A stretch of 64,000 nucleotides of DNA, from NCBI RefSeq assembly GCF_014054525.1, contig NZ_CP059564.1:72357-136356 (forward strand). Reading direction: 5' to 3'. This document shows positions 1 through 64,000 of the stretch, one piece after another. The notes under the pieces were generated by a model, which saw only the letters and a list, made by a program, of their open reading frames with translations, did no database searches and was not told where the DNA came from. Origin of the DNA: Alysiella filiformis (GTDB lineage Bacteria; Pseudomonadota; Gammaproteobacteria; Burkholderiales; Neisseriaceae). The position numbers and the translations under genes were made by a program. The number at the start of each line of letters is the position of its first letter. Position 1 is the first letter of the stretch.

Positions 1-1305
1 AAGGCGCACGATAAGGGCATTTCGGTGATTTTAGACTGGGTTGTGGGGCATTTTCCCACCGATGAGCACGGCTTAATCCAATTTGACGGCACGGCATTGT
101 ACGAACACCAAGACCCACGCGAGGGCTATCACCAAGATTGGAACACGCTGATTTACAATTTTGGGCGCAATGAAGTCCGCAATTTTTTAACAGGTAACGC
201 ATTGTATTGGATAGAATATTTTGGCTTTGATGGCTTGCGCGTGGACGCGGTCGCGTCTATGGTGTACCGCGATTATTCGCGCAAAGATGGCGAGTGGATT
301 CCCAATCGTTTCGGTGGGCGTGAAAATCTGGAAGCCATTGAATTTTTAAAAGAAACCAACACCATGTTGCAAGCGCAAAATCTGCACGCGGTGGGCATGG
401 CGGAGGAATCCACCGCCTTCCCCAATGTAACCAAGTCGGAAGGCTTGAATTTTCAATACAAATGGAATATGGGTTGGATGAACGACACGCTGCGTTACAT
501 GAAAGAAGACTCCATTCATCGCAAACACCACCACAATTTGATGACTTTTGGCATGATGTATCAATACAGCGAAAATTACATTTTGCCTTTGTCGCATGAC
601 GAGGTGGTGCATGGCAAGGCTTCGCTGTTGGGCAAAATGGCGGGCGATTGTTGGCAGAAATTTGCCAATTTGCGGGCATATTATGGCTTTATGTATGGCT
701 ATCCTGGCAAAAAATTGCTGTTTATGGGCAATGAGTTTGCACAGGGGCGCGAGTGGGATTTTTCAGGCAGCCTTGATTGGCATTTGCTTGAACCCGAACA
801 TGGCGGCAAATGGCACAAGGGCGTACAGGATTTTGTGAAAAAATTAAATCATGTTTATCAAACACATACGCCGCTTTATCAACTTGACCAATGGCGCGAT
901 GGCTTTGCGTGGCTGGTGGCGGACGATGCGGAAAATTCGGTTTTTGTGTTTGAGCGGCAAGACCGTGAAGGCAACCGTTTGATTGTCATCAGCAATTTTA
1001 CGCCTGTGGTGCGCGAAAATTACCGTTTTGGCGTGAATGTGGCGGGCGAATATGAAGTGATTTTAAATTCAGATGATGATGATTTTTGTGGCAGCGAAAT
1101 TCAACTTTCAGGCAGCCTGAAAACGGAAAACCTTGAATCGCATGGCAAAAAACATTCTTTGAGTTTGACTTTGCCACCATTGGCAACCGTGTATTTATCT
1201 TGCCCAAAAAGCAAGCAAATTGCGCCCAACAAATCGGCACACCCAGCCACCAAATTGGCACAATCGGCTCCCAAACCCATCGGCAAAATGAAAAAGGGCA
1301 AGTAA
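1..1305 (+). CDS. glgB: 1,4-alpha-glucan branching enzyme, C-terminal part (5' end outside window)
   Basis: The reading frame is open from base 1, so the start lies upstream; about 434 residues of a protein usually 630-730 long are present. GlgB cuts alpha-1,4 chains and rejoins them as alpha-1,6 branches in glycogen. The GH13 catalytic block is intact: the nucleophile Asp in [10 protein letters not shown] (codon at 244), the acid/base Glu in AEEST (near 403) and the stabilising Asp in LSHDEVVHG (near 598). The C-terminal beta-sandwich region is followed by a Lys/Pro-rich tail of about 40 residues. A perfect DUS sits in frame at 1107-1121 and encodes SGSLK, so the uptake signal is tolerated inside the protein. 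It heads the glycogen cluster glgB-glgC-glgA-glgP. Confidence 0.95.
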
Positions 1306-1332
1306 GGGGTTTTCAGGCTGCCTGATGATGAA

Positions 1333-1527
1333 TCATTGGGGATTTTTGTCTTTCACATTTGGATTTTGCACCATTTTGCCATTGAGCCAAGTGGCGTGGC
1401 GTATCCATGGTCGCGGCTGTTCCTGCCATTGATACAGGCATTGGCTGCACAATAATTGCTGTGGCGCGATATGGTGGCAGTACAAAAAACGGCATTTGGG
1501 GCAAACAATGTGGCTGTAAATTCGCAT
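1333..1527 (-). CDS. Small zinc-ribbon-like protein, 64 aa
   Basis: Function unknown. The N-terminus MRIYSHIVCPKCRFLYC is followed about 12 residues later by CSQC, giving two Cys-x-x-Cys knuckles typical of a small zinc ribbon. Past residue 35 the protein is basic and without motifs. I chose the ATG at 1525-1527 because AGGATA lies just upstream at Shine-Dalgarno distance; a longer frame to 1569 has no such support. It lies between glgB and the patatin gene on the opposite strand, so it is probably not part of the glycogen operon. It might be a DNA-, RNA- or protein-binding adaptor, but that is only inference from the Cys pattern. Confidence 0.55.
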   Translation of the reverse strand: MRIYSHIVCPKCRFLYCHHIAPQQLLCSQCLYQWQEQPRPWIRHATWLNGKMVQNPNVKDKNPQ

Positions 1528-1619
1528 GAAAATTATCCTGAAATAAAACAACAAAATTTTAACAGACACTGATGTATGTATGTTAAAATCTGGGTTTGTT
1601 TTTTAATAAATAATTGAAA

Positions 1620-2942
1620 ATGATGTTGAAAAAAATCACAACATGGTTTGCCCTAATGATTTTGTCGGCGTGTTCGCTGGTGCAATTTCAGCCCACCCAA
1701 ACCCTAGACCACATTGATAAAACGCAAGGTTATCGCTTTGAAAATGCCGTTTCAGGCAGCCTGAAAGACGATACCCTCATCGTCATGATGTTTTCAGGTG
1801 GCGGCACACGCGCAGCCGCGCTGGGCTATGGCGTGCTTGAAACTTTACAACAACACCCCATACACATCAACGGACAAAAAACCGATTTGGTTCAAGCAGC
1901 CGATGTGGTTTATGGCGTGTCGGGCGGCAGCGTGTTGGCAGCCTATTACGCCCTACACGGCGCAGAAACCATACCCCGTTTTGAACAAAAATTTCTGAAA
2001 CAAAACTTCCAACACCTTATTACCAAACAGGCTTTATCGTTTGCGAATATGCCACGTTTGGCATCGGCACAATTTGGGCGCAGCGATTTGTTGCAAGAGC
2101 AACTGGAAAACACCCTATTTGGCAATACCACGTTTGGCGATTTGGCAAAAAATCGCGCCAACCGCCCATTTGCCGTTATCAGCGCAACCGATATGGCGTT
2201 AGGTAATCGCATTGATTTTATTCAAGAAAACTTTGATGTTTTGTGTTTGAATTTATCCGATTTGAAAATTGCGCGGGCGGTTGCCGCGTCCAGTGCCGTG
2301 CCGTTTGTGTTTTCGCCCATCGTGTTAAACAATCATGGCGGTAATTGCGCCTACACCCTCCCCCCAAAATTAAACCAATCGCACCAAAGCTATGCCGATA
2401 AAAGCTTGAAAAACCGTATAGATTTATACAACGACAGCCAAAACCGACCCTATATTCACCTGCTGGACGGTGGCTTAACCGACAATTTGGGTATGCGTGG
2501 CGTGTTGGATTTAACCGATTCAGCCTTGGGGCAGGAAGTGATTCAACGCCTGCAAGAAAATCGCTTTAAACGATTGATTTTCATCAATGTAAACGCACAA
2601 AATCAGGTGGACAATACCATCAGCCACACCGCCAATGTGCCACAATTTGGCGATGTGATGTCGGCGATTATCAACATTCCCATAGACCAAAACTCACAAG
2701 AATCGCTCAAACGCATGGACGCATTCACCCAAGCGTGGCGCAAACAAAATCCCAATATCCCCATTCATTTTATCAGCGTGAATTTGCTGGATTTGCCACA
2801 AGGCGATTTGCGGCGCAAGGCTTTGAATTTGCCCACTTCATTTTATTTGCCGCACAGCGATGTGAATATTTTGAAACAATCGGCACGCATTTTACTCAAA
2901 CAAAATCAAGAATTTGATAAATTATTGCGTGAGATGAAATAA
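1620..2942 (+). CDS. Patatin-like phospholipase lipoprotein
   Basis: The protein has about 440 residues. It starts with a lipoprotein signal whose lipobox is LSAC (Cys near residue 18), so it is probably anchored in the outer or inner membrane facing the periplasm. The patatin fold signatures are in order: GGGTRAA oxyanion-hole loop (about residue 60), GVSGGS nucleophile elbow with the catalytic Ser (about 102) and DGG (about 280), which supplies the Asp of the Ser-Asp dyad. Expected activity is lipid acyl hydrolysis. An upstream TTG at 1614 is possible, but ATG at 1620 or 1623 gives a normal signal peptide. A DUS at 1751 is read in frame as SGSLK. It sits between glgB and glgC, with no obvious metabolic tie to glycogen. 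Confidence 0.85.
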   Translation: MMLKKITTWFALMILSACSLVQFQPTQTLDHIDKTQGYRFENAVSGSLKDDTLIVMMFSGGGTRAAALGYGVLETLQQHPIHINGQKTDLVQAADVVYGVSGGSVLAAYYALHGAETIPRFEQKFLKQNFQHLITKQALSFANMPRLASAQFGRSDLLQEQLENTLFGNTTFGDLAKNRANRPFAVISATDMALGNRIDFIQENFDVLCLNLSDLKIARAVAASSAVPFVFSPIVLNNHGGNCAYTLPPKLNQSHQSYADKSLKNRIDLYNDSQNRPYIHLLDGGLTDNLGMRGVLDLTDSALGQEVIQRLQENRFKRLIFINVNAQNQVDNTISHTANVPQFGDVMSAIINIPIDQNSQESLKRMDAFTQAWRKQNPNIPIHFISVNLLDLPQGDLRRKALNLPTSFYLPHSDVNILKQSARILLKQNQEFDKLLREMK

Positions 2943-3205
2943 GCACCCGTGTTCGCAAGATGAAAGGCTTGATTTGACCCATTATTTTACGAATACGATG
3001 AACGCAGGTGCTCAACTTTGTAGGGGTAATGTGTTGCGCATAAAAAATTTTCAGGCAGCCTGAAACCCATCGCCACATCAAAATAATTGAATGCGGCATT
3101 CAAAATTGGTAAAGGGGATTATGCCTTTTTCGGCAAAGTGTTATGATTGTGTGTTATCGTTTTGTTAATTTTTGTTTTTGATTTGCAAAATTTCGGAGTG
3201 CAGCC

Positions 3206-4522
3206 ATGAATACCCCACAAACCCAATCCCCCAACGATATTGCCAGCAAAACCCTTGTGCTGATTTTGGCTGGCGGACGCGGTTCGCGTTTGCACGAAAT
3301 GACCGACCAACGCGCCAAACCTGCCGTTTATTTTGGCGGGAATTGGCGCATTATTGATTTTACGCTGTCTAATTGCTTAAATTCCAATCTGTTGCGCATT
3401 GGCGTGATTACCCAATATGAGGCACACAGCCTGTTGCGCCACTTGCAACACGCTTGGTCATTTTTGCCACGCGAACGCGGTCAGTTTGTGGACATGCTGC
3501 CTGCACGTCAGCAAATGGGCGAAGACATGTGGTATCGCGGCACGGCAGACGCGGTGTGGCAAAATCTGCCCATTATGAAAGAACATTATCGCCCCAAATA
3601 TGTGCTGATTTTGGCTGGCGACCACATTTACAAAATGGATTATATGAAGATGATTCAAGAACACATCCAAAGTGGCGCACGTTGCACAGTCGGCAGCATT
3701 GAAGTGAAAAAAGAAGAAGCCCGCGAATTTGGCATTATGGCGGTAAACGACAAACTGCAAGTACAAGCCTTTGTGGAAAAACCGCAAGACCCACCCACCA
3801 TGCGCGAAAAACCCGATACTTCAATGGCATCAATGGGCATTTATGTGTTTGATTTTGATTATTTAACCCATGTTTTGGAAGACGAAATCAACAAAGGCGA
3901 AAAGAAAGATTTGGATTTTGGCAAACACCTGATGCCACGCGCCATGCACGAAGGCGTGTTGTATGCCCACCCCTTTGAAAAATCGTGCAAAGGGCGCACC
4001 AACGAGGGCGTAGCCTATTGGCGCGATGTTGGCACTTTGGACAGCTATTGGCAAACCCACATGGATTTGGTAACGGCACAACCGCATTTGAATTTGTTTG
4101 ACCGCGATTGGGCAATACGCGGCTTGCCCACACAATCCATGCCCACCAAGTTTTTCAACGATGAGCGCGGCAAACATCTTTTGGATAACTCCTTGATTGC
4201 AGGGGGTTGTTTGATTACCAATGCCACCATTACCGAAAGCGTGTTGTTTGACAACATTGAAGTGAAAGACGGTTCGTCCATTCATCAAGCCGTGATTTTG
4301 CCCGATGTGCAAATTGGCAAAAATTGCCGTTTGCAAAATTGCATTGTGGAACGCAAATGCCAAATCCCAGACGGCATGGTAATTGGCATGGACAAAGAAC
4401 ACGATAAAGCGCGTGGTTTCCGCGTGAGTTCAAGCGGCAAGGTTACTTTGATTACGCCCACCATATTGGAAAAATGGGCAGAATCGGAACGCGCCCAATC
4501 GCAGCAAGAACCCATGATTTGA
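3206..4522 (+). CDS. glgC: Glucose-1-phosphate adenylyltransferase (ADP-glucose pyrophosphorylase)
   Basis: A 438-residue protein, close to E. coli GlgC (431). It makes ADP-glucose from glucose-1-phosphate and ATP, the committed step of bacterial glycogen synthesis. The nucleotidyltransferase signature LAGGRGSRL lies near residue 20, followed by KPAVYFGG, and the GDHIYKMD metal/substrate motif lies near 140. The C-terminal third has the hexapeptide-type beta-helix pattern (the region around DGSSIHQAVILPD). Start ATG 3206 is preceded by GGAG. The enzyme is normally allosterically controlled by glycolytic intermediates; this cannot be judged from sequence alone. It acts with glgA (5205) and glgB (1). 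Confidence 0.97.
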   Translation: MNTPQTQSPNDIASKTLVLILAGGRGSRLHEMTDQRAKPAVYFGGNWRIIDFTLSNCLNSNLLRIGVITQYEAHSLLRHLQHAWSFLPRERGQFVDMLPARQQMGEDMWYRGTADAVWQNLPIMKEHYRPKYVLILAGDHIYKMDYMKMIQEHIQSGARCTVGSIEVKKEEAREFGIMAVNDKLQVQAFVEKPQDPPTMREKPDTSMASMGIYVFDFDYLTHVLEDEINKGEKKDLDFGKHLMPRAMHEGVLYAHPFEKSCKGRTNEGVAYWRDVGTLDSYWQTHMDLVTAQPHLNLFDRDWAIRGLPTQSMPTKFFNDERGKHLLDNSLIAGGCLITNATITESVLFDNIEVKDGSSIHQAVILPDVQIGKNCRLQNCIVERKCQIPDGMVIGMDKEHDKARGFRVSSSGKVTLITPTILEKWAESERAQSQQEPMI

Positions 4523-4581
4523 TTTTTTGAGAAATGGGGTTTTCAGGCTGCCTTACGGTACAGGACACCATCAAAGTTTTT

Positions 4582-4617
4582 GCCTTCGGCGACTTTTTAA
4601 AAAAGTAAGCCAAATAA
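4582..4617 (+). repeat. Family C repeat (short copy)
   Basis: This carries GCCTTCGGCGAC followed by ACTTTTTAAAAAAGTAAGCC, an A/T-rich palindrome. The same module recurs near 9260-9299, 25128-25172 and, inverted, 25261-25310. It lies between glgC and the following small gene. It could act as a weak terminator hairpin for glgC, but no function is proven. Confidence 0.6.
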
Positions 4618-4694
4618 GTTCATGCCGAACGGTTTCTTTTCCAAAAAATATTTCAGGCAGCCTGAAAGCCTTTCCCAGCAAAATATTGATTTTT

Positions 4695-5114
4695 ATGATG
4701 AATGATAGAAATATAATCAATAACTTACTCAATCGTTACTTATGGCATTATCCTTTTATTTTGAATGTGGTGTTTTTGCTGTTTCATTTTAAATATCAGT
4801 TGCTTATCATTGCATTTGTCTGCTTGGCGATGTGCATATACAAAATGTACCGTTCCCATTTAAAGCCACAAAAATACATCGTCTTTTTTGATTTGAAAGG
4901 CATTCTTGAAAATAAGCAACTGTTTTTCAGCCGATTATTGCTTTGGACAATCGGTATTTTTATGATATGGATAACATGGATTGCGGAAAACACATCATGG
5001 GTCTGCGGCACTTACTGTTTCCACAGCCAGCTCGCACAACAATTTATGCAGGGCATGAGTTACACTTGCGGTTTATATTTACTGTTTTTGGCAATGATTG
5101 ATATGAAAAAATGA
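4695..5114 (+). CDS. Small integral membrane protein, 139 aa, unknown function
   Basis: Not recognised. From ATG 4695 (or 4698) the protein starts MMNDRNIINN and has about four hydrophobic segments: residues around 16-45 (two segments), 75-95 and 115-135, with a short basic loop KMYRSHLKPQKY between. The frame extends upstream to 4527 but crosses a DUS and a family C repeat there, so the upstream part is unlikely to be coding. Base composition is more AT-rich than the glycogen genes around it. No catalytic motif is visible. The position between glgC and glgA is probably accidental insertion rather than a functional link. Confidence 0.55.
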   Translation: MMNDRNIINNLLNRYLWHYPFILNVVFLLFHFKYQLLIIAFVCLAMCIYKMYRSHLKPQKYIVFFDLKGILENKQLFFSRLLLWTIGIFMIWITWIAENTSWVCGTYCFHSQLAQQFMQGMSYTCGLYLLFLAMIDMKK

Positions 5115-5204
5115 AATGCAAGCATTTGTCCATTCGTAAACCATTTTCAGGCAGCCTGAAAACACTTCCCCCAATAAAATATTTAATCAACAAGGATTTG
5201 AATA

Positions 5205-6614
5205 ATGAAAATCTTACACGCCACCTCCGAGCTTTATCCTTTAATCAAAACAGGTGGATTGGCTGACGTGCTGGGCGCATTGCCTTTGGCGCAACAGCAA
5301 AATGGCGATGATGTTCGCGTGGTTTTGCCCTATTACCATGATGTGAGACAAAAATTGCCGTTTACAGCAGAAGTGGCGCGGCGCGATACGTTTGGCGGCT
5401 ATGTTGTGATTCGCTATGCCGAATTTCAGGGCATAGGCTTGTATTTGATTGATGCGCCCCATCTTTACGACCGACACGGCAATCCCTATCACAATGAATT
5501 TTATCAAGATTATGCCGATAATGTGATTCGTTTCGGCATTTTGGGCTGGGCGGCTGCCGCCATTGCCACGGGCATAGACCCACTTTGGGGCAAAGCCGAT
5601 GTGTTGCACGCCCACGATTGGCAAGCGGGTCTTGCCCCTGCCTATTTAACCGCGTGGCACAGGCGCGATGTGAAAAGCGTGTTTACCATTCACAATATTG
5701 CCTATCAGGGCTGTTTTTACCCCCATCATTGGCGCGATTTGTGGCTGCCTGAATGGGTGCTGCAAGCCGAAGGTGCTGAATTTTATGGACAATTATCGTT
5801 TTTAAAATCAGGCTTGTATTATGCCGACCACATTACCACCGTCAGCCCCAGCTATGCCCATGAAATCACAGGCGATTTGGGTTCATACGGCATGGGCGGT
5901 TTACTGCGACACCGCCAAATGCAAGGCAAATTAAGCGGCATTTTAAACGGTGTGGACGCGCAAATCTGGAATCCCATCAGCGACCCGAATATCCCACAAA
6001 ATTATGATTTGCAACAATTTCATTTAAAATCAAACAACAAACTGGCTTTGCAAAAACATTTCGGCTTAAATGAAAATGCGGCAAACCTTTTGACCGTCAT
6101 GGTATCGCGTTTGACCGAGCAAAAAGGCGCGGATTTGTTGTGGGCGAGTTTGCACCGTTTGCTGCCTGAAAATCCGCATTTGCAATTTGCGCTTTTGGGA
6201 AGCGGTTCACCCGAATTGGAACGTGCATTCAATGACTTGGCGCAACAGTATCCGCAACAAGTGGGCGTACACATTGGTTATGATGAAAAATTGGCACACC
6301 GTTTGGTGGGCGGCGGCGATGTGATTGCCGTGCCGAGCCGTTTTGAGCCTTGCGGTTTGACGCAACTGTATGGCTTGAAATACGGCACTTTGCCTTTGGT
6401 ACGCAAAACGGGCGGTTTGGCGGACACGGTGGCGCATGGCGAAACGGGCTTTGTGTTTGAACACGCCAATGTGGACGATTTGAGCGCGTGTTTTCAGGCA
6501 GCCTTAAACACTTGGCAAAACAAGGCTTTGTGGTCAAAATACTGCGCCAATGCCATGCAACAAGATTACGGTTGGCAACGCGCTGCACAAGCCTATCGCG
6601 CGATTTACGCTTGA
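5205..6614 (+). CDS. glgA: Glycogen synthase (ADP-glucose type)
   Basis: A 469-residue GT5 enzyme that transfers glucose from ADP-glucose to the non-reducing end of a growing alpha-1,4-glucan. The N-terminus MKILHATSELYPLIKTGGLADV contains the KTGGL ADP-glucose-binding motif. In the C-terminal half, PSRFEPCGLTQLYGLKYG and KTGGLADTV form the GT-B nucleotide-sugar site. Length equals the family norm (about 470-480). AAGGATTTG precedes ATG 5205. A DUS lies 45 bp upstream and another immediately after the stop (6617). Works with GlgC upstream and GlgP downstream. Confidence 0.97.
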   Translation: MKILHATSELYPLIKTGGLADVLGALPLAQQQNGDDVRVVLPYYHDVRQKLPFTAEVARRDTFGGYVVIRYAEFQGIGLYLIDAPHLYDRHGNPYHNEFYQDYADNVIRFGILGWAAAAIATGIDPLWGKADVLHAHDWQAGLAPAYLTAWHRRDVKSVFTIHNIAYQGCFYPHHWRDLWLPEWVLQAEGAEFYGQLSFLKSGLYYADHITTVSPSYAHEITGDLGSYGMGGLLRHRQMQGKLSGILNGVDAQIWNPISDPNIPQNYDLQQFHLKSNNKLALQKHFGLNENAANLLTVMVSRLTEQKGADLLWASLHRLLPENPHLQFALLGSGSPELERAFNDLAQQYPQQVGVHIGYDEKLAHRLVGGGDVIAVPSRFEPCGLTQLYGLKYGTLPLVRKTGGLADTVAHGETGFVFEHANVDDLSACFQAALNTWQNKALWSKYCANAMQQDYGWQRAAQAYRAIYA

Positions 6615-6684
6615 TTTTCAGGCAGCCTGAAAAGCCATTTTCAACAAAAAACAACATTTTATTTCATTCAAACCAGAGGTATTT

Positions 6685-9177
6685 ATGGCAAAAACCACCC
6701 CCACAGCAGCAAAAAACCTGCTGACCACCTACGACTACATCAACCCCAAACCCGATGCCGAATTGGTACGCAAATCCATTGTTTACAAACTGATTTTCAT
6801 TTTGGGCATAGACCCCAAAGACGCGACACCAGCCGATTGGCTCAATGCCGCCATGTTCGCCGCGCGTGATTTGAGTACCGAAAACTTCCTCTCCACCCGA
6901 CAAATCCACGAAAAATTCAAAAAACGCACCGTGTATTATTTGTCTATGGAATTTTTGATGGGGCGCGCTTTTACCAACTCATTGATTAACCAAGACTTAT
7001 ATGGCGCATTTGAGCAAGCATTCAAAGAATTGGGCTTGAATTTAGCCGACATCAGCGAACAAGAAGCCGACCCCGCTTTGGGCAATGGCGGTTTGGGGCG
7101 TTTGGCAGCCTGTTTTTTGGATTCATTGGCAACTTTGCGCGTGCCTGCGGTGGGCTACGGCATTCGTTACCAATACGGCATGTTCAAACAAGAAATTGTG
7201 GACGGCAAACAAATTGAAAAACCCGATTTGTGGCTGGACAACGGCATGGCATGGCAGTTTGCGCGTCCTGCCAAGCGTTTCCCTGTGTCGTTTGGTGGCA
7301 CTTTGGACACTTCTCATTACCCACCGCGCTGGAAGCCTGCCGAGCAAATCAATGCGGTGGCTTACGATGAAATTGTGCCTGCGTTTGGTGGACAAATTGC
7401 CAATCCTTTGCGTTTGTGGACGGCACACACGGGCGATTTGTTCAATTTGGCGAGCTTTAACGAAGGCGATTATTTCTCGTCTATGGAAGCGCAAATGAAA
7501 AATGAAACCATCGCCAACGTGCTTTATCCGAATGATGCGACTGCGGTAGGGCGAGAATTGCGTTTAAAACAAGAATATTTCTTGGTTTCCGCATCGGTGC
7601 AGGACATCATTGCGCGACATTTGTGCCGCTACGACAGCATACACACCCTGCCCGAAGACGTGGCAATTCACCTTAACGACACCCACCCCGTGTTGGCGAT
7701 TCCCGAATTGATGCGGATTTTGATTGATGATTACTATCTGCCCTTTGACCAAGCGTGGGCGATGTGCCAAAAAATCTTCTCCTACACCAACCACACTTTA
7801 ATGAGCGAGGCTTTGGAAAAATGGTCGGTGGACATGATGGCGCAACTGTTGCCGCGTCATTTGGACATCATCTACAAAATCAATCATCATTTCATTGAAA
7901 ACGTGGTGCGTCCACAAGGCTACGATGACGATTTCATTCGCCGCGTTTCCATTATTGAAGAGGGCGAACAACGCCAAGTACGCATGGCTTGGCTGGCTGT
8001 GATTGCGTCTCACAAAGTCAATGGTGTGGCGAAAATCCATTCTGATTTAATGGTTTCGTCCTTGTTTGCGGATTTTGCGGCTTTGTTCCCCGAGCGTTTT
8101 ACCAATGTAACCAATGGTGTTACACCACGCCGTTGGATTGCGGTTGCCAATCCGAAATTGGCGCGTTTTTTGGACAAGCATTTGGGCGGTTCAGGCTGGC
8201 TGACCGATTTGAATCAGTTGAATCAATTAAACAAATTGGTGGACAACAAAGACATTCAAAACGAATTTGCCAATGTGAAACACGCTGCCAAAGTGCGTTT
8301 GGCGGAGTACATTCAGCGCGAAATGAACATCACGATTAACCCAAACGCTTTGTTTGACGTGCAAATTAAGCGCATTCATGCCTACAAACGCCAGTCTATG
8401 AATGTGTTGCACATTGTGCATCGCTACAACCAAATTTTGAATAACCCGAATGCCGATTGGCAGCCTCGTGTGTTCATTTTGGCGGGCAAGGCGGCATCGT
8501 CCTATAACGAAGCAAAACAAACCATTCGTTTAATCAATGACATTGCCTATTTCATCAACCACGATGAACGTGTGCGCGATTTGATTAAGGTGGTGTTTAT
8601 CCCCAATTACAGCGTGAGTTTGGCGGAATTGATTATTCCTGCGGCGGATTTGTCGGAACAAATTTCGCTGGCGGGCAAGGAAGCCTCTGGCACGAGCAAC
8701 ATGAAATTTGCGCTCAACGGGGCTTTAACCATTGGCACTTTGGACGGTGCAAACGTGGAAATTTTGCAACACGTTGGCGCGGAAAACATTTTCATTTTTG
8801 GCAACACGGTAGAGCAGGTGCAAACGCTGTATCGCAACGGTTACAATCCCTATGATTTTATTGACAATGACCCTGAATTGGCGCAAGTGGTCAATCAAAT
8901 CGCGCAAGGTGCGTTTTCGCCCGATGAGCCACATCGCTACCACAAATTGATGCACAATCGCGATGAATTTCAACGTTATGCGGATTTCCGCAGCTATGTG
9001 AACGCGCAGGCGCAAGTGGACAAATTGTATCGCCAGCCTGAAAAATGGTATCGTGCGGCATTGGTTAATATGGCGAATATGGGTTATTTCTCGTCCGACC
9101 GTTCTATTGAAGATTATTGCCGTGAGATTTGGCGCATTGAGCCTGTGTCGGAACAGGAATTGCCGCGTTTGGCTTAA
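6685..9177 (+). CDS. glgP: Glycogen/maltodextrin phosphorylase
   Basis: An 830-residue GT35 phosphorylase that releases glucose-1-phosphate from alpha-glucan ends, the degradative counterpart of GlgA. The pyridoxal-phosphate site [20 protein letters not shown] holds the Schiff-base Lys (about residue 677). [22 protein letters not shown] near residue 130 is the phosphorylase N-terminal core. Length matches E. coli GlgP (815) and MalP (797), and sequence alone does not settle glycogen versus maltodextrin preference; the glg context favours glycogen. Start ATG 6685 follows AGAGG. It is the last gene of the cluster and is followed by a 640-bp repeat-filled gap. Confidence 0.96.
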   Translation: [830 protein letters not shown]

Positions 9178-9189
9178 TGGATTTGAAGT

Positions 9190-9299
9190 GGGTTTCAGGC
9201 AGCCTTTCGCTACCCTACAAAAAATAAAATGGTGTGTGTTGGGATTTGCGCTCTGTCGCCGCGCGAGCGACTTACTTTTTAAAAAGTAAGCCAAATAAA
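9190..9299 (+). repeat. Family C repeat (long copy)
   Basis: It begins with a partial DUS (TTTCAGGCAGCCTTTCGCTA), runs through CAAAAAATAAAATGG and ends in the palindrome CTTACTTTTTAAAAAGTAAG with CCAAATAA. The stretch 25077-25172 is a second long copy with the same order of blocks. It lies just after glgP, and its terminal palindrome could serve as a hairpin. Confidence 0.65.
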
Positions 9300-9350
9300 T
9301 CAAAAAACAAAGCTTACTTCCATTTTATTCAATGGTTTAATCTTTTCAGG

Positions 9351-9700
9351 CTGAAACCCTTGCAAAACTCGGTTCGTAGGGGACAGATTTCATATCTGCC
9401 CTTTTTTCAATTTATTGATAACGCGATTTCGGGATAAAAGTGATTAATCAATTTAAGTCACTTTGCTCCCTCTCCCTGTGGGAGAGGGCTGGGGAGAGGG
9501 TATGCTGCTCAACAAGCCCTCTCTCCAACGCTTTCCCATAGGGAGAGAGGGCAGGTTTGTTGGCAAATTGACAGTGACTTATCCCGAGTTCACGTTATTG
9601 ATAAAAATAAAAATTTCTGCAAGTCTAAACAGGACAGATGTGAAAGACGTAGGGGCGGATTTCATATCCGCCCCTTGTTCAATTTAGGGTTAATTCATTT
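9351..9700. mobile_element. Family A miniature element, interrupted by a family B element
   Basis: The left part (9351-9420) starts CTGAAACCCTTGCAAAAC and carries the hairpin CAGATTTCATATCTG. The right part (from 9595) resumes with TTATTGATAAAAATAAAAATT followed by TCTGCAAGTCTAAACAGG, exactly where intact family A copies (for example 50124-50279) continue. The interruption 9421-9594 is a separate element flanked by TTATTGATA on both sides. The far right end is rearranged: it runs into another CGGATTTCATATCCG hairpin and a family D unit. Family A copies are about 155 bp with CTGAAAC / GTTTCAG ends. Confidence 0.8.
9421..9594. mobile_element. Family B miniature inverted-repeat element with 9-bp target duplication
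   Basis: A 174-bp insertion bounded by TTATTGATA at 9412-9420 and 9595-9603. The ends are imperfect inverted repeats sharing TCGGGATAA. The core is a GC-rich double hairpin of CCCTCTCC / GGAGAGGG blocks. The element at 24008-24176 has the same ends and core. There is no coding capacity, so any movement would need a transposase supplied in trans. Confidence 0.8.
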
Positions 9701-9715
9701 CAAAATAAGACAAGT

Positions 9716-9783
9716 GTAGGGTGCCACTTGTTGCACCATTTTCCTGATAAAACATGGATTGGATACAATAAGTTGTACCCTAC
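9716..9783. repeat. Family D inverted repeat
   Basis: GTAGGGTGCCACTTGTTGCA at the left is mirrored by a right arm ending in GTTGTACCCTAC, about 68 bp in all. Two closer-to-perfect copies lie at 12488-12555 and 57575-57642. This copy has diverged arms. It sits in the glgP-pepA gap beside a family A half element. Confidence 0.7.
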
Positions 9784-9817
9784 ATTGCCCCAGTTTGTAT
9801 TTGGTTTACCCTAAAAC

Positions 9818-11224
9818 TCATTTCACTTGATTGCGCAAATATTGCACCAACAAAGGTACTGGGCGACCTGTTGCCCCTTTTGCCGCCCCCGATTTCCATG
9901 CTGTGCCAGCAATGTCCAAATGCGCCCAAGTCATGTTTTCGGCAAAATGCGCCAAGAACGTGCCAGCCGTAATCGTGCCAGCAGGACGACCGCCAATGTT
10001 TTGCAAATCGGCAAAATTGGATTTCAGTTGCTCTTTGTATTCGGGGAACAAGGGCATTTGCCATGCTTTGTCGTTGCTGTCGCGGGCTGCCTGCAACAAT
10101 GCTTCGGCAAGTTCTTGATTGTTTGCCATCAAGCCGCTTGCCACATGACCCAGTGCAATGATGCACGCGCCCGTTAAAGTTGCCACATCAATCACGGCTT
10201 TGGGTTTGAAATTTTGTTCCACATAAGTGAGCGCATCGCACAACACCAAACGCCCTTCTGCGTCTGTGTTCAGGTTTTCAATGGTGGTGCCGTTCATGGC
10301 TTTAACGATGTCGCCTGGTTTGGCGGCGGCTGCGTCTGGCATATTTTCGCAAGTGGCAACCACCACCACCAAGTTGATGGGCAGCTTGGCTTTAACCGCC
10401 GCGATGAATGTGCCAATCACGGTTGCTGCACCGCACATATCGTATTTCATCTCGTCCATCGCCTCACCTGGTTTGAGCGAAATGCCGCCACTGTCAAAGG
10501 TCAAGCCTTTGCCCACCAACACAATGGGTTCAGCTGATTGGTCTGCTGCGCCAAAGTATTTCAATTCCAATAATTTGGGTTCTTGCACGCTGCCTTTTGC
10601 CACGCCCCAAAAAGAGGGCATATGGGCTTGAATGTAATCTTTGCCCAAGATTTTGGCGTCTGCGCCAAGGGCTTGGGCTTCGGCGGCGGCGGTTTCGGCT
10701 AAATAAGTGGGCGTGCAAACATTGGGGGCGGTGTTGCCCAAGTCTTTGCACAAATTCACGCCTGCCAACAAAGCCTGCGCTTGAATTAAGGCTGCCTGAA
10801 TTTCATTTTCGTGCTTTTCATGCACAAATTCAATGGCTTGCAATTTGGCAGGATTGCTTTCTTTTTTATAATAATCAAAACGATAAACCGCCTCGCCCAC
10901 TGCCGCCACCAGCGTTTCCACCACACGGGGGCTGTCCACATGGCAAAATGGTTGAATTTGCACAGACGCGCTTTCTTGTTTTGCCAACCATACGGCGGCT
11001 TCTTTGGCGGCTTTTTGCAAGGTTTCGGTTTTCAAATCGGCAAAACGCAACACGGCAATGTTTTTCAGGCTGCCTGAAACAATCAAATTGGCACTGGCAA
11101 AGCTGTCTTTTTCGCCCAATTCGCCAAACACGATTTGTGCGTGTTCATCGTTGAGCTGACTCAATTCTGTACAAACAAACAGTTGTGATTTTTGTGTTGG
11201 ATTTTTTGATAAAGTGAAATTCAT
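9818..11224 (-). CDS. pepA: Cytosol aminopeptidase (leucyl aminopeptidase, M17)
   Basis: A 468-residue protein that removes N-terminal residues from peptides using two metal ions, in the cytoplasm as a hexamer. The M17 signature NTDAEGRL is present (about residue 320). The metal/catalytic region [22 protein letters not shown] with the catalytic Lys and metal-binding Asp lies about residues 238-260, with KYDMCGAA following. An in-frame DUS at 11064 encodes SGSLK in the less conserved N-terminal domain. Length is slightly shorter than E. coli PepA (503). It is separated by about 30 bp from the next minus-strand gene upstream and probably starts its own transcript. Confidence 0.95.
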
Positions 11225-11257
11225 GGAACAACTCCAAAAACAAGAACAAGAAAACGT

Positions 11258-11686
11258 TTATTTTGCCACATATTCATAGCGCAAACATTCATTTTTGCGG
11301 CTGCTGTGAACATATATTGTGAAAACAATAAGTTGTGGTTCAATTTGTAAACTGGCGTGGTAATCATCGGGGTCGCACCAATAATGTTTTTGCAACACCC
11401 ATTCGCCATTTTGATAAGCAAATTCAAATATTTGCTCATAATCGCCATTGCGAAAACGGTCAAAATAAAGTTGGCTGCCTGAAAAACGCCAACGCTTTTT
11501 GTCATGGGCAATGCGCCCGTTTGATAAGGTAATGGTTTCATCAAAATCAAGGCTTTGTGGGGTTTCGCGCACCGCCACTGTGCCTGTGCCGTTCATGTGC
11601 CAGTTCATTTGCGAACCTGCTTGGCTGCGCGATGTGAACGTTAAACTCGTGATTTGACGAAATCGGTTTTGAATGCCCAACAGCAT
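11258..11686 (-). CDS. Hypothetical protein, DUF6314-like
   Basis: A 142-residue protein without signal peptide. The mostly beta-strand pattern, GRIAHDKKRWRFSGSQLYFD in the middle and HYWCDPDDYHASL near residue 105, followed by the hydrophobic strand IVFTIYVHSS, resemble the small lipocalin-like DUF6314 family, whose function is not known to me. I assign this with caution. ATG at 11684-11686 is preceded by GGGG at ribosome-binding distance; the frame extends four codons further only to an ATT codon. A DUS pair just upstream separates it from bioY. Confidence 0.6.
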   Translation of the reverse strand: MLLGIQNRFRQITSLTFTSRSQAGSQMNWHMNGTGTVAVRETPQSLDFDETITLSNGRIAHDKKRWRFSGSQLYFDRFRNGDYEQIFEFAYQNGEWVLQKHYWCDPDDYHASLQIEPQLIVFTIYVHSSRKNECLRYEYVAK

Positions 11687-11703
11687 GATTTGCCCCAATC
11701 AAA

Positions 11704-11740
11704 TTCAGGCAGCCTGAAAACCATCGTCAAGCTGCCTGAA
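11704..11740. terminator. DUS-derived inverted pair between bioY and the next gene
   Basis: A full DUS at 11704-11718 and a partial one (AAGCTGCCTGAAAA) at 11727-11740 can fold back on each other. The pair lies just past the stop of bioY (minus strand), the usual place for DUS-based terminators. The T-run is weak, so termination is plausible rather than certain. Confidence 0.45.
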
Positions 11741-11760
11741 AAAATCAAATCATTGAAAAA

Positions 11761-12327
11761 TCACAATTTTTGAAAAAAGCGATAGGCGGGCATCACCAAA
11801 CCACACGCCAAGCACGCTTTAATCAAATCGCCCAAAATAAAGGGGATTAAGCCGTTTTGCAACACCGTGCCTTGTGGCACAAAAAAGGAAAGTTGCAATA
11901 AACCAAAGGCATACATCACAGCCGTTGCCACAATCGCGGCTGCCACGCTTTGCCACACCGATTTCAGGCAGCCTTTGTCGCTTGCCATGCCCAAAATCGC
12001 CGCCATTGCCACAAAGCCAATCAAATAGCCCCCCGATGCGCCCATCAAAACGCCCACACCTGCGCGTCCGCCTGCAAACACGGGCAAGCCCATTGCGCCT
12101 TCCAATAAATACAACAACATGGCTGCCACCGCCGCATTGCGTCCCAGCGCAAAGCCCAGCAGCAACACACCCAACGATTGCCCCGAAATGTGCACAAATG
12201 GCGTGGGAATGGCAATTTGCGCCAACAATGCCACCAAATTGGCACCAATCACGGTTTGTAAAATGAAGCTCGCCGTTTTATTTTTGGCAGCCCATTGTTT
12301 TGTAGCAGATAATTGTGCATACATCAT
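11761..12327 (-). CDS. bioY: Biotin transporter substrate-binding subunit BioY
   Basis: A 188-residue membrane protein with about six transmembrane helices. It is the substrate-capture component of an energy-coupling-factor biotin transporter. The motif GLPVFAGGRAGVGVLMGASGGYLIGF (shown here by its key parts GLPVFAGG and GGYLIGF) is characteristic of BioY. No ECF ATPase or EcfT gene is adjacent, so it may work alone, as some BioY proteins are reported to do, or with distant partners. The start ATG 12325-12327 follows AGGAAAGGTG. I looked for a BirA operator and found no convincing one. Confidence 0.95.
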   Translation of the reverse strand: MMYAQLSATKQWAAKNKTASFILQTVIGANLVALLAQIAIPTPFVHISGQSLGVLLLGFALGRNAAVAAMLLYLLEGAMGLPVFAGGRAGVGVLMGASGGYLIGFVAMAAILGMASDKGCLKSVWQSVAAAIVATAVMYAFGLLQLSFFVPQGTVLQNGLIPFILGDLIKACLACGLVMPAYRFFQKL

Positions 12328-12398
12328 GTAAACACCTTTCCTAAATAAACAGGGTGGTTAATAAAAAAGAAAAATATTGTACCCAAAATTCAGGCAGC

Positions 12399-12644
12399 CT
12401 GAAACCTTTGCAAAACCTACTTTTAAACTGATGTAGAGGCGGATTTCATATCCGCCTCTTTTCAATTTATGTAAAAATAGGACGAGTGTAGGGTGCAACT
12501 TGTTGCACCATTTTCCTGATAAAACATAAATTTGGTGCAACAAGTTGCACCCTACATGGTGTCCCAAAAATAAAAATTTCTGCAAGTCTAAACAGGGCAA
12601 ATATGAAATCTGCCCTTGCGAACCGAGTTTTGTAAAAGTTTCAG
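12399..12644. mobile_element. Family A element containing a family D unit
   Basis: The ends are CTGAAACCTTTGCAAAAC and TTTTGTAAAAGTTTCAG. Each arm carries a CGGATTTCATATCCG-type or CAAATATGAAATCTG-type hairpin. A 68-bp family D inverted repeat sits in the centre where simple A copies have CAATTTATTGATAA. The left end overlaps the DUS at 12389-12403 (its CCTGAA is shared). It occupies most of the bioY-mltA gap; nothing coding is visible there. Confidence 0.75.
12488..12555. repeat. Family D inverted repeat (nested in family A)
   Basis: GTAGGGTGCAACTTGTTGCA and its mirror image lie 68 bp apart end to end, with a short AT-rich loop. Each arm is itself a small palindrome (TGCAAC..GTTGCA). Outside the arms, AGGAC and GTCCC extend the inverted repeat. 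Confidence 0.8.
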
Positions 12645-12676
12645 CCTTGCAACTACCCAATAAAAAATGGATTCAA

Positions 12677-13975
12677 TCAATATTGATTCGGCATCACGCC
12701 ATGTGGCAACAGTTGCCACACTTGTCCTGCATTTTTCATTTTGCCTGCGGTTGCGCCAGCCGTGTCGCCATATCCCCAAAAATAATCCACACGCACCGCG
12801 CCTTTGATGGCGCTGCCTGTGTCTTGCGCCATAATCAGGCGTTGCAAGGCTTGGCGCGTGTCGGGGTGGGTGGTGGATACGAAAATGGGCGCACCCAAAG
12901 TGATGTATTGCTTGTCCACCGCACCCGAATATTCGCCCGACAATGGCACACCCAATGCGCCTATGGGTCCATCGGTGCTGTTGCCGTCTAGCTGCCTGAA
13001 AAACACATAGCTGGGGTTTTGTCCCAACACTTCGGCTAAATATTGTGGGTTTTGGCTTATCCAAGATTTGATGCCTTGCATGGAAGTTTGCGCCAAAGGC
13101 AAATAGCCGCGATTTGCCATGTATTTGCCAATGGAAACATAGGGATATTCATTTTTATCGGCAAAACCCAAGCGGATAAATTCGCCATTGGGCGTACGCA
13201 ACCTGCCTGAACCTTGAACGTGCATGAAAAACAATTCCACAGGGTCGTTGGCGTAGCCCAAAATGGGGGCGCGACCGTTGAGCGCACCGCCATTGATGTC
13301 GTGGCGCGTGTAGTATGGCACAAATTGGTTGCCGACAAATCGCCCTTTAATTGTGCTGCTGCGTTCGCCTATGGGAAATTGCGCCAAATTCGCTGAAAAT
13401 GCGCCATTTGCGTCTATTTTGCCCGCATTTTGCCCTGTTTGTGTGATGCGAACCATGCCCTTGCTGCCGCGCAAATGGTTGGGCAAACTCACCGAAACCA
13501 TGTCGTTTGGCACACCGTAAATGGGGAAACGGGCGGTGGGCGTGGCGTATTTGTCGCCGTGCAACACGGGTTCGTAATAGCCTGTTACCGTGCCGCTTTC
13601 GCTGCCATTGTGTCGCACTTGCCATGCGGTAAAGTTTTGTTCAAAAAAGGATTTTGCCGATTGATTGTCGTTGTGTGTTTGCATGGCAATGCGGCAAACG
13701 TTTGCCCAAGCGGGTTTGTTTTGCAATTTGGGGCAGCCTTTTTGAAAGGCACTCAGGCTGCCTGAAAACGATTGATTTTGCCAGTTGGGAATGTGATTCA
13801 AGCCCACCACCGTGTAGCTTGCCACCCCATCGGGGCTGCGGTGCGCGTAGCCCAAAGGCAGGCTGCCTGAAACCGCATTGGACGTGGGCGAAACGGAATT
13901 GGGCGGCGATTTTTTGGTACAAGCCGCCAAAGCAGCAGCCGTGAGCAGTAAACAAGTCAAATGGCGTAATTTCAT
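12677..13975 (-). CDS. mltA: Membrane-bound lytic murein transglycosylase A (GNA33-type lipoprotein)
   Basis: A 432-residue lipoprotein with signal MKLRHLTCLLLTAAALAACT and lipobox LAAC. MltA cleaves the MurNAc-GlcNAc bond of peptidoglycan with 1,6-anhydro ring formation. The MltA domain is visible from GTVTGYYEPVLHG onward. The C-terminal 3D domain holds QDTGSAIKGAVRVDYFWG, with the second and third conserved Asp of that domain. It is about 70 residues longer than E. coli MltA and close to Neisseria GNA33. ATG 13973-13975 is preferred over GTG 13987 because it starts right at the signal peptide. Two shortened DUS copies lie inside the coding region (near 13754 and 13860). Confidence 0.95.
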   Translation of the reverse strand: MKLRHLTCLLLTAAALAACTKKSPPNSVSPTSNAVSGSLPLGYAHRSPDGVASYTVVGLNHIPNWQNQSFSGSLSAFQKGCPKLQNKPAWANVCRIAMQTHNDNQSAKSFFEQNFTAWQVRHNGSESGTVTGYYEPVLHGDKYATPTARFPIYGVPNDMVSVSLPNHLRGSKGMVRITQTGQNAGKIDANGAFSANLAQFPIGERSSTIKGRFVGNQFVPYYTRHDINGGALNGRAPILGYANDPVELFFMHVQGSGRLRTPNGEFIRLGFADKNEYPYVSIGKYMANRGYLPLAQTSMQGIKSWISQNPQYLAEVLGQNPSYVFFRQLDGNSTDGPIGALGVPLSGEYSGAVDKQYITLGAPIFVSTTHPDTRQALQRLIMAQDTGSAIKGAVRVDYFWGYGDTAGATAGKMKNAGQVWQLLPHGVMPNQY

Positions 13976-14075
13976 CACACAATCCACAAGAAAGAAAAAA
14001 CACGCACATTATCGCCAAAATGACGCATTATTCCAAGAATATTTGCACGAAATTGCGTTTCAGGCTGCCTGAAAT

Positions 14076-14741
14076 TCAACGTTTGATTTCACGCATTAAA
14101 GCCAACACATTGCGTTCGCGGTCAAGCACCGCATTGCTCAATGTTTGTACGCTGGTGGCATCGTTGCGTTTGCGTGCGGCGGCGAGCTGCTCACGCGCAA
14201 TGTTGAGCGCAGCCTGTTCGCGCTGCAATTCCTGTTGCAAAATTTGACGGCGATTCAACATGCCCACCCCCACACGGTTGAAACGCTGAATTTGCGGCAA
14301 AGTGGGCGCAACATGAACCCGATTTGGCGCGGTGGCTGCCTGAACGGGCGTTTTTTGATGAGAAGACGATTTGTTGGGCATTGCCACAGTCGGCTTTTCA
14401 GGCAGGCTGCGTGGCAAAGACAAAGCAGGCGCAATCGGCACTTTATCGTAAGCACCATATTCCAATTCATGCCACAAATGATACAACTCATCGTTTTCTT
14501 GGGGCGCAATTTCAGGCAGCGCGGCGGCATTTTCGGGGGGCAAAGCCACATCGTCCGACACCTTGGGTGCAGGCGCAAACACCGCCCTACCCGTTTCGCC
14601 TATGCCGTTCATGTCGGAAATTTCGCACAAACTGCCCACTTTTTGCGTGGTATAAACAGGTTTGCCATTGACAACGCAAATGTAGGTGGCTGCCTGAACA
14701 GGCATCATCGCCGCCAAAAAAAACCACACAGCCCAACGCAT
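14076..14741 (-). CDS. Secreted coiled-coil protein with DUF4124-like N-terminus
   Basis: A 221-residue protein with the signal peptide MRWAVWFFLAAMMPVQA. The start of the mature protein, ATYICVVNGKPVYTT with a second Cys in SLCEI, resembles the short DUF4124 module and could form a disulfide. A Pro/Ala-rich middle of about 80 residues follows. The last 60 residues (from RRQILQQELQREQAAL) form a charged coiled coil. Function is unknown; location is probably periplasm. I chose ATG 14739-14741, preceded by GGGGG; the frame is open upstream to 14819 without signals. Its stop is 3 bp from the DUS at 14059. Confidence 0.7.
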   Translation of the reverse strand: MRWAVWFFLAAMMPVQAATYICVVNGKPVYTTQKVGSLCEISDMNGIGETGRAVFAPAPKVSDDVALPPENAAALPEIAPQENDELYHLWHELEYGAYDKVPIAPALSLPRSLPEKPTVAMPNKSSSHQKTPVQAATAPNRVHVAPTLPQIQRFNRVGVGMLNRRQILQQELQREQAALNIAREQLAAARKRNDATSVQTLSNAVLDRERNVLALMREIKR

Positions 14742-14872
14742 TTCGTATCCCCCACACAAAATCAGGCATTGTAAAACACCATTGTGTGAAATACCGTTAA
14801 AAATCGCCATATTGCCCAATCAACCCAAATGCCATTAGAATGACCGCCTGATTGTTCAACGAGACCCCCACC

Positions 14873-15880
14873 ATGGCAAGCACACACAAAGTCGCCAAAG
14901 GCGAAACCCTATTTGGTATCGCCAAAAAATACGGTTTAAGCGTAGATGAACTGAAAGCACTCAATGGCTTAAAAGACAACAACTTGAAAATTGGGCAAAC
15001 CCTCATCGTCCAAAAAAACCCAGCCAGCAGCCCGAAACCCACCGCCAACAACCCCATTTCAGGCAGCACCCACACCGTTCAGGCAGGCGAAACCCTGTTT
15101 TCCATTGCCCGCAAATACGGCATCACCGTTGCGCTGCTCAAAACCCTCAACGCGCTCAAAAACAATGTGTTGAAATTGGGTCAAATTTTAAAAATCAATC
15201 GCACATCGCCCAACACCAACGCCACCTCCTACACCCCACCCAGCAGCAGCCCAGCCCCCACCGACAGCATCAGCCAACAAAAAATCCAATTTGGCATCAA
15301 CTTCACAGGCGGCATCATCACAGGCATGAGCGACAACGAAACCCGCGCCTACGCCGCCAACGTAGCCTACACCGAATCCCGTTTCCGCCACCAAATTGAA
15401 AACGACTACGGCTACCTTGGCTTGTACCAATTTGGCGCAGCCGCCTTGGTGGAAGCAGGCTTAATCCAACGCAGCCGCTACCAAGCCGCCGTACAAATTC
15501 ACGGCAGCAAATTGGCAAACGGTGCCAACGCCAGCATACACAAAGCCTTCATCGCCGACAGCAGCAACTGGGCAGCAGGACACAGCAAACAGCACTTTCT
15601 CAACAACCCCCATATTCAGCACCAAGCCTTTGTTGCCTACACCAACAACAACATTCAATACGCCACCCCCGCCGCCAAACGCGCCATGCAAGGCAATTTA
15701 GCCAAAATTGCCGCCTACATGAAAATGGCACATTTGCTCGGGCCCAGTCGCGCATCAGAAGGCACAGTCAATCCCAACTTTGATGCCAGCGACAAAAACC
15801 AAACCAGTATGCAACAATATGGCTTGGGTGCCGCCAACGAAATCCGCACCCTCGCCCAGCAAATCGCACAACGCCGCTAA
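14873..15880 (+). CDS. Double-LysM protein with lysozyme-like domain (putative peptidoglycan hydrolase)
   Basis: A 335-residue protein. LysM 1 (residues 3-47, THKVAKGETLFGIAKKYGLS) and LysM 2 (about 67-112, THTVQAGETLFSIARKYGIT) bind peptidoglycan. A Pro/Ser/Thr linker follows. The C-terminal domain has AYTESRF followed by YGYLGLYQFGAAALVEAGL, the layout of lysozyme-like muramidases in which the Glu of TESR is catalytic. No classical signal peptide is present, so export would need a dedicated route or lysis. ATG 14873 is chosen; an earlier TTG (14852) is unlikely. The next gene starts 16 bp downstream and carries an LprI-type inhibitor domain, which suggests a toxin/immunity or enzyme/inhibitor pair. 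Confidence 0.85.
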   Translation: MASTHKVAKGETLFGIAKKYGLSVDELKALNGLKDNNLKIGQTLIVQKNPASSPKPTANNPISGSTHTVQAGETLFSIARKYGITVALLKTLNALKNNVLKLGQILKINRTSPNTNATSYTPPSSSPAPTDSISQQKIQFGINFTGGIITGMSDNETRAYAANVAYTESRFRHQIENDYGYLGLYQFGAAALVEAGLIQRSRYQAAVQIHGSKLANGANASIHKAFIADSSNWAAGHSKQHFLNNPHIQHQAFVAYTNNNIQYATPAAKRAMQGNLAKIAAYMKMAHLLGPSRASEGTVNPNFDASDKNQTSMQQYGLGAANEIRTLAQQIAQRR

Positions 15881-15895
15881 ACCACACCCCAAAAA

Positions 15896-16492
15896 ATGAA
15901 AATGAAAAAATTGTTCATGACATTATGCTGTTGCAGCAGCCTTGCCATCGCCCAAGAAACCGAAATCAACGAATGGGACGACAGCCCATGCAAATCACTC
16001 AAACCCAGCATGGAATTGGCAAATTGCATCGCCCAACATCATCAAGACATAGAAAAAAAACTCACACAAACCGTCAAACAAGTTCAACAAAAACTGGCTT
16101 TTGACCGCACCATACAACAACATTTTGTCAAATCACAAAAATTGTGGCAAACGTGGATAGAAACCGAATGCGCCCCTGCCGACCCACATCATCATTCCGC
16201 CCACGTTCCCGTGTTGATTGCCGCCTGCGAATCCAACAAAATGCGCGCGCGTGAACGGCATTTGCGCCAAAAATTCGCCTTAAATCAAAACATTGCCCAA
16301 CACACCGTGGTGGCAGGCGACACCCTATCGGCAATCGCCCTCAAAAACAAAATCAGCGTGGAAAAATTGAAAATCCTCAATCATTTGCGCGATGACAAAA
16401 TCATTGTGGGGCAGATTTTGGTGTTGGCGCACCCCGTGTTTGATTTGCGCGATGACAACGGTGTGAGCATGCAAGAATTTGGCAAGGAATAA
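15896..16492 (+). CDS. LprI-like (DUF1311) lysozyme-inhibitor domain fused to LysM
   Basis: A 198-residue protein with a signal peptide ending near AIAQ. Residues about 30-125 show the LprI pattern: SPCKSL, ELANCIAQ, QKLWQTWIETEC and IAACESNKMRARERHL, with four Cys spaced as in that family, known from Mycobacterium LprI as a lysozyme inhibitor. Residues about 140-185 are a LysM domain (TVVAGDTLSAIALKNKIS). The fusion would hold an inhibitor on the cell wall. It lies 16 bp after the LysM-lysozyme gene on the same strand with no Shine-Dalgarno of its own, so translation is probably coupled. Immunity toward the neighbour is inference. Confidence 0.8.
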   Translation: MKMKKLFMTLCCCSSLAIAQETEINEWDDSPCKSLKPSMELANCIAQHHQDIEKKLTQTVKQVQQKLAFDRTIQQHFVKSQKLWQTWIETECAPADPHHHSAHVPVLIAACESNKMRARERHLRQKFALNQNIAQHTVVAGDTLSAIALKNKISVEKLKILNHLRDDKIIVGQILVLAHPVFDLRDDNGVSMQEFGKE

Positions 16493-16551
16493 ATCAAAAA
16501 TCCTGTTTTCAGGCAGCCTGAAAACGGGATTTCAACCATTTTTACGCAAGA

Positions 16552-17091
16552 TTATGCCAATAACGACACAATCTCGTCTTCCATTTCAAATGGCGTGGTG
16601 CTGGGGGCAAAACGCGCCACCACATCACCATTTCGGCTGACCAAAAATTTGGTGAAATTCCATTTGATGTCGCTTTCGCCGCGCGTTTCGCCCAACGATG
16701 CCAACTTAATCAGCAAATCTTTGAATTTACTGCTGCTTTTTTCATTGGGCTGCTGTTGTTTCAAATACACATACAAAGGGTGGGCGTGGTCGCCATTCAC
16801 ATCAATTTTGTCAAAAATCGTGAATTGCGTGCCGAATTTCATTTGGCAAATTTGGGCATATTCATCAATACTTTCAGGAGCTTGCTCACGAAATTGATTG
16901 CAGGGAAAATCCAAAATCACCAAACCTTGTTCACCGTATTTGGTGTGCAGGGCTTGTAATTGTTCATATTGTGGCGTTAAACCGCAGCGCGTGGCGGTGT
17001 TCACAATCAACAAAACCTTGCCGCGAAAATCGCCCAAATTGAGGTTGTCGCCTTTGGCGGTGCGTAAAGTCAAATCGTAAATGGCAGACAT
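16552..17091 (-). CDS. Glutathione peroxidase (thioredoxin-fold peroxidase)
   Basis: A 179-residue cytoplasmic enzyme that reduces hydroperoxides. NTATRCGLTPQYEQL supplies the peroxidatic Cys (about residue 36), DFPCNQF holds the conserved Gln and a second Cys, and KWNFTKFLV supplies the catalytic Trp-Asn. This is the Cys type, not selenocysteine. It runs toward a DUS at 16508 that lies past its stop. An rpsO terminator separates it from the ribosomal gene upstream, so it is probably a separate transcript. Confidence 0.94.
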   Translation of the reverse strand: MSAIYDLTLRTAKGDNLNLGDFRGKVLLIVNTATRCGLTPQYEQLQALHTKYGEQGLVILDFPCNQFREQAPESIDEYAQICQMKFGTQFTIFDKIDVNGDHAHPLYVYLKQQQPNEKSSSKFKDLLIKLASLGETRGESDIKWNFTKFLVSRNGDVVARFAPSTTPFEMEDEIVSLLA

Positions 17092-17103
17092 GATTGATTT
17101 CTC

Positions 17104-17150
17104 ACAAAAAAAGCTGCCTGAAAACGTTTTGCGACATTTTCAGGCAGCTT
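17104..17150 (-). terminator. Rho-independent terminator of rpsO built from DUS arms
   Basis: AAGCTGCCTGAAAA (17111-17124) pairs perfectly with TTTTCAGGCAGCTT (17137-17150) around a 12-nt loop. Read on the minus strand the hairpin is followed by a run of seven T. It lies 6 bp past the rpsO stop. Each arm is a DUS core, an example of the uptake sequence serving as a transcription stop. Confidence 0.85.
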
Positions 17151-17155
17151 TTGGA

Positions 17156-17425
17156 TTATTTGCGCAAGCCCAAGCGGGTAATCACGTTGCGGTAAGTTTC
17201 GGCATCGGTGCGGCGCAAGTAAGCCAACAAGCGGCGGCGCGCGCTAACCATTTTCAGCAAACCACGGCGACTGTGTACGTCTTTGGGGTTGGCTTTAAAG
17301 TGGGGGGTTAAGTCGTTGATGCGGAAAGTCAGCAATGCGATTTGCACTTCGGAAGAGCCAGTATCGCCTTCTTTGCGTTGGAAATCTTTAACGATTTGCG
17401 CTTTTTGTTCTACGGTCAGAGCCAT
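17156..17425 (-). CDS. rpsO: 30S ribosomal protein S15
   Basis: An 89-residue protein, the exact family length, binding 16S rRNA in the platform of the small subunit. [15 protein letters not shown] and [14 protein letters not shown] are typical S15 sequence, as is [20 protein letters not shown] 17423-17425 follows AGGAATA. In many bacteria S15 represses its own mRNA; no leader structure could be judged here. The pnp gene that often follows is not present. Confidence 0.98.
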
Positions 17426-17549
17426 TTTGTTTATTCCTAAAAAAATTGCGCCTTGCGGCAAGACAAGTTTGCCAAGCCAAAAAACCTGTGCAAACTCCGA
17501 AAAAACGAATTATGCCACAATTTTTTGCGTTTGTGGGTGGATTTTTTGC

Positions 17550-17578
17550 TTGGCGATGATGAAATTTAAGGCTATAAT
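17550..17578 (+). promoter_or_regulatory. Sigma-70 promoter of the tRNA gene
   Basis: TTGGCG, then 17 bp, then a perfect TATAAT at 17573-17578. The tRNA starts 21 bp after the -10 box, leaving a short 5' leader. Confidence 0.65.
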
Positions 17579-17598
17579 ATTGCGTTTCTTAATCCATT

Positions 17599-17674
<76 letters not shown>

Positions 17675-17680
17675 AATTGA

Positions 17681-17716
17681 AACCGCGTGAAATCAAATGT
17701 TTCACGCGGTTTTTTG
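17681..17716 (+). terminator. Rho-independent terminator after the tRNA
   Basis: AACCGCGTGAA pairs with TTCACGCGGTT around an 8-nt loop and is followed by T6. Two opposite DUS copies (17720-17734 and 17742-17756) follow and could act for dnaK on the other strand. Confidence 0.9.
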
Positions 17717-17773
17717 TGTTTCAGGCTGCCTGAAAACCCAGTTCAGGCAGCCTGAATTGACCGTCAAGACCAA

Positions 17774-19702
17774 TTAGTCTTTTTTGTCTTTCACTTCTTC
17801 AAATTCTGCGTCCACAATGTCATCGTCTTTTTTCTTGGCAGATGATGTCGCGTCAGCAGCAGGGTTTTCGCCATCTTGACCCATGTTGGCGTAAACCAAT
17901 TCGCCCAATTTTTGGCTGGCATTGCCCAAGGCTTCGGTTTTCGCGTCAATGTCTGCTTTGTCATCGCCTTTTACGGCTTCTTCGGTGGCAGCAAGGGCTT
18001 CTTCAATCTTGGCTTTTTCATCGGCAGACAATTTGTCGCCATGTTCTTCCAAAGATTTTTTCACAGAGTGAATCAAGGCTTCTGCTTGGTTGCGGCTTTG
18101 CACCAATTCCACCAATTTTTTGTCTTCGGCGGCGTTGGCTTCTGCGTCTTTAACCATGCGTTCAATTTCTTCCTCGCTCAAACCCGAAGAGCCTTGAATC
18201 GTGATGTTGGCTGCTTTGCCTGTGCCTTTGTCTTTGGCGGAAACGTGCAAAATGCCGTTTGCGTCAATGTCAAAGGTAACTTCAATTTGTGGCACGCCGC
18301 GTGGTGCTGGCGGAATGTCGCCCAAATTGAATTGACCCAAAGATTTGTTGCCCGAGGCGCGTTCGCGTTCGCCTTGCAACACATGAATGGTTACGGCAGC
18401 CTGATTGTTTTCGGCAGTGGAGAACACTTGCGATGCTTTGGTGGGAATGGTGGTGTTTTTGTTGATGAGTTTGGTCATCACACCGCCCATGGTTTCAATG
18501 CCCAAAGACAATGGGGTAACGTCCAACAACAACACGTCATTGCGACCACCACCCAACACTTCGCCTTGAATGGCTGCGCCCACGGCAACGGCTTCGTCTG
18601 GGTTCACGTCTTTGCGTGGTTCTTTGCCGAAAAATTCTTTTACGGCTTCTTGCACTTTGGGCATGCGGGTTTGACCGCCCACCAAAATCACATCGTCAAT
18701 TTCGCTGGCAGACAAACCTGCGTCTTTCAACGCAATGCGGCAAGGTTCAATGGAACGTGCCACCAAATCTTCTACCAAAGCCTCAAACTTGGCGCGGGTG
18801 ATTTTCATTGCCAAGTGTTTGGGACCTGTTGCATCCATTGTGATGTAAGGCAAATTGATTTCGGTTTGCTGACCGCTAGACAATTCAATTTTGGCTTTTT
18901 CTGCGGCTTCTTTCAGGCGTTGCAAAGCCATCACATCGTTTTTCAAATCAATGCCTTGTTCTTTTTTGAACTCGGCAATGATGTGGTCAATAATGCGTTG
19001 GTCAAAGTCTTCGCCGCCCAAGAAGGTGTCGCCATTGGTTGCCAAAACTTCAAATTGTTTGTCGCCATCAATATCGGCAATTTCAATGATGGAAATGTCA
19101 AACGTGCCACCGCCCAAGTCGTAAACCGCGATTTTGCGGTCGCCACCTGATACTTTGTCCATACCGAATGCGAGTGCGGCTGCGGTTGGCTCGTTGATGA
19201 TGCGTTTCACGTCCAAGCCTGCAATGCGACCTGCGTCTTTGGTGGCTTGGCGTTGGCTGTCGTTGAAGTAGGCGGGTACGGTTACCACGGCTTCGGTTAC
19301 TTTTTCGCCCAAATAGGCTTCTGCCGCTTCTTTCATTTTGCGCAACACTTCGGCGGAAATTTGTGGGGGCGACAATTCTTTGCCTTGTGCTTTAACCCAC
19401 GCATCGCCATTTGCCGATTTGATGATTTCAAAGGGCATGGTTTCAATGTCGCGTTGTACTTCTTTGTCTTCAAATTTATGACCAATCAAGCGTTTGGCGG
19501 CATAAATGGTGTTTTTTGCGTTGGTAACGGCTTGGCGTTTGGCGGGCGCGCCCACCAAAATTTCGCCACCGTCCAAATACGCGATAATGGAAGGGGTGGT
19601 GCGTGCGCCTTCTGCGTTTTCAATTACTTTGGTTTGTCCGTTTTCGGAAATTGCCACGCATGAGTTGGTGGTACCCAAGTCAATACCGATTACTTTTGCC
19701 AT
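17774..19702 (-). CDS. dnaK: Chaperone DnaK (Hsp70)
   Basis: A 642-residue ATP-dependent folding chaperone. The N-terminal ATPase opens with [12 protein letters not shown] and includes [13 protein letters not shown] and [21 protein letters not shown]. The substrate-binding domain starts near [18 protein letters not shown]. The C-terminal tail ends [19 protein letters not shown] 19700-19702 is preceded by AGGAGC. The frame runs upstream to 19819, but that extension crosses a DUS and is not coding. Two heat-shock-type promoters lie upstream. No dnaJ or grpE is adjacent, unlike the common arrangement. Very long antisense frames here are shadows. Confidence 0.98.
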
Positions 19703-19745
19703 AGTCTTTGCTCCTAAAAATGGGTTTTCTATATTGATGTTTGTC

Positions 19746-19774
19746 ATGTGGGGTGCGACACGATTTTTTTCAAG
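19746..19774 (-). promoter_or_regulatory. Sigma-32 (RpoH) type promoter of dnaK, proximal
   Basis: On the minus strand CTTGAAA (19768-19774) is followed 14 bp later by CCCCACAT (19746-19753). The RpoH consensus is CTTGAAA, 11-16 bp, CCCCATNT, so there is one mismatch. It lies about 45 bp before the dnaK start codon. Confidence 0.8.
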
Positions 19775-19828
19775 TGCTTTGCTGTTTTCAGGCTGCCTGA
19801 AAATGTGTTCCGTTCCCAATGTTTCGCT

Positions 19829-19857
19829 AAATAAGGCGACACAAACCGCTTTTCAAG
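19829..19857 (-). promoter_or_regulatory. Second, weaker sigma-32-like promoter of dnaK
   Basis: CTTGAAA (19851-19857) is followed 14 bp later by CCTTATTT (19829-19836), a partial match to the RpoH -10. The spacing is identical to the proximal promoter. A DUS lies between the two. Confidence 0.4.
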
Positions 19858-19934
19858 GGTAAAATCGGCAAAATATTGCGCTCGGTGGGCGTTTTCTTTG
19901 TTTTATCAATTAAATTTTTCAGGCAGCATGATTT

Positions 19935-20354
19935 ATGGATTTGGGTCAATACGCACAAACTTCGCCTGCTTTGCGGCATTTGTGGCAAAGTACACGTTAT
20001 TTTATTCAGTTGGACGAGCGGTTGAAGGCAATTTTGCCCGCCAATTTGCGTGAACATTGTCGCGTGGCGTGTGTGCAAAATGGGGTGTTGGTGGTGTTTG
20101 CGAAAAACAATATGGCGGCTTCGCGTTTGAAAATGATGTTGCCTGCGCTGTTGCCGCAAATTCAGGATTTGGGCGATGAAATTGGCAAAATTGACGTGAA
20201 AATGCTGCCTGAAACCCCCAAACCGCCACGCGAAAAACATTGTCATTTCAGCCCCAATGTGCTGGATATGTTTGAACACACGGCACAACAGGTGGCACAC
20301 GCCCCTGCTCTGGCACAGGCTTTACGCAATTTGGTGGCGCAACATCGTTCATAA
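19935..20354 (+). CDS. DUF721/DciA-like protein
   Basis: A 139-residue protein. The segment LREHCRVACVQNGVLVVFAKNNMAASRLKMMLPALLPQI (key parts CRVACVQNGVLVVFA and ASRLKMM) has the KH-like pattern of the DUF721 family. Some DUF721 members (DciA) help load the replicative helicase DnaB in bacteria lacking DnaC. The N-terminus is a short helical region and the C-terminus a helical tail. It is divergent from dnaK across about 230 bp. Assignment to DciA rather than another DUF721 role is inference. Confidence 0.75.
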   Translation: MDLGQYAQTSPALRHLWQSTRYFIQLDERLKAILPANLREHCRVACVQNGVLVVFAKNNMAASRLKMMLPALLPQIQDLGDEIGKIDVKMLPETPKPPREKHCHFSPNVLDMFEHTAQQVAHAPALAQALRNLVAQHRS

Positions 20355-20560
20355 AAGAAAAATTCATCGCCCAGCCCAAATCCAAAGTTTGGCAATCAAA
20401 TTGCTGAATGTGGCAAATGACCCAACATTCAGACACAACCTTGGTTTTTGCACAAAAATTGTCGATTTTTGCCACAAAACTGCCACCGATGAATGTTGAT
20501 TTGCCACCAAAATGTTTTCAGGCTGCCTGAAAACATTTGCCCAACCACAGGATTTGAATC

Positions 20561-21658
20561 ATGACAACACTCAAACACTGTTCTACCAACGAAAAAATCA
20601 ACACAGGCAGGCAGCTTGAATTTGACCTTGCCAAAGCCTTGGCGATTGTGTTCATGGCTTGGGTGCATACGCTGGAAGAAACCGAATCGGTCAGCGAAGC
20701 CCTTATGCCCACGCTGATTGAAAAGGTATTTGGTGGTCCTTTTGCTGCGCCCGTGTTTATGGTGGCATTGGGCATTGGCTTGGTGTACACCAAACACGCC
20801 ACCGCCAGCCATTTTGCCAAACGGGGCATTGAGTTGCTCATCATTGGTTTTTTGCTCAATGTGGTGCGTTTTGTGCTGCCTGCGGTGTGGAAAGCGGTGG
20901 GCTTATCACAAGATTTTGATTACGAATCGGAAATTGCATGGTTGGTCAGTGTTGATATATTGCAATTTGCGGGTTTGGCGTTTTTGTATTTTGCTTTGGC
21001 GGCTAAATATCGGTTTAGCCCCACAGTGTTGGCAATCGTTGCGGTGGTGTGTTCATTGCTCGGCATGGCATTGCAGGGCATGAGCATAGACAACCACATC
21101 GGCAAACAATTTTTGGGCTATTTTTGGGCAGCCAGCGATGAAACGTTTTTCCCATTTTTGAATTGGTTGATTTTTCCCACTTTTGGCTATCTGTTTGGTT
21201 TGTTGTGGCAAAAATGTGCCGATAAAGACCGTTTCTATCGCTACGCCACCCCCATTGGCATGATTTTGGGCGTGGGCTACATGGCGTTTGCGCTGAATGC
21301 CGAATGGGGCATGTACAACAGCGAAATAACCAATTCACACTATTACATGAATTTGCTTGATGCCAGTTTCATTTTGATGTTTGTGGTGGGCTGGTTTGGC
21401 GTGTGTCATTGGTTGCTGCGGATTTTGCCGCAAAAAGTTTTTTTGCCCATGTTCAATTTAAGCAGAAACATCAATCAGGTTTATTGTATCCATTGGATTA
21501 TTTTGGGCTTTTTTGGTGTGTGGTTTCGGGACTTTTTACACAAAACCGAATTGCCCGTGTGGGAAGTCAGCGTGTATGCCGCTTTGATTTTGTTGGTATC
21601 GGGCATATTGGCGGAAATTTATGTGCGCCACATCAAAAAAATGATTTTTAAATCATAA
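20561..21658 (+). CDS. HGSNAT-like / acyltransferase family membrane protein
   Basis: A 365-residue protein with about ten transmembrane helices. The first segment, RQLEFDLAKALAIVFMAWVHTLEE, has the R-x-x-x-x-D-x-x-[KR]-A-x-A-[IM] pattern and conserved His of heparan-alpha-glucosaminide N-acetyltransferase-like (YeiB/OpgC-type) proteins. These move acyl groups across the membrane onto sugars or other acceptors. The acceptor here is unknown. ATG 20561 follows AGGATTTG. It is flanked by DUS copies at 20517 and 21668, and is probably a single-gene unit. Confidence 0.75.
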   Translation: MTTLKHCSTNEKINTGRQLEFDLAKALAIVFMAWVHTLEETESVSEALMPTLIEKVFGGPFAAPVFMVALGIGLVYTKHATASHFAKRGIELLIIGFLLNVVRFVLPAVWKAVGLSQDFDYESEIAWLVSVDILQFAGLAFLYFALAAKYRFSPTVLAIVAVVCSLLGMALQGMSIDNHIGKQFLGYFWAASDETFFPFLNWLIFPTFGYLFGLLWQKCADKDRFYRYATPIGMILGVGYMAFALNAEWGMYNSEITNSHYYMNLLDASFILMFVVGWFGVCHWLLRILPQKVFLPMFNLSRNINQVYCIHWIILGFFGVWFRDFLHKTELPVWEVSVYAALILLVSGILAEIYVRHIKKMIFKS

Positions 21659-21727
21659 AAACGGATTTTCAGGCTGCCTGAAACGCCATTTTTCAAAAAA
21701 ATCAATCTAACAAGGAAAAAACCATTT

Positions 21728-22534
21728 ATGTTGTTTAAAATACCAACCATTGCCTTATCTGTGGTCTTGGGTTTGGGATTGAGCGCGTGTGGCAAAGAAA
21801 AAGAAGTTGCACCTGCCGCCGCGTCTGCGCCTGCCGAACAAACGGTGGCAGAATACCGCATTCGCACCACCAACCAGCCCTATCCCCCGTTCAATATTTA
21901 CAATCCCGACAACACCATTAGCGGTTTGGAAGCCGATGTGTTGGCAGCCATTGCCAAAGACCAAAACATCAAAATCACCCATGTGCCTTATGTGTGGGAT
22001 GTCATGTTTACCGATTTGAAAGGCGGCAATGCCGATATGGTGGGCGGTGGCTTGGTCAAAAGCGATTACAACACCGAAGAAATTGTTGCCAGCATACCTT
22101 ATATGCGCGCGCCCGATTGCGTGGTAGCCAGCAAACCCAGCAATTTGGATAATTGGCACAAACGCAAAGTCGCCCTGCGCGAAGAAGACGATGAAGAAGA
22201 AGACTTAATGCAAAACTTTGGTGTGGCGCGAGACAATATTGTGTATGTTCGCAGTCAATATCAGGGTTTGCAACAACTTTTGGCTGGCACCATACCCACC
22301 ATGATGAGCGATTGCAGCGTGATTCGCTATTACATCAGACAATCATTTATCGATAAAAAAGACCAATTCCATTTGAAAGAATTGCCACGCACTGAAAGCG
22401 ATGTGGATGCCAATGAAAACATCATCTTTGGCGTACGCAAAGACCAAACCGAATTGTTGCAAAAAATCAATCAAGGCATTACCAATTTGAAAGCCAATGG
22501 CGAATTGGAACGCATTTTGCAAAGATGGCAATAA
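21728..22534 (+). CDS. Periplasmic amino-acid-type solute-binding lipoprotein (SBP family 3)
   Basis: A 268-residue lipoprotein with signal MLFKIPTIALSVVLGLGLSACG (lipobox LSAC). The domain begins with YRIRTTNQPYPPFNIY and ends ELERILQRWQ, as in family 3 binding proteins for polar amino acids. Two Cys, in APDCVV and MSDCSV, are matched by Cys at the same places in the paralog at 32766-33581; they may form a disulfide across the two lobes. No ABC permease or ATPase is adjacent, so it may serve a distant transporter or act as a sensor or adhesin. A DUS lies upstream at 21668. Confidence 0.85.
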   Translation: MLFKIPTIALSVVLGLGLSACGKEKEVAPAAASAPAEQTVAEYRIRTTNQPYPPFNIYNPDNTISGLEADVLAAIAKDQNIKITHVPYVWDVMFTDLKGGNADMVGGGLVKSDYNTEEIVASIPYMRAPDCVVASKPSNLDNWHKRKVALREEDDEEEDLMQNFGVARDNIVYVRSQYQGLQQLLAGTIPTMMSDCSVIRYYIRQSFIDKKDQFHLKELPRTESDVDANENIIFGVRKDQTELLQKINQGITNLKANGELERILQRWQ

Positions 22535-22540
22535 ATCATT

Positions 22541-22568
22541 TTGATTTTGCAATAAAAATCCTTATAAT
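22541..22568 (+). promoter_or_regulatory. Sigma-70 promoter upstream of miaB
   Basis: TTGATT at 22541-22546, a 16-bp spacer and a perfect TATAAT at 22563-22568. It overlaps the end of the preceding gene region and would give a leader of about 110 nt containing two DUS copies. Confidence 0.55.
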
Positions 22569-22683
22569 ACGCGGTTTTATTCCTTTTCAGGCAGCCTTTT
22601 TGTTTTTCAGGCAGCCTGAAAAATTTTTTTTAATCAGATGAATCAGCCCCGCAATTACGGGCTACCTGACGAAAGCACAAACC

Positions 22684-24006
22684 ATGAAAAAAGTTTTTAT
22701 CCGCACCTTTGGCTGCCAAATGAACGAATACGACAGCGAAAAAATGCTCTCCGTATTAGCCGAAGGCGATGAATTGGAACAGGTTTCCGAACCCGAACAA
22801 GCCGACATCATTTTGTTCAACACCTGCTCGGTGCGCGAAAAAGCGCAAGAAAAGGTGTTTTCCGATTTGGGTCGCGTAAAACATCTGAAAAAACAAAATC
22901 CCAATTTAATCATTGGTGTAGGCGGTTGCGTGGCATCCCAAGAGGGCGAAGCCATTGTGCAACGCGCCCCTTATGTGGACGTGGTGTTTGGCCCTCAAAC
23001 TTTGCACCGCTTGCCCAAAATGATTATGGACAAGGAAACCACAGGCTTGTCGCAAGTGGACATTTCTTTCCCCGAAATTGAAAAATTTGACCACCTGCCC
23101 CCTGCACGTGTGGAAGGCGGCAGCGCGTTCATTTCCATTATGGAAGGCTGCTCCAAATATTGCAGTTTCTGTGTGGTGCCTTATACGCGCGGCGAAGAAT
23201 TTTCGCGTCCACTCAATGATGTTTTGACGGAAATTGCGGGCTTGGCGCAACAAGGCGTGAAAGAAATCAACCTGTTGGGACAAAACGTGAACGCCTATCG
23301 CGGTGCAATGGACGATGGCGAAATTTGCGATTTTGCGACTTTATTGCGGATTGTGCATGAAATTCCTGAAATTGAGCGCATTCGTTTCACCACCAGCCAC
23401 CCACGCGAATTTTCAGACGCGATTATTGAATGCTACCGCGATTTGCCCAAATTGGTGTCGCATTTGCATTTGCCGATTCAAAGCGGCTCCGACCGCGTGT
23501 TGAGCGCGATGAAACGCGGCTACACGGCTTTGGAATACAAATCCATTATCCGCAAATTGCGTGCCATTCGCCCTGATTTGTGTTTGAGTTCGGATTTCAT
23601 TGTCGGTTTCCCAGGCGAAACGGAACGCGAATTTGAGCAAACTTTGAAATTGGTTAAAGACATTGCTTTTGATTTGAGTTTTGTGTTCATTTACAGCCCA
23701 CGCCCTGGTACACCAGCCGCGAATCTGCCAGACGATACGCCCCACGAAGAAAAAGTCCGCCGCTTGGAAGCCTTGAACGAAGTGATTGAGGCGGAAACGG
23801 CACGCATCAACCAAACCATGCTCGGCACAATCCAACGCTGCTTGGTGGAAGGCGTGTCCAAAAAAGACCCTGATATGTTGCAAGCGCGTACCGCCAATAA
23901 TCGCGTGGTCAATTTTTTTGGCGATGTGTCGCTGATTAACCAAATGGTGGAAATTGAAATCACGGAAGCGTTTACGTTCAGTTTGCGTGGCGAATTGGTG
24001 GAATAA
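22684..24006 (+). CDS. miaB: tRNA-2-methylthio-N6-dimethylallyladenosine synthase
   Basis: A 440-residue radical-SAM methylthiotransferase that adds the methylthio group to i6A37 of tRNAs reading U-starting codons. The N-terminal UPF0004 domain starts [20 protein letters not shown], with cluster Cys in FGCQMN, FNTCSVR and GVGGCVA. The radical SAM motif is CSKYCSFC (about residue 155). The C-terminal TRAM domain covers roughly the last 65 residues. Length fits the family. The partner gene miaA is not in the window. The stop is 2-5 bp from a family B repeat. Confidence 0.97.
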
Positions 24007-24007
24007 G

Positions 24008-24176
24008 GTGAACTCGGGATAAGTAACTGTCAATGCGCCAATAAATCAACCCTCTCTCCCTGTGGGAAAGCGTTGGAGAGAGGGCTTTGAGCAGCATGCC
24101 CTCTCCCCAGCCCTCTCCCACAGGGCGAGGGAGTAAAGTTACTTAAATTTATCAATGACTTTTATCCCAAACTCGC
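24008..24176. mobile_element. Family B miniature element
   Basis: The left end GTGAACTCGGGATAAG and the right end CTTTTATCCCAAACTCGCA form imperfect inverted repeats of the same type as the element at 9421-9594, in the opposite orientation. The GC-rich hairpin core (CCCTCTCC... blocks) lies between. It starts 2 bp after the miaB stop. No clear target duplication could be seen here. It fills most of the 258-bp gap to the next gene. Confidence 0.75.
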
Positions 24177-24264
24177 ATTAGAATCACAATTTTCAGGCTG
24201 TCTGTATTGATTTTTTCAACGCAGGCAGCCTGAAAAACCATTTGTTTGTAAAAAGGATTGATTT

Positions 24265-25074
24265 ATGTCGTTTACGGTTGCTTTGATTATCACAACTTAC
24301 AATCGCCCTGACGCTTTGGCGCACGTTTTGCAATCGGCAATGCAACAAAGCCGCTTGCCCGATGAAATCATCATCGCCGATGACGGCTCGGACGAACGCA
24401 CCGCGCAAGTGATTCAGGCAGCCGCCAAGCAATCGCCCATGCCCCTGCACCACGCATGGCAACCTGACGATGGCTTTCGTGCCGCGCAAAGTCGCAATCG
24501 GGCTTTGGCATTGGCAAAGTGCGATTACATCATCATGATTGATGGCGATATGCTCCTGCACCCCGAATTTGTTGCCGACCACCTGCGTATTGCCAAAAAA
24601 GGCTTTTGGGTTCAAGGCAGCCGTGTTTTGCTGACGGAAGATTTGACGGCTGAAATTTTGGCGCAACCTTTGCCCAATCCCTGTGTGATTTCAGGCAGCC
24701 ACGCTGGGGTTTTGAAAAAACACGCCACTTGGCGTTTGCCGTTTTTGAGTCGCTATTGGGCGCGGTGTTTGGGCAAAAGCAAAAAGTCGGTTAAAACGTG
24801 CAATTTGGCGGTGTTTCGTGAAGACGCTTTGCGAATCAATGGTTTTAACAATGAATTTGTGGGCTGGGGGCGCGAAGACGATGAATTTGCCGCCCGTTTG
24901 CAACACGCTGGGATGCAACGTGCCAATTTGCGCTGGGCTGGCGTGGCGTATCATTTGTGGCACAAGGAATCCGACCGCGCCGCTTTGCCGCGCAATGAAG
25001 CCTTGTTAAGCCAAACTTTATCGCAAAAATTGACGCGCTGTGAAAATGGCGTTGATGTGTTTCTGCAAAAATGA
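24265..25074 (+). CDS. Family 2 glycosyltransferase
   Basis: A 269-residue GT-A enzyme of unknown acceptor. SFTVALIITTYNRPDAL and IIADDGSDERT form the nucleotide-sugar binding N-terminus. MIDGDMLLHPEF gives the DxD metal motif (DGD, about residue 93). CNLAVFREDALRINGFNNEFVGWGREDDEF matches the C-terminal galactosyltransferase-type motif (core FVGWGREDDE), whose Glu-Asp is usually catalytic. It has no transmembrane segment, so it probably acts at the inner face of the membrane on a lipopolysaccharide or capsule precursor. No other polysaccharide genes are adjacent. Confidence 0.85.
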   Translation: MSFTVALIITTYNRPDALAHVLQSAMQQSRLPDEIIIADDGSDERTAQVIQAAAKQSPMPLHHAWQPDDGFRAAQSRNRALALAKCDYIIMIDGDMLLHPEFVADHLRIAKKGFWVQGSRVLLTEDLTAEILAQPLPNPCVISGSHAGVLKKHATWRLPFLSRYWARCLGKSKKSVKTCNLAVFREDALRINGFNNEFVGWGREDDEFAARLQHAGMQRANLRWAGVAYHLWHKESDRAALPRNEALLSQTLSQKLTRCENGVDVFLQK

Positions 25075-25076
25075 GG

Positions 25077-25310
25077 TTTCAGGCAGCCTTTCGCTGCGCC
25101 ACAAAAAATAAAATGGGGTGTTTTGGGATTTCGCGCGGGCGACCTACTTTTTAAAAAAGTAAGCCAAACACCTTAAAATACATCTATTTTATTGATGAAA
25201 AACAGTATTTTGTTGTTTTCAGGCTGCCTGAAAGTGCTGTTGAGACGCAAATCGTTGAGCATGGATTTATTTGGCTTACTTTTTTAAAAAGTCAGTCGCC
25301 GAAGGCAAAA
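25077..25310. repeat. Pair of family C repeats in opposite orientation around a DUS
   Basis: 25077-25172 is a long copy (partial DUS, CAAAAAATAAAATGG, then CTACTTTTTAAAAAAGTAAG). 25261-25310 is an inverted short copy (GGCTTACTTTTTTAAAAAGT then GTCGCCGAAGGC). The DUS at 25218-25232 sits between. Together with the family A element that follows, it fills the 464-bp gap before gloA; no gene is visible. Confidence 0.65.
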
Positions 25311-25341
25311 AAACTTTTTGGTGGAAACAGTAAAAGGCAGC

Positions 25342-25497
25342 CTGAAACTTTTGCAAAAATCGGTTCGTAGGGGCAGATTTCATATCTGCCCCGTTTGAGC
25401 TTGTGGCAATTTTCATTTTCATCAATAAATTGAAAAAAGGGCGGATATGAAATCCGCCCCTACGTCAGCTTGCAAGTGGGTTTTGCAAAAGTTTCAG
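25342..25497. mobile_element. Family A miniature element
   Basis: 156 bp with ends CTGAAACTTTTGCAAAA and TTTTGCAAAAGTTTCAG. Inside are the two hairpins GCAGATTTCATATCTGC and GCGGATATGAAATCCGC, separated by an AT-rich centre. The left flank is GGCAGC and the right flank CCTGAAAAT, so the two ends together look like a DUS split and partly duplicated by insertion. Confidence 0.8.
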
Positions 25498-25538
25498 CCT
25501 GAAAATCACATTCAGGCTGCCTGAAACATTTTGACCGA

Positions 25539-25946
25539 TTAAGCAGAATAAGTATCCGCACCGCTTTGTTTTTGAATGAATTCAATTTTGTAGCCGTCTG
25601 GGTCTTCCACAAAGGCGATGACGGTGGTGCCGTGTTTCATTGCCCCTGCCTCGCGCACCACTTTGCCGCCTTTGGCGCGTACCGCATCGCAAGCGGCATA
25701 GGCATCGTCCACTTCAATGGCGATGTGTCCGTAGCCTGTGCCGATGTCGTAGCTGCTGGTGTCCCAGTTGTGGGTCAGTTCCAATACGGCGGTTTCGCTT
25801 TCTTCGCCATAGCCCACGAATGCCAATGTGAATTTGCCTTCGGGATAATCTTTGCGGCGCAACAATTTCATGCCCAAAACTTCTGTATAAAAATTCAACG
25901 ACTTATCCAAATCACCCACGCGCAACATGGTGTGCAAAATACGCAT
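25539..25946 (-). CDS. gloA: Lactoylglutathione lyase (glyoxalase I)
   Basis: A 135-residue enzyme, the usual bacterial length, converting the methylglyoxal-glutathione hemithioacetal to S-lactoylglutathione. [26 protein letters not shown] holds the metal-binding His (HTMLR). Later ligands are in [17 protein letters not shown] and IEFIQ. The all-bacterial Ni-type arrangement is expected. ATG 25944-25946 follows AGGAAC. It is divergent from fabH. Confidence 0.97.
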
Positions 25947-26059
25947 TTTTGTGTTCCTTTTTATCAATTATTGTGAAAACGCGCATTTTAGCACAAACAA
26001 AATCCGCATTTTGCACTACAATCTTGTTTAACAAAAAACCATTGACAAGGATACACGCC

Positions 26060-27019
26060 ATGCAATATGCCAAAATTTTGGGTTCAGGCAGCCATTTGCC
26101 CTCCAACCGCGTTAGCAATGACGATTTAGCCCAACGCATTGACACATCAGATGAATGGATTACCACGCGCACAGGCATTAAAGCGCGACACATCGCCGCC
26201 GAACACGAAAAAACCAGCGATTTGGCGGTTCAGGCAGCCTTAAAAGCCTTGCACAATGCCAAAATGTCTGCCGATGAAATTGACTTAATCGTGTTGGCAA
26301 CCACCACGCCCGATATGCAGTTTCCTGCCACCGCCACCATTGTGCAACACAAATTGGGCATAGCAGGCTGCCCCGCTTTTGACGTGCAAGCGGTGTGTGC
26401 TGGATTCATGTACGCGCTGACCACCGCCCAAGCCTACATTCAAAGCGGCATGGTAAGCAAAGCCTTGGTCATTGGCGCAGACATTTTCAGCCGCATTGTG
26501 GATTGGAACGACCGTGCCACTTGCGTGTTGTTTGGCGATGGCGCAGGCGCGGTGGTGCTGGGCGCGAGCGATGAAGCGGGCATCATTCACAGCCGTTTGC
26601 ACGCCGATGGGGCGCATTTGGATTTGCTGCAAGTGCCAGCGCAAATGTGCGAAGGGCAAATTTGCGGTTCGCCCTTTGTGAAAATGGACGGGCAAGGCGT
26701 GTTCAAATTTGCCGTGAAGCAACTTTCTGCCGTAGCCGACCAAGTGTTGCGCGAATCCCATCACAGCAAAGAGCAAATTGACTGGCTCATTCCCCACCAA
26801 GCCAACCGCCGCATCATTGAAGCCACCGCCAAACATTTGAATTTGAGCATGGACAAAGTGATTTTGACCGTGCAAGAACACGCCAACACATCAGCCGCGT
26901 CCATACCTTTGGCTTTGGACGCGGGCATTCAAGACGGTCGCATTCAGCGCGGACAAAAATTGTTGTTGGAAGGCATAGGTGGCGGTTTTGCGTGGGGCGC
27001 GGTGTTGATTCAATATTGA
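26060..27019 (+). CDS. fabH: 3-oxoacyl-ACP synthase III
   Basis: A 319-residue condensing enzyme that starts fatty-acid synthesis from acetyl-CoA and malonyl-ACP. The Cys-His-Asn triad is visible: the Cys in DVQAVCAGFMYAL (about 112), the His in LIPHQANRRI (about 246) and the Asn in QEHANTSAASIP (about 276). ATG 26060 is preceded by AAGGAT. The usual neighbours (plsX, fabD) are absent, so it is probably transcribed alone or from the gap shared with gloA. Confidence 0.97.
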   Translation: MQYAKILGSGSHLPSNRVSNDDLAQRIDTSDEWITTRTGIKARHIAAEHEKTSDLAVQAALKALHNAKMSADEIDLIVLATTTPDMQFPATATIVQHKLGIAGCPAFDVQAVCAGFMYALTTAQAYIQSGMVSKALVIGADIFSRIVDWNDRATCVLFGDGAGAVVLGASDEAGIIHSRLHADGAHLDLLQVPAQMCEGQICGSPFVKMDGQGVFKFAVKQLSAVADQVLRESHHSKEQIDWLIPHQANRRIIEATAKHLNLSMDKVILTVQEHANTSAASIPLALDAGIQDGRIQRGQKLLLEGIGGGFAWGAVLIQY

Positions 27020-27063
27020 TTTTTTTGTGAAATTTTGGTTTCAGGCTGCCTGAAAGGGAAAAT

Positions 27064-27264
27064 ATGCTGACATTGGATTTACCACCACACATTGAACAAG
27101 CCATTATTCATCAAGCACAAGGCGTGAGCATCAACGAATTGATTACACGCTGGGCAAAGCAAGATGATGTTTTATTAACGGATTTTTTCAAAACCACATC
27201 CCAAATCGCGGCATTTGAAAACACCGACCCTGTGGCATATCAAAGGGCAATGCGCGATGAATAG
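27064..27264 (+). CDS. Small antitoxin-like protein, 66 aa
   Basis: MLTLDLPPHIEQAIIHQAQG followed by SINELITRWAKQDD has the strand-helix-helix look of a ribbon-helix-helix type antitoxin N-terminus. The acidic C-terminus ends AYQRAMRDE. GGGA precedes the ATG. A second reading frame starts at ATG 27258, overlapping the last codons of this gene, as is usual for antitoxin-toxin operons, but is broken after about ten codons by a repeat element. I therefore regard it as a possible orphan antitoxin. Function is not proven. Confidence 0.55.
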   Translation: MLTLDLPPHIEQAIIHQAQGVSINELITRWAKQDDVLLTDFFKTTSQIAAFENTDPVAYQRAMRDE

Positions 27265-27287
27265 CATGACGTTTCTTAATCCAAATT
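27258..27287 (+). pseudogene. Possible toxin remnant cut off by repeat insertion
   Basis: ATG at 27258 overlaps the antitoxin-like stop (ATGAATAG). It encodes MNSMTFLNPN before running into the DUS end of the mosaic element at 27286. Downstream of the element only about 30 bp remain before galE, so any toxin body has been lost. This is inferred only from the overlap geometry. Confidence 0.3.
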
Positions 27288-27499
27288 TTCAGGCAGCCTT
27301 TCATTACCCTACAAATTTTTGCTTGCCACCCATCTGTCCCCTCTCCTTTGGGAGAGGGTTAGGGAGAGGGGAAAACTGGCGATGCTCAACGATTTTCCCT
27401 CTCCCCAGCCCTCTCCCAAAGGAGAGGGAGCAGGTTGCGTCATCTCAACGATTGTGGGCAATGTTTATTTTTGTAGGGTAGTGAAAGGCAGCCTGAAAA
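27286..27499. mobile_element. Mosaic miniature element: DUS-tipped inverted repeat around a family B core
   Basis: A 214-bp element whose outer arms (27286-27316 and 27469-27499) are inverted repeats of about 30 bp starting TTTTCAGGCAGCCTTTCA and including ACCCTACAAA. The centre (27336-27432) is a CCCTCTCC / GGAGAGGG double hairpin. A related layout is at 54145-54342. DUS cores form the outermost tips, so the element carries uptake signals at both ends. Confidence 0.75.
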
Positions 27500-27532
27500 C
27501 CCATTTTTAAAATAAAAAATAAAGGAAAAACC

Positions 27533-28549
27533 ATGAACATACTCGTAACAGGCGGCACAGGCTTTATTGGCGCGCACACCGTTGTGGCGTTGCTCAACGC
27601 AGGACACACGCCCATTATTTTGGACAATTTATCCAATTCATCGCCCAAAGTGTTGAACCGCATTCACGACATCACAGGCACAACGCCCACCTTCTACCAA
27701 GGCGACATTCGCGACAGAGCCTTATTGCAAAAGATTTTTTCGCAGCACGCCATTGACAGCGTCATGCACTTTGCCGCGCTCAAAGCGGTGGGCGAAAGCG
27801 TGGCGCAACCCTTGCGTTATTACGACAACAACGTTTCAGGCAGCCTGATTTTGCTGGAAGAAATGCAAAAAGCAGGCGTGTTCAGCATTGTGTTCAGCTC
27901 ATCGGCAACGGTTTATGGCGACCCCGAAGTCGTCCCCATCACCGAAAACACGCGCACAGGCGGCACAACCAACCCCTATGGCACGTCCAAATACATGATG
28001 GAACGCATGATGATGGATTTACAGGCAGCCGACAGCCGTTGGAGCGTGATTTTATTGCGCTATTTCAACCCGATTGGCGCACACGAAAGCGGCAAAATTG
28101 GCGAACAACCCAACGGCATACCGAATAATTTGTTGCCCTACGTTTGCCAAGTGGCGGCAGGGAAATTGGCGGAACTGTCCGTATTTGGCGATGATTATCC
28201 AACCCACGATGGCACAGGCGTACGCGATTACATTCATGTGGTGGATTTGGCGATGGGTCATTTGAAAGCCCTTGACGCAAAAGCCAAAACGGCTGGCGTT
28301 CACATTTACAATTTGGGTACAGGCGTGGGCTATTCCGTGTTGGACATTGTGAAAGCATTTGAACAAGCGTCTGGGCAAACCGTGAAATACGCGATGAAAC
28401 CACGCCGCGCTGGCGACATTGCCGTGTGTTATGCCGACCCCACCAAAGCCGCCACCGAACTCGGTTGGCGTGCCGAACGCGATTTGGCGACCATGATGGC
28501 AGACGCTTGGCGTTGGCAATCACACAATCCCAATGGGTATGATGATTGA
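27533..28549 (+). CDS. galE: UDP-glucose 4-epimerase
   Basis: A 338-residue NAD-dependent short-chain epimerase interconverting UDP-glucose and UDP-galactose, needed for galactose in lipooligosaccharide. [20 protein letters not shown] contains the Rossmann TGGTGFIG motif. The catalytic YxxxK is YGTSKYMME (about residue 150), with the Ser in FSSSATVYG. Length equals E. coli GalE (338). A DUS variant at 27835 is read in frame as SGSL. Confidence 0.97.
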
Positions 28550-28625
28550 GTTTCAGGCAGCCTGAAAATGAAAGTCCGTTTTGTGTTATGATTTATTCCT
28601 TTTACGGAATAAAGAAAGCACAATC

Positions 28626-29000
28626 ATGTCATGCGAAGTGGAATACACCGATGAATTTGAACAATGGTGGGAAAACCTAAACGAAGATGAACAGGTTTCG
28701 GTTGCCGCCACAGTCGGTTTATTGGAAGAATATGGCATCAATTTGCGTTTTCCACATTGCAGCCAAATTCAAGGCAGTCAATTTGGACAAATGCGTGAAT
28801 TACGCATTCAACATCAAGGCAAACCCTATCGCGTTTTGTACGCCTTTGACCCCGTTCGCCATGCCATTTTGCTGCTGGGTGGCGACAAAACGGGCAACAA
28901 CCGTTGGTATGAAATTCATGTACCCATTGCTGAAAAATTATTTCAAAATCATTTGGCTACATTGGCAGCCGAAAACGTTGTTTCACCGAAAAAAGGATAA
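28626..29000 (+). CDS. HigB/RelE-superfamily toxin (Gp49-like)
   Basis: A 124-residue protein. CEVEYTDEFEQWWENLNEDEQ followed by LRFPHCSQIQGS, MRELRIQHQGKPYRVLYAFDPVR and ILLLGGDKTGNNRWYE (key parts shown) follows the Gp49 branch of RelE toxins, mRNA interferases that act on the ribosome. I chose ATG 28626 because the frame upstream is weak. Four bases separate it from the XRE antitoxin, toxin first, which is the HigBA order. Confidence 0.8.
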   Translation: MSCEVEYTDEFEQWWENLNEDEQVSVAATVGLLEEYGINLRFPHCSQIQGSQFGQMRELRIQHQGKPYRVLYAFDPVRHAILLLGGDKTGNNRWYEIHVPIAEKLFQNHLATLAAENVVSPKKG

Positions 29001-29004
29001 CATC

Positions 29005-29313
29005 ATGGCAAAAAATTTTTCCACATTACGCAACAAAATGTCTGCCCAAGCCCAAGAACGCGCCACACAATTAACGCAACAACACATTCAAGAAATGCCT
29101 TTACATGAATTGCGTCAAGCGCGTGGCTTGTCGCAACAGGTATTGGCTGAAATTTTGAATGTTCAACAGCCCGCCATTGCCAAAATGGAACGCCGCACCG
29201 ATATGTACATTTCCACTTTACGCAGCCACATTGAAGCCATGGGCGGCACATTGGAAATCACCGCCAAATTTGATGATGGCGATGTGAAAATCAGCAATTT
29301 TTCACATATTTGA
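29005..29313 (+). CDS. XRE-family antitoxin (HigA-like)
   Basis: A 102-residue protein with a helix-turn-helix in ELRQARGLSQQVLAEILNVQ followed by QPAIAKMERRTDMYISTLR. The C-terminal GGTLEITAKFDDGDVKIS is a typical short strand tail of antitoxins paired with Gp49-type toxins. AAAGGATAA precedes the ATG. It probably neutralises the toxin encoded just upstream and represses the pair's promoter. Confidence 0.82.
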   Translation: MAKNFSTLRNKMSAQAQERATQLTQQHIQEMPLHELRQARGLSQQVLAEILNVQQPAIAKMERRTDMYISTLRSHIEAMGGTLEITAKFDDGDVKISNFSHI

Positions 29314-29367
29314 TTCGGTTTTCAGGCAGCCTGAAAAAGCATTTAACAAAAAAGACATTTCAAAATC

Positions 29368-29952
29368 ATGATTTTATTTTTAGACAATTACGACAGTTTC
29401 ACCTACAACATCGTGCAATATCTGGCACAACTGGGGCAAGAAGTGGTGGTGCGCTGCAACGATGAAATCACGCTGGACGAGATTGCCGCGCTCAATCCGC
29501 GCTATTTGGTCATTGGGCCTGGTCCTTGTTCGCCCAAAGAAGCGGGCATTTCCGTTGCTGCCATGCAGCATTTTGCGGGCAAAATCCCCATTTTGGGCGT
29601 GTGCTTGGGACACCAAACCATAGGCGAAGCCTTTGGTGGCAAAGTGATTCGCGCCAAAACGCTGATGCACGGCAAAACTTCGCCCGTGTTTCACGAAAAT
29701 GTGGGCGTATTCAAAGACTTGCCCAACCCTGTGATTTGTACGCGCTACCACAGTTTGGTGATTGAACGCGAAACGCTGCCTGAACACCTCATCATCACCG
29801 CGTGGACGGAAGATGGCGAAATCATGGGCGTGCGCCACCGCGATTATCCCATTGAAGGCGTGCAATTCCACCCCGAAGGCTTGCTCACCGAACATGGACA
29901 CGATATGTTGAAAAACTTTTTGGACGAGTTTGCCGATTTTCAGGCTGCCTGA
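29368..29952 (+). CDS. trpG: Anthranilate/aminodeoxychorismate synthase glutamine amidotransferase
   Basis: A 194-residue class I amidotransferase giving ammonia to anthranilate synthase and perhaps aminodeoxychorismate synthase. [19 protein letters not shown] is the family N-terminus. The nucleophile Cys is in [17 protein letters not shown] (about residue 79), and the His-Glu pair is in [13 protein letters not shown]. The stop codon TGA lies inside a DUS (29939-29953), which also encodes the last residues FQAA. No trpE or pabB is next to it. Confidence 0.94.
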
Positions 29953-29968
29953 AATACTTGCCAGCAAT

Positions 29969-30076
29969 CTGTTCCCTCCCCTGCTGGCGGGGGAGGGTTA
30001 GGGTGGGGGTGGCTCGTTGGCTTTCTAACCCCCTCCCCAGCCCTCCCCCTTGCATAGGGGGAGGGAGCAAGTTAGC
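29969..30076. repeat. Family B-type GC-rich double hairpin
   Basis: CTGTTCCCTCCCCTGCTGG and mirrored GGGGGAGGGAGCAAG blocks bracket two hairpins of CCCTCCCC / GGGGAGGG type. It lies between trpG and the following gene and lacks the extended ends seen in the longer family B copies. Confidence 0.65.
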
Positions 30077-30134
30077 GCAATTCATCTTTTCAAGCAAACT
30101 GAAAAACCATTCTACAATGAAAAGGGAACAAAAA

Positions 30135-30857
30135 ATGAACGCATTAGCCATTATCGGCAGCAGCAGTTTAGCCAAATTATCCGAATTTGTGATACACCGC
30201 CGCCAAGTCGTGCGTACGCCTTATGGTTTATCGGATTCGCCCTTGCTGTTTGGCAAAATTGGCGATTGCGATGTGGTGCTGTTGGTGCGCCAAGGTTTGA
30301 ATCACACGCTCTCGCCCGAAGCAATCAACTACCGTGCCAACATTTGGGCTTTGAAAGAAGTGGGGGCAAAACAGATTTTGTCGGTCTCATCGGTGTGTGC
30401 TTTGCAGGAAAACACGCTACCTGTGGGCGATTTGGTGTTGCCACACGATTTGATTGACTACACATCAGGTCGCGCCGACACCTTTGCCGATGGCAGACAA
30501 GAAGTGCAATACACCGATTTCAGGCAGCCTTACGCTGCCGATTTGCGCGAAAAAATCATGAATTTAGCCCCACAAATCCACCAACAAGCGGTGTACGCTT
30601 GCATACAAGGCACCCGTTTGCCCACAGGCGCAGAAATCCGCCGCATGCACAACGATGGCGCAGATGTGTATGGCATGACAGGTATGCCCGAAGCGGTGTT
30701 GGCGCGTGAATTGCATTTGGCGTATGTGCATGTTTGTGGGATTGTGGGCGCAGGCGCGGTGGGCGAATCGCCCTTTACCAGCAGCAACCCACATCACGCC
30801 ACGGTAATGGGCAAAATCCGAGATTTATTGTTGCAAATCAGCGCGTTATCATCATGA
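30135..30857 (+). CDS. MTAP/PNP-family nucleoside phosphorylase (probable S-methyl-5'-thioinosine phosphorylase)
   Basis: A 240-residue protein. LAIIGSSSLAKLSEF, GLNHTLSPEAINYRANIWALKEVGAK and QILSVSSVCAL follow the methylthioadenosine phosphorylase pattern. Later GADVYGMTGMPEAVLARELHLAY includes the conserved Met-Glu type substrate site in modified form (GMPEA). Family members split methylthio-nucleosides into base and methylthioribose-1-phosphate. The inosine preference is suggested by likeness to proteobacterial enzymes and is not certain. ATG 30135 follows AAGGGA. The stop overlaps the next gene's start (ATGA). Confidence 0.8.
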   Translation: MNALAIIGSSSLAKLSEFVIHRRQVVRTPYGLSDSPLLFGKIGDCDVVLLVRQGLNHTLSPEAINYRANIWALKEVGAKQILSVSSVCALQENTLPVGDLVLPHDLIDYTSGRADTFADGRQEVQYTDFRQPYAADLREKIMNLAPQIHQQAVYACIQGTRLPTGAEIRRMHNDGADVYGMTGMPEAVLARELHLAYVHVCGIVGAGAVGESPFTSSNPHHATVMGKIRDLLLQISALSS

Positions 30858-31300
30858 ACAGCTACGCTTTGGCGCACATTGTGCATGTGTTTTGTGCCAT
30901 TACCTTTGTGGGCGGTGTGTTTTTTGAGGCTTTGGTGTTGAGCGTGTTGCACAGCAAACGCCTTTCCAGCGAAACACGCCGCGAAGTGGAACGCGCCATT
31001 TCACAACGCGCCCGTCAAGTCATGCCTTTCGTGGTGTTGGGGGTGTTTGTGTCGGGCGGTGTGATGGCGGCGCGTTATGGCGAGGTGTTGCGCGACCCGT
31101 TTGCCAGCAGCTTTGGGACGCAATTATTATTGAAATTGTGTTTGGCTGGCAGCGTGTTGGTGCATTTTGTGATTGCCGTGTCCAAAATGAAACGTGGCAC
31201 ACTCACGGTGGCGTGGTCTAAATACATACACGCGGCGGTGTTGTGTCAAATGGTGGGCATTGTGTTGTTGGCAAAAACCATGTTTTATGTTTCGTGGTAA
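30854..31300 (+). CDS. CopD-like small membrane protein
   Basis: A 148-residue protein with four transmembrane helices. MNSYALAHIVHVFCAITFVGGVFFEALV contains His residues in the first helix, and the last helix holds KYIHAAVLCQMVG. This matches the CopD-like copper resistance membrane family loosely. It overlaps the phosphorylase gene by four bases (ATGA), so the two are translationally coupled, though no functional link is obvious. Confidence 0.7.
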   Translation: MNSYALAHIVHVFCAITFVGGVFFEALVLSVLHSKRLSSETRREVERAISQRARQVMPFVVLGVFVSGGVMAARYGEVLRDPFASSFGTQLLLKLCLAGSVLVHFVIAVSKMKRGTLTVAWSKYIHAAVLCQMVGIVLLAKTMFYVSW

Positions 31301-31345
31301 ATTTGGGCTGCCTGAATGCGCCCCATCTCCAAAAAGGAAAACCCC

Positions 31346-32077
31346 ATGTCTTTAAACCAAAAATTGCCCAATCTGCCTTTAAGTGAAAACGAAAAACTGG
31401 CATTGCACGCCAAAGAAAGCCACCGCATTTTGGGCATTGTGTCCGAATTTTTACAGGCAGGCGAGCAACTTCGTGCCATACAGCCAGCCGTGAGCATTTA
31501 CGGCAGCGCGCGCACCCCCACCGACCACCCCGATTACCAATTTGCCCAAAGCCTGTCGCGCAAATTGTCGGACGCGGGTTTTGCCGTGATTTCGGGCGGC
31601 GGGCCAGGCATCATGGAAGCCGCCAACAAAGGCGCGTTTGCAGGCAAAAGCCCTGCGGTGGGCTTGAACATTGTGTTGCCGCACGAGCAAAAACCCAATC
31701 CGTATCAGGATTTATCGGTGTTGTTTCAGCATTTTTTTCCGCGCAAAGTGATGTTTGTCAAACACGCGATTGCCTATGTTGCCATGCCAGGGGGCTTTGG
31801 TACGCTGGACGAATTGTTTGAAAACCTGACTTTGGTGCAAACGCACAAAGTGCCACAACGCCCCATTATTTTGGTGGGCAGCGCGTTTTGGGGTGGTTTG
31901 TTGGATTGGTTGCGTGATACCATGTTGGCACGAAAATTCATCAACCCCAATGATTTGGATTTGATTCAAATCATTGATGATGAAGATGAAATTGTGCAAC
32001 GCATTTTCCATTATTACGAAAATTGCAATGATGATTATTGTGTCTTCCCACACGATAATGATTTTTTAGGACTGTAA
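31346..32077 (+). CDS. LOG-family protein (lysine decarboxylase-like, putative nucleotide 5'-monophosphate phosphoribohydrolase)
   Basis: A 243-residue Rossmann-fold protein. VSIYGSARTPTDHPDY opens the domain. VISGGGPGIMEAANKGA and AMPGGFGTLDELFE give the PGGxGTxxE active-site motif of LOG proteins, which in several cases release ribose-5-phosphate from nucleotides. ATG 31346 follows AAGGAAA; a longer frame starts at 31316 without support. It is followed 12 bp later by a small conserved-looking gene, probably an operon. Confidence 0.88.
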   Translation: MSLNQKLPNLPLSENEKLALHAKESHRILGIVSEFLQAGEQLRAIQPAVSIYGSARTPTDHPDYQFAQSLSRKLSDAGFAVISGGGPGIMEAANKGAFAGKSPAVGLNIVLPHEQKPNPYQDLSVLFQHFFPRKVMFVKHAIAYVAMPGGFGTLDELFENLTLVQTHKVPQRPIILVGSAFWGGLLDWLRDTMLARKFINPNDLDLIQIIDDEDEIVQRIFHYYENCNDDYCVFPHDNDFLGL

Positions 32078-32089
32078 AGGAAAACAATC

Positions 32090-32485
32090 ATGGCTGATTA
32101 TCAAAGCAAATTGTTGGATATTGTCAATCAACACGGTTACAGACTGCCTGAACCAAGCGTGTTTGCCGCTTTGGAAGAATTTAAAACTCAGGCAAATCAG
32201 GTGCTTGCCTACAAAGGCTTGGGCGTGCATTTCCGCCACTTAATCAACGACCCCAACGACCCCAACGATGACGGCGGTCAAATCGTGCTGTATAACGCGC
32301 AACATCAATTTGTCTCCATTTTGGCAAACTGGACGTATGGGCACCCCTTTCACACCTTTCCTGTGAAATTGTCTTTTGCCGATGAAGAATACGCTTGCCA
32401 CACCGCCGATGATGTGGAAATCGCCTTAACCGCCTTAATTGAAAGCGATGTTTTTAAACAGGTTTTGAATTTGAGCAAGCGATAA
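32090..32485 (+). CDS. Hypothetical protein, 131 aa
   Basis: Not recognised. It is soluble, without signal peptide, with an N-terminal helical part and a strand-rich middle (GGQIVLYNAQHQFVSILANWTYG, key part IVLYN). The C-terminal segment HTADDVEIALTALIESDVFKQ is helical. AAAGGAAAA precedes the ATG and the gap to the LOG gene is 12 bp, so it is probably co-transcribed. A DUS terminator follows. Confidence 0.7.
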   Translation: MADYQSKLLDIVNQHGYRLPEPSVFAALEEFKTQANQVLAYKGLGVHFRHLINDPNDPNDDGGQIVLYNAQHQFVSILANWTYGHPFHTFPVKLSFADEEYACHTADDVEIALTALIESDVFKQVLNLSKR

Positions 32486-32506
32486 AAGGACAAATGTGGT
32501 TTTCAG

Positions 32507-32540
32507 GCAGCCTGAAACGCCCATTCAGGCTGCTTTTCTT
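32507..32540 (+). terminator. DUS-based terminator
   Basis: GCAGCCTGAA (32507-32516) pairs with TTCAGGCTGC (32524-32533) around a 7-nt loop and is followed by TTTTCTT. It closes the LOG operon. Confidence 0.75.
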
Positions 32541-32549
32541 GATTCTGGA

Positions 32550-32704
32550 CTGAAACCTTTGCAAAACTCGGTTTGTAGGGGCAGATTTCATATCTGCCCC
32601 GTTTAGGTTCGCAGAAATTTTCATTCTTATCAATAAATTGAAAAAAGGCGGATATGAAATCCGCCCCTACGTCAGTTTAAAAGTAGGTTTTGCAAAGGTT
32701 TCAG
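32550..32704. mobile_element. Family A miniature element (complete)
   Basis: 155 bp with ends CTGAAACCTTTGCAAAAC and GTTTTGCAAAGGTTTCAG, a perfect inverted repeat of at least 18 bp. Hairpins GGCAGATTTCATATCTGCC and GGCGGATATGAAATCCGCC lie in each half. This is one of the cleanest copies and a good reference for the family. Confidence 0.85.
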
Positions 32705-32765
32705 CCTACTATTTTTTATCACCAAACCCAAACATAATTGGGGCAGACAAACAATAAGGACTTGT

Positions 32766-33581
32766 ATGAAATTGATTTTAAAACAAACTTTACGCTTAAC
32801 CACACTGGCATTGGCATTAACGGCTTGTCAGCCTGATGCCCCCAATCCCACCCCAGTCTCCGCCAGCGCAACATCGGCGGCAGAATCCACATCATCATTG
32901 CCGATAGTGAAGGTGTCTTCCGATTTGGATTACCAGCCCTACATTTTTATGGACGGCAGCAACAACCCCGTGGGCATAGAAGTGGACATTTTGAATGCGA
33001 TTGGCAAAAAAATAGGCGTGCAATTCACATTTCATGCCTATGCGTGGGACGACATTTTCAACCAGTTGCCCGAACGCGACATCATGGTAGTGGCAAGCGG
33101 CTTTTCCAAAGAAGATGCCGAGTTGGACAAAGTGTCATTGAGCGAATCGTATCACCACACACCCGATTGCATTGCTACCCTGCCCAATACACCACCACAA
33201 CAATGGGCAAAAGGCAAAGTTACCGTCATTCCCGAAGACGATTTGATGGAAGATTTGACCGACTCATTCAGCGTCAAACCTGAAAATTTTGTGCGTGAAA
33301 GCAGCACCTATTTAGGTTTAACCAGCTTGGTCAAAAAGCAATCGCAAGCCTTTGTGAGCGACTGCACCGCCATTCGCTACTACGCCCACAGCGATACCTT
33401 GAAACAATACGCTTTCCACATTCAAGAATTGCCCGATTCAAACCACCCCGACAGCGCGAATTTGGTGTTTGGCGTACGCAAAGGCAACGATGAATTTTTA
33501 GGCAAAATCAACGCTGCGCTGGCTGAATTGAAAAAAAGCGGCGAATTGGAACAAATCAAACGCAAATGGCGACAATATTAA
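32766..33581 (+). CDS. Periplasmic solute-binding lipoprotein (SBP family 3), second paralog
   Basis: A 271-residue lipoprotein with signal MKLILKQTLRLTTLALALTACQ (lipobox LTAC). The domain has SDLDYQPYIFMDGSNNPVG, VEVDILNAIGKK-like EVDILNAIG and the closing GELEQIKRKWRQY. It parallels the protein at 21728-22534 along its length. The two share Cys in a PDC motif and an SDC-x-x-IRYY motif. No transporter genes are adjacent. Flanked on both sides by family A elements, so it could have been duplicated or moved with them. Confidence 0.85.
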   Translation: MKLILKQTLRLTTLALALTACQPDAPNPTPVSASATSAAESTSSLPIVKVSSDLDYQPYIFMDGSNNPVGIEVDILNAIGKKIGVQFTFHAYAWDDIFNQLPERDIMVVASGFSKEDAELDKVSLSESYHHTPDCIATLPNTPPQQWAKGKVTVIPEDDLMEDLTDSFSVKPENFVRESSTYLGLTSLVKKQSQAFVSDCTAIRYYAHSDTLKQYAFHIQELPDSNHPDSANLVFGVRKGNDEFLGKINAALAELKKSGELEQIKRKWRQY

Positions 33582-33592
33582 AGCCATAATCG

Positions 33593-33652
33593 GTTTGCAA
33601 AAAGGGCAGATATGAAATCTGCCCCTACAAACCAAGTTTTGCAAAAGTTTCT
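33593..33652. repeat. Family A half element
   Basis: Only the right half is present: GGGCAGATATGAAATCTGCCC, then CTACAAACCAAGTTTTGCAA and AGTTTC. It lies between the lipoprotein gene and uvrD, abutting the stop of uvrD. Confidence 0.7.
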
Positions 33653-33654
33653 GA

Positions 33655-35859
33655 CTATAATTTTGCCAATTTGGCAAATGCCGTATCCAGCACCTTAATG
33701 CCGTCTACGCCAAAGTTGATGGTCAATTTGGCAGATGAGCCGCCGTCCACCGCGTCAATAATCACGCCCACGCCAAATTTGCCATGACGCACATTTTCGC
33801 CAATCAAAAAGCCGTCAAAATCGCGTGGCAATTCTTGATTGGAAACGGCTGGCGCGTGTTGATGAAATTTTAAATGGCTGTTTTCTTGGCTGTTTTTGGA
33901 TTTTGGTTTGGGCGATAAATGTTGCAACACGTTTTCAGGCAGCTCGTCCACAAAACGAGATGGCACGCCAAATTGCGAAACGCCATGCAACATGCGCTGT
34001 TGCGCCATGCTCACATAAAGCCGTTGTCGCGCCCGCGTAATCGCCACATACATCAAACGCCGTTCCTCCGCCAAACCGCCCGCTTCGTTCAAACTCAATT
34101 CGCTGGGGAAACGCCCCTCTTCCATGCCCGACAAAAACACCACGTCAAATTCCAAACCTTTTGCCGCGTGAACGGTCATCATTTGCACCGCGCTGTCGCC
34201 TTTGCCTGCCTGATTTTCGCCGCTTTCCAAAGCCGCATTGCTCAAAAAGGCGATGATGGGCAAGGCGGCATGGTCTGCCAAATTTTCAGGCAGCGTGTCC
34301 AGTTGCACGTCTTCCACGCGAAAATACGTTGCTGCGTTGAGCAATTCGTGCAGGTTTTCCACGCGCTCTTGTTCGGCGATTTGTTTTTGATTTTGATAAT
34401 GCGTGATTAAACCCGACAAATCCAACACACTTTGCACCAATTCAGGCAGCGAAACCACGCCCACTTGTCCGCGTAATTGTTCAATCAAATCAATGAATGG
34501 GGCGGTTTTTTTGCCCATGGTGCAGGCTGCCTGAAACAGGGTTGTGCCGCTTGTTTGTGCGGCTGCCTGAATGTTTTCAATGGTGCGCGTGCCTATGCCG
34601 CGTGGCGGAAAATTAATCACGCGCAACAAAGCGTTATCGTCATCGGGGTTAATCGCCAAACGCAAATACGCCAGCGCGTGTTTCACTTCTTGGCGTTCAT
34701 AAAAGCGCAAGCCGCCATAAATTTTGTATGGCACGGCTGCCTGAAACAGGGCTTGTTCCAACACGCGCGATTGGGCATTGCTGCGATAGAGCAAGGCGAT
34801 TTGGTTCAAATCATGCCCTTCGCGTTGCAACATTTTGATTTCAGAAACAATGAATTCCGCCTCCACCAAATCATTGAATGCAGAAAACACGCGAATTTTG
34901 TCGCCATCGGGCGCGTCTGTACGCAAATTTTTGCCCAAGCGGTCGCTGTTGTTTTGGATAACGGCATTGGCGGCGGTCAAAATATTGCCCACCGAACGGT
35001 AATTTTGTTCCAATTTAATCGGCTCGCTCACGCCAAAATCGCGCAAAAATTGCGCCATATTGCCCACATTTGCACCGCGAAAACGGTAAATGCTCTGGTC
35101 ATCATCGCCCACGGCAAACACCGCCGCGCCACCGCCTGCCAGCAATTTGAGCCAAGCGTATTGCAAATTGTTGGTGTCTTGAAATTCATCTACCAAAATG
35201 TGCGTGAAACGGCTGTGATAATGCGCCAAAAGTGTGGCATTGGCATTCAAAAGCTCGTAACTTCGCAACAGCAATTCGGCAAAATCCACCACGCCTTCGC
35301 GCTGACAAAGCTGCTCATATTCAGCATAGCAGCGAATCAGACGTTGGGTGTAGGGGTCGGGCGCGTCAAGGCTGCCTGAACGCAAACCCGCTTCTTTTTG
35401 CGCGTTGATGAAACCTTGTAACACGCGCGGTGCAAGCACTTTCTCATCAATATCCATTTGTTTCAAAAGGCGTTTGATGATGGCGGTTTGGTCGCTGCTG
35501 TCCAAAATTTGAAAGGTTTGCGGCAAATTCGCATCGCGGTAATGCAAACGCAACAGACGGTGGCAAATGCCATGAAACGTCCCCAACCACATGGCGCGTA
35601 AATTGTGCGGCAACATGGCAGACAGGCGCGTTTGCATTTCTTTGGCGGCTTTGTTGGTAAACGTAACCGCCATGATGTTATGCACCCCTGCGTGGGCGTG
35701 TTGCAACAGCCACGCAATGCGCGTGGTCAAAACGCGCGTTTTGCCGCTGCCTGCGCCAGCCAAAATCAGCGCGGAAGTTTGTGGATTGCATTCAACGGCT
35801 TGGCGTTGCTGCGTATTGAGATTGCGGAATAAATCGGGATTGGAATCTTGAAAAAACAT
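33655..35859 (-). CDS. uvrD: DNA helicase II (UvrD/Rep superfamily 1A)
   Basis: A 734-residue helicase acting in nucleotide-excision and mismatch repair. Walker A is AGAGSGKT (residues about 36-43). Further SF1 motifs are visible: FTNKAAKEM, VDEFQDTN (motif II, about 224), DDQSIYRFRGA, LEQNYRS, TVHAAKGLEFD and EERRLMYVAITRA. The C-terminal 60 residues (ENVRHGKFGVGVI...) form the tudor-like UvrD/PcrA tail. Length is typical of Neisseria UvrD. A DUS follows the start codon side at 35863. Confidence 0.95.
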   Translation of the reverse strand: MFFQDSNPDLFRNLNTQQRQAVECNPQTSALILAGAGSGKTRVLTTRIAWLLQHAHAGVHNIMAVTFTNKAAKEMQTRLSAMLPHNLRAMWLGTFHGICHRLLRLHYRDANLPQTFQILDSSDQTAIIKRLLKQMDIDEKVLAPRVLQGFINAQKEAGLRSGSLDAPDPYTQRLIRCYAEYEQLCQREGVVDFAELLLRSYELLNANATLLAHYHSRFTHILVDEFQDTNNLQYAWLKLLAGGGAAVFAVGDDDQSIYRFRGANVGNMAQFLRDFGVSEPIKLEQNYRSVGNILTAANAVIQNNSDRLGKNLRTDAPDGDKIRVFSAFNDLVEAEFIVSEIKMLQREGHDLNQIALLYRSNAQSRVLEQALFQAAVPYKIYGGLRFYERQEVKHALAYLRLAINPDDDNALLRVINFPPRGIGTRTIENIQAAAQTSGTTLFQAACTMGKKTAPFIDLIEQLRGQVGVVSLPELVQSVLDLSGLITHYQNQKQIAEQERVENLHELLNAATYFRVEDVQLDTLPENLADHAALPIIAFLSNAALESGENQAGKGDSAVQMMTVHAAKGLEFDVVFLSGMEEGRFPSELSLNEAGGLAEERRLMYVAITRARQRLYVSMAQQRMLHGVSQFGVPSRFVDELPENVLQHLSPKPKSKNSQENSHLKFHQHAPAVSNQELPRDFDGFLIGENVRHGKFGVGVIIDAVDGGSSAKLTINFGVDGIKVLDTAFAKLAKL

Positions 35860-36075
35860 GGTTTCAGGCTGCCTGAAAAAACAATGCGGCTATTTTACCG
35901 TGTTTTGCGCGTTTTGATGTTTGATTTCACAGTGGTAAAAGCAGAGTGTAGTGTGTTAATCATGAAAATATTTCGCCTCCCCAAAAAACCCAACAATACC
36001 TTTAAAAAAATCAGCACAATAAAATGATTTCTTTTATAATGTTTCGCTCATTTTTGCTCCATTTCGGTAAACATC

Positions 36076-36744
36076 ATGTCCCTATTCAAAAAATTAAAAA
36101 CTTGGCTCAACCCCAACCCCCATATCGCGCAAAATACATCCATTTCACAAGAAAACGATTTATCGCCCGACAACACCAGCCCAGCCGCCCAACCCGTTTC
36201 CCCCACAGAAACCACCGCCGACGAACCCTTGCCCCAAGTGCAAGTTGAGCCGCAATCTGAACCCGAACCCCAAACGGAAACAACCACCACAACACCAGCA
36301 GAAACAACAGCATCGCCCCTACCCGCCCAAATTGACGATGTGATTTTAAAACACGAAGTGGAATTTTGCGGCTTAATGCTGGACAAAACCATGACCGCCC
36401 ACCGCAACTGGCTTGGTAATCTGGAACGGGCATTGCGTGGCGAAAACCCCAGTATCTACAAAACCAAATTGGCAAGCGATGACCGCCTGTGTGAATTGGG
36501 CAAATGGCTGTATAAAAATGAAAAAATATTTTCACCCTACCCCGAATACCACACCTTGATTGAAGCCCACAAACGCTTTCACGAATGCGCTGGCGAAGTG
36601 GTGGAACATCATCGCAAGGAGCGGTTTGCCGATGCCATCGCCTTGTTGCGCCGCGATTTGTTGGTGTATTCAGAAAGCGTCCAAACATCGCTGATGCAAT
36701 TACACGAAAAAGTGAAAGCGGCTGGCGATAACGTTTGTGAATGA
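36076..36744 (+). CDS. Standalone CZB (zinc-sensing) domain protein
   Basis: A 222-residue protein. Residues about 30-85 form a Pro/Thr/Glu-rich low-complexity linker (many TET/PAE). The C-terminal part follows the chemoreceptor zinc-binding (CZB) pattern: TAHRNWLGNLERAL, DRLCELGKWLY and HTLIEAHKRFHECAGEV, giving a His-Cys-His-His set. CZB domains usually regulate chemoreceptors or diguanylate cyclases by binding zinc; here no output domain is attached. It may partner with another protein. The N-terminus FKKLKTWLNP is amphipathic and basic, so it may touch the membrane. Confidence 0.8.
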   Translation: MSLFKKLKTWLNPNPHIAQNTSISQENDLSPDNTSPAAQPVSPTETTADEPLPQVQVEPQSEPEPQTETTTTTPAETTASPLPAQIDDVILKHEVEFCGLMLDKTMTAHRNWLGNLERALRGENPSIYKTKLASDDRLCELGKWLYKNEKIFSPYPEYHTLIEAHKRFHECAGEVVEHHRKERFADAIALLRRDLLVYSESVQTSLMQLHEKVKAAGDNVCE

Positions 36745-36752
36745 GTTTCAGG

Positions 36753-36908
36753 CTGAAACTTTTGCAAAGCTCGGTTTGTCGTGGCAGATTGCATATCTGC
36801 TCTGTTGAGACTTGCAGAAATTTTTATTTTTATCAATAAATTGAAAAAGGGGCGGATATGAAATCTGCCCCTACGTCAGTTTAAAAGTAGGTTTTGCAAA
36901 GGTTTCAG
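36753..36908. mobile_element. Family A miniature element inserted in a DUS
   Basis: 156 bp, ends CTGAAACTTTTGCAAAGC and TTTTGCAAAGGTTTCAG. The left flank is TTTCAGG and the right end runs directly into a full DUS (36904-36918). This fits insertion into a DUS with TTTCAGG duplicated. Confidence 0.8.
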
Positions 36909-36972
36909 GCTGCCTGAAATGTTTTCTAAACCCAAACCGTGTGTTTAATGTCTGTTTCATTTCACCCAAACA

Positions 36973-37014
36973 TAAAAAAACAGCCATTTTCAGGCTGCTT
37001 TTTTGAGTTTGGTG
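36973..37014. repeat. Island attachment repeat, distal copy
   Basis: 42 bp identical to 47106-47147: A7, the hairpin CAGCCATTTTCAGGCTG, T6, then GAGTTTGGTG. Beyond it ATAGCGGGACTT resembles the tRNA sequence ATAGCGAGACTT next to the other copy, but with CGG missing and further changes, so it looks like a displaced and decayed tRNA 3' end. Confidence 0.8.
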
Positions 37015-37082
37015 ATAGCGGGACTTATATTCAATGCTTAACTTATTGAATTTAAAAATCCCTAAAAATCCAATTTTACAAA

Positions 37083-37107
37083 ATACCGTAAAAAATACCG
37101 TAAATTT
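37083..37107. promoter_or_regulatory. Candidate integrase arm/excisionase sites, distal end
   Basis: Two direct copies of ATACCGTAAA at 37083-37092 and 37095-37104 (12-bp period), followed by TTT. The same 25-bp arrangement is repeated exactly at 46956-46980 near the other end of the island, which marks both as likely recombination-protein sites. Confidence 0.65.
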
Positions 37108-37120
37108 GTTGTCGTCATCT

Positions 37121-37489
37121 CTATTTCACGCCCAAAAGTTGAAACAAGCCACCTTTGCCTTTTGCTTGCCCATGCACATAATCAGCATAAATTTTCTTGG
37201 CTGTGATGTACAAGGTAACAGGCAAATCCTGCCCAATGGCTCTTTTTTGTTGCAAAATCGGTGTGATGATACCTGCAATGGAAATGACATCGCCTGTGTT
37301 TTGACGCATTAACTCGTCAATCACAAGTGGGTCAAAGGCAATCACATCGCCGTCCAATTCTTGCACATCAAGATTACTGTTACGATAAGCAAAAACCGTG
37401 ATTTTGGCAATCAAATATTGACTGCCCCTGTTGGTTCGCATGATTTTGGGGGCTAATACCAATCTACCGCTCACAATACCGTCAATCAT
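37121..37489 (-). CDS. OB-fold, SSB-like replication protein
   Basis: A 122-residue protein. IDGIVSGRLVLAPKIM, GSQYLIAKITVFAYR and GDVISIAGIITPILQQ follow the strand pattern of OB-fold single-strand DNA-binding proteins. A basic Gly/Lys C-terminus (GQAKGKGG) replaces the acidic SSB tail. ATG 37487-37489 is used; GTG 37495 is an alternative. It is the last gene of the replication group primase-helicase-SSB. Binding of single-stranded DNA during island replication is inference. Confidence 0.6.
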   Translation of the reverse strand: MIDGIVSGRLVLAPKIMRTNRGSQYLIAKITVFAYRNSNLDVQELDGDVIAFDPLVIDELMRQNTGDVISIAGIITPILQQKRAIGQDLPVTLYITAKKIYADYVHGQAKGKGGLFQLLGVK

Positions 37490-37524
37490 ATTCACTCACT
37501 TTCATTTTTTGGTTTGCTGGGTGT

Positions 37525-37772
37525 CATTCCCAAAATTCCCACCATTCCCACCATTCCCACGTTTTTTTGTGTGGCAGAGCTGAAAATTTCACAAAATGAC
37601 AAATTCAAAATTTTAACACATTGATTTTAAATTATTTTATAACATTTGCGAAAAAGTTTTTTCATATATATGCAAAAAGTACTGGGAATTGTGGGAATTG
37701 TGGGAATTAAATTTAAATTCAATAACTTAAAAATTTATTTACTGGGAATTTGCTGGGAATTGATTGGGAATT
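37525..37772. repeat. GGGAATT iteron cluster (distal end of the island)
   Basis: In the AT-rich gap 37496-37877, ATTCCC occurs four times at 9-bp spacing (37526-37558). GGGAATT then occurs three times at 9-bp spacing (from 37684, 37693, 37702) and three times at 11-bp spacing (from 37744, 37755, 37766). The same motif is arrayed near the integrase end (45415-45551). No gene is visible in the gap. I interpret it as an origin or regulatory site for a replication protein. Confidence 0.65.
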
Positions 37773-37877
37773 TATTTAAAAACAATATATTAGATAATAA
37801 ATTGAATAAATTCAATATTTTAAAATCAATGAAAACCGTGATAATTCGGCTCAATCATCACGGTTTCAGGCTGCATT

Positions 37878-39689
37878 TTATGCTTTTGGCTCAATTTCAG
37901 GTGGTTGAAAACCTTGTAAACAATACATTCGCGTATTTTCTGCCAAGTGCAATAAGCTACTCATTTCTTTTGTGATTTTCATCTTATTGCGCTGTGGGCT
38001 TTCCGACACCAGCCAGCCGCAATCACGCAACACCTTGCAAACAAATTTCACATCAAAACCTTTGCAAATTTCCTGCTCAAATACCGTGTCATTGATGTAA
38101 ATGCGCCCATTGCTTTTTAGGCGATAGCCAGCGTGGTTGCGCCCTGTGGCTGGCTCTACGGGATAACTGCCCCTGTCAATCAGGTAAAGCCGTTCGCCAT
38201 GCCCATGCTCTTGCATGAAGTGGATTGCGTTGCGTAGGATTTGGTTTTCTTCACGGTTGCCCTTGCCGTCTCGTGCATACCAATCCATGAAACAGGCGCG
38301 TATGCCAGCCATGCCAACACCTTTTTCAAAGCCTGTTACGCCCCATTCGCTTGCCAATTCCAACGCGGCTGCCACCAAAATAAAGCGTTTTGCCACGCGT
38401 TTAGGCTGGCTATCCATATTGGGCGGCAACATTGCGCCAAATTCCAAGCGAAGTTGGTTAATTCGGGCTAGGGTTTTTTCAGGCTGCTGGCGCATATTTT
38501 TCGTTAATTCAAGCAAATAGGCGCGAAATGCGCTGCCATAAATGCGTTTGGCACGGCTTTCCAAGTGCATTGCCAATTCAGCCGAATTGTCAAAATCATG
38601 CAGGGTATCAAACGAACCGAAACCCTTGCCCACATCGGCTGAAATCGCTGGCAATCGCACGGCTTGCCCTGCGTTCCATTCCAAACCGTCTTGTTTCAAG
38701 TAATGCTCTGCGTCATATTCGCCATTGGAAATGGCTAACACGCGCCATGTTTGCTGTACGCGGTTGCCGCCTTGTTTCGCGCCTTGCAATTTGGACACGC
38801 CGTTGAAAATGGAATAGGCTACGTCTTTAACCGTTTTTTGGTCTGCCTCGCCAATTTCATCAAGAAACACAATGCCGTCATTGTTGGCGGCTGCGTGGTT
38901 GTCAAAGCCCAAACTTGTGCCTTTCCATTGGACTTTTAAGCCTGTTGGCTCGCCCATCGCGGAAACCGCCACCATGCCAGCAATGCTTTTGCCGATTGAA
39001 CTGCTGCCAAAGAAATGAAAACCGCCACTCTCTTCACGCAATACGCCCAATAATGGCGCGGCAAACACCACGCCCAAAGCCAGCAGCAAACGCGAATTAC
39101 CACGCGCATACCGCGCAATCTCATTTTGCCAATCTTTCAGGCTGCCTGAAACGGTATAAGCGGCTTTACGGCTGTTGTCGCCTGTGTAGATAACCTTGCT
39201 TTCCGCGTGTCCGATGACTTCGCCATTTGGCAAAACGTAGGCGGTGCAGCTTTCATCACACCAGCCACCGCGTGATGTGATTTGCCATTCGGTACACTCC
39301 CCGTCCCATTGTACATAATCCCACAATTCGGCTTTGTAGCGGTCTTTAATGCAAATGCTTAAATTTTCACGCAAATAACTTAAACCGTCATTGCGCCCCA
39401 CCAAGCCCAATGGAAACGCTGCCACTTTTTTCACACCGCGCCCATTGCGTTGATATTCAATAATGCGGTATTCGCGCTCATCGCTCTGCCCACGCCCGAC
39501 AATGCGGAATGGGTCGGCAATGCGTACACGCGGTTTGGCAAATGTGATACCGTGTTTATCCACGCCCACGCCATGATAATACAAGCCTGTTGGCAAGCAT
39601 TCAAAATAGGGTTTCAAATCGCTGTGTTGTTCGTCATTGCCCATGTTTGCCAAGTCTGCCAATTCTTTGTTTTGATATTTGTTTTCCAT
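37878..39689 (-). CDS. DUF927-family helicase/ATPase
   Basis: A 603-residue protein. FHFFGSSSIGKSIAGMVAVS (about residues 226-245) is the Walker A region and GIVFLDEIGEAD (about 275) the Walker B, as in DUF927 proteins, which pair with primases in phages and islands. The N-terminal 200 residues form the usual DUF927 lead domain. The C-terminus GRIYINDTVFEQEICKGFD and the following winged-helix-like region may bind DNA. A DUS at 39136 is read in frame as SGSLK. AAGGATAAAATT precedes the ATG. The primase stop is 4 bp upstream, so the two are co-translated and likely act together, like the fused P4 alpha protein. Confidence 0.88.
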   Translation of the reverse strand: MENKYQNKELADLANMGNDEQHSDLKPYFECLPTGLYYHGVGVDKHGITFAKPRVRIADPFRIVGRGQSDEREYRIIEYQRNGRGVKKVAAFPLGLVGRNDGLSYLRENLSICIKDRYKAELWDYVQWDGECTEWQITSRGGWCDESCTAYVLPNGEVIGHAESKVIYTGDNSRKAAYTVSGSLKDWQNEIARYARGNSRLLLALGVVFAAPLLGVLREESGGFHFFGSSSIGKSIAGMVAVSAMGEPTGLKVQWKGTSLGFDNHAAANNDGIVFLDEIGEADQKTVKDVAYSIFNGVSKLQGAKQGGNRVQQTWRVLAISNGEYDAEHYLKQDGLEWNAGQAVRLPAISADVGKGFGSFDTLHDFDNSAELAMHLESRAKRIYGSAFRAYLLELTKNMRQQPEKTLARINQLRLEFGAMLPPNMDSQPKRVAKRFILVAAALELASEWGVTGFEKGVGMAGIRACFMDWYARDGKGNREENQILRNAIHFMQEHGHGERLYLIDRGSYPVEPATGRNHAGYRLKSNGRIYINDTVFEQEICKGFDVKFVCKVLRDCGWLVSESPQRNKMKITKEMSSLLHLAENTRMYCLQGFQPPEIEPKA

Positions 39690-39693
39690 AATT

Positions 39694-40767
39694 TTATCCT
39701 TGATTTTGGGTTTGTCGTGCCAGCAGGTCTAACACATCGTTGTCGTGTTCAGGCAGCCAAATGCGAATATTGCCTTTCAATGCGCTGTGGTAACGCCTTT
39801 GCAGCGTTTGGGCTGCCTGTAAACCTGTTTGGTTGTTGTCATTGTCTGCTACGATAATCAGGCGTTTAACCCATTCAGGCAGCCTGAAACCTGCTATGCG
39901 GTTTGCCGCGCCACACGCCCACACATTCAAGCCGTTTATGCTGTGTATGGCGATTGCGGTTTCAATGCCTTCACACACCACCAAAACGCCCTTTAATTCC
40001 TGTTCAGGCTGCCTGAAAAGGGGGATTGCCGCGCCCATTAACGCGCCTGAATACATAGAACGGTGCTTTTTCGCGTCCAAAGGCTGTTGCGTGGCAAAAT
40101 CGCGCAACTGAATTTTGCTTACAACACCTTGTTTTTTCATTAAATAGGTTAAATGTAAGCCCAATAATTCGCCATCATTCGCCCGAAACGCACCCACCAT
40201 TGCAGGAAAACGCCCCAAACATTTGCCATTGTGCCAATACGGTAAAGCCACATGAACACGCAAGGCTTTATGACAAATTGGCAAATTTTCAGGCTGTGGA
40301 ATGCCGCGCCCACGCAAATAATCCACAATCACATTGTGCGTTTGCCATGCTTTGCTGCTCGTCCAAATTTGCGTGAGTTTTTCGCGTTGCTGCTCGTCTT
40401 GTCGTGGCGCGTTTTGGGGCGTGGGGCGTTTTTCAGGCAGCCTGAATGCGTGGGCGTGGCGCGTACCACCCATGCCCAAACATTCCGCCACGCGCTTTAA
40501 GGCTTCGTTGAAATCGCAACCAAACACCAGCATAAGCAAATCAAAACCGCTACCGCCTTGTGGGGCGCATTGATTGCAAATCCACCAGCCACGCCCCCCA
40601 TTGTCGGTAAAGCGAAAACGGTCTTTCCCACCACAAGCAGGGCAAGGTTGATGTTTGTTTTTGTTTAATAAATTTTTAGGAATACCCAAAGCAGTTAAAA
40701 TTTCCACCCACCGCCCATTAGCAGCGTGTTTCACATCACTTAAAGTGAATTTGGGTTGATTCATCAT
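39694..40767 (-). CDS. P4-type primase: zinc ribbon plus Toprim
   Basis: A 357-residue protein. CPACGGKDRFRFTD and WWICNQCAPQGG (residues about 42-72) form the P4-type primase zinc ribbon. VVCEGIETAIAIHSINGLNVWACG and KRLIIVADNDNNQTG give the Toprim Glu and Asp-x-Asp. It would lay primers for island replication. It lies directly before the DUF927 helicase (4 bp). Three DUS copies lie inside the gene (39874, 40003, 40432) and are translated as FRLPE or FRQPE. AAGGAACC precedes the ATG. Confidence 0.9.
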   Translation of the reverse strand: MMNQPKFTLSDVKHAANGRWVEILTALGIPKNLLNKNKHQPCPACGGKDRFRFTDNGGRGWWICNQCAPQGGSGFDLLMLVFGCDFNEALKRVAECLGMGGTRHAHAFRLPEKRPTPQNAPRQDEQQREKLTQIWTSSKAWQTHNVIVDYLRGRGIPQPENLPICHKALRVHVALPYWHNGKCLGRFPAMVGAFRANDGELLGLHLTYLMKKQGVVSKIQLRDFATQQPLDAKKHRSMYSGALMGAAIPLFRQPEQELKGVLVVCEGIETAIAIHSINGLNVWACGAANRIAGFRLPEWVKRLIIVADNDNNQTGLQAAQTLQRRYHSALKGNIRIWLPEHDNDVLDLLARQTQNQG

Positions 40768-40778
40768 GTGTTGGTTCC

Positions 40779-41390
40779 TTATTTTTCGCGTTGCCGTTGG
40801 TCGTAGGCGCGTTTTCGTGCTGCACCGTCTGCGTGTTTGCGTGGTCTGCCACCCTTGCGTTTGGGTGCGCCAAGTAGCGGTATTTGCGGCATGGCACGGT
40901 GTGGATTGGGTGCGACTGGGCTAACATCAATCACATCATCGTCATCACGCCCCCAAAATGGCAAACGTTGGCGCGGTGGCGGTTCACGGCGTGGCTCGGT
41001 TACGACAATCACACGTTCACGTTGTGGTGGCTTGTGGTGCGTTTCAGGCTGCCTGAATGCTTGGCGTGGTTCGCGTTGTGGGATTTGGCGCGGTGGTGGC
41101 GTGGTGTAATTGTGTATGCGTAGCGGTGGTGTTTCACGCGGTGGCGCAACATAGCCCAAACGCCGATTGACTTGATAATCAATAAATTCTTGGTCGTGGC
41201 GGCAAACGGTTTCCAATAGGTATTGCATGGTGCGTTGTCGCCTTGTTTCGGAAAATGCCACATATTCGCGCAATTCTTCATTTTGTTTGGCAATGCCATA
41301 GTGTTTGACTGTAAGCGCAAAAGCTGCTGCCAATGATAAAGCTGCCAAAACAAAAAACAGCGTTACACCAATGATTTGTTCAAGGGTCAT
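40779..41390 (-). CDS. Membrane-anchored protein with basic AT-hook-like tail
   Basis: A 203-residue protein of unknown function. Residues 5-28 (IIGVTLFFVLAALSLAAAFAL) form one transmembrane helix. A coiled-coil region follows (KQNEELREYVAFSETRRQRTMQ), then a Pro/Arg-rich stretch with a DUS-encoded FRQPE. The C-terminus KRKGGRPRKHADGAARKRAY resembles a GRPRK AT-hook with a basic helix. It could tether island DNA to the membrane. It is the first gene of the replication operon (11 bp before the primase) and starts next to the iteron array. AAAGG precedes the ATG. Confidence 0.65.
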   Translation of the reverse strand: MTLEQIIGVTLFFVLAALSLAAAFALTVKHYGIAKQNEELREYVAFSETRRQRTMQYLLETVCRHDQEFIDYQVNRRLGYVAPPRETPPLRIHNYTTPPPRQIPQREPRQAFRQPETHHKPPQRERVIVVTEPRREPPPRQRLPFWGRDDDDVIDVSPVAPNPHRAMPQIPLLGAPKRKGGRPRKHADGAARKRAYDQRQREK

Positions 41391-41427
41391 GGGGTGTGCC
41401 TTTCTGCCCTACCCTGCTGCTGGTGTG

Positions 41428-41779
41428 GTAACGAAACTGGAAAAAGTGGGGTTTCGTTACTGCCCCAATGGGGTAGGGCGGTTTTTGGGGGTTTCGTTAC
41501 AAGGTTTCGTTACCTTTTGGGGTGGTTTCGTTACCTGTTTCGTTACATGGTGGGGCAGTTTCGTTACCATTTTTGGGGTTTCGTTACCGCCCTTTTGGGG
41601 GTTTCGTAACAAAATGGGCAGGTTTCGTTACCATTTTTGGGGTTTCGTTACCGCCCTTTTGGGGGTTTCGTAACAAAATGGGCAGGTTTCGTTACCATTT
41701 TTGGGGTTTCGTTACCGCCCTTTTTGGGGTTTCGTAACAAAATGGGCAGGTTTCGTTACCATTTTTGATGTTTCGTTAC
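41428..41779. repeat. Iteron array of GTTTCGTTAC, 17 copies (candidate replication origin)
   Basis: I count 13 exact copies of GTTTCGTTAC on the + strand (41451, 41491, 41504, 41525, 41537, 41558, 41578, 41622, 41642, 41686, 41706, 41750, 41770). There are three GTTTCGTAAC variants (41601, 41665, 41729) and one inverted copy (41428). From 41558 the spacing cycles 20, 23, 21 bp, so a 64-bp unit repeats just over three times. A spacing of about two helical turns puts the sites on one face of DNA, as in plasmid iterons. Frames through it (FRYHFWGFVT...) are translations of the repeat, not genes. It lies directly upstream of the replication operon. Confidence 0.85.
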
Positions 41780-41793
41780 CCTGCTGGTGGATT

Positions 41794-41985
41794 TCATTTG
41801 TATGATTTGCCCTGCTCTTGCGCCATTTGCGCTGTTAGGGCATGTTGCGTATCGCAAACAAACTGAAACACATCATCAAGGCTCAAAGTTTCATCGGCAT
41901 GGCACATCAAAACCACCACGCATTCCAGAGCGTCCACACCGCCTTGCAAATGGGCGATTGTGTGAGATAAATCGGGCTTATTCAT
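41794..41985 (-). CDS. Small island protein, 63 aa
   Basis: Not recognised. MNKPDLSHTIAHLQGGVDAL followed by DETLSLDDVFQFVCDTQHALTA (key part LDDVFQFV) is predicted helical throughout, with two or three short helices. AAAGGAT precedes the ATG at 41983-41985. It lies just after the iteron array, on the same strand as the other island genes. It may be a regulator or replication accessory, by position only. Confidence 0.55.
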   Translation of the reverse strand: MNKPDLSHTIAHLQGGVDALECVVVLMCHADETLSLDDVFQFVCDTQHALTAQMAQEQGKSYK

Positions 41986-42088
41986 TTTCAAAATCCTTTA
42001 AAATCAAAATATTGATTAAATGATATGGCTGTAAAAAGCCTGCCTTGCTGGTGTGGCAGCAAGGCGCGTTTAAAAATTCAAATGGGGT

Positions 42089-42478
42089 TTAGTATTGGGG
42101 GGATTGTGCAGGCAGAATAGGGGACGCATTCAGCGAAGTGCCAAGCTCCACCAAATAGGGCAGCAATTCGCCAACAACTGCGGCAAAATCAGCCAATAAT
42201 AACGGTGTGATGTATTCAGTCGCATTGCCATACTTGCCATTCGCAACAACAAAAGACAAGGCATTTAAAGTATCGCCCAAAGTAACGGCTGTGGTTTCAA
42301 TATACGAATGCAGCATTGAAATGCTTTCAGGGGGGACAGCAGAACAGCTTTGATTGGCAATCGCCAACAAATGCGCGTTTTTCAGCAAGCCAACCAAGCC
42401 TGTACTTGCGCTGGTGTCCAAAATGGCATTGATTTCGGTTTGATTGATGATGATTTTGTCAGATGATTGATTTTGCAT
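42089..42478 (-). CDS. Hypothetical island protein, 129 aa
   Basis: Not recognised. It is mostly helical, with hydrophobic stretches (GLVGLLKNAHLLAIANQ, LLADFAAVVGELLPYLVELG) that look like amphipathic packing helices rather than membrane spans. AAGGAATTG precedes the ATG at 42476-42478. It is followed 100 bp later by the 63-aa gene. Confidence 0.6.
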   Translation of the reverse strand: MQNQSSDKIIINQTEINAILDTSASTGLVGLLKNAHLLAIANQSCSAVPPESISMLHSYIETTAVTLGDTLNALSFVVANGKYGNATEYITPLLLADFAAVVGELLPYLVELGTSLNASPILPAQSPQY

Positions 42479-43083
42479 GATTGCAATTCCTTATGTTTTT
42501 AGAGAATTTAAGAAAGCCCAAATTGGGGGCGGTACTCTCTCTGGTCATAAGTAGTCCAGTCTGCGCCTTGCGGTTGGCAGATACCGCCATAAACTTTTTT
42601 GAAAGGGGCGCATGAAACGTGCAGATGTGTTTCAGGCTGCCTGAAAAAGAAATAGGCGATAAAAAACGGCTTTTCAACCCATGCCGTTTGGGTACTTATG
42701 ATTTTTGAGAGAACCAAAAATATAACTTCAATTCTCGTGGTGTTCAATGCTTGTTTTGTAGTTAAATCCTAAAATCATTGTTTTTCATGATGATTTTGTT
42801 TGGTGTATTGGTGCAATCGGGCGTTTTCAGGCAGCCTGAAATTGACAATTTCGCCACACACCGCCATAATCGCAAGCATGAGTACCGTTGAGTACCAAGG
42901 GCATTGTGTTTCGGCATAATGCCCTTTCACTTTTTCAGGCAGCCTGAACGGTGTTACCAAAAGCCTATAAAGCAGGCTTATTGGCGTTTTAAAAGGCTTT
43001 GTCCTGTTGGATAAACAAACACACCACCCAAACACCACAACGCAATTTGAGCGCGTTTTATCGCTGCCTGAATGCCTTTATCT
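42479..43083. other. Intergenic region of the island with three DUS copies
   Basis: About 600 bp without a gene I can support. DUS copies lie at 42631, 42826 and 42934. Short frames here (for example 42508-42747 and 42775-43038) start at TTG or lack a ribosome-binding site and read through DUS, giving FRQPE or FRLPE, so I leave them out. Confidence 0.6.
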
Positions 43084-43527
43084 TCACGACAACATCGGAT
43101 TGAGCTTTTTCGCCATACGATGATAGGGCGATTGCGGCTGATACGGCTGCCCCACGGGCATAATTTGCGTACGTTCAATGATTTTGCGCCATTGTTTCAA
43201 GCTCAATTCGCCTGTTTGCTGCGACACAATCACATCATGCAACTGGCAAAGGGTGGCGATTTGGTCTTGTTCACATTCGTTTTCACGCGGCAAGGGCATG
43301 AAAAACATCAAGGCATTGTATTTATGGGCTAATGCCACACAACGCATAAACAAGGCTTTTTCATATCCCACAACGGTTTTTTCAGGCAGGGTTTGGGCTA
43401 CGGCAACATCGCGCCAACTTTTGCCCTGCTTGGCAAAGCCACGCAATTCATCAGGCGTAAACATAGACATATACTGAATGCGCCCATCGCTGGTGTGTTT
43501 GTGATTACTGATTAAGAGCATATTCAT
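43084..43527 (-). CDS. Hypothetical island protein coupled to alpA
   Basis: A 147-residue soluble protein of unknown function. MFTPDELRGFAKQGKSWRDVAVAQ followed by EKTVVGYEKALFMRCVALAHKYN suggests a helical N-terminal region, possibly with a helix-turn-helix. The ATG at 43525-43527 follows the alpA stop by two bases, the stop itself lying inside a DUS-like sequence, so translation is probably coupled. An internal start at 43470 is possible. Confidence 0.6.
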   Translation of the reverse strand: MNMLLISNHKHTSDGRIQYMSMFTPDELRGFAKQGKSWRDVAVAQTLPEKTVVGYEKALFMRCVALAHKYNALMFFMPLPRENECEQDQIATLCQLHDVIVSQQTGELSLKQWRKIIERTQIMPVGQPYQPQSPYHRMAKKLNPMLS

Positions 43528-43529
43528 TT

Positions 43530-43769
43530 TCAGGCTGCCTTTCTTGTTTGGTGTTGTTGGTTGCGCTGCTCAATGCGTTTGAGCAGCCATTCGTTGATTT
43601 CGCTTTCTACCCAGCCGCTTGATTTAGCGGATAATTTAATCAATGTGGGGAATTCGGGGTCATACAAATGGCTTTTTGGGTTGGCTTTGGCATAAATGGC
43701 AGAACGGCTCAAAGCGGTCATGTGCATGACTTCGGGCAATTTCAAAATTCGGATTGTTTGAGTAGTCAT
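43530..43769 (-). CDS. alpA: AlpA-family transcriptional regulator
   Basis: A 79-residue protein. RILKLPEVMHMTALSRSAIYAKAN is the MerR-like helix-turn-helix of AlpA. FPTLIKLSAKSSGWVESEINEWL is the conserved second half (RW-x-E-x-E-x-x-x-WL pattern, with GWVESEINEWL). AlpA proteins activate excision and satellite genes in P4-like elements and Gram-negative phage-inducible islands. GGAG precedes the ATG. The stop codon is within a DUS core (last residues RKAA). Confidence 0.92.
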   Translation of the reverse strand: MTTQTIRILKLPEVMHMTALSRSAIYAKANPKSHLYDPEFPTLIKLSAKSSGWVESEINEWLLKRIEQRNQQHQTRKAA

Positions 43770-43879
43770 TAGTGGCTCTCCATGTGTTTACGATAGGCAA
43801 AATAATAGCCGTTATGCTTGTACAACATAACGGCATGGGTGGCTCATAAGGCTTTACGGGCAGCCTGTAAAGGTGGTTT

Positions 43880-44836
43880 TTAAGATGGAATGCGTTTCAG
43901 CCATCGGCGAACTGCGTCATGGCTTAATACTTTATCTTTTTCACTCATTTTTACATCTTTCTTAATTAAATCATCAATGTATTCATCATAATGGGCTTGC
44001 ACAATGGCAATGAATTTGGCTTGTGCGCCGTATTCTTGCGATTGCAAACGCGCTGCCCATATTTGAAATAATTCCTGAAACTTACCCAATCTAAACTTTT
44101 CTTTCACATTGTTTTGCAACTGTTTTTCTCTGCCTTTGCTGCCATTTTCACGCGCCAATTCCCGAATGGACTTCTCAACTGGCTGTACTGCGGTTGGTGT
44201 TTTAGACTTATTGGATTGATTCTTATTGTATTTTTTAATAAATTTTTGCAAAATTACCATGATTTCATCAAACGGCATATCGCCAAATAATGCCCGAACA
44301 GCCATGATTTGATTGCCAATTTCATAATTTTGCTTTGCCATTTGTATGTGTTCACGCATTCTTGCAACATTTTCTGCAAGACGTCTTTCTTCAAGCTCTC
44401 TCTTTACGTCATCTAACCGTTTTTGGGCTTCTTCTGCTGATAGTGTTGTCATTTCTTGCAATGTATGCGCTGGCTTACCTATTCTTGCCATCTCTTGCAA
44501 TGTATGCGCTGGCTTACCTATTCTTGCCATCTCTTGCAATGTATGCGCTGGCTTACTTATTCTTGTCATCTCATCACGCATAGCAGAAAACAAGTCTTGT
44601 TCAATTCTTTGCCAGCCATTCGGTGCTGCTTTTGCTGCGTTCAATGCTGCCAATTCTGTACCACTAAAAGCAGAAAACCAGCCACCCATTCTTTTCTCTG
44701 TATCGTTTATTTCCTGCTTTATGATTTCGCGTTTTTGGGCATTATATTCACGCGCGACAGCCAACATTTCGGCTGATAAAAGATTGCGCTTTTTGAGACG
44801 ATTTTCTTCAAGGCTTTCTTTTAATTCAGGTTTCAT
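43880..44836 (-). CDS. Island protein with 13-residue tandem repeats
   Basis: A 318-residue, highly charged, mostly helical protein of unknown function. MKPELKESLEENRLKKRNLL begins a coiled-coil region. Residues about 90-128 contain three copies of [AT]RI[GS]KPAHTLQEM in perfect 13-residue register. A Lys/Asn-rich middle (KKYNKNQSNKSKTPT) precedes a C-terminal helical part ending AVRRWLKRIPS. AGGAACAAC precedes the ATG at 44834-44836; a longer frame to 44887 is unsupported. It lies between int and alpA, a cargo position in satellites, so it may be an accessory or anti-phage factor, by position only. Confidence 0.65.
   Translation of the reverse strand: MKPELKESLEENRLKKRNLLSAEMLAVAREYNAQKREIIKQEINDTEKRMGGWFSAFSGTELAALNAAKAAPNGWQRIEQDLFSAMRDEMTRISKPAHTLQEMARIGKPAHTLQEMARIGKPAHTLQEMTTLSAEEAQKRLDDVKRELEERRLAENVARMREHIQMAKQNYEIGNQIMAVRALFGDMPFDEIMVILQKFIKKYNKNQSNKSKTPTAVQPVEKSIRELARENGSKGREKQLQNNVKEKFRLGKFQELFQIWAARLQSQEYGAQAKFIAIVQAHYDEYIDDLIKKDVKMSEKDKVLSHDAVRRWLKRIPS
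44450..44566 (-). repeat. 39-bp tandem repeat, three units, within coding sequence
   Basis: Units at 44450-44488, 44489-44527 and 44528-44566 are nearly identical (each contains TTGCAATGTATGCGCTGGCT). The length is a multiple of three, so changes in copy number keep the frame. Confidence 0.9.
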
Positions 44837-45228
44837 GTGTGTTGTTCCTATCCCTAAAAATCCAACGCATTCTAACATCGTCCACACACATCAACAATCA
44901 TGTTTTTAAAAAGATTTTTGTTTCATTTGCCACATAGCAAGCAGGGAATGGGGCAAGCTCTGTGTCCTGCCTTTCAGGCTGCCTGAACCCCCCACATGCC
45001 ACGCAATAAAATTGCTCAAAATCCCATGTTTTTCAAAATGTTAAATTAAAATATCGCCACGCTGCCTAAATGCGCCAATCCACGTTAAAACCACACACAC
45101 CACCGCTCACACTTCAAAAAAAACCTTTATAAAACAAAGTTTAATGTATTTAATCATATATCAAATCATTGATTTTTAACAATTCCCTTTAACTTTAACA
45201 CGTTTACAGGGGATTTTTTTCTGTGAAT

Positions 45229-45281
45229 GGGGGTACTGGCGGTGTCCATATCCCATAGCCTGTGGACTTTTGAATACCCCC
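45229..45281 (-). ncRNA. Candidate structured regulatory RNA (C4/CI-like)
   Basis: An outer stem GGGGGTA (45229-45235) / TACCCCC (45275-45281) encloses an inner stem GTCCA (45244-45248) / TGGAC (45263-45267). This nested two-stem plan and the position in the control region resemble the C4/CI antisense RNAs of phages P1 and P4. The strand is uncertain; I give the minus strand because the regulated operon lies there. A GTCCACA segment of the minus-strand RNA could pair with TGTGGAC about 40 nt before the 318-aa gene. Confidence 0.4.
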
Positions 45282-45414
45282 TACACCCCAAAATGATAGG
45301 GCTGGCAGCAGTCAGGAAGGAAGTAATGGCACGCCCACACTTCACACAAAAAGGGGTTTGAATGCCCCGTATGGTTGAAAGGCTGGAAAGTACCTAACAC
45401 ATTGATTTAAAAAT

Positions 45415-45551
45415 AATTCCCACCAATTCCCACCAATTCCCAGTAATTCCCACTCAATTCCCAGTAAATTCCCACAACAAAAAATCATGATTATGATATT
45501 TAAATATTTGATTTAAATAAATATTTAATATATTTTGTTAATTCAATTCCC
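45415..45551. repeat. GGGAATT iteron cluster (integrase end of the island)
   Basis: AATTCCC starts at 45415, 45425, 45435, 45445, 45456 and 45467, i.e. 10-11 bp apart, one helical turn, with a seventh at 45545. The same motif is clustered at 37525-37772, about 7.7 kb away at the other end of the island. Confidence 0.7.
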
Positions 45552-45663
45552 ACTACTTTACCTAAAAGGGTTCGCGTAGGGGGCTTTGCTTTCCATATTC
45601 TGCCTGCTCACACCCTATGGGCTTACCCAAATTGCCAACGCGTTCACACCGCGCCACACCAGC

Positions 45664-45693
45664 AAAAACCCCTTACGAAACAATCGTAAGGGG
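45664..45693 (-). terminator. Rho-independent terminator of the integrase gene
   Basis: CCCCTTACGA pairs with TCGTAAGGGG around a 5-nt loop. On the minus strand it is followed by T5. It lies 14 bp past the integrase stop. Confidence 0.88.
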
Positions 45694-45706
45694 CTTGTAT
45701 GCTCTT

Positions 45707-46924
45707 TCAGGCAGCCTGAATGTGTTGCATGGCTTGGGTGTAATGCTGTTTCAAATAATCCGAATACCATTGCATAAATTCGGTACGCTCCGCCATGTAT
45801 TCTGCCCTATTGTAGGCAGCGCGGATTTTGTCATGGGGAATATGGGCAAGTTGCCGCTCTATCGCGTCAGGGTTGAAACCTTGTTCATTCAACACACTGC
45901 TTGCCAAGCTCCTAAATCCATGTGGCGTAGCAATACCGTTGTAACCCAATTTCTTGATAATATTGTTCAACGTGGTTTCACTCATCACACCATTTTGCGC
46001 GGTACGGCTGGGAAACAGATAGGGTGTATTACCCGTCAGCTCACGCAATTCATGTAGCAGCTCAATCGCCCATGTGGAAAGCGGTATCACAAGGGGCGGT
46101 TTGGGCTTGTTCTTTTCGTGTTTCATGCGTTCGGCTGGTATTGTCCAAATGGCTGCCTGAAAATCAATCTCACACCATTTGCCACCACGAAACTCCGTAC
46201 TTCGCGGAAACAACAACATCAGCAGCAATATCGCCAATCTGCTTTTTGGGTCAATGTGGGCAGTCATCAAACCCTTATAGAAGTTCACAAGCTCATCTTG
46301 CGGTAGGGCTGGCAAGTGTTGTGTGCTTGGTTTTTCAAATGTGCCATGTAATACCCGTGCTGGGTTGCGGTCGGTCAATTCCAAAATGGCAGCATAAGCG
46401 TAAACGGCAGCTATCCATTGGCGGATTTTTTCAGCCGTTGCAGCAGCATTGCGCCCAATCACGCGCAACATCACATCTTTCACATCTGCCACGCGTACAT
46501 CAGCAAGCTGTTTATCGCCAATATGGGGGAAAACATCTTTTTCCAAATAGCCCATAATTCGGGCAGCATTATCCGTTTTCCAACGGTGCAAATTGGCAGC
46601 GTGCCATTGTCTTGCCAAATGCTCAAAAGTATTGAGTAAACGTGCTTTCTGCTCTTGTTTGGCTTGCTTTTTGACTTCTGCTGGATTGATACCATTGGCG
46701 ATTTGGGTTCGTGCGCGTTCGGCTGCTGCTCGTGCTTCGCTCAATGAAACGGCTGGATATTTGCCAATCGTTAAAGTGGCACGTTTGCCATTCATGGCGT
46801 AATCAAAACGGAAAGATTTTCCGCCTGCTGGTGTGATGTAGAGATACAAGCCGTTTTCATCATTCAGCTTATAGGCTTTGGCGGCTGGCTTGCAACGCTT
46901 TATTTGTAAGTCATTCAGGGGCAT
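45707..46924 (-). CDS. int: P4-type tyrosine integrase
   Basis: A 405-residue site-specific recombinase. The N-terminal arm-binding DUF4102 domain (MPLNDLQIKRCKPAAKAYKL, then GLYLYITPAGGKSFRFDY and TIGKYPAVSLSEAR) is typical of P4-like integrases that use tRNA genes. In the catalytic domain an Arg lies in FPRSTEFRGGKW, HGFR is the His-x-x-Arg motif, and the Tyr nucleophile is probably in IRAAYNRAEYM. The first Arg region reads PRSTEFRG instead of the usual R-x-x-E-L, so the Arg follows the Ser/Thr in a slightly unusual form (R-S-T-E-F). The stop codon lies inside a DUS (last residues IQAA). The gene sits beside tRNA-Leu. Confidence 0.95.
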   Translation of the reverse strand: MPLNDLQIKRCKPAAKAYKLNDENGLYLYITPAGGKSFRFDYAMNGKRATLTIGKYPAVSLSEARAAAERARTQIANGINPAEVKKQAKQEQKARLLNTFEHLARQWHAANLHRWKTDNAARIMGYLEKDVFPHIGDKQLADVRVADVKDVMLRVIGRNAAATAEKIRQWIAAVYAYAAILELTDRNPARVLHGTFEKPSTQHLPALPQDELVNFYKGLMTAHIDPKSRLAILLLMLLFPRSTEFRGGKWCEIDFQAAIWTIPAERMKHEKNKPKPPLVIPLSTWAIELLHELRELTGNTPYLFPSRTAQNGVMSETTLNNIIKKLGYNGIATPHGFRSLASSVLNEQGFNPDAIERQLAHIPHDKIRAAYNRAEYMAERTEFMQWYSDYLKQHYTQAMQHIQAA

Positions 46925-46925
46925 T

Positions 46926-46980
46926 TTTACGGTATTTTTTCAGGCTGTTTTTCAGATACCGTAAAAAATACCGTAAATTT
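46926..46980. promoter_or_regulatory. Candidate integrase arm/excisionase sites and int operator, proximal end
   Basis: Direct copies of ATACCGTAAA at 46956-46965 and 46968-46977 repeat the distal pair at 37083-37104 exactly. An inverted copy (TTTACGGTAT) at 46926-46935 lies 2 bp from the int start codon, so binding there would also control int. Confidence 0.65.
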
Positions 46981-47105
46981 CATGTTGATTCAATAGGACG
47001 AAAATAGACGAATGTAGCCACATTTTCCATTGTGCATGATACCACTCAATAAAAATACCATTTATAAACAAATATTTGATAGACGTAGATAGACAAAAAT
47101 AGCCG

Positions 47106-47147
47106 TAAAAAAACAGCCATTTTCAGGCTGCTTTTTTGAGTTTGGTG
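47106..47147. repeat. Island attachment repeat, tRNA-proximal copy
   Basis: Identical to 36973-37014. It includes the tRNA-Leu terminator hairpin and the final ACCA plus one base of the tRNA gene, so integration would leave the tRNA intact. Confidence 0.8.
47107..47137 (-). terminator. tRNA-Leu terminator
   Basis: CAGCC / GGCTG stem with loop ATTTTCA flanked by A7 and T6, so it can work in both directions. It contains a truncated DUS. Confidence 0.75.
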
Positions 47148-47228
47148 CGGATAGCGAGACTTGAACTCGCACGAGCTGCGCTCACCACCCCCTCAAGATG
47201 GCGTGTCTACCAATTTCACCATATCCGC
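47143..47228 (-). tRNA. tRNA-Leu (GAG anticodon)
   Basis: An 86-nt class II tRNA with encoded CCA. Acceptor GCGGATA pairs with TATCCGC. The D loop contains AAATTGGTAGACAC. The anticodon stem CCATC/GGTGG holds loop TTGAGGG, anticodon GAG, reading CUU and CUC. The long variable arm (GAGCGCAGCTC) and the T arm GCGAG/CTCGC with TTCAAGT are intact. Its 3' end is the island attachment site. Confidence 0.95.
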
Positions 47229-47250
47229 GCTTAAATTGTTTCCGAAAAAC

Positions 47251-47844
47251 TCATTTGCTTTTTTCGGTCTTTTTATTTTCTGTTTTGGCAGCCGTTTTAT
47301 TGCTGCCTTTGCTTTTGTCTGTACTGCTGGATTTTTTCTTATCCGTTTCGGTCTTTTTGCTGCTGTTTTTGTTGTCGGCTTGGTTGTTTTTTTCGCTGAC
47401 TTTATCGGCAGCCACTTTGCCAATGGCAGCACCTGCACCTGCTGCAATCGCAGCTTGACCAACACCACTGCTTACCGCGCTACTTGCCTCGGCGGAGGCT
47501 GTTGTGGCTTCCAATTTAGGTATTTCAGCAGCAGGCGCACTGTGTTGCGATGTGGCTTGGCTTTGTTGAATGCCACTGAAATCCATGCCTTTGTTTTTGC
47601 TGGCTTTGCTGTTTACATAGCCAAGTGCCAAACACGATGCGAAAAAAACCATGGCGGCAATCGATGTCATTCGGGTTAAAAAGTTAGCATTGCCACTTGA
47701 ACCAAACACACCTTGTGCGCTGCCTGAACCACCAAAACTGGCACCCGCGTCTGCACCCTTGCCATGCTGCATTAAAACCAATGCAATAATGGTAAGTGAT
47801 GAAAAGATGTTGATAATCCAGATGATGGTTTTAAAGGCTTCCAT
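47251..47844 (-). CDS. secG: Protein translocase subunit SecG
   Basis: A 197-residue inner-membrane protein of the SecYEG channel. MEAFKTIIWIINIFSSLTII and ALVLMQHGKGADAGASFGGS, then GSSGNANFLTRMT with a second helix (AAMVFFASCLALGYV) are the SecG core (first 75 residues). The remainder is an Ala/Ser then Lys-rich low-complexity tail with no motif, making it longer than E. coli SecG (110). ATG 47842-47844 starts 8 bp after the tpiA stop, so the two genes are one operon with tpiA first; a tRNA-Leu follows 23 bp after the stop. Confidence 0.95.
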   Translation of the reverse strand: MEAFKTIIWIINIFSSLTIIALVLMQHGKGADAGASFGGSGSAQGVFGSSGNANFLTRMTSIAAMVFFASCLALGYVNSKASKNKGMDFSGIQQSQATSQHSAPAAEIPKLEATTASAEASSAVSSGVGQAAIAAGAGAAIGKVAADKVSEKNNQADNKNSSKKTETDKKKSSSTDKSKGSNKTAAKTENKKTEKSK

Positions 47845-47851
47845 GGGTTTT

Positions 47852-48622
47852 CTATTCGGCTGATTGGGCAGCGTTGATGATGGCGGTAAAGGAATCGTAT
47901 TTGAGTGAGGCTCCGCCCACCAATGCGCCATCTACATGCGGTACGCTAAAAATTTCGGCGGCGTTTTTGTCGTTTACGCTGCCACCGTAAAGGACGCGAA
48001 TATTAGCATCATTACCGCATAATGACAAGATTTCATCGTAAATAAATTGGTGCATATCGGCAATTTGTTCTTTTGTGGCAACTTTGCCTGTGCCAATCGC
48101 CCATACGGGTTCATAAGCCACGGCAAAATTTTGGGTTTTTAATCCTTTAAATACAGACAGTTGATAGGCTACGGCTTCTTTTTCGCGCCCGTCTTCTCGC
48201 TCTTTAAGGCTTTCGCCCACGCACAATAGGGGAATCAAGCCCACTTTCAGCACGTTTTCTATTTTTTGGCGTTGTACGTCATTTTTTTCGTTGAAATACA
48301 GGCTGCGTTCGGAATGCCCAATCAGCACAATGTCCACACCCACGTCTTTCATCATTTCGGCAGACACTTCGCCTGTGTACGCGCCTTTTTCGGCAAAACG
48401 GCTTACGTCTTGGGCACAAGTGAAAATCTTGTTTTTCAAAACAATTTGGACGGCTTGATGCACTTGCAATAAATACACGGTGGGCGGACTGATGCCAATG
48501 CACACGTTGTTGTGTTCAGGCAGGCTGCGCAATTTGTGTACCAAGGCATTGTTGTCTTGTAATTGTCCGTTCATTTTCCAATTACCAATGACCCATTTTT
48601 GCTGCCAAATGTTTTGTTCCAT
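47852..48622 (-). CDS. tpiA: Triosephosphate isomerase
   Basis: A 256-residue glycolytic TIM-barrel enzyme interconverting dihydroxyacetone phosphate and glyceraldehyde-3-phosphate. Active-site residues are visible: Lys in GNWKMNG, His in IGHSERS (about 100) and Glu in [13 protein letters not shown] (about 170), with the phosphate-binding YGGSVN near the C-terminus. GGAAAC precedes the ATG. The tpiA-secG pairing is common in Proteobacteria. Confidence 0.98.
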
Positions 48623-48809
48623 GATGTTTGTTTCCGAAAATAGGTGGATGCGAATGGGCGAAATTGTACAATATTTCTGCCTAGAATTGTAATTCCATGT
48701 AAGAAACCGCGTTCAGGCTGCCTGAAAGTCCATGTAATGTAAAGAAATGACATCGTTGGACATTATTCGCTATGATAAGCACTTTCATCTTAAAAATCGG
48801 AGCGATTTA

Positions 48810-50033
48810 ATGTCTTCACAAACACAACAACAAAACAATACGGTCGCATTATCGGTGCTGACTTCGCTGTTTTTCATGATGGGTTTCATTACTTGCTTAA
48901 ACGATATTTTGATTCCCCATTTAAAAAACATTTTTAATTTGAACTACACCCAAGCGATGTTGGTGCAATTTTGCTTTTTCACGGCCTACGCGCTCATGTC
49001 GATTCCTGCTGGCAAGCTGGTTGAAAAAATCGGCTACAAAGGCGGTGTGATTGGTGGATTTTTGGTGGCGGCTTTGGGCTGCATTTTGTTTTACCCTGCG
49101 GCTGGCAGTGCGTCTTATCCGATTTTTTTGGGGGCGTTGTTTATTTTGGCAACGGGCATTGTGTTGCTGCAAGTGGCGGGCAACCCTTATGTTACCTTGT
49201 TGGCAAAACCCGGGAAAGAATCCACCACTTTAACTTTGATTCAGGCGTTCAATTCGCTGGCAACCACCATTGCGCCCCCCATTGGTGCGGCATTGATTTT
49301 TGTGGACGCAACCGCCAGCTTGGAACAGCGCGTTTCATCGGTGCAAATACCTTATTTGGGTTTGGCGGGATTCATGATTTTGCTGGCGGTGGCGGTGGCA
49401 TTCATCAAGCTGCCTGACGCGCGTCAAATCGCCCAAGCGGAAACGGAACAAAATCACGATGGCAAAACCAGCGTTTGGCAATACAAACACATGATTTTGG
49501 GCGCAATTGGCATTTTCTGCTATGTGGGCGGCGAAGTGGCGATTGGCTCGATGATGATTAATGTGTTGGAACACATTGCGGGCATCAGCCATGCACAGGG
49601 TGCGTTTTATTTGTCGCTGTATTGGGGCGGTGCGATGGTGGGGCGTTTTGCGGGTTCGGCGATTATGAACAAGTTTCAGCCAGCCAAATGCTTGGCGTTT
49701 AATGCGAGTGCGGTGGTGGTGTTGATTTTGTTGGCAATTTTGTTTGGCGGCAAAGTGGCAATGTGGAGCTTGCTGGCGGTGGGTTTGTTCAATTCCATTA
49801 TGTTCCCAACCATTTTTTCTTTGGGAACAAAAGGTTTGGGTAAATTTACGGGTCAAGCATCGGGCATCATTTGTACTGCCATTGTGGGCGGTGCGTTGAT
49901 TCCTGTGGTACAAGGTTTTGCTGCCGACACGGTGGGTTTGCTGCCTGCATTTTTGGTATCGGCACTTTGCTATTGCTACATCGTGTTTTTTGCCACCAAA
50001 GGGCATAAAGCAGACGAAATCGCCAAAGCCTAA
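48810..50033 (+). CDS. FucP/GluP-type sugar:proton symporter (MFS)
   Basis: A 407-residue major-facilitator protein with about 12 transmembrane helices. FFMMGFITCLNDILIPHLK, IPAGKLVEKIGYKGG and VAGNPYVTLL are typical of the glucose/galactose/fucose transporters of the FucP family. AGNPYV is a strong marker. The sugar cannot be fixed from sequence; a glucose or galactose substrate would feed galE and the glycogen genes. CGGAG precedes ATG 48810; the frame extends upstream without support. Confidence 0.9.
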   Translation: MSSQTQQQNNTVALSVLTSLFFMMGFITCLNDILIPHLKNIFNLNYTQAMLVQFCFFTAYALMSIPAGKLVEKIGYKGGVIGGFLVAALGCILFYPAAGSASYPIFLGALFILATGIVLLQVAGNPYVTLLAKPGKESTTLTLIQAFNSLATTIAPPIGAALIFVDATASLEQRVSSVQIPYLGLAGFMILLAVAVAFIKLPDARQIAQAETEQNHDGKTSVWQYKHMILGAIGIFCYVGGEVAIGSMMINVLEHIAGISHAQGAFYLSLYWGGAMVGRFAGSAIMNKFQPAKCLAFNASAVVVLILLAILFGGKVAMWSLLAVGLFNSIMFPTIFSLGTKGLGKFTGQASGIICTAIVGGALIPVVQGFAADTVGLLPAFLVSALCYCYIVFFATKGHKADEIAKA

Positions 50034-50053
50034 ATTGGCATTTTGACCATCAA

Positions 50054-50098
50054 CATTCAGGCAGCCAAAACGTGCATTTTGGCTGCCTGAATGCTTTT
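50054..50098. terminator. DUS-based terminator, bidirectional
   Basis: CATTCAGGCAGCCAAAA (50054-50070) pairs perfectly with TTTTGGCTGCCTGAATG (50077-50093) around a 6-nt loop, followed by CTTTT. It closes the sugar transporter gene. Confidence 0.8.
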
Positions 50099-50123
50099 AA
50101 TGGTCAATCCAATGTCTCATTTT

Positions 50124-50279
50124 CTGAAACCTTTGCAAAACCTCTACTTTTAAACTGACGTAGGGGCGGATTTCATATCCGCCCTTTTTTCAATTTATTG
50201 ATAAGAATGAAAATTTCTGCGAATCTAAACGGGGCAGATATGAAATCTGCCCCTACAAACCGAGTTTTGCAAAGGTTTC
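50124..50279. mobile_element. Family A miniature element (complete, inverted orientation)
   Basis: 156 bp, ends CTGAAACCTTTGCAAAAC and GTTTTGCAAAGGTTTC, with the two internal hairpins and the central CAATTTATTGATAAGAATG. It serves as the uninterrupted reference for the family B insertion at 9421-9594. It fills the gap to the carbonic anhydrase gene. Confidence 0.85.
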
Positions 50280-50299
50280 TTTCTGTTTGATTGATGGCA

Positions 50300-50872
50300 T
50301 TACAAGGCACAAGCGGTGTTGCCATCAATAATCAAGGTTAAAGCTCCTGTGGTGGGGTGAATCACCAAACCATGCACGGCAATATTGGCAGGCATAAGCG
50401 GGTGGCGGCGGATTTGGCTGACGGTATGGCGTACACTTTCATCAACATTTTCAAATCCTTGCAACCAATTATCCAAATCTATGCCTGCATCGCGCAACAT
50501 GCCCACACGTTCGTTGGGAATGCCGTGCTGTTCGGCTTTTTCCAAAAAACCCGTGCTGTTTAAGCCGCGCATACCGCAATCGTAGTGGGCAATGACCATG
50601 ATTTCTTCCACTTTCAACTCAAACACCGCCACCAGCAGCGAACGCATCACCGAACCCCAAGGGTGCGTTACCACCGCCCCTGCATTTTTGATGATTTTGG
50701 CATCGCCATTTTGCAAACCCAAAGCGGCTGGCAAAAGTTTGGTCATGCGCGTGTCCATGCACGACAAAATGGCAAGTTTGCGTTCGGGAAATTTGTTGGT
50801 TACAAAATCGGCGTATTTGTGTTCTTGTACAAATTCTTGATTGTAATTCAGAATTTTATTCAATTCAGACAT
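50300..50872 (-). CDS. Beta-class carbonic anhydrase
   Basis: A 190-residue zinc enzyme hydrating CO2. Zinc ligands are the Cys in LSCMDTRM, with its Asp-Arg dyad, and the His and Cys in AHYDCGM (about residues 96-99). The overall pattern (KNAGAVVTHPWGSVMRSL) is that of the short type found in many bacteria. ATG at 50870-50872 is used; the frame's first codon is TTG. Confidence 0.94.
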   Translation of the reverse strand: MSELNKILNYNQEFVQEHKYADFVTNKFPERKLAILSCMDTRMTKLLPAALGLQNGDAKIIKNAGAVVTHPWGSVMRSLLVAVFELKVEEIMVIAHYDCGMRGLNSTGFLEKAEQHGIPNERVGMLRDAGIDLDNWLQGFENVDESVRHTVSQIRRHPLMPANIAVHGLVIHPTTGALTLIIDGNTACAL

Positions 50873-50910
50873 GGGCAAATCACTCTAAACAAAGACAAGT
50901 GGGGATTATA

Positions 50911-51546
50911 CTACACGGTTGTTTTTGCGCCATAATCACACAAATCGTGAATCAGGCAGCTTTGGCATTGCGGTTTTTGTGCTTTGCAAGTGTAGCGTCC
51001 GTGCAAAATCAGCCAATGGTGTGCGTCCATCAAAAAGGCTTTGGGTATGTTTTTCATCAATTTGTCTTCCACTTCGCGTACGTCTTTGCCTTTTGCCAAA
51101 CCTGTGCGGTTGGATACGCGAAAAATGTGCGTGTCCACCGCCATCACAGGCTGCCCAAAAGCGGTGTTCAGCACCACATTGGCGGTTTTGCGCCCCACGC
51201 CCGACAGTTTTTCCAAAGCCTCACGGGTTTGTGGTACTTCGCCGCCGTGTTCTGCCAGCAGGGTTTGACAGGTTTCAATGATGTGTTTGGATTTGGTTTT
51301 GTATAAACCGATGGTTTTGGTGTATGCCATAATGCCTTCCAAGCCCAAATCCAGCATGGCTTGCGGTGTGTTGGCTACGGCAAACAATTTGGCGGTGGCT
51401 TTGTTCACGCCCACATCGGTGGCTTGCGCCGACAGCAACACGGCAATGAGCAATTCAAATGGCGATGAGTAGTTCAATTCGGTGGTGGGGTGCGGATTGG
51501 CATCGCGCAATCGTTCAAACATTTCTTGGCGTGTGGTTTTGTTCAT
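50911..51546 (-). CDS. nth: Endonuclease III (DNA glycosylase/AP lyase)
   Basis: A 211-residue base-excision repair enzyme removing oxidised pyrimidines. The helix-hairpin-helix is LSGVGRKTANVVLNTAFG with the catalytic Lys in GVGRKTA (about 120). The catalytic Asp is in VDTHIFR (about 138). The four Cys of the 4Fe-4S cluster are in YTCKAQKPQCQSCLIHDLC. ATG 51544-51546 is used; the upstream frame to 51708 has no family likeness. Confidence 0.97.
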   Translation of the reverse strand: MNKTTRQEMFERLRDANPHPTTELNYSSPFELLIAVLLSAQATDVGVNKATAKLFAVANTPQAMLDLGLEGIMAYTKTIGLYKTKSKHIIETCQTLLAEHGGEVPQTREALEKLSGVGRKTANVVLNTAFGQPVMAVDTHIFRVSNRTGLAKGKDVREVEDKLMKNIPKAFLMDAHHWLILHGRYTCKAQKPQCQSCLIHDLCDYGAKTTV

Positions 51547-51797
51547 GGTACTTCTTTCAAGATATTGATTTTTATGATTAAAATGGATTTCTCTTGCTGC
51601 ATGGTCGCAAAAATACCCCCTTGGCAAAATTCGTGTGTGATTGGGGGCAAAGGTGGCAACAACGATGGTGTCATTATCGCTGCCCACCAATGATGTGGCA
51701 AGTGGCATTTTGCGTGGGCATTTTCAGGCTGCCTGAAATGCAAAAACACGCTATAATGGCGCGTTTTTTCAATATTTTAAATGGATTTTTATTCAAA

Positions 51798-52190
51798 ATG
51801 ACCGAACAAGAATTGCAAAATTTACAAAAAATGGTTGATGTTGCCGTCAATGCCTTGGAAGACATCAAAGCCAAAGACATTGTGGTGCTGGATACTTCTG
51901 CCAAAACTTCGCTGTTTGCCCGCATGATTATTGCCAGTGGCGACAGCACGCGCCAAGTTAAAGCCTTGGCAAACAATGTGTCGGTGGATTTGAAAGAGGC
52001 TGGCTTTGCCATTTTGAGCAGCGAAGGTCAAGATTCTGGCGAATGGGCTTTGGTGGACGCAGACGATTTGGTGGTACACGTTATGCTGCCTGCTGTGCGC
52101 GATTTTTACGACATTGAAGCCTTGTGGGGCGGCGAAAAACCTTCTTATCACGCTGGCGCAAACAAACCTTGGCACGCCGCCGATAATTGA
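51798..52190 (+). CDS. rsfS: Ribosomal silencing factor RsfS
   Basis: A 130-residue protein that binds L14 and blocks subunit joining in slow growth. MTEQELQNLQKMVDVAVNAL, IKAKDIVVLDTSAKTSLFARMIIASG and DSTRQVKALANNV, then GEWALVDADDLVVHVMLPAVRDFYDIEALWG (key part WALVDADDLVVHV) match the family. A TATAAT lies at 51752-51757, directly after a DUS. It is followed by rlmH, the usual partner, after an inverted DUS pair. Confidence 0.95.
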   Translation: MTEQELQNLQKMVDVAVNALEDIKAKDIVVLDTSAKTSLFARMIIASGDSTRQVKALANNVSVDLKEAGFAILSSEGQDSGEWALVDADDLVVHVMLPAVRDFYDIEALWGGEKPSYHAGANKPWHAADN

Positions 52191-52204
52191 TGTGCCGTTG
52201 CATT

Positions 52205-52243
52205 TTCAGGCAGCCTGAATCGTGGTTTTTCAGGCTGCCTGAA
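52205..52243. repeat. Inverted DUS pair between rsfS and rlmH
   Basis: TTCAGGCAGCCTGAA at 52205-52219 and its reverse complement at 52229-52243 lie 9 bp apart and can form a long hairpin. It may lower read-through into rlmH, which starts 20 bp later. Confidence 0.8.
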
Positions 52244-52263
52244 ATCATTTTTATAGGATAATC

Positions 52264-52734
52264 ATGAACATAACCGTTTTAGCCGTTGGCACAAAAATGC
52301 CGCGCTGGGTTGATGAAGCCGTAAACGAATACGCCAAACGCTTTGGGCGCGACATCAACTACACACTCAAAGAAATCAAACCCGAAAAACGCGGCGCAGG
52401 CATCAACGCCGCCCAAGGCATGCTCGCCGAAGAAAAACGCCTGCTGGAAAACCTGCCCCAAGGCGCATTTTTGGTGGTGCTGGACGAACGCGGCAAAGCC
52501 CCCACATCAATAGAATTAGCCGAACACATGCGCCAATGGCAACACAATGGCGAACACGTTTGTTTCATCATCGGCGGCGCAGACGGCATGACCGACACAC
52601 TCAAACAAAAAGCCAATTTGATGATGCGGCTGTCTAGCCTTACCCTGCCACACGGCATGGTGCGCGTGCTGCTGACCGAACAGCTTTACCGAGCCGTGTC
52701 CATTTTGCACAATCACCCGTATCATCGGGAATGA
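52264..52734 (+). CDS. rlmH: 23S rRNA (pseudouridine-1915-N3)-methyltransferase
   Basis: A 156-residue SPOUT methyltransferase acting on helix 69 of mature 70S ribosomes. MNITVLAVGTKMPRWVDEAVNEYAKRF, LLDERGK-like VVLDERGKAPTS, and FIIGGADGMTD (SAM-binding trefoil-knot) are present, and the C-terminus LPHGMVRVLLTEQLYRAVSILHNHPYHR holds the family tail (key part EQLYRA, HPYH). Exact family length. GGATAATC precedes the ATG. Confidence 0.97.
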   Translation: MNITVLAVGTKMPRWVDEAVNEYAKRFGRDINYTLKEIKPEKRGAGINAAQGMLAEEKRLLENLPQGAFLVVLDERGKAPTSIELAEHMRQWQHNGEHVCFIIGGADGMTDTLKQKANLMMRLSSLTLPHGMVRVLLTEQLYRAVSILHNHPYHRE

Positions 52735-52736
52735 AA

Positions 52737-52772
52737 TTCAGGCTGCCTGAAATCCCATTCAGGCAGCCTGAA
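52737..52772. terminator. Inverted DUS pair between convergent rlmH and deoA
   Basis: Full DUS copies in opposite orientation at 52737-52751 and 52758-52772, loop 6 bp, lying between two gene ends. It can terminate both transcripts. Confidence 0.7.
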
Positions 52773-52780
52773 ACCATTTT

Positions 52781-54106
52781 TTATGCCGTCAAAGTTTCAT
52801 AAACCATCGGACGTTCACTTGGTGCATTTTCGCCAATTTTCACCGCATTTAAATACGCATTGGCGGCAATTTGCCAATCTTGCTCGTTTTTCGCGTGAAT
52901 GGTGGCGATGGGCGTTTGCGTGTCCACTTTCGTGCCAATCGGCAAAATTTCGTCAAAACCGACACTGTGGTCAATTTTGTCGCTGGCAACACGTCTGCCG
53001 CCCCCCAAATTGATGACCGCCACACCAATATCGCGCGTGTTCATTTCACTGATAAAACCCGCTTGGGGCGCGAAAACAGGCTTAATCACATTGGCTTTGG
53101 GCAATAAAGTTTCAAATTGATTGCCAAAATCCGCCGCACCGCCCTGCGCCACCACCATGCGATTGAAATACTCCAACGCCAAACCATTGTCCAACACCGT
53201 TTGCAATTTTTCGCGTGCCTGTTCGCGCGTTTGCGCCAATTTGCCGTTTACCAGCAATTCTGCCGACAACGCCATGGTTGCCTCGTGCAAACGCGGATTG
53301 CGGTAATCGCCACGCAAATAGCGCACCGCCTCGCGCACTTCCACCGCATTGCCCGCACTGGAAGCCAAAACCTCATTCATATCCGTGAGTAAAGCGGTGG
53401 TTTGGCAGCCTGCATGGGTGGCAACTTGCGCGATGGATTGCGCCAAAGCGCGTGATAATTCATAGGTCGGCATAAACGCGCCATTGCCCACTTTCACGTC
53501 CATAACCAAGCTGTCCAAGCCTTCGGCTAATTTTTTGGACAAGATGGAAGCCGTAATCAAATCAAGGCTTTCTACCGTAGCGGTAACGTCTCGCGTGGCG
53601 TAGATTTTGCGGTCGGCAGGGGCAAGGTTGCCCGTTTGTCCCACAATCACACAACCGATTTGCTTGACCATTTCCTGCATTTTTTGCGGAGACGGAAAAA
53701 TATCAAAACCTTGAATGCTTTCCAATTTATCCAAAGTGCCGCCCGTGTGTCCCAAGCCGCGCCCTGCAATCATCGGCACATACGCGCCACACGCCGCCAA
53801 CATGGGTGCAAGCATGAGCGAAACCACATCGCCCACACCGCCTGTGGAGTGTTTGTCCAACAAAGGTCCATTTAAATCAAAACCTTGCCATTTTAACGTG
53901 TCGCCAGAATCGCGCATGGCGGCAGTGAGCGCGGTGCGTTCGTCCAAATTCATTTTGTTGAAAAACACCGCCATGCACATCGCGGCAATTTGTCCTTCGC
54001 TCACGGTTTCGTTGGTAACACCTTGAATGTAAAATTGAATTTCTTCATTGCTTAAAATTTGATTGTCGCGTTTTTTGCGAATGATTTCTTGCATTAAAAA
54101 TGCCAT
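52781..54106 (-). CDS. deoA: Thymidine phosphorylase
   Basis: A 441-residue enzyme converting thymidine (and deoxyuridine) to base and deoxyribose-1-phosphate. [18 protein letters not shown] is the phosphate-binding signature (about residue 85). [17 protein letters not shown] follows as the PyNP family motif. Length matches E. coli DeoA (440). AGGGAGAACC precedes the ATG. It belongs to the nucleoside salvage cluster with deoC, the NupC-type gene, cdd and deoD. Confidence 0.96.
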
Positions 54107-54144
54107 TTGGGTTCTCCCTAAAAATTGTTTTTAAAATAGAAAAT

Positions 54145-54342
54145 GGTTCAGGCTGTTTTTTCAGTACACCATTTTGTCCCCTCTCCTGTGGGAGAGGGTT
54201 AGGGAGAGGGTAAAACCGACAATGCTCAACAATTCTTCCCTCTCCCCAGCCCTCTCCCAAAGGAGAGGGAGCAAATGGCTTGAATATCAACGATTTCAGG
54301 CTGTATTTGATTCTTTGTCGTGTACTGAAAGGCTGCCTGAAA
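54145..54342. mobile_element. Mosaic miniature element with family B core
   Basis: 198 bp. The outer arms GGTTCAGGCTGTTTTTTCAG and GTGTACTGAAAGGCTGCCTG are inverted relative to each other (shared CAGTACAC). The core 54176-54272 is the CCCTCTCC / GGAGAGGG double hairpin, nearly identical to 27336-27432. DUS cores form the tips. Confidence 0.7.
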
Positions 54343-54351
54343 TCATTTTCC

Positions 54352-55068
54352 TTAATTTTTCAACAAATTATCCAATAAAGCAGACGCGCCAATGCGGAAT
54401 GTTTTTGCTTGCACCCAATCTGTGCCAAACACATCAGCCGCTTGTTGCATGAAATCGTGGGCTGCCTGAATTTCGCGCACACCGCCCGATAATTTGATGC
54501 CCACACCATCCTGTTTGCCTGATTTTTGAATGGCTTGCAACAAAATCGCGGCAGCATTTAAGCTCGCGCCTTGTGGGATTTTGCCTGTTGAGGTTTTCAA
54601 AAAATCCGCGCCTGCCTGAATGCAAATTTGCGCGATTTGGGCGATTTCTTCATCGTTGAGTGCGCCTGTTTCCAAAATCACTTTTAATTTTGCGCCCTTT
54701 TCGTGGCAAATTTGGGCGATTTTGGCGGTTAAATCGCGCCCCACTTCGGCTTGCCCTTGCTGGAATGCACGATAGGGAAACACCATGTCAATTTCATTGG
54801 CACCGTCTTGAAGTGCCTGTTGGGTATCGGCAATGACTTGTTCGGCTGGCTCATCGCCTGTTGGAAAATTGACCACAGTAGCCACCGCCACCGTTTCAGG
54901 CAGCCTGCTTTTTGCCAACGCCACAAACGGCAAATAAACACACACCGCCGCCACATCGCCCAAAGCATTTCGCGCTTTGTCGCACAAGGCGATGATGGTC
55001 GCTGGCGTATCGGTTTCGTTGAGTGAAGTCAAATCCATAACCTGAACAATTTGATTTTTTGTAAACAT
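54352..55068 (-). CDS. deoC: Deoxyribose-phosphate aldolase
   Basis: A 238-residue class I aldolase cleaving deoxyribose-5-phosphate into acetaldehyde and glyceraldehyde-3-phosphate. The Schiff-base Lys lies in KVILETGALND (about 147) and ADFLKTSTGKIPQGA (about 180, the family signature FLKTSTG). Length is close to E. coli DeoC (259). AGGAAAG precedes the ATG. The phosphopentomutase (deoB) linking deoA/deoD products to this step is not in the window. Confidence 0.96.
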   Translation of the reverse strand: MFTKNQIVQVMDLTSLNETDTPATIIALCDKARNALGDVAAVCVYLPFVALAKSRLPETVAVATVVNFPTGDEPAEQVIADTQQALQDGANEIDMVFPYRAFQQGQAEVGRDLTAKIAQICHEKGAKLKVILETGALNDEEIAQIAQICIQAGADFLKTSTGKIPQGASLNAAAILLQAIQKSGKQDGVGIKLSGGVREIQAAHDFMQQAADVFGTDWVQAKTFRIGASALLDNLLKN

Positions 55069-55137
55069 TTTTCTTTCCTAAAAAACATTTCAGGCAGCCT
55101 TACAATACACAACAAAAATGGTTTGGCTGCCTGAAAT

Positions 55138-55175
55138 CTGTTCCCTCCCCCTATGTAAGGGGGAGGGAGTAGGTT
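55138..55175. repeat. Short family B-type hairpin
   Basis: TTCCCTCCCCCTATGTAAGG followed by GGGAGGGAGTAGG forms one GC-rich hairpin, half of the usual double unit. It lies between the transporter stop and deoC. Confidence 0.55.
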
Positions 55176-55226
55176 CATGGCAACATCAAAAATTGTCGTG
55201 TACGGAAAAGCAGCCTGAATGTGCTT

Positions 55227-56504
55227 TTACATGGTTGAACTTAAACCAATAAACAAGCCCGCAATGGTCGCGCTCATCAAATTGGACAAAGTGCCCGCAA
55301 TCAAAGCATACACGCCCAAACGCGCAATGTCGCCACGTCTGTTGGGTGCCATGATGGACAAACCGCCCACCAAAATCGCAATAGAACCCAAGTTGGCAAA
55401 ACCACATAATGCAAAAGAAACAATGGCTTTGGTTTTGTCGCTCAATGCGATTTGTGCGCTGTCTTTGGTGTAATTGATGAATTCGGTGTACGCCACAAAT
55501 TCGTTAATCACGATTTTTTGACCGATGAACGAGCCAGCCGCTTGCGCTTCCGCCCAAGGTGCGCCAATCACCCAAGCCAAAGGCGCAAAAGCGTAACCCA
55601 AAATTTTGTCCAAAGTCAGGTTTTCCACGCCAAACAAGCCGCCAATGCCGCCCACCATGCCATTAAACAAAGCAATAATGCCCACAAACGCAATCAACAT
55701 CGCACCCACGTTCAGCGCAATTTGCAAGCCTGTTGATGCGCCAGCCGCCGCCGCGTCAATCACATTGGCAGGGGGCGTTTCGCCTTCGGCTGTGAAACTC
55801 AATTTCACATTGGGGTCGTCTTGGGGTTTTTCGGTTTCGGGAATGATGATTTTGGCAAACAGCAAGCCCCCAGGAGCCGCCATAAACGATGCCGCAATCA
55901 AATATTCCATTTGCACGCCCATCGCCGCATAGCCACCCAACACCGAACCCGCAATGGACGCCAAGCCGCCCGTCATCACGGCAAACAATTCAGATGTGGT
56001 CATTTTCGCAATAAAGGGTTTGACCACCAAAGGCGCTTCGGTTTGCCCCACAAAAATATTGGCGGCAGCAGACATGGATTCGGCACGAGATGTGCCCAAA
56101 GCCTTTTGCAATGCGCCACCCAAAATTTTGATGACCCAACCCATTACGCCCAAATAATACAAAACCGCAATCAAAGACGAAAAGAAAATAATCATCGGCA
56201 ACACGCGGAATGCAAACACAAATCCGCCGCCACCAAACAATTCAAACATTTTGCCATCAACCAAGCCGCCAAACAAAAACGACACGCCCTGATTGCCATA
56301 GCTCAACACTTTTGCCACGCCATTGGACACCATTTCCAACACGGCACGTCCTGCTGGCACATACAAAATCAATGCGCCCAAACCAAATTGAATGGCAAAT
56401 GCCACCCCAACGGTGCGTTTGTTGATTGATTTTTTGTGTTTGGACAGGGCAAACGCAATCGCCAACAAAGCGACCATGCCCAATAAACTGTTTAAAATAC
56501 CCAT
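55227..56504 (-). CDS. Concentrative nucleoside transporter (NupC/CNT family)
   Basis: A 425-residue inner-membrane symporter with about ten helices. [39 protein letters not shown] and [15 protein letters not shown] are the CNT nucleoside-binding motifs (Gln-Thr-Glu in GQTEAP). NEFVAYTEF and [11 protein letters not shown] follow near the C-terminus. It would import nucleosides for the neighbouring deo and cdd genes. GGAG precedes the ATG at 56502-56504; the frame runs further upstream without likeness. Confidence 0.93.
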
Positions 56505-56546
56505 AACGGAAACTCCAAATCGTAAAATCTCTTTTCTCAAATTAAA

Positions 56547-56597
56547 TTTGATAAGTGGCATTTTATGCCAAAAAAACGCAAAATCCGCTTTATCAAA
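56547..56597. promoter_or_regulatory. Candidate operator between divergent transporter and cdd genes
   Basis: TTTGATAAG (56547-56555) and CTTTATCAAA (56588-56597) form an imperfect inverted repeat that encloses a small palindrome GGCATTTTATGCC (56557-56569). It lies in the 213-bp divergent control region, 43 bp from the transporter start and 120 bp from cdd. A TATACT -10-like box for cdd follows near 56610. A nucleoside-responsive repressor is a natural candidate, but none is encoded nearby. Confidence 0.45.
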
Positions 56598-56717
56598 TCG
56601 GCAACAATGCTATACTGAAATGCGTTTTATTGCAATGTAGTGTTAAGTTATTTTCCATGCTTTTTGATTAAAATTAACATGATTTAATATTTGATTTTGT
56701 CTTTTGAAAGTAAATTT

Positions 56718-57542
56718 ATGAAATTACAGAGTTATTTTTCTCATCAAGATGTTTTGGCTTTTCAGGCTGCCCACGCCAACCATTCAGATGATTTGATTGA
56801 TTTGGCATTTTCGTTATTGGTCAATGGGATAGAGCAAGCGGTTGTGCCTGTTTCGCATTTTAAAGTGGGCGCGTGCGCGATTGATGATGAGGGCAACTTC
56901 TATTTTGGCGCAAACCAAGAATGCAGCCACGCGGCAATGGGGCAAACCGTCCATGCCGAACAAAGTGCGATTGCCCATGCTTGGGCGCGTGGCGCAAAAC
57001 GCATTACCGATATTGTGGTCAATTACACGCCTTGCGGACATTGTCGCCAATTTTTGAATGAATTGCGCGGTGCGGAAGATTTGCAAATCCACCTGCCCCA
57101 CAGCCGCAACAATCTGTTGAGCCAATATTTGCCCGATAGCTTTGGTCCCAAAGATTTGGACATGACGGTGCGATTTTTGGACGCGCAAAATCACGGTTTC
57201 AGCCTGCCTGAAAATGGGGCGCAAGATGATGCGGTTTTTCAGGCAGCTTTGCGCGAATTGAACCGCAGCTACGCGCCTTATTCCCAAGCCTATGCGGGCG
57301 TGGCGTTGCGCGTTGAATCGGGCGAGATTTTTGCAGGCGGCTATGCCGAAAACGCGGCATACAACCCCACTTTGCCGCCTTTGCAAGTGGCATTGAATCT
57401 GTTGCGATTGAGCGGCTTTCACGAAAATCAAGTGCGCGAGGCGGTGTTGATTTGCACCGAACATGGCGGACACGCGGCACACACACAGGCATTGTGGTCG
57501 GCATTGTCGTCTGTGCCATTGCGGATTTTGACGTTGAAATGA
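56718..57542 (+). CDS. cdd: Cytidine deaminase (two-domain type)
   Basis: A 274-residue zinc enzyme converting (deoxy)cytidine to (deoxy)uridine. The catalytic motif is TVHAEQSAI (zinc Cys/His and Glu), followed by TPCGHCRQF with two zinc-binding Cys. The second half is a degenerate catalytic-like domain, as in the long E. coli Cdd (294 residues). ATG 56718 is preferred over an upstream TTG. The product uridine/deoxyuridine feeds deoA. Confidence 0.95.
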   Translation: MKLQSYFSHQDVLAFQAAHANHSDDLIDLAFSLLVNGIEQAVVPVSHFKVGACAIDDEGNFYFGANQECSHAAMGQTVHAEQSAIAHAWARGAKRITDIVVNYTPCGHCRQFLNELRGAEDLQIHLPHSRNNLLSQYLPDSFGPKDLDMTVRFLDAQNHGFSLPENGAQDDAVFQAALRELNRSYAPYSQAYAGVALRVESGEIFAGGYAENAAYNPTLPPLQVALNLLRLSGFHENQVREAVLICTEHGGHAAHTQALWSALSSVPLRILTLK

Positions 57543-57574
57543 TTGCGGTTACAATGCCGCCTGAAAAATATGAT

Positions 57575-57642
57575 GTAGGGTGCAACTTGTTGCACCATTT
57601 TCCCGTTAAATTATGGGTTTGGTGCAACAAGTTGCACCCTAC
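57575..57642. repeat. Family D inverted repeat (free-standing)
   Basis: GTAGGGTGCAACTTGTTGCA and its mirror close a 68-bp unit around an AT-rich centre. It lies alone between cdd and deoD, not inside a family A element, so D can occur independently. Confidence 0.8.
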
Positions 57643-57685
57643 ATTTTCAAATGATTAACCCACTTTATTTTAAAGGAAAATACAC

Positions 57686-58396
57686 ATGGCAACCCCACAC
57701 ATTTCCGCCCCTGCTGGCGCATTTGCCCAAACCGTTTTGATGCCTGGCGACCCACTTCGCGCCAAATACATTGCCGAAACCTTTTTGGAAAACGCCGAGC
57801 AAGTAACAGCCGTACGCAATATGTTTGGCTACACAGGCACTTACAAAGGCAAACGCATTTCCATTATGGGACACGGCATGGGCATTCCCTCCTGCTCCAT
57901 TTACGCCAAAGAATTGATTACCGAATACGGTGTGAAAAACATCATTCGCGTAGGCTCATGTGGCGCGGTGTTGGACGATGTGCATGTGCGCGATGTGGTC
58001 ATCGGCTTGGGCGCAAGCACCGACAGCAAAGTCAATCGCATTCGTTTCCGCGACCACGATTTTGCCGCCACAGCCGATTTTGGCATTGTGCAGGCTTTGG
58101 TTCAGGCAGCCGCGCAACACGGCATTGCCGCCAAAGTGGGCAACTTGTTTTCCAGCGATTTGTTCTACCACCCCGACACGCAAATGACGGAAACCTTACG
58201 CAAATATGGCATTTTGGGCGTGGAAATGGAAGCCGCAGGCATTTACGGTGTGGCAGCCGAATTTGGCGCAAAAGCCGCAACCATTTGCACCGTGTCCGAC
58301 CACATTGTGCGCGAAGAATACACCAGCGCAGAAGAACGTCAATTAACGTTTAACGACATGATTCAAATTGCTTTGGACGCAGCGATAACATTGTGA
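57686..58396 (+). CDS. deoD: Purine nucleoside phosphorylase (DeoD type)
   Basis: A 236-residue hexameric enzyme splitting purine nucleosides into base and (deoxy)ribose-1-phosphate. [16 protein letters not shown] gives the phosphate site; GHGMGIPS and RVGSCGAV follow; [13 protein letters not shown] is the substrate-binding Met-Glu motif and TVSDHI the catalytic Asp region (about 204). AAAGGAAAA precedes the ATG. Length equals E. coli DeoD (239). Confidence 0.97.
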
Positions 58397-58431
58397 TTTG
58401 AATTTCAGGCTGCCTGAAACAGAAAAACTGC

Positions 58432-58525
58432 CGTCATTCCCGCGTAGGCGGGAATCCACTTTTAACTTTAAGAAACAAAAGTTTGTGTAACTCAACTTTG
58501 GATTCCCGCCTACGCGGGAATGACG
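58432..58525. repeat. Inverted pair of dRS3 elements
   Basis: ATTCCCGCGTAGGCGGGAAT (58436-58455) and ATTCCCGCCTACGCGGGAAT (58502-58521) match the neisserial dRS3 rule ATTCCC-N8-GGGAAT. They sit inside perfect 27-bp inverted repeats (58432-58458, 58499-58525) separated by 40 bp. In Neisseria, dRS3 pairs build mosaic elements (NIME) and serve as targets for filamentous prophage. Confidence 0.85.
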
Positions 58526-58592
58526 ATGGTAGTGGTTTTACAAAGGTTTCAGCCTGAAAACACATTCATCATGTAAACAAGGTTTCAAGCCC

Positions 58593-59219
58593 ATGCTTAC
58601 ACCCACACATTGCGATTTATTCAAGCAACCCTTTTTCCAATTTGCCCAATTAAAACAATACTGCCCCGAACGCATAGAACCCCTAAAATCCGCCTACAAA
58701 AACGCATGGCAAGATTGGCGCGATGAGATTGTTCAGGCAGCCTGCGAATTGGGCGAACCCTTCGCACCGCCACACATTGAACGCTGGTGCAATGGCTGGC
58801 AAGTTCGCGCCCATTTTTTCGCCTATTTCAAATACGCCCAATATGAAAATTCGGCAGCGATTTTATCATTGATTTTAAACAGAAAACGTTTGACCGTCTC
58901 GTTGGATTGGCACGCGTATCGCGCCAACCGTTCGGCATACAGTTTGGCGCAATACAATCAATGGCTTGATATTTTAGACACACCCACTTGGGGCAATTTT
59001 GACATTTGGCATGGCAATGATGATGAATATGCCGATTATCCGCAACTCGCCACGCTGCCTGAAAACGCCTTGAATTTGCGCGACCCAAACGATTTTTTCT
59101 GTATCGGCAAACATTTGGAACGCGATGATTTGGCAAAGCACAATAGCCTTGAATTTATTGTGGCAACGATAAAGCAATTACTGCCTTTGTATGAACAAAT
59201 TCACATTCAGGCAGCCTGA
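58593..59219 (+). CDS. HI_0552-family-like hypothetical protein
   Basis: A 208-residue soluble protein. EPLKSAYKNAWQDWRDEIVQ, RWCNGWQVRAHFFAYFKY, NSAAILSLILNRKRLTVSLDWHAY (key parts WCNGWQVR and LDWHAYRA) and DFFCIGKHLER agree with my memory of the HI_0552 family, often carrying a misleading glucose-6-phosphate dehydrogenase label. The biochemical role is unknown. The last residues IHIQAA and the stop are encoded by a DUS (59206-59220). Confidence 0.65.
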   Translation: MLTPTHCDLFKQPFFQFAQLKQYCPERIEPLKSAYKNAWQDWRDEIVQAACELGEPFAPPHIERWCNGWQVRAHFFAYFKYAQYENSAAILSLILNRKRLTVSLDWHAYRANRSAYSLAQYNQWLDILDTPTWGNFDIWHGNDDEYADYPQLATLPENALNLRDPNDFFCIGKHLERDDLAKHNSLEFIVATIKQLLPLYEQIHIQAA

Positions 59220-59304
59220 ATGTGTCGCAATCAGCCTAAGTTGGCTTTCCGAACCTACCTACGCTTGATGCGTTTGCTATTATCTTAAAAATATAAAGAA
59301 AATC

Positions 59305-59712
59305 ATGGAAAAATATGAATATATTTTTATAAATGATAAAAATATTGATACAGAGTTAGAAAATCCATATGAATTATGGAAAAAAAGAATTTGTATTGCC
59401 ATAACTACTATTTTAATTACTATGGTTTTTTTTGGTATGATTATTGTGAATTGGTTACCTGACTATTTAGCCGAACAATATGCTAAAGAAAAACTTAATA
59501 TTAAGACAGGTTGTTTATATCAAATTAATACTGGCATAAGAAATAATGTCGCATTTAAAATAGAAGACGCCACGTTATATACATACTATATTCAAATACC
59601 TAATACCAAAAATAAAGAACTCCCCCATTTGGAACCAAATAAATGCTTTACTGTTCAATACATAGAAGTAGATTTAATCATCTACAAAAAAAACTATGTT
59701 TATAATTTTTAA
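59305..59712 (+). CDS. AT-rich membrane-anchored hypothetical protein, 135 aa
   Basis: Not recognised. One hydrophobic segment (ICIAITTILITMVFFGMIIV, about residues 29-48) follows a charged 28-residue cytoplasmic N-terminus. The remaining 85 residues, with two Cys (TGCLYQ, NKCFTV), would lie in the periplasm. Codon use is strongly A/T ending, unlike its neighbours, suggesting recent transfer. No DUS occurs inside. The frame ends at 59712. Confidence 0.6.
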   Translation: MEKYEYIFINDKNIDTELENPYELWKKRICIAITTILITMVFFGMIIVNWLPDYLAEQYAKEKLNIKTGCLYQINTGIRNNVAFKIEDATLYTYYIQIPNTKNKELPHLEPNKCFTVQYIEVDLIIYKKNYVYNF

Positions 59713-59725
59713 GCCATGTCGTCAT

Positions 59726-59793
59726 GTAGGTTGGGTTGCAAAACCCAACTCTTTAACGATAACAAAAATGTTGGGTTTGACAACCCAACCTAC
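59726..59793. repeat. Family F inverted repeat
   Basis: GTAGGTTGGGTTGCAAAACC at the left is mirrored by a right arm ending GACAACCCAACCTAC. Each arm again is a small palindrome (GGGTTGCAAAACCC). A second copy lies at 62553-62628, so acnD is flanked on both sides by this family. Confidence 0.75.
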
Positions 59794-59804
59794 CCAAATA
59801 ATCA

Positions 59805-59853
59805 TTCAGGCAGCCTGAATTGCCCACCGCTAGGTGTTTTCAGGCTGCCTGAA
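59805..59853. terminator. Inverted DUS pair after acnD
   Basis: A DUS at 59805-59819 and its reverse at 59839-59853, 19 bp apart, can fold. Downstream of acnD (minus strand) and of the AT-rich gene (plus strand), so bidirectional termination is possible. Confidence 0.55.
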
Positions 59854-59880
59854 TTTTTATTTCAACATTTCAACGCAAAA

Positions 59881-62490
59881 TCAAGCCACTTTCCCCTCCA
59901 AAAAATCCTGCGCGAAACGTTGCAGCACGCCACCTGCCTCATAAATCAGCACCTCCTCTGCCGTATCCAAACGACAGGTAACAGGCACTTCCACCGTTTC
60001 CCCATTTGAGCGATGAATGACCAAAGTCAAATCGCAACGCGCCTCACGTTTGCCAATCACATCAAAGGTTTCCGTGCCGTCCAGTTGCAAAGTGTGGCGG
60101 TTTACACCCTCTTTGAATTGCAATGGCAACACGCCCATGCCAATCAAATTGGTGCGATGAATGCGCTCAAATCCTTCCGCCACAATCGCTTCCACACCTG
60201 CCAAACGCACGCCTTTTGCCGCCCAGTCACGGCTGGAACCTTGCCCATAATCCGCGCCCGCAATGATGATAAGTGGTTGTTTGCGATTCATATAGGTTTC
60301 AATCGCTTCCCACATACGCATCACTTTGCCGTCTGGTTCCACACGCGCCAAAGAGCCTTGCTGGGTTGTGCCATCTGGGTTTTTGACCATTTCGTTGAAC
60401 AGTTTGGGATTGGCAAAGGTGGCGCGTTGGGCGGTCAAATGGTCGCCACGATGGGTCGCGTAGGAATTGAAGTCTTCTTCGGGCAAACCCATTTTTGCCA
60501 AATATTCGCCTGCCGCGCTGTTGGGCAAAATCGCGTTAGAAGGCGACAAATGGTCGGTGGTGATGTTGTCGGGCAAAATCGCCAAGGGGCGCATGCCGCG
60601 TAAAGTGCGTTCGCCTGCCAACGCGCCTTCCCAATAGGGCGGACGGCGAATGTAGGTGGATTTTTCGCGCCATGCGTACAGGGGTGATGGCGATTTTTCG
60701 GTGTCGTTGGCGGCAAACATGGGTTCGTAAATTTGTCTAAACTGTTCGGGTTTCACAAATTTTGCCACGATTTCGTCAATTTCTTCATCGCTGGGGAAAA
60801 TGTCTTTTAAGCGGATTTCGCGTCCGTCTTCTGCCACGCCCAACACGTCTTTTTCAATGTCAAAACGAATGCTGCCTGCAATCGCATACGCCACCACCAA
60901 TGGCGGACTTGCCAAAAACGCTTGTTTGGCGTAGGGGTGAATGCGTCCGTCAAAATTGCGGTTGCCCGACAACACGGCGGTGGCGTACAAATCGCGGTCA
61001 ATGATTTCTTGTTGAATTTCAGGGCGCAATGCACCGCTCATGCCGTTGCAAGTGGTGCAGGCAAAGGCAACGATGCCAAAGCCCAATTTTTCCATTTCAG
61101 GCAGCAAACCTGCTTCTTTTAAATACAATTCTGCCACTTTTGAACCAGGGGCAAATGAGGTTTTGACCCAATCTTTTTTCTTTAAACCCAAACGGTTGGC
61201 GTTTCGTGCCAACAATGCTGCCGCCACCACATTGCGCGGATTGGAGGTGTTCGTGCAAGAGGTAATCGCGGCAATGATGACTGCGCCATCGGGCATTTTG
61301 CCGTCTGTTGGGGTTTCGTAGGGTTGCGCCAAGCCTTTGGCTGCCAAGTCGGCGGTGGCAAAGCGGGCGTGTGGGTTGCTCGGGCCCGCCATATTGCGTG
61401 TTACGCTGGACAAATCAAATTGCAACACGCGCGGATAAACGGCATTTTTCAGGCTGCCTGACCACAATCCTGCGGTTTTGGCGTAGTTTTCCACCAATTT
61501 GACTTGTTCGTCATCGCGCCCAGTTAATCGCAAATAATCAATGGTTTGTTCATCAATGGAAAACATGGCGGCGGTTGCGCCAAATTCGGGGGTCATATTG
61601 GAAATGGTGGCGCGGTCGCCAATGGACAAACTGCTTGCGCCTTTGCCAAAAAATTCCACAAACGCGCCCACCACGCGCTCTTTACGCAAAAATTCGGTTA
61701 AAGCCAACACAATATCGGTGGCGGTGATGGTGGGTTGGCGTTTGCCTGTCAATTCCACGCCCACAATATCAGGCGTACGCAACATGGACGGCAAGCCCAA
61801 CATCACGCATTCCGCTTCCAAACCGCCCACGCCCACGGAAATCACGCCCAGCGCGTCCACATGGGGGGTGTGCGAATCCGTACCCACACAAGTGTCGGGG
61901 AACGCCATGCCATTTTTCACTTGAATCACGGGCGACATTTTTTCCAAATTGATTTGGTGCATGATGCCGTTGCCTGCGGGGATTACGTCCACGTTTTCAA
62001 AGGCGGTTTTTGTCCAGTTGATGAAATGGAAACGGTCTTCGTTGCGGCGGTCTTCAATTTCGCGGTTTTTGGCGAAGGCGTTGGGGTCATCGCCACCGCA
62101 TTCCACCGCAAGCGAATGGTCCACAATCAACTGGGTTTGCACAACTGGATTGACTTTGCTGGGGTCGCCGCCTTTTTCGGCAATGGCATCGCGCAAACCT
62201 GCCAAATCCACCAGCGCGGTTTGCCCCAAAATATCGTGGCAAACCACGCGCGCGGGATACCATGGAAAATCCAATTCTTGCTTATTTTCAATTAATTGGC
62301 GCAACCAAGATTGCAAAGTGGGCAAATCCACATTGTCGGCACGATTGACCAAATTTTCCGCCAAAATGCGACTGGTGTAGGGCAATTTGTCGTATGCGCC
62401 TGCCTGAATGTCTTCAATCGCTTGTTTTGCATCAAAATAATGCAAATCACTGTTGGGTAAGGGTTTTTTGTAGATTTGATTTGGATTCAT
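59881..62490 (-). CDS. acnD: Fe/S-dependent 2-methylisocitrate dehydratase AcnD (aconitase family)
   Basis: An 869-residue protein. The N-terminus KPLPNSDLHYFDAKQAIEDI with AGAYDKLPYTSRILAENLV matches AcnD rather than AcnA, and the length (about 867) fits AcnD better than AcnA (about 890). ITSCTNTSNPRN and FACTTCNGMSGAL hold the three Cys ligands of the 4Fe-4S cluster. GADYGQGSSRDWAAKGV is the swivelling-domain signature. In propionate metabolism AcnD makes 2-methyl-trans-aconitate, needing PrpF to isomerise it; some aconitase activity is usual. prpF, prpC and prpB are not beside it here. An in-frame DUS variant encodes SGSLK (61449). Confidence 0.92.
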   Translation of the reverse strand: MNPNQIYKKPLPNSDLHYFDAKQAIEDIQAGAYDKLPYTSRILAENLVNRADNVDLPTLQSWLRQLIENKQELDFPWYPARVVCHDILGQTALVDLAGLRDAIAEKGGDPSKVNPVVQTQLIVDHSLAVECGGDDPNAFAKNREIEDRRNEDRFHFINWTKTAFENVDVIPAGNGIMHQINLEKMSPVIQVKNGMAFPDTCVGTDSHTPHVDALGVISVGVGGLEAECVMLGLPSMLRTPDIVGVELTGKRQPTITATDIVLALTEFLRKERVVGAFVEFFGKGASSLSIGDRATISNMTPEFGATAAMFSIDEQTIDYLRLTGRDDEQVKLVENYAKTAGLWSGSLKNAVYPRVLQFDLSSVTRNMAGPSNPHARFATADLAAKGLAQPYETPTDGKMPDGAVIIAAITSCTNTSNPRNVVAAALLARNANRLGLKKKDWVKTSFAPGSKVAELYLKEAGLLPEMEKLGFGIVAFACTTCNGMSGALRPEIQQEIIDRDLYATAVLSGNRNFDGRIHPYAKQAFLASPPLVVAYAIAGSIRFDIEKDVLGVAEDGREIRLKDIFPSDEEIDEIVAKFVKPEQFRQIYEPMFAANDTEKSPSPLYAWREKSTYIRRPPYWEGALAGERTLRGMRPLAILPDNITTDHLSPSNAILPNSAAGEYLAKMGLPEEDFNSYATHRGDHLTAQRATFANPKLFNEMVKNPDGTTQQGSLARVEPDGKVMRMWEAIETYMNRKQPLIIIAGADYGQGSSRDWAAKGVRLAGVEAIVAEGFERIHRTNLIGMGVLPLQFKEGVNRHTLQLDGTETFDVIGKREARCDLTLVIHRSNGETVEVPVTCRLDTAEEVLIYEAGGVLQRFAQDFLEGKVA

Positions 62491-62552
62491 GGTTTATTTC
62501 CTTTGTGTTTTTCTTGTGGGTAAAACGAGGGGGGTACTGCAAAATTGGGAGC

Positions 62553-62628
62553 GTAGGTTGGGTTGTAAACCCTACATTTTTGCCGTGATTTCGTGATTTT
62601 ATGATGTTGGGTTTGCAACCCAACCTAC
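62553..62628. repeat. Family F inverted repeat, second copy
   Basis: GTAGGTTGGGTTGTAAACCC mirrored by GGGTTTGCAACCCAACCTAC over 76 bp. It lies 60 bp upstream of acnD, inside its likely promoter region. Confidence 0.75.
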
Positions 62629-62730
62629 ATTTTTTGATTTTCAGGCAGCCTGAAAAGATATTTTACTATTTCTTTTAATTTTTCAATAATTTGGTGTATG
62701 ATGTGAACTCGGTATTTCAATCCATTACCA

Positions 62731-63120
62731 TTAAAGTTTATTGGCAATATGTCGCGTTATCGTGCCTGAATACAATAATTTCTTTAATGAATACAGGAAA
62801 AATTGACAAGCGTCCTTTTCATCTAAAAATGAAACAACATCGTATCTGTTGCCCCGTTCAGAATAAAAAACATAAAAAATGGTTTTTTCTTGATAATCTT
62901 CACAACTGATACAAATCGCATCATTTGCTTGTCCAATATCGTCCATAATCGCAAAAGTATTATTGGGAATATTCAACCGATACAAATATTCTTTTAACTC
63001 AATAATCTTATTGATATTCTTACTTAATTGGGATAAGCCCATTATGTCTTTATTGTATCCAAAATGTACCAAATTTCTTTTATTTTCAAAAAATTGCGTT
63101 ATTTTAGCCCAAATAATCAT
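62731..63120 (-). CDS. AT-rich hypothetical protein, 129 aa (possible immunity-type)
   Basis: Not recognised with confidence. The first part is helical (MIIWAKITQFFENKRNLVHF, then GLSQLSKNINKIIELKEYLYRL). An alternating strand pattern follows (TFAIMDDIGQANDAICISCEDYQEKTIFYVFYSERGNRYDVVSFLDEKD; key part YVFYSERGNRYDVVSF) with a closing helix. Small acidic proteins of this design and AT-rich composition are common among orphan immunity proteins of contact-dependent or polymorphic toxins. No toxin is adjacent. AAGGATAA precedes the ATG at 63118-63120. Confidence 0.6.
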   Translation of the reverse strand: MIIWAKITQFFENKRNLVHFGYNKDIMGLSQLSKNINKIIELKEYLYRLNIPNNTFAIMDDIGQANDAICISCEDYQEKTIFYVFYSERGNRYDVVSFLDEKDACQFFLYSLKKLLYSGTITRHIANKL

Positions 63121-63238
63121 TTAAATTATCCTTGTAATCTGATTTTCAGGCTGCCTGAAACATTTTTTCATCGCTTGACAGCCATTGCCTCAAAACCGAT
63201 AATCCCATTTTAGGTTTATTTTTATAGGAAAAATCAAA

Positions 63239-63454
63239 ATGTTAATTGAAATTAGCACATTACCGCCAGCGATTCAAGAGCAAATTTTATCGGTTAAACA
63301 AGGTGAAATCGTACAATTCATTCATCATGGCAAATTAATTGGCAGTTTCAAACGCCCCAGCGAAGATTCCTTAATGGCTGCCGCAGGTTTATTAAAAGAT
63401 TACGGCATTGACGGCTTGGAATACGAACGCCAAATTCGCAGCGAATGGGATTAA
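63239..63454 (+). CDS. Type II antitoxin (VapB/Phd-like)
   Basis: A 71-residue protein. LPPAIQEQILSVKQGEIVQF followed by HHGKLIGSFKRPSED has the short Phd/YefM- or AbrB-like strand pattern of antitoxins. The C-terminal MAAAGLLKDYGIDGLEYERQI is the helix that usually wraps the toxin. AGGAAA precedes the ATG. The PIN toxin starts 2 bp after the stop. Confidence 0.8.
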   Translation: MLIEISTLPPAIQEQILSVKQGEIVQFIHHGKLIGSFKRPSEDSLMAAAGLLKDYGIDGLEYERQIRSEWD

Positions 63455-63456
63455 AA

Positions 63457-63825
63457 ATGTATCTCATTGACACCAATATCATTATTTATCATTTGGCAAA
63501 TATGCCCCAAGCCGTGTATTTTTTGGACAATCATCGCAATCAACTTGCCATTTCCACCATTACCGTTGCCGAAGTTTTGTCCTTTCCCATGAATGATGAG
63601 ACTTTGGCAACCATGCACCGCTTTTTGGAAGACAATTTCACTTGGCTGGACGTAAGCCGCGACATCGTTTTAAAAACCGCCGAAATTCGCCGCCAAAAGA
63701 AAACCAAAACACCCGATGCACTGATTGCCGCCACCGCTTTGCAACACGGTTTGATTTTGGTCAGCCGCAACGAAAAAGATTTTAAACATTTGCCATTAAA
63801 ACTGATTAATCCAATGGGAAATTAA
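63457..63825 (+). CDS. PIN-domain ribonuclease toxin (VapC-like)
   Basis: A 122-residue protein. MYLIDTNIIIYHLANMP gives the first acidic residue (Asp of DTN), TVAEVLSFPMN the Glu, and KTPDALIAATALQHGLILVSRNEKDF the last acidic residues (PDALIAATAL). These three sites bind metal in PIN ribonucleases that cut tRNA or rRNA. I chose ATG 63457; the frame has an in-frame ATG at 63445 overlapping the antitoxin. It forms a VapBC-type pair with the gene upstream. Confidence 0.88.
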   Translation: MYLIDTNIIIYHLANMPQAVYFLDNHRNQLAISTITVAEVLSFPMNDETLATMHRFLEDNFTWLDVSRDIVLKTAEIRRQKKTKTPDALIAATALQHGLILVSRNEKDFKHLPLKLINPMGN

Positions 63826-63869
63826 CGGTTTTTTTAGGTTTTCAGGCTGCCTGAAACATTTTTCCCATT

Positions 63870-64000
63870 TTATTTTGCGGTTTCAATCATCAATTCAAAA
63901 TGATATTCTTGTGAATATTTTGCCAAAATAAGGTGTAATTGTTTAATTATTTCATCAATATAATCAAATACTTTTTCTTTTCCGCATAATGTATTCATCG
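63870..64000 (-). CDS. Partial or short AT-rich ORF at the window edge
   Basis: On the minus strand an open frame enters from beyond 64000 and ends at the stop at 63870-63872. From ATG 63996-63998 it reads MNTLCGKEKVFDYIDEIIKQ and continues HLILAKYSQEYHFELMIETAK, a short helical peptide. It could be the end of a longer gene outside the window. A DUS follows at 63841. Confidence 0.35.
   Translation of the reverse strand, partial: MNTLCGKEKVFDYIDEIIKQLHLILAKYSQEYHFELMIETAK

Follow-up and report, generated by a model that had tools for sequence, protein, structure and literature searches.

phiAH14b of Pseudomonas sp. ANT_H14 (KU708005) is a satellite of phiAH14a; its genome, which lacks a terminase gene, is packaged at about trimer length in the capsids of the helper (PMC4936722). 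PICMI of the Vibrionaceae, which carry an integrase, AlpA and a primase without capsid-remodeling genes, are packaged as concatemers (PMC10803314). SaPIbov1 Rep and SCC Cch are DUF927-type helicases, and the SaPI iteron origin lies directly downstream of rep (PMC7581432). Two further points of comparison come from sequence records: P4, and a Klebsiella circle (NZ_CP069874) that is a capsid-carrying PICI-like element, a class assigned from its gene content. The Klebsiella circle encodes capsid, protease, portal and both terminase subunits and has no annotated tail genes.

The stretch of Alysiella chromosome analyzed here (64 kb, hereafter ‘the window’), from an oral member of the Neisseriaceae, contains an island of ~10.2 kb that looks like a complete mobile element between att repeats, with all called genes on the minus strand (Table 1). 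The genes of phiAH14b are arranged as in the island, from int through a ~320-aa gene, AlpA and small genes to the Toprim primase, DUF927 and iterons; its integrase is 40% and its DUF927 protein 29% identical to those of the island, and it likewise lacks terminase and capsid genes. It differs in its size (16.8 kb) and in extra cargo after the helicase, and at the position tested nothing homologous to the SSB-like protein was detected. Moreover, packaging of phiAH14b is experimental, whereas that of the window element is a prediction. Because phiAH14b is packaged despite the same lack, the missing packaging genes of the window copy argue neither against a satellite nor prove one. In the Klebsiella circle, int, a ~313-aa gene, AlpA and DUF927 are followed immediately by iterons, but the window element has none of its head and terminase genes.

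The other systems share fewer features. P4 has a P4-type integrase, an AlpA-type regulator, a primase/helicase and type-1 iterons at ori and crr, as the window element has in kind. However, P4 fuses its primase to a different helicase in alpha and carries sid, delta, psu and epsilon, none of which were found in the window; with its separate primase and DUF927 genes, the island falls outside the P4 family sensu stricto. SaPIbov1 and SCC resemble the island in the DUF927 helicase, to which the window protein adds a weak NCBIfam match to SCC Cch, and in iterons right downstream, but they are Gram-positive systems with different recombinases, an AEP-type primase (SaPIbov1) and divergent Stl control. 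PICMI are minimal satellites with integrase, AlpA and primase, like the island, but are about 6 kb long, adjoin fis, use a different primase and depend on virulent helpers.

In our view, the 10-kb island is likely to be an integrative satellite of the Gram-negative PICI/P4-like/phiAH14b kind, from a lineage that is common in Neisseriaceae. In the mechanism that we propose, the integrase would recombine the tRNA-Leu(GAG) att sites via arm sites at both ends, and AlpA would serve as activator or excisionase. The excised circle would then be copied by the element's own kit of DUF927 initiator, primase and SSB-like protein, with DUF927 acting on GTGGGAAT iterons that precede the alpA operon and follow the helicase gene. 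Finally, a helper phage would package the element DNA, probably as concatemers because the element has neither a capsid nor a terminase gene. As far as the open-licence literature shows, this is a known kind of element that is new for Neisseriaceae: a search of open-licence papers yielded no published Neisseriaceae satellite, which is not proof of absence. The initial annotation likewise named no satellite described in the group.

Genes, ends and iteron arrays of the island

Table 1 Features of the Alysiella island and its integration site (window positions)
Feature	Position	Strand	Basis
Distal attachment repeat: exact 42 bp plus decayed tRNA-Leu 3′ remnant	36973..37026		Repeat search, 93% remnant match
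Two arm-type sites TTTACGGTAT, distal side	37083..37104		5 copies in window, ends only
SSB-like OB-fold protein, start set at conserved MIDG	37121..37489	-	8 homologues, AF2 pLDDT 78, Foldseek to SSBs
Iteron array 2 (ATTCCCA / TGGGAAT, 10 copies), right after helicase gene	37526..37771		Site of P4 crr and SaPI/GN-PICI origins
DUF927 AAA+ helicase, probable replication initiator	37878..39689	-	PF06048 4.7e-51; weak SCC Cch match
Zn-ribbon/Toprim primase	39694..40767	-	PF08273, PF13362; phrog_510 2.8e-80
orf203, membrane-segment-like N-terminal stretch, basic GRPRK C-terminus	40779..41390	-	Cassette common to second element of same genome
Second repeat array, TTTCGTTAC x14 (x17 allowing one variant position), upstream of orf203	41428..41779		Repeat search
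Small ORF, may not be a gene, no convincing family match	41794..41991	-	ORF call
orf129, homologues in two other elements	42089..42478	-	Locus comparison
orf147, homologue in element of genome G002 (another genus)	43084..43527	-	Locus comparison
AlpA-type regulator/excisionase	43530..43769	-	PF05930 1.2e-17
335-aa protein with 13-residue repeats, highly variable int-alpA slot	43880..44887	-	ORF call, repeats, locus comparison
Iteron array 1 (ATTCCCA motif, 7 copies), upstream of alpA operon	45416..45552		Site of P4 ori
P4-type tyrosine integrase	45707..46924	-	PF13356, PF22022, PF00589
Three arm-type sites TTTACGGTAT, integrase side	46926..46977		Motif search
Proximal attachment repeat, overlaps tRNA 3′ end, includes likely terminator	47106..47147		Repeat and hairpin
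tRNA-Leu(GAG), integration target	47143..47228	-	tRNA call

Pfam matches above curated cut-offs identify the integrase (three domains), AlpA, the primase (Zn_Ribbon_Prim, DUF7146 and Toprim_3) and DUF927, and we read the integrase R/K/H-R/H/Y, Toprim E/DxD and DUF927 Walker motifs as intact; the primase also has a weak, sub-cut-off match to TraI. The AlpA-type regulator is a feature by which Gram-negative PICI and P4-like satellites are recognized. The OB protein has no Pfam match, and a sequence profile of it returned nothing from the PDB, but its AlphaFold2 model (pLDDT 78) has bacterial SSBs as its nearest solved folds (Foldseek best E 9.3e-6), so that the fold, as modeled, is SSB-like. A comparison with the 111-aa genes that follow DUF927 in phiAH14b and the Klebsiella circle gave no support for homology to the window protein.

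Family searches between the att sites matched no capsid, portal, tail, terminase or lysis genes. The island combines the absence of structural and lysis genes with a size typical of satellites (about 10–15 kb), and it contains none of the terminase, portal, capsid and tail genes that would mark a complete or defective prophage. Nor do the family matches include a relaxase or conjugation gene, as would be expected of an integrative mobilizable or conjugative element. In the window copy, the same searches found no terS and, among the families that they cover, no redirecting (rpp-like) protein. The five genes named in the initial annotation, for a P4-type integrase, AlpA, primase, DUF927 helicase and OB-fold protein, are all confirmed, as are their common strand and the absence of structural, packaging and lysis genes among the families searched. 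The annotation did not mention the arm sites, the three repeat arrays, orf203 or the 335-aa gene. The last of these occupies an int-alpA slot that holds a 230–380-aa gene in most elements, as well as in phiAH14b and the Klebsiella circle, with almost no recognizable similarity between elements. A candidate C-terminal motif common to these genes was rejected: leave-one-out profiles convinced only in the case of close pairs and a single other protein, and the window protein, first of 228, scored an E of only 0.47.

A perfect 42-bp direct repeat (36973–37014 and 47106–47147, 100%) contains a terminator-like hairpin, and its proximal copy shares the last five bases of tRNA-Leu(GAG), so that the repeats previously noted beside this tRNA prove exact and overlap its 3′ end. 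The distal copy runs on into a decayed tRNA-Leu 3′ remnant (57 query bases, 93%). A mutated tRNA 3′ remnant at the distal end is the expected product of site duplication by a tRNA-targeting integrase. A tyrosine integrase with a specific att site is also characteristic of Gram-negative PICI and P4-like satellites in the broad sense. The arm motif TTTACGGTAT starts at 37083 and 37095 on the distal side and at 46926, 46956 and 46968 on the integrase side; because these five copies are the only ones in 64 kb and all lie at the two ends, their placement exceeds chance. The P4 record places integrase arm sites around attP in the same layout. Motifs at both ends also occur in the sibling elements examined, most strongly in L037, L038 and L041 and weakly in several others. 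The AATTCCCA arrays were considered as integrase arm sites but are ruled out by position, whereas TTTACGGTAT fits. Rfam identified only the tRNA, with one weak microRNA match far under cut-off that we take as chance arising from the repeats.

The iteron arrays of the window element occupy the positions at which P4 carries its type-1 iterons (TGTTCACC), namely before the alpA operon (ori) and behind alpha (crr). Counted as an 8-mer, the window iteron GTGGGAATT occurs seven times after DUF927 and seven times after int, against no more than two in shuffled sequences; 7-mer counts are ten and seven, respectively. An array directly after DUF927 is found in most Neisseriaceae elements, with a motif that varies by element around G[CT]GG[GT][AT]A, as well as in phiAH14b (GGGGAACAG) and the Klebsiella circle (TGTTGGTTCA). 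Twin arrays recur in L032, L033, L034 and L049, with L032 closest to its shuffle maximum (4 versus 3). The island thus has its own primase and putative initiator with an iteron array directly downstream, as expected of a satellite, and this array may act as an origin. Across 21 elements, iteron similarity tracks the C-terminal fifth of DUF927 (r 0.50, with consensus sequences oriented by hand and element pairs non-independent). Given the N-terminal half, the partial correlation of the C-terminus with the iterons is 0.23 (p 0.007); the reverse is 0.06 and not significant. This covariation agrees with the behavior of SaPI Rep, which reads its origin via its C-terminus (PMC7581432).

Relatives across Neisseriaceae

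The element is a common one: among 71 good Neisseriaceae genomes, 34, from 6 of 12 genera, have a DUF927 homologue. Relatives are present in about half of the genomes searched, including many in the genus Neisseria. Three homologues lie in the Alysiella genome itself, where two further family elements (L031 and L032), one of them at tRNA-Leu(TAG), each have their own repeat motif. A search of relatives for the int-alpA-primase-DUF927 order, as the initial annotation had proposed, finds it recurring in about 20 Neisseriaceae loci, most of which read int, large variable gene, alpA, small genes, primase and DUF927. Sibling elements are 8–12 kb throughout with key genes mostly intact, and they usually lie beside tRNA-Leu, -Met, -Thr, -Arg or -Phe; at one tRNA-Phe (L041), two elements stand in tandem. 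Cargo matches in siblings include an antirepressor, toxin-antitoxin, Fic and PD-Lambda-2.

Two siblings (L043 and L049) carry terS genes of two types, phrog_606 (3.8e-12) and phrog_51 (3.6e-21). The sibling with the phrog_606 type occupies the same tRNA-Leu(GAG) site and has terS between the helicase and the distal tRNA remnant. The phrog_51 type lies between alpA and primase, and a third element encodes a further member of its cluster. A ‘head maturation protease’ in three siblings was discounted as evidence of capsid genes, given partial profile coverage.

Of 30 tRNA-Leu(GAG) loci retrieved, nine adjoin a window-type integrase (two of them partial in the available stretch) and the rest do not. 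In the one congener examined for an empty site, a different integrase (63%) already sits at tRNA-Leu(GAG), and the contig that bears the opposite flank stops 228 bp past uvrD. Element proteins are 64% identical within the genus and 66% between genera, whereas host UvrD is 87% identical within the genus, so the elements are not simply inherited. In L086 of genome G049, compared with L042 of genome G014, all that an internal deletion has left of the element is an eroded integrase stub, with the distal flank after it.

Among 80 IMG/VR loci, none has the direct terminal repeats of a circular virome contig. Tail genes lie near the DUF927 module in L098 and after a broken second integrase in L099; these could be either captured late genes or parts of a neighboring prophage. 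At positions 1–1237 of BK070131.1 (L265), the edge of a 40-kb prophage record labeled Helicobacter pametensis, there is a broken integrase 61% identical to that of the window.

Transfer routes and competing explanations

The island has 21 matches to the host's uptake-sequence dialect in 10.2 kb, or 2.06/kb compared with 1.67/kb genome-wide. A density on par with the host suggests long residence, and natural transformation is a possible second transfer route. The paired dialect found in the island is reportedly prevalent in Alysiella crassa and Simonsiella, and genomic islands of pathogenic Neisseria are often drastically reduced in uptake-sequence density (PMC7371117). In most siblings the dialect is also that of the host, and flanks with few or no sites go with elements that have few or none. 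In genome G014, however, the genome dialect GCCTGTCTGAA (2,349 sites) is absent from the commonest sites of its element L042, which carries GGCCGTCTGAA, and a cluster of the same foreign dialect (AG-DUS) marks the element of genome G034 (contig C1, about 146.8–151.6 kb). Both elements probably arrived recently, across dialects, by a dialect-blind route. Wrong dialects in siblings of two hosts imply that the lineage does not move by transformation alone, and phage transfer would fit such arrivals.

Four informative marker families reveal no tailed prophage in the Alysiella genome; PF05876, PF04860 and PF03354 have no match there, a phrog_2 match falls in a RecD-like helicase and is taken as false, and in the search with PF06074 (Mu portal) no control gave a match. 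This leaves other phage families and external phages as possible helpers. Of the initial proposal of a satellite that replicates and is mobilized by a helper phage, the satellite kinship is well supported by the phiAH14b and Klebsiella gene order, sibling terS genes and P4-like iterons; replication and mobilization by a helper are its predicted part, and the families tested show neither a packaging gene in this copy nor a resident helper in the genome.

These observations also bear on what else the island might be. It could be a former satellite that has lost packaging and now persists as a resident island, spreading vertically and by uptake-sequence-mediated transformation with homologous recombination, and terS genes present in siblings but absent here, the lack of a resident tailed prophage in the families tested, an uptake-sequence density that is not depleted as in islands of pathogenic Neisseria, and an 809-bp cassette (95.3%) recombined between two elements of the genome would all be explained. 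Three related elements in one genome could likewise reflect immobile accumulation. We nevertheless regard this history as unlikely, as the integrase appears intact, as do the att repeats and arm sites, phiAH14b is packaged likewise without packaging genes, and the foreign AG-DUS of the G014 and G034 siblings show that the dialect barrier has been crossed within the lineage.

We think it distinctly improbable that the island is an autonomous plasmid-like integrative element, able to replicate and excise with no phage, similar to SCC with its Cch helicase. SCC Cch and SaPIbov1 Rep are indeed helicases of the DUF927 type (PMC7581432), and relatives have been deposited as 10–16 kb circular plasmids. 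However, two of three such circles, with genes for AlpA, an antirepressor or capsid/terminase, could be satellites in their excised form, the island has no partition, relaxase or conjugation gene, and siblings carry terS. Least credible, and in our judgment very hard to sustain, is a decayed prophage cut down to its integration and replication genes: the primase and integrase do belong to phage families, but the same compact order recurs with mostly intact key genes in about 20 loci, size stays at 8–12 kb throughout, and the order is common to packaged or capsid-carrying satellites. The initial annotation had named the same genes within a complete prophage as an observation that would count against a satellite; no close relative shows this, and a single metagenome contig, 38% identical, has a DUF927 helicase followed by tail genes.

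Beyond the preferred reading of the island as a satellite, a broader picture can be offered tentatively, although we think it less likely than not to hold. The Neisseriaceae elements may form an undescribed lineage of DUF927-replicon satellites that cross dialects by helper-phage transfer and also spread by transformation, accruing the host's uptake dialect, and whose P4-like iterons, twin in some elements, diversify with the DUF927 C-terminus to yield private replication specificity. If the satellite reading is right, a genus-rich, naturally transformable family would harbor a common and, as far as the literature search shows, undescribed phage-satellite lineage, uptake-sequence dialects would provide a natural marker separating phage-mediated jumps from transformation, and iteron/initiator pairs would make DUF927 origin specificity directly testable.

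The orf203 cassette

An 809-bp block that contains orf203 and part of the TTTCGTTAC array (window 40779–41779) matches L032, the second element of this genome, at 95.3% identity (8150–8980), whereas the other genes common to the two elements have only 34–49% protein identity, which indicates recombination between two elements of this genome. Proteins related to orf203 were found by profile search in 3 of 83 genomes, from two genera. As a guess only, orf203 might be membrane-tethered or partition-like, possibly binding DNA beside its own repeats.
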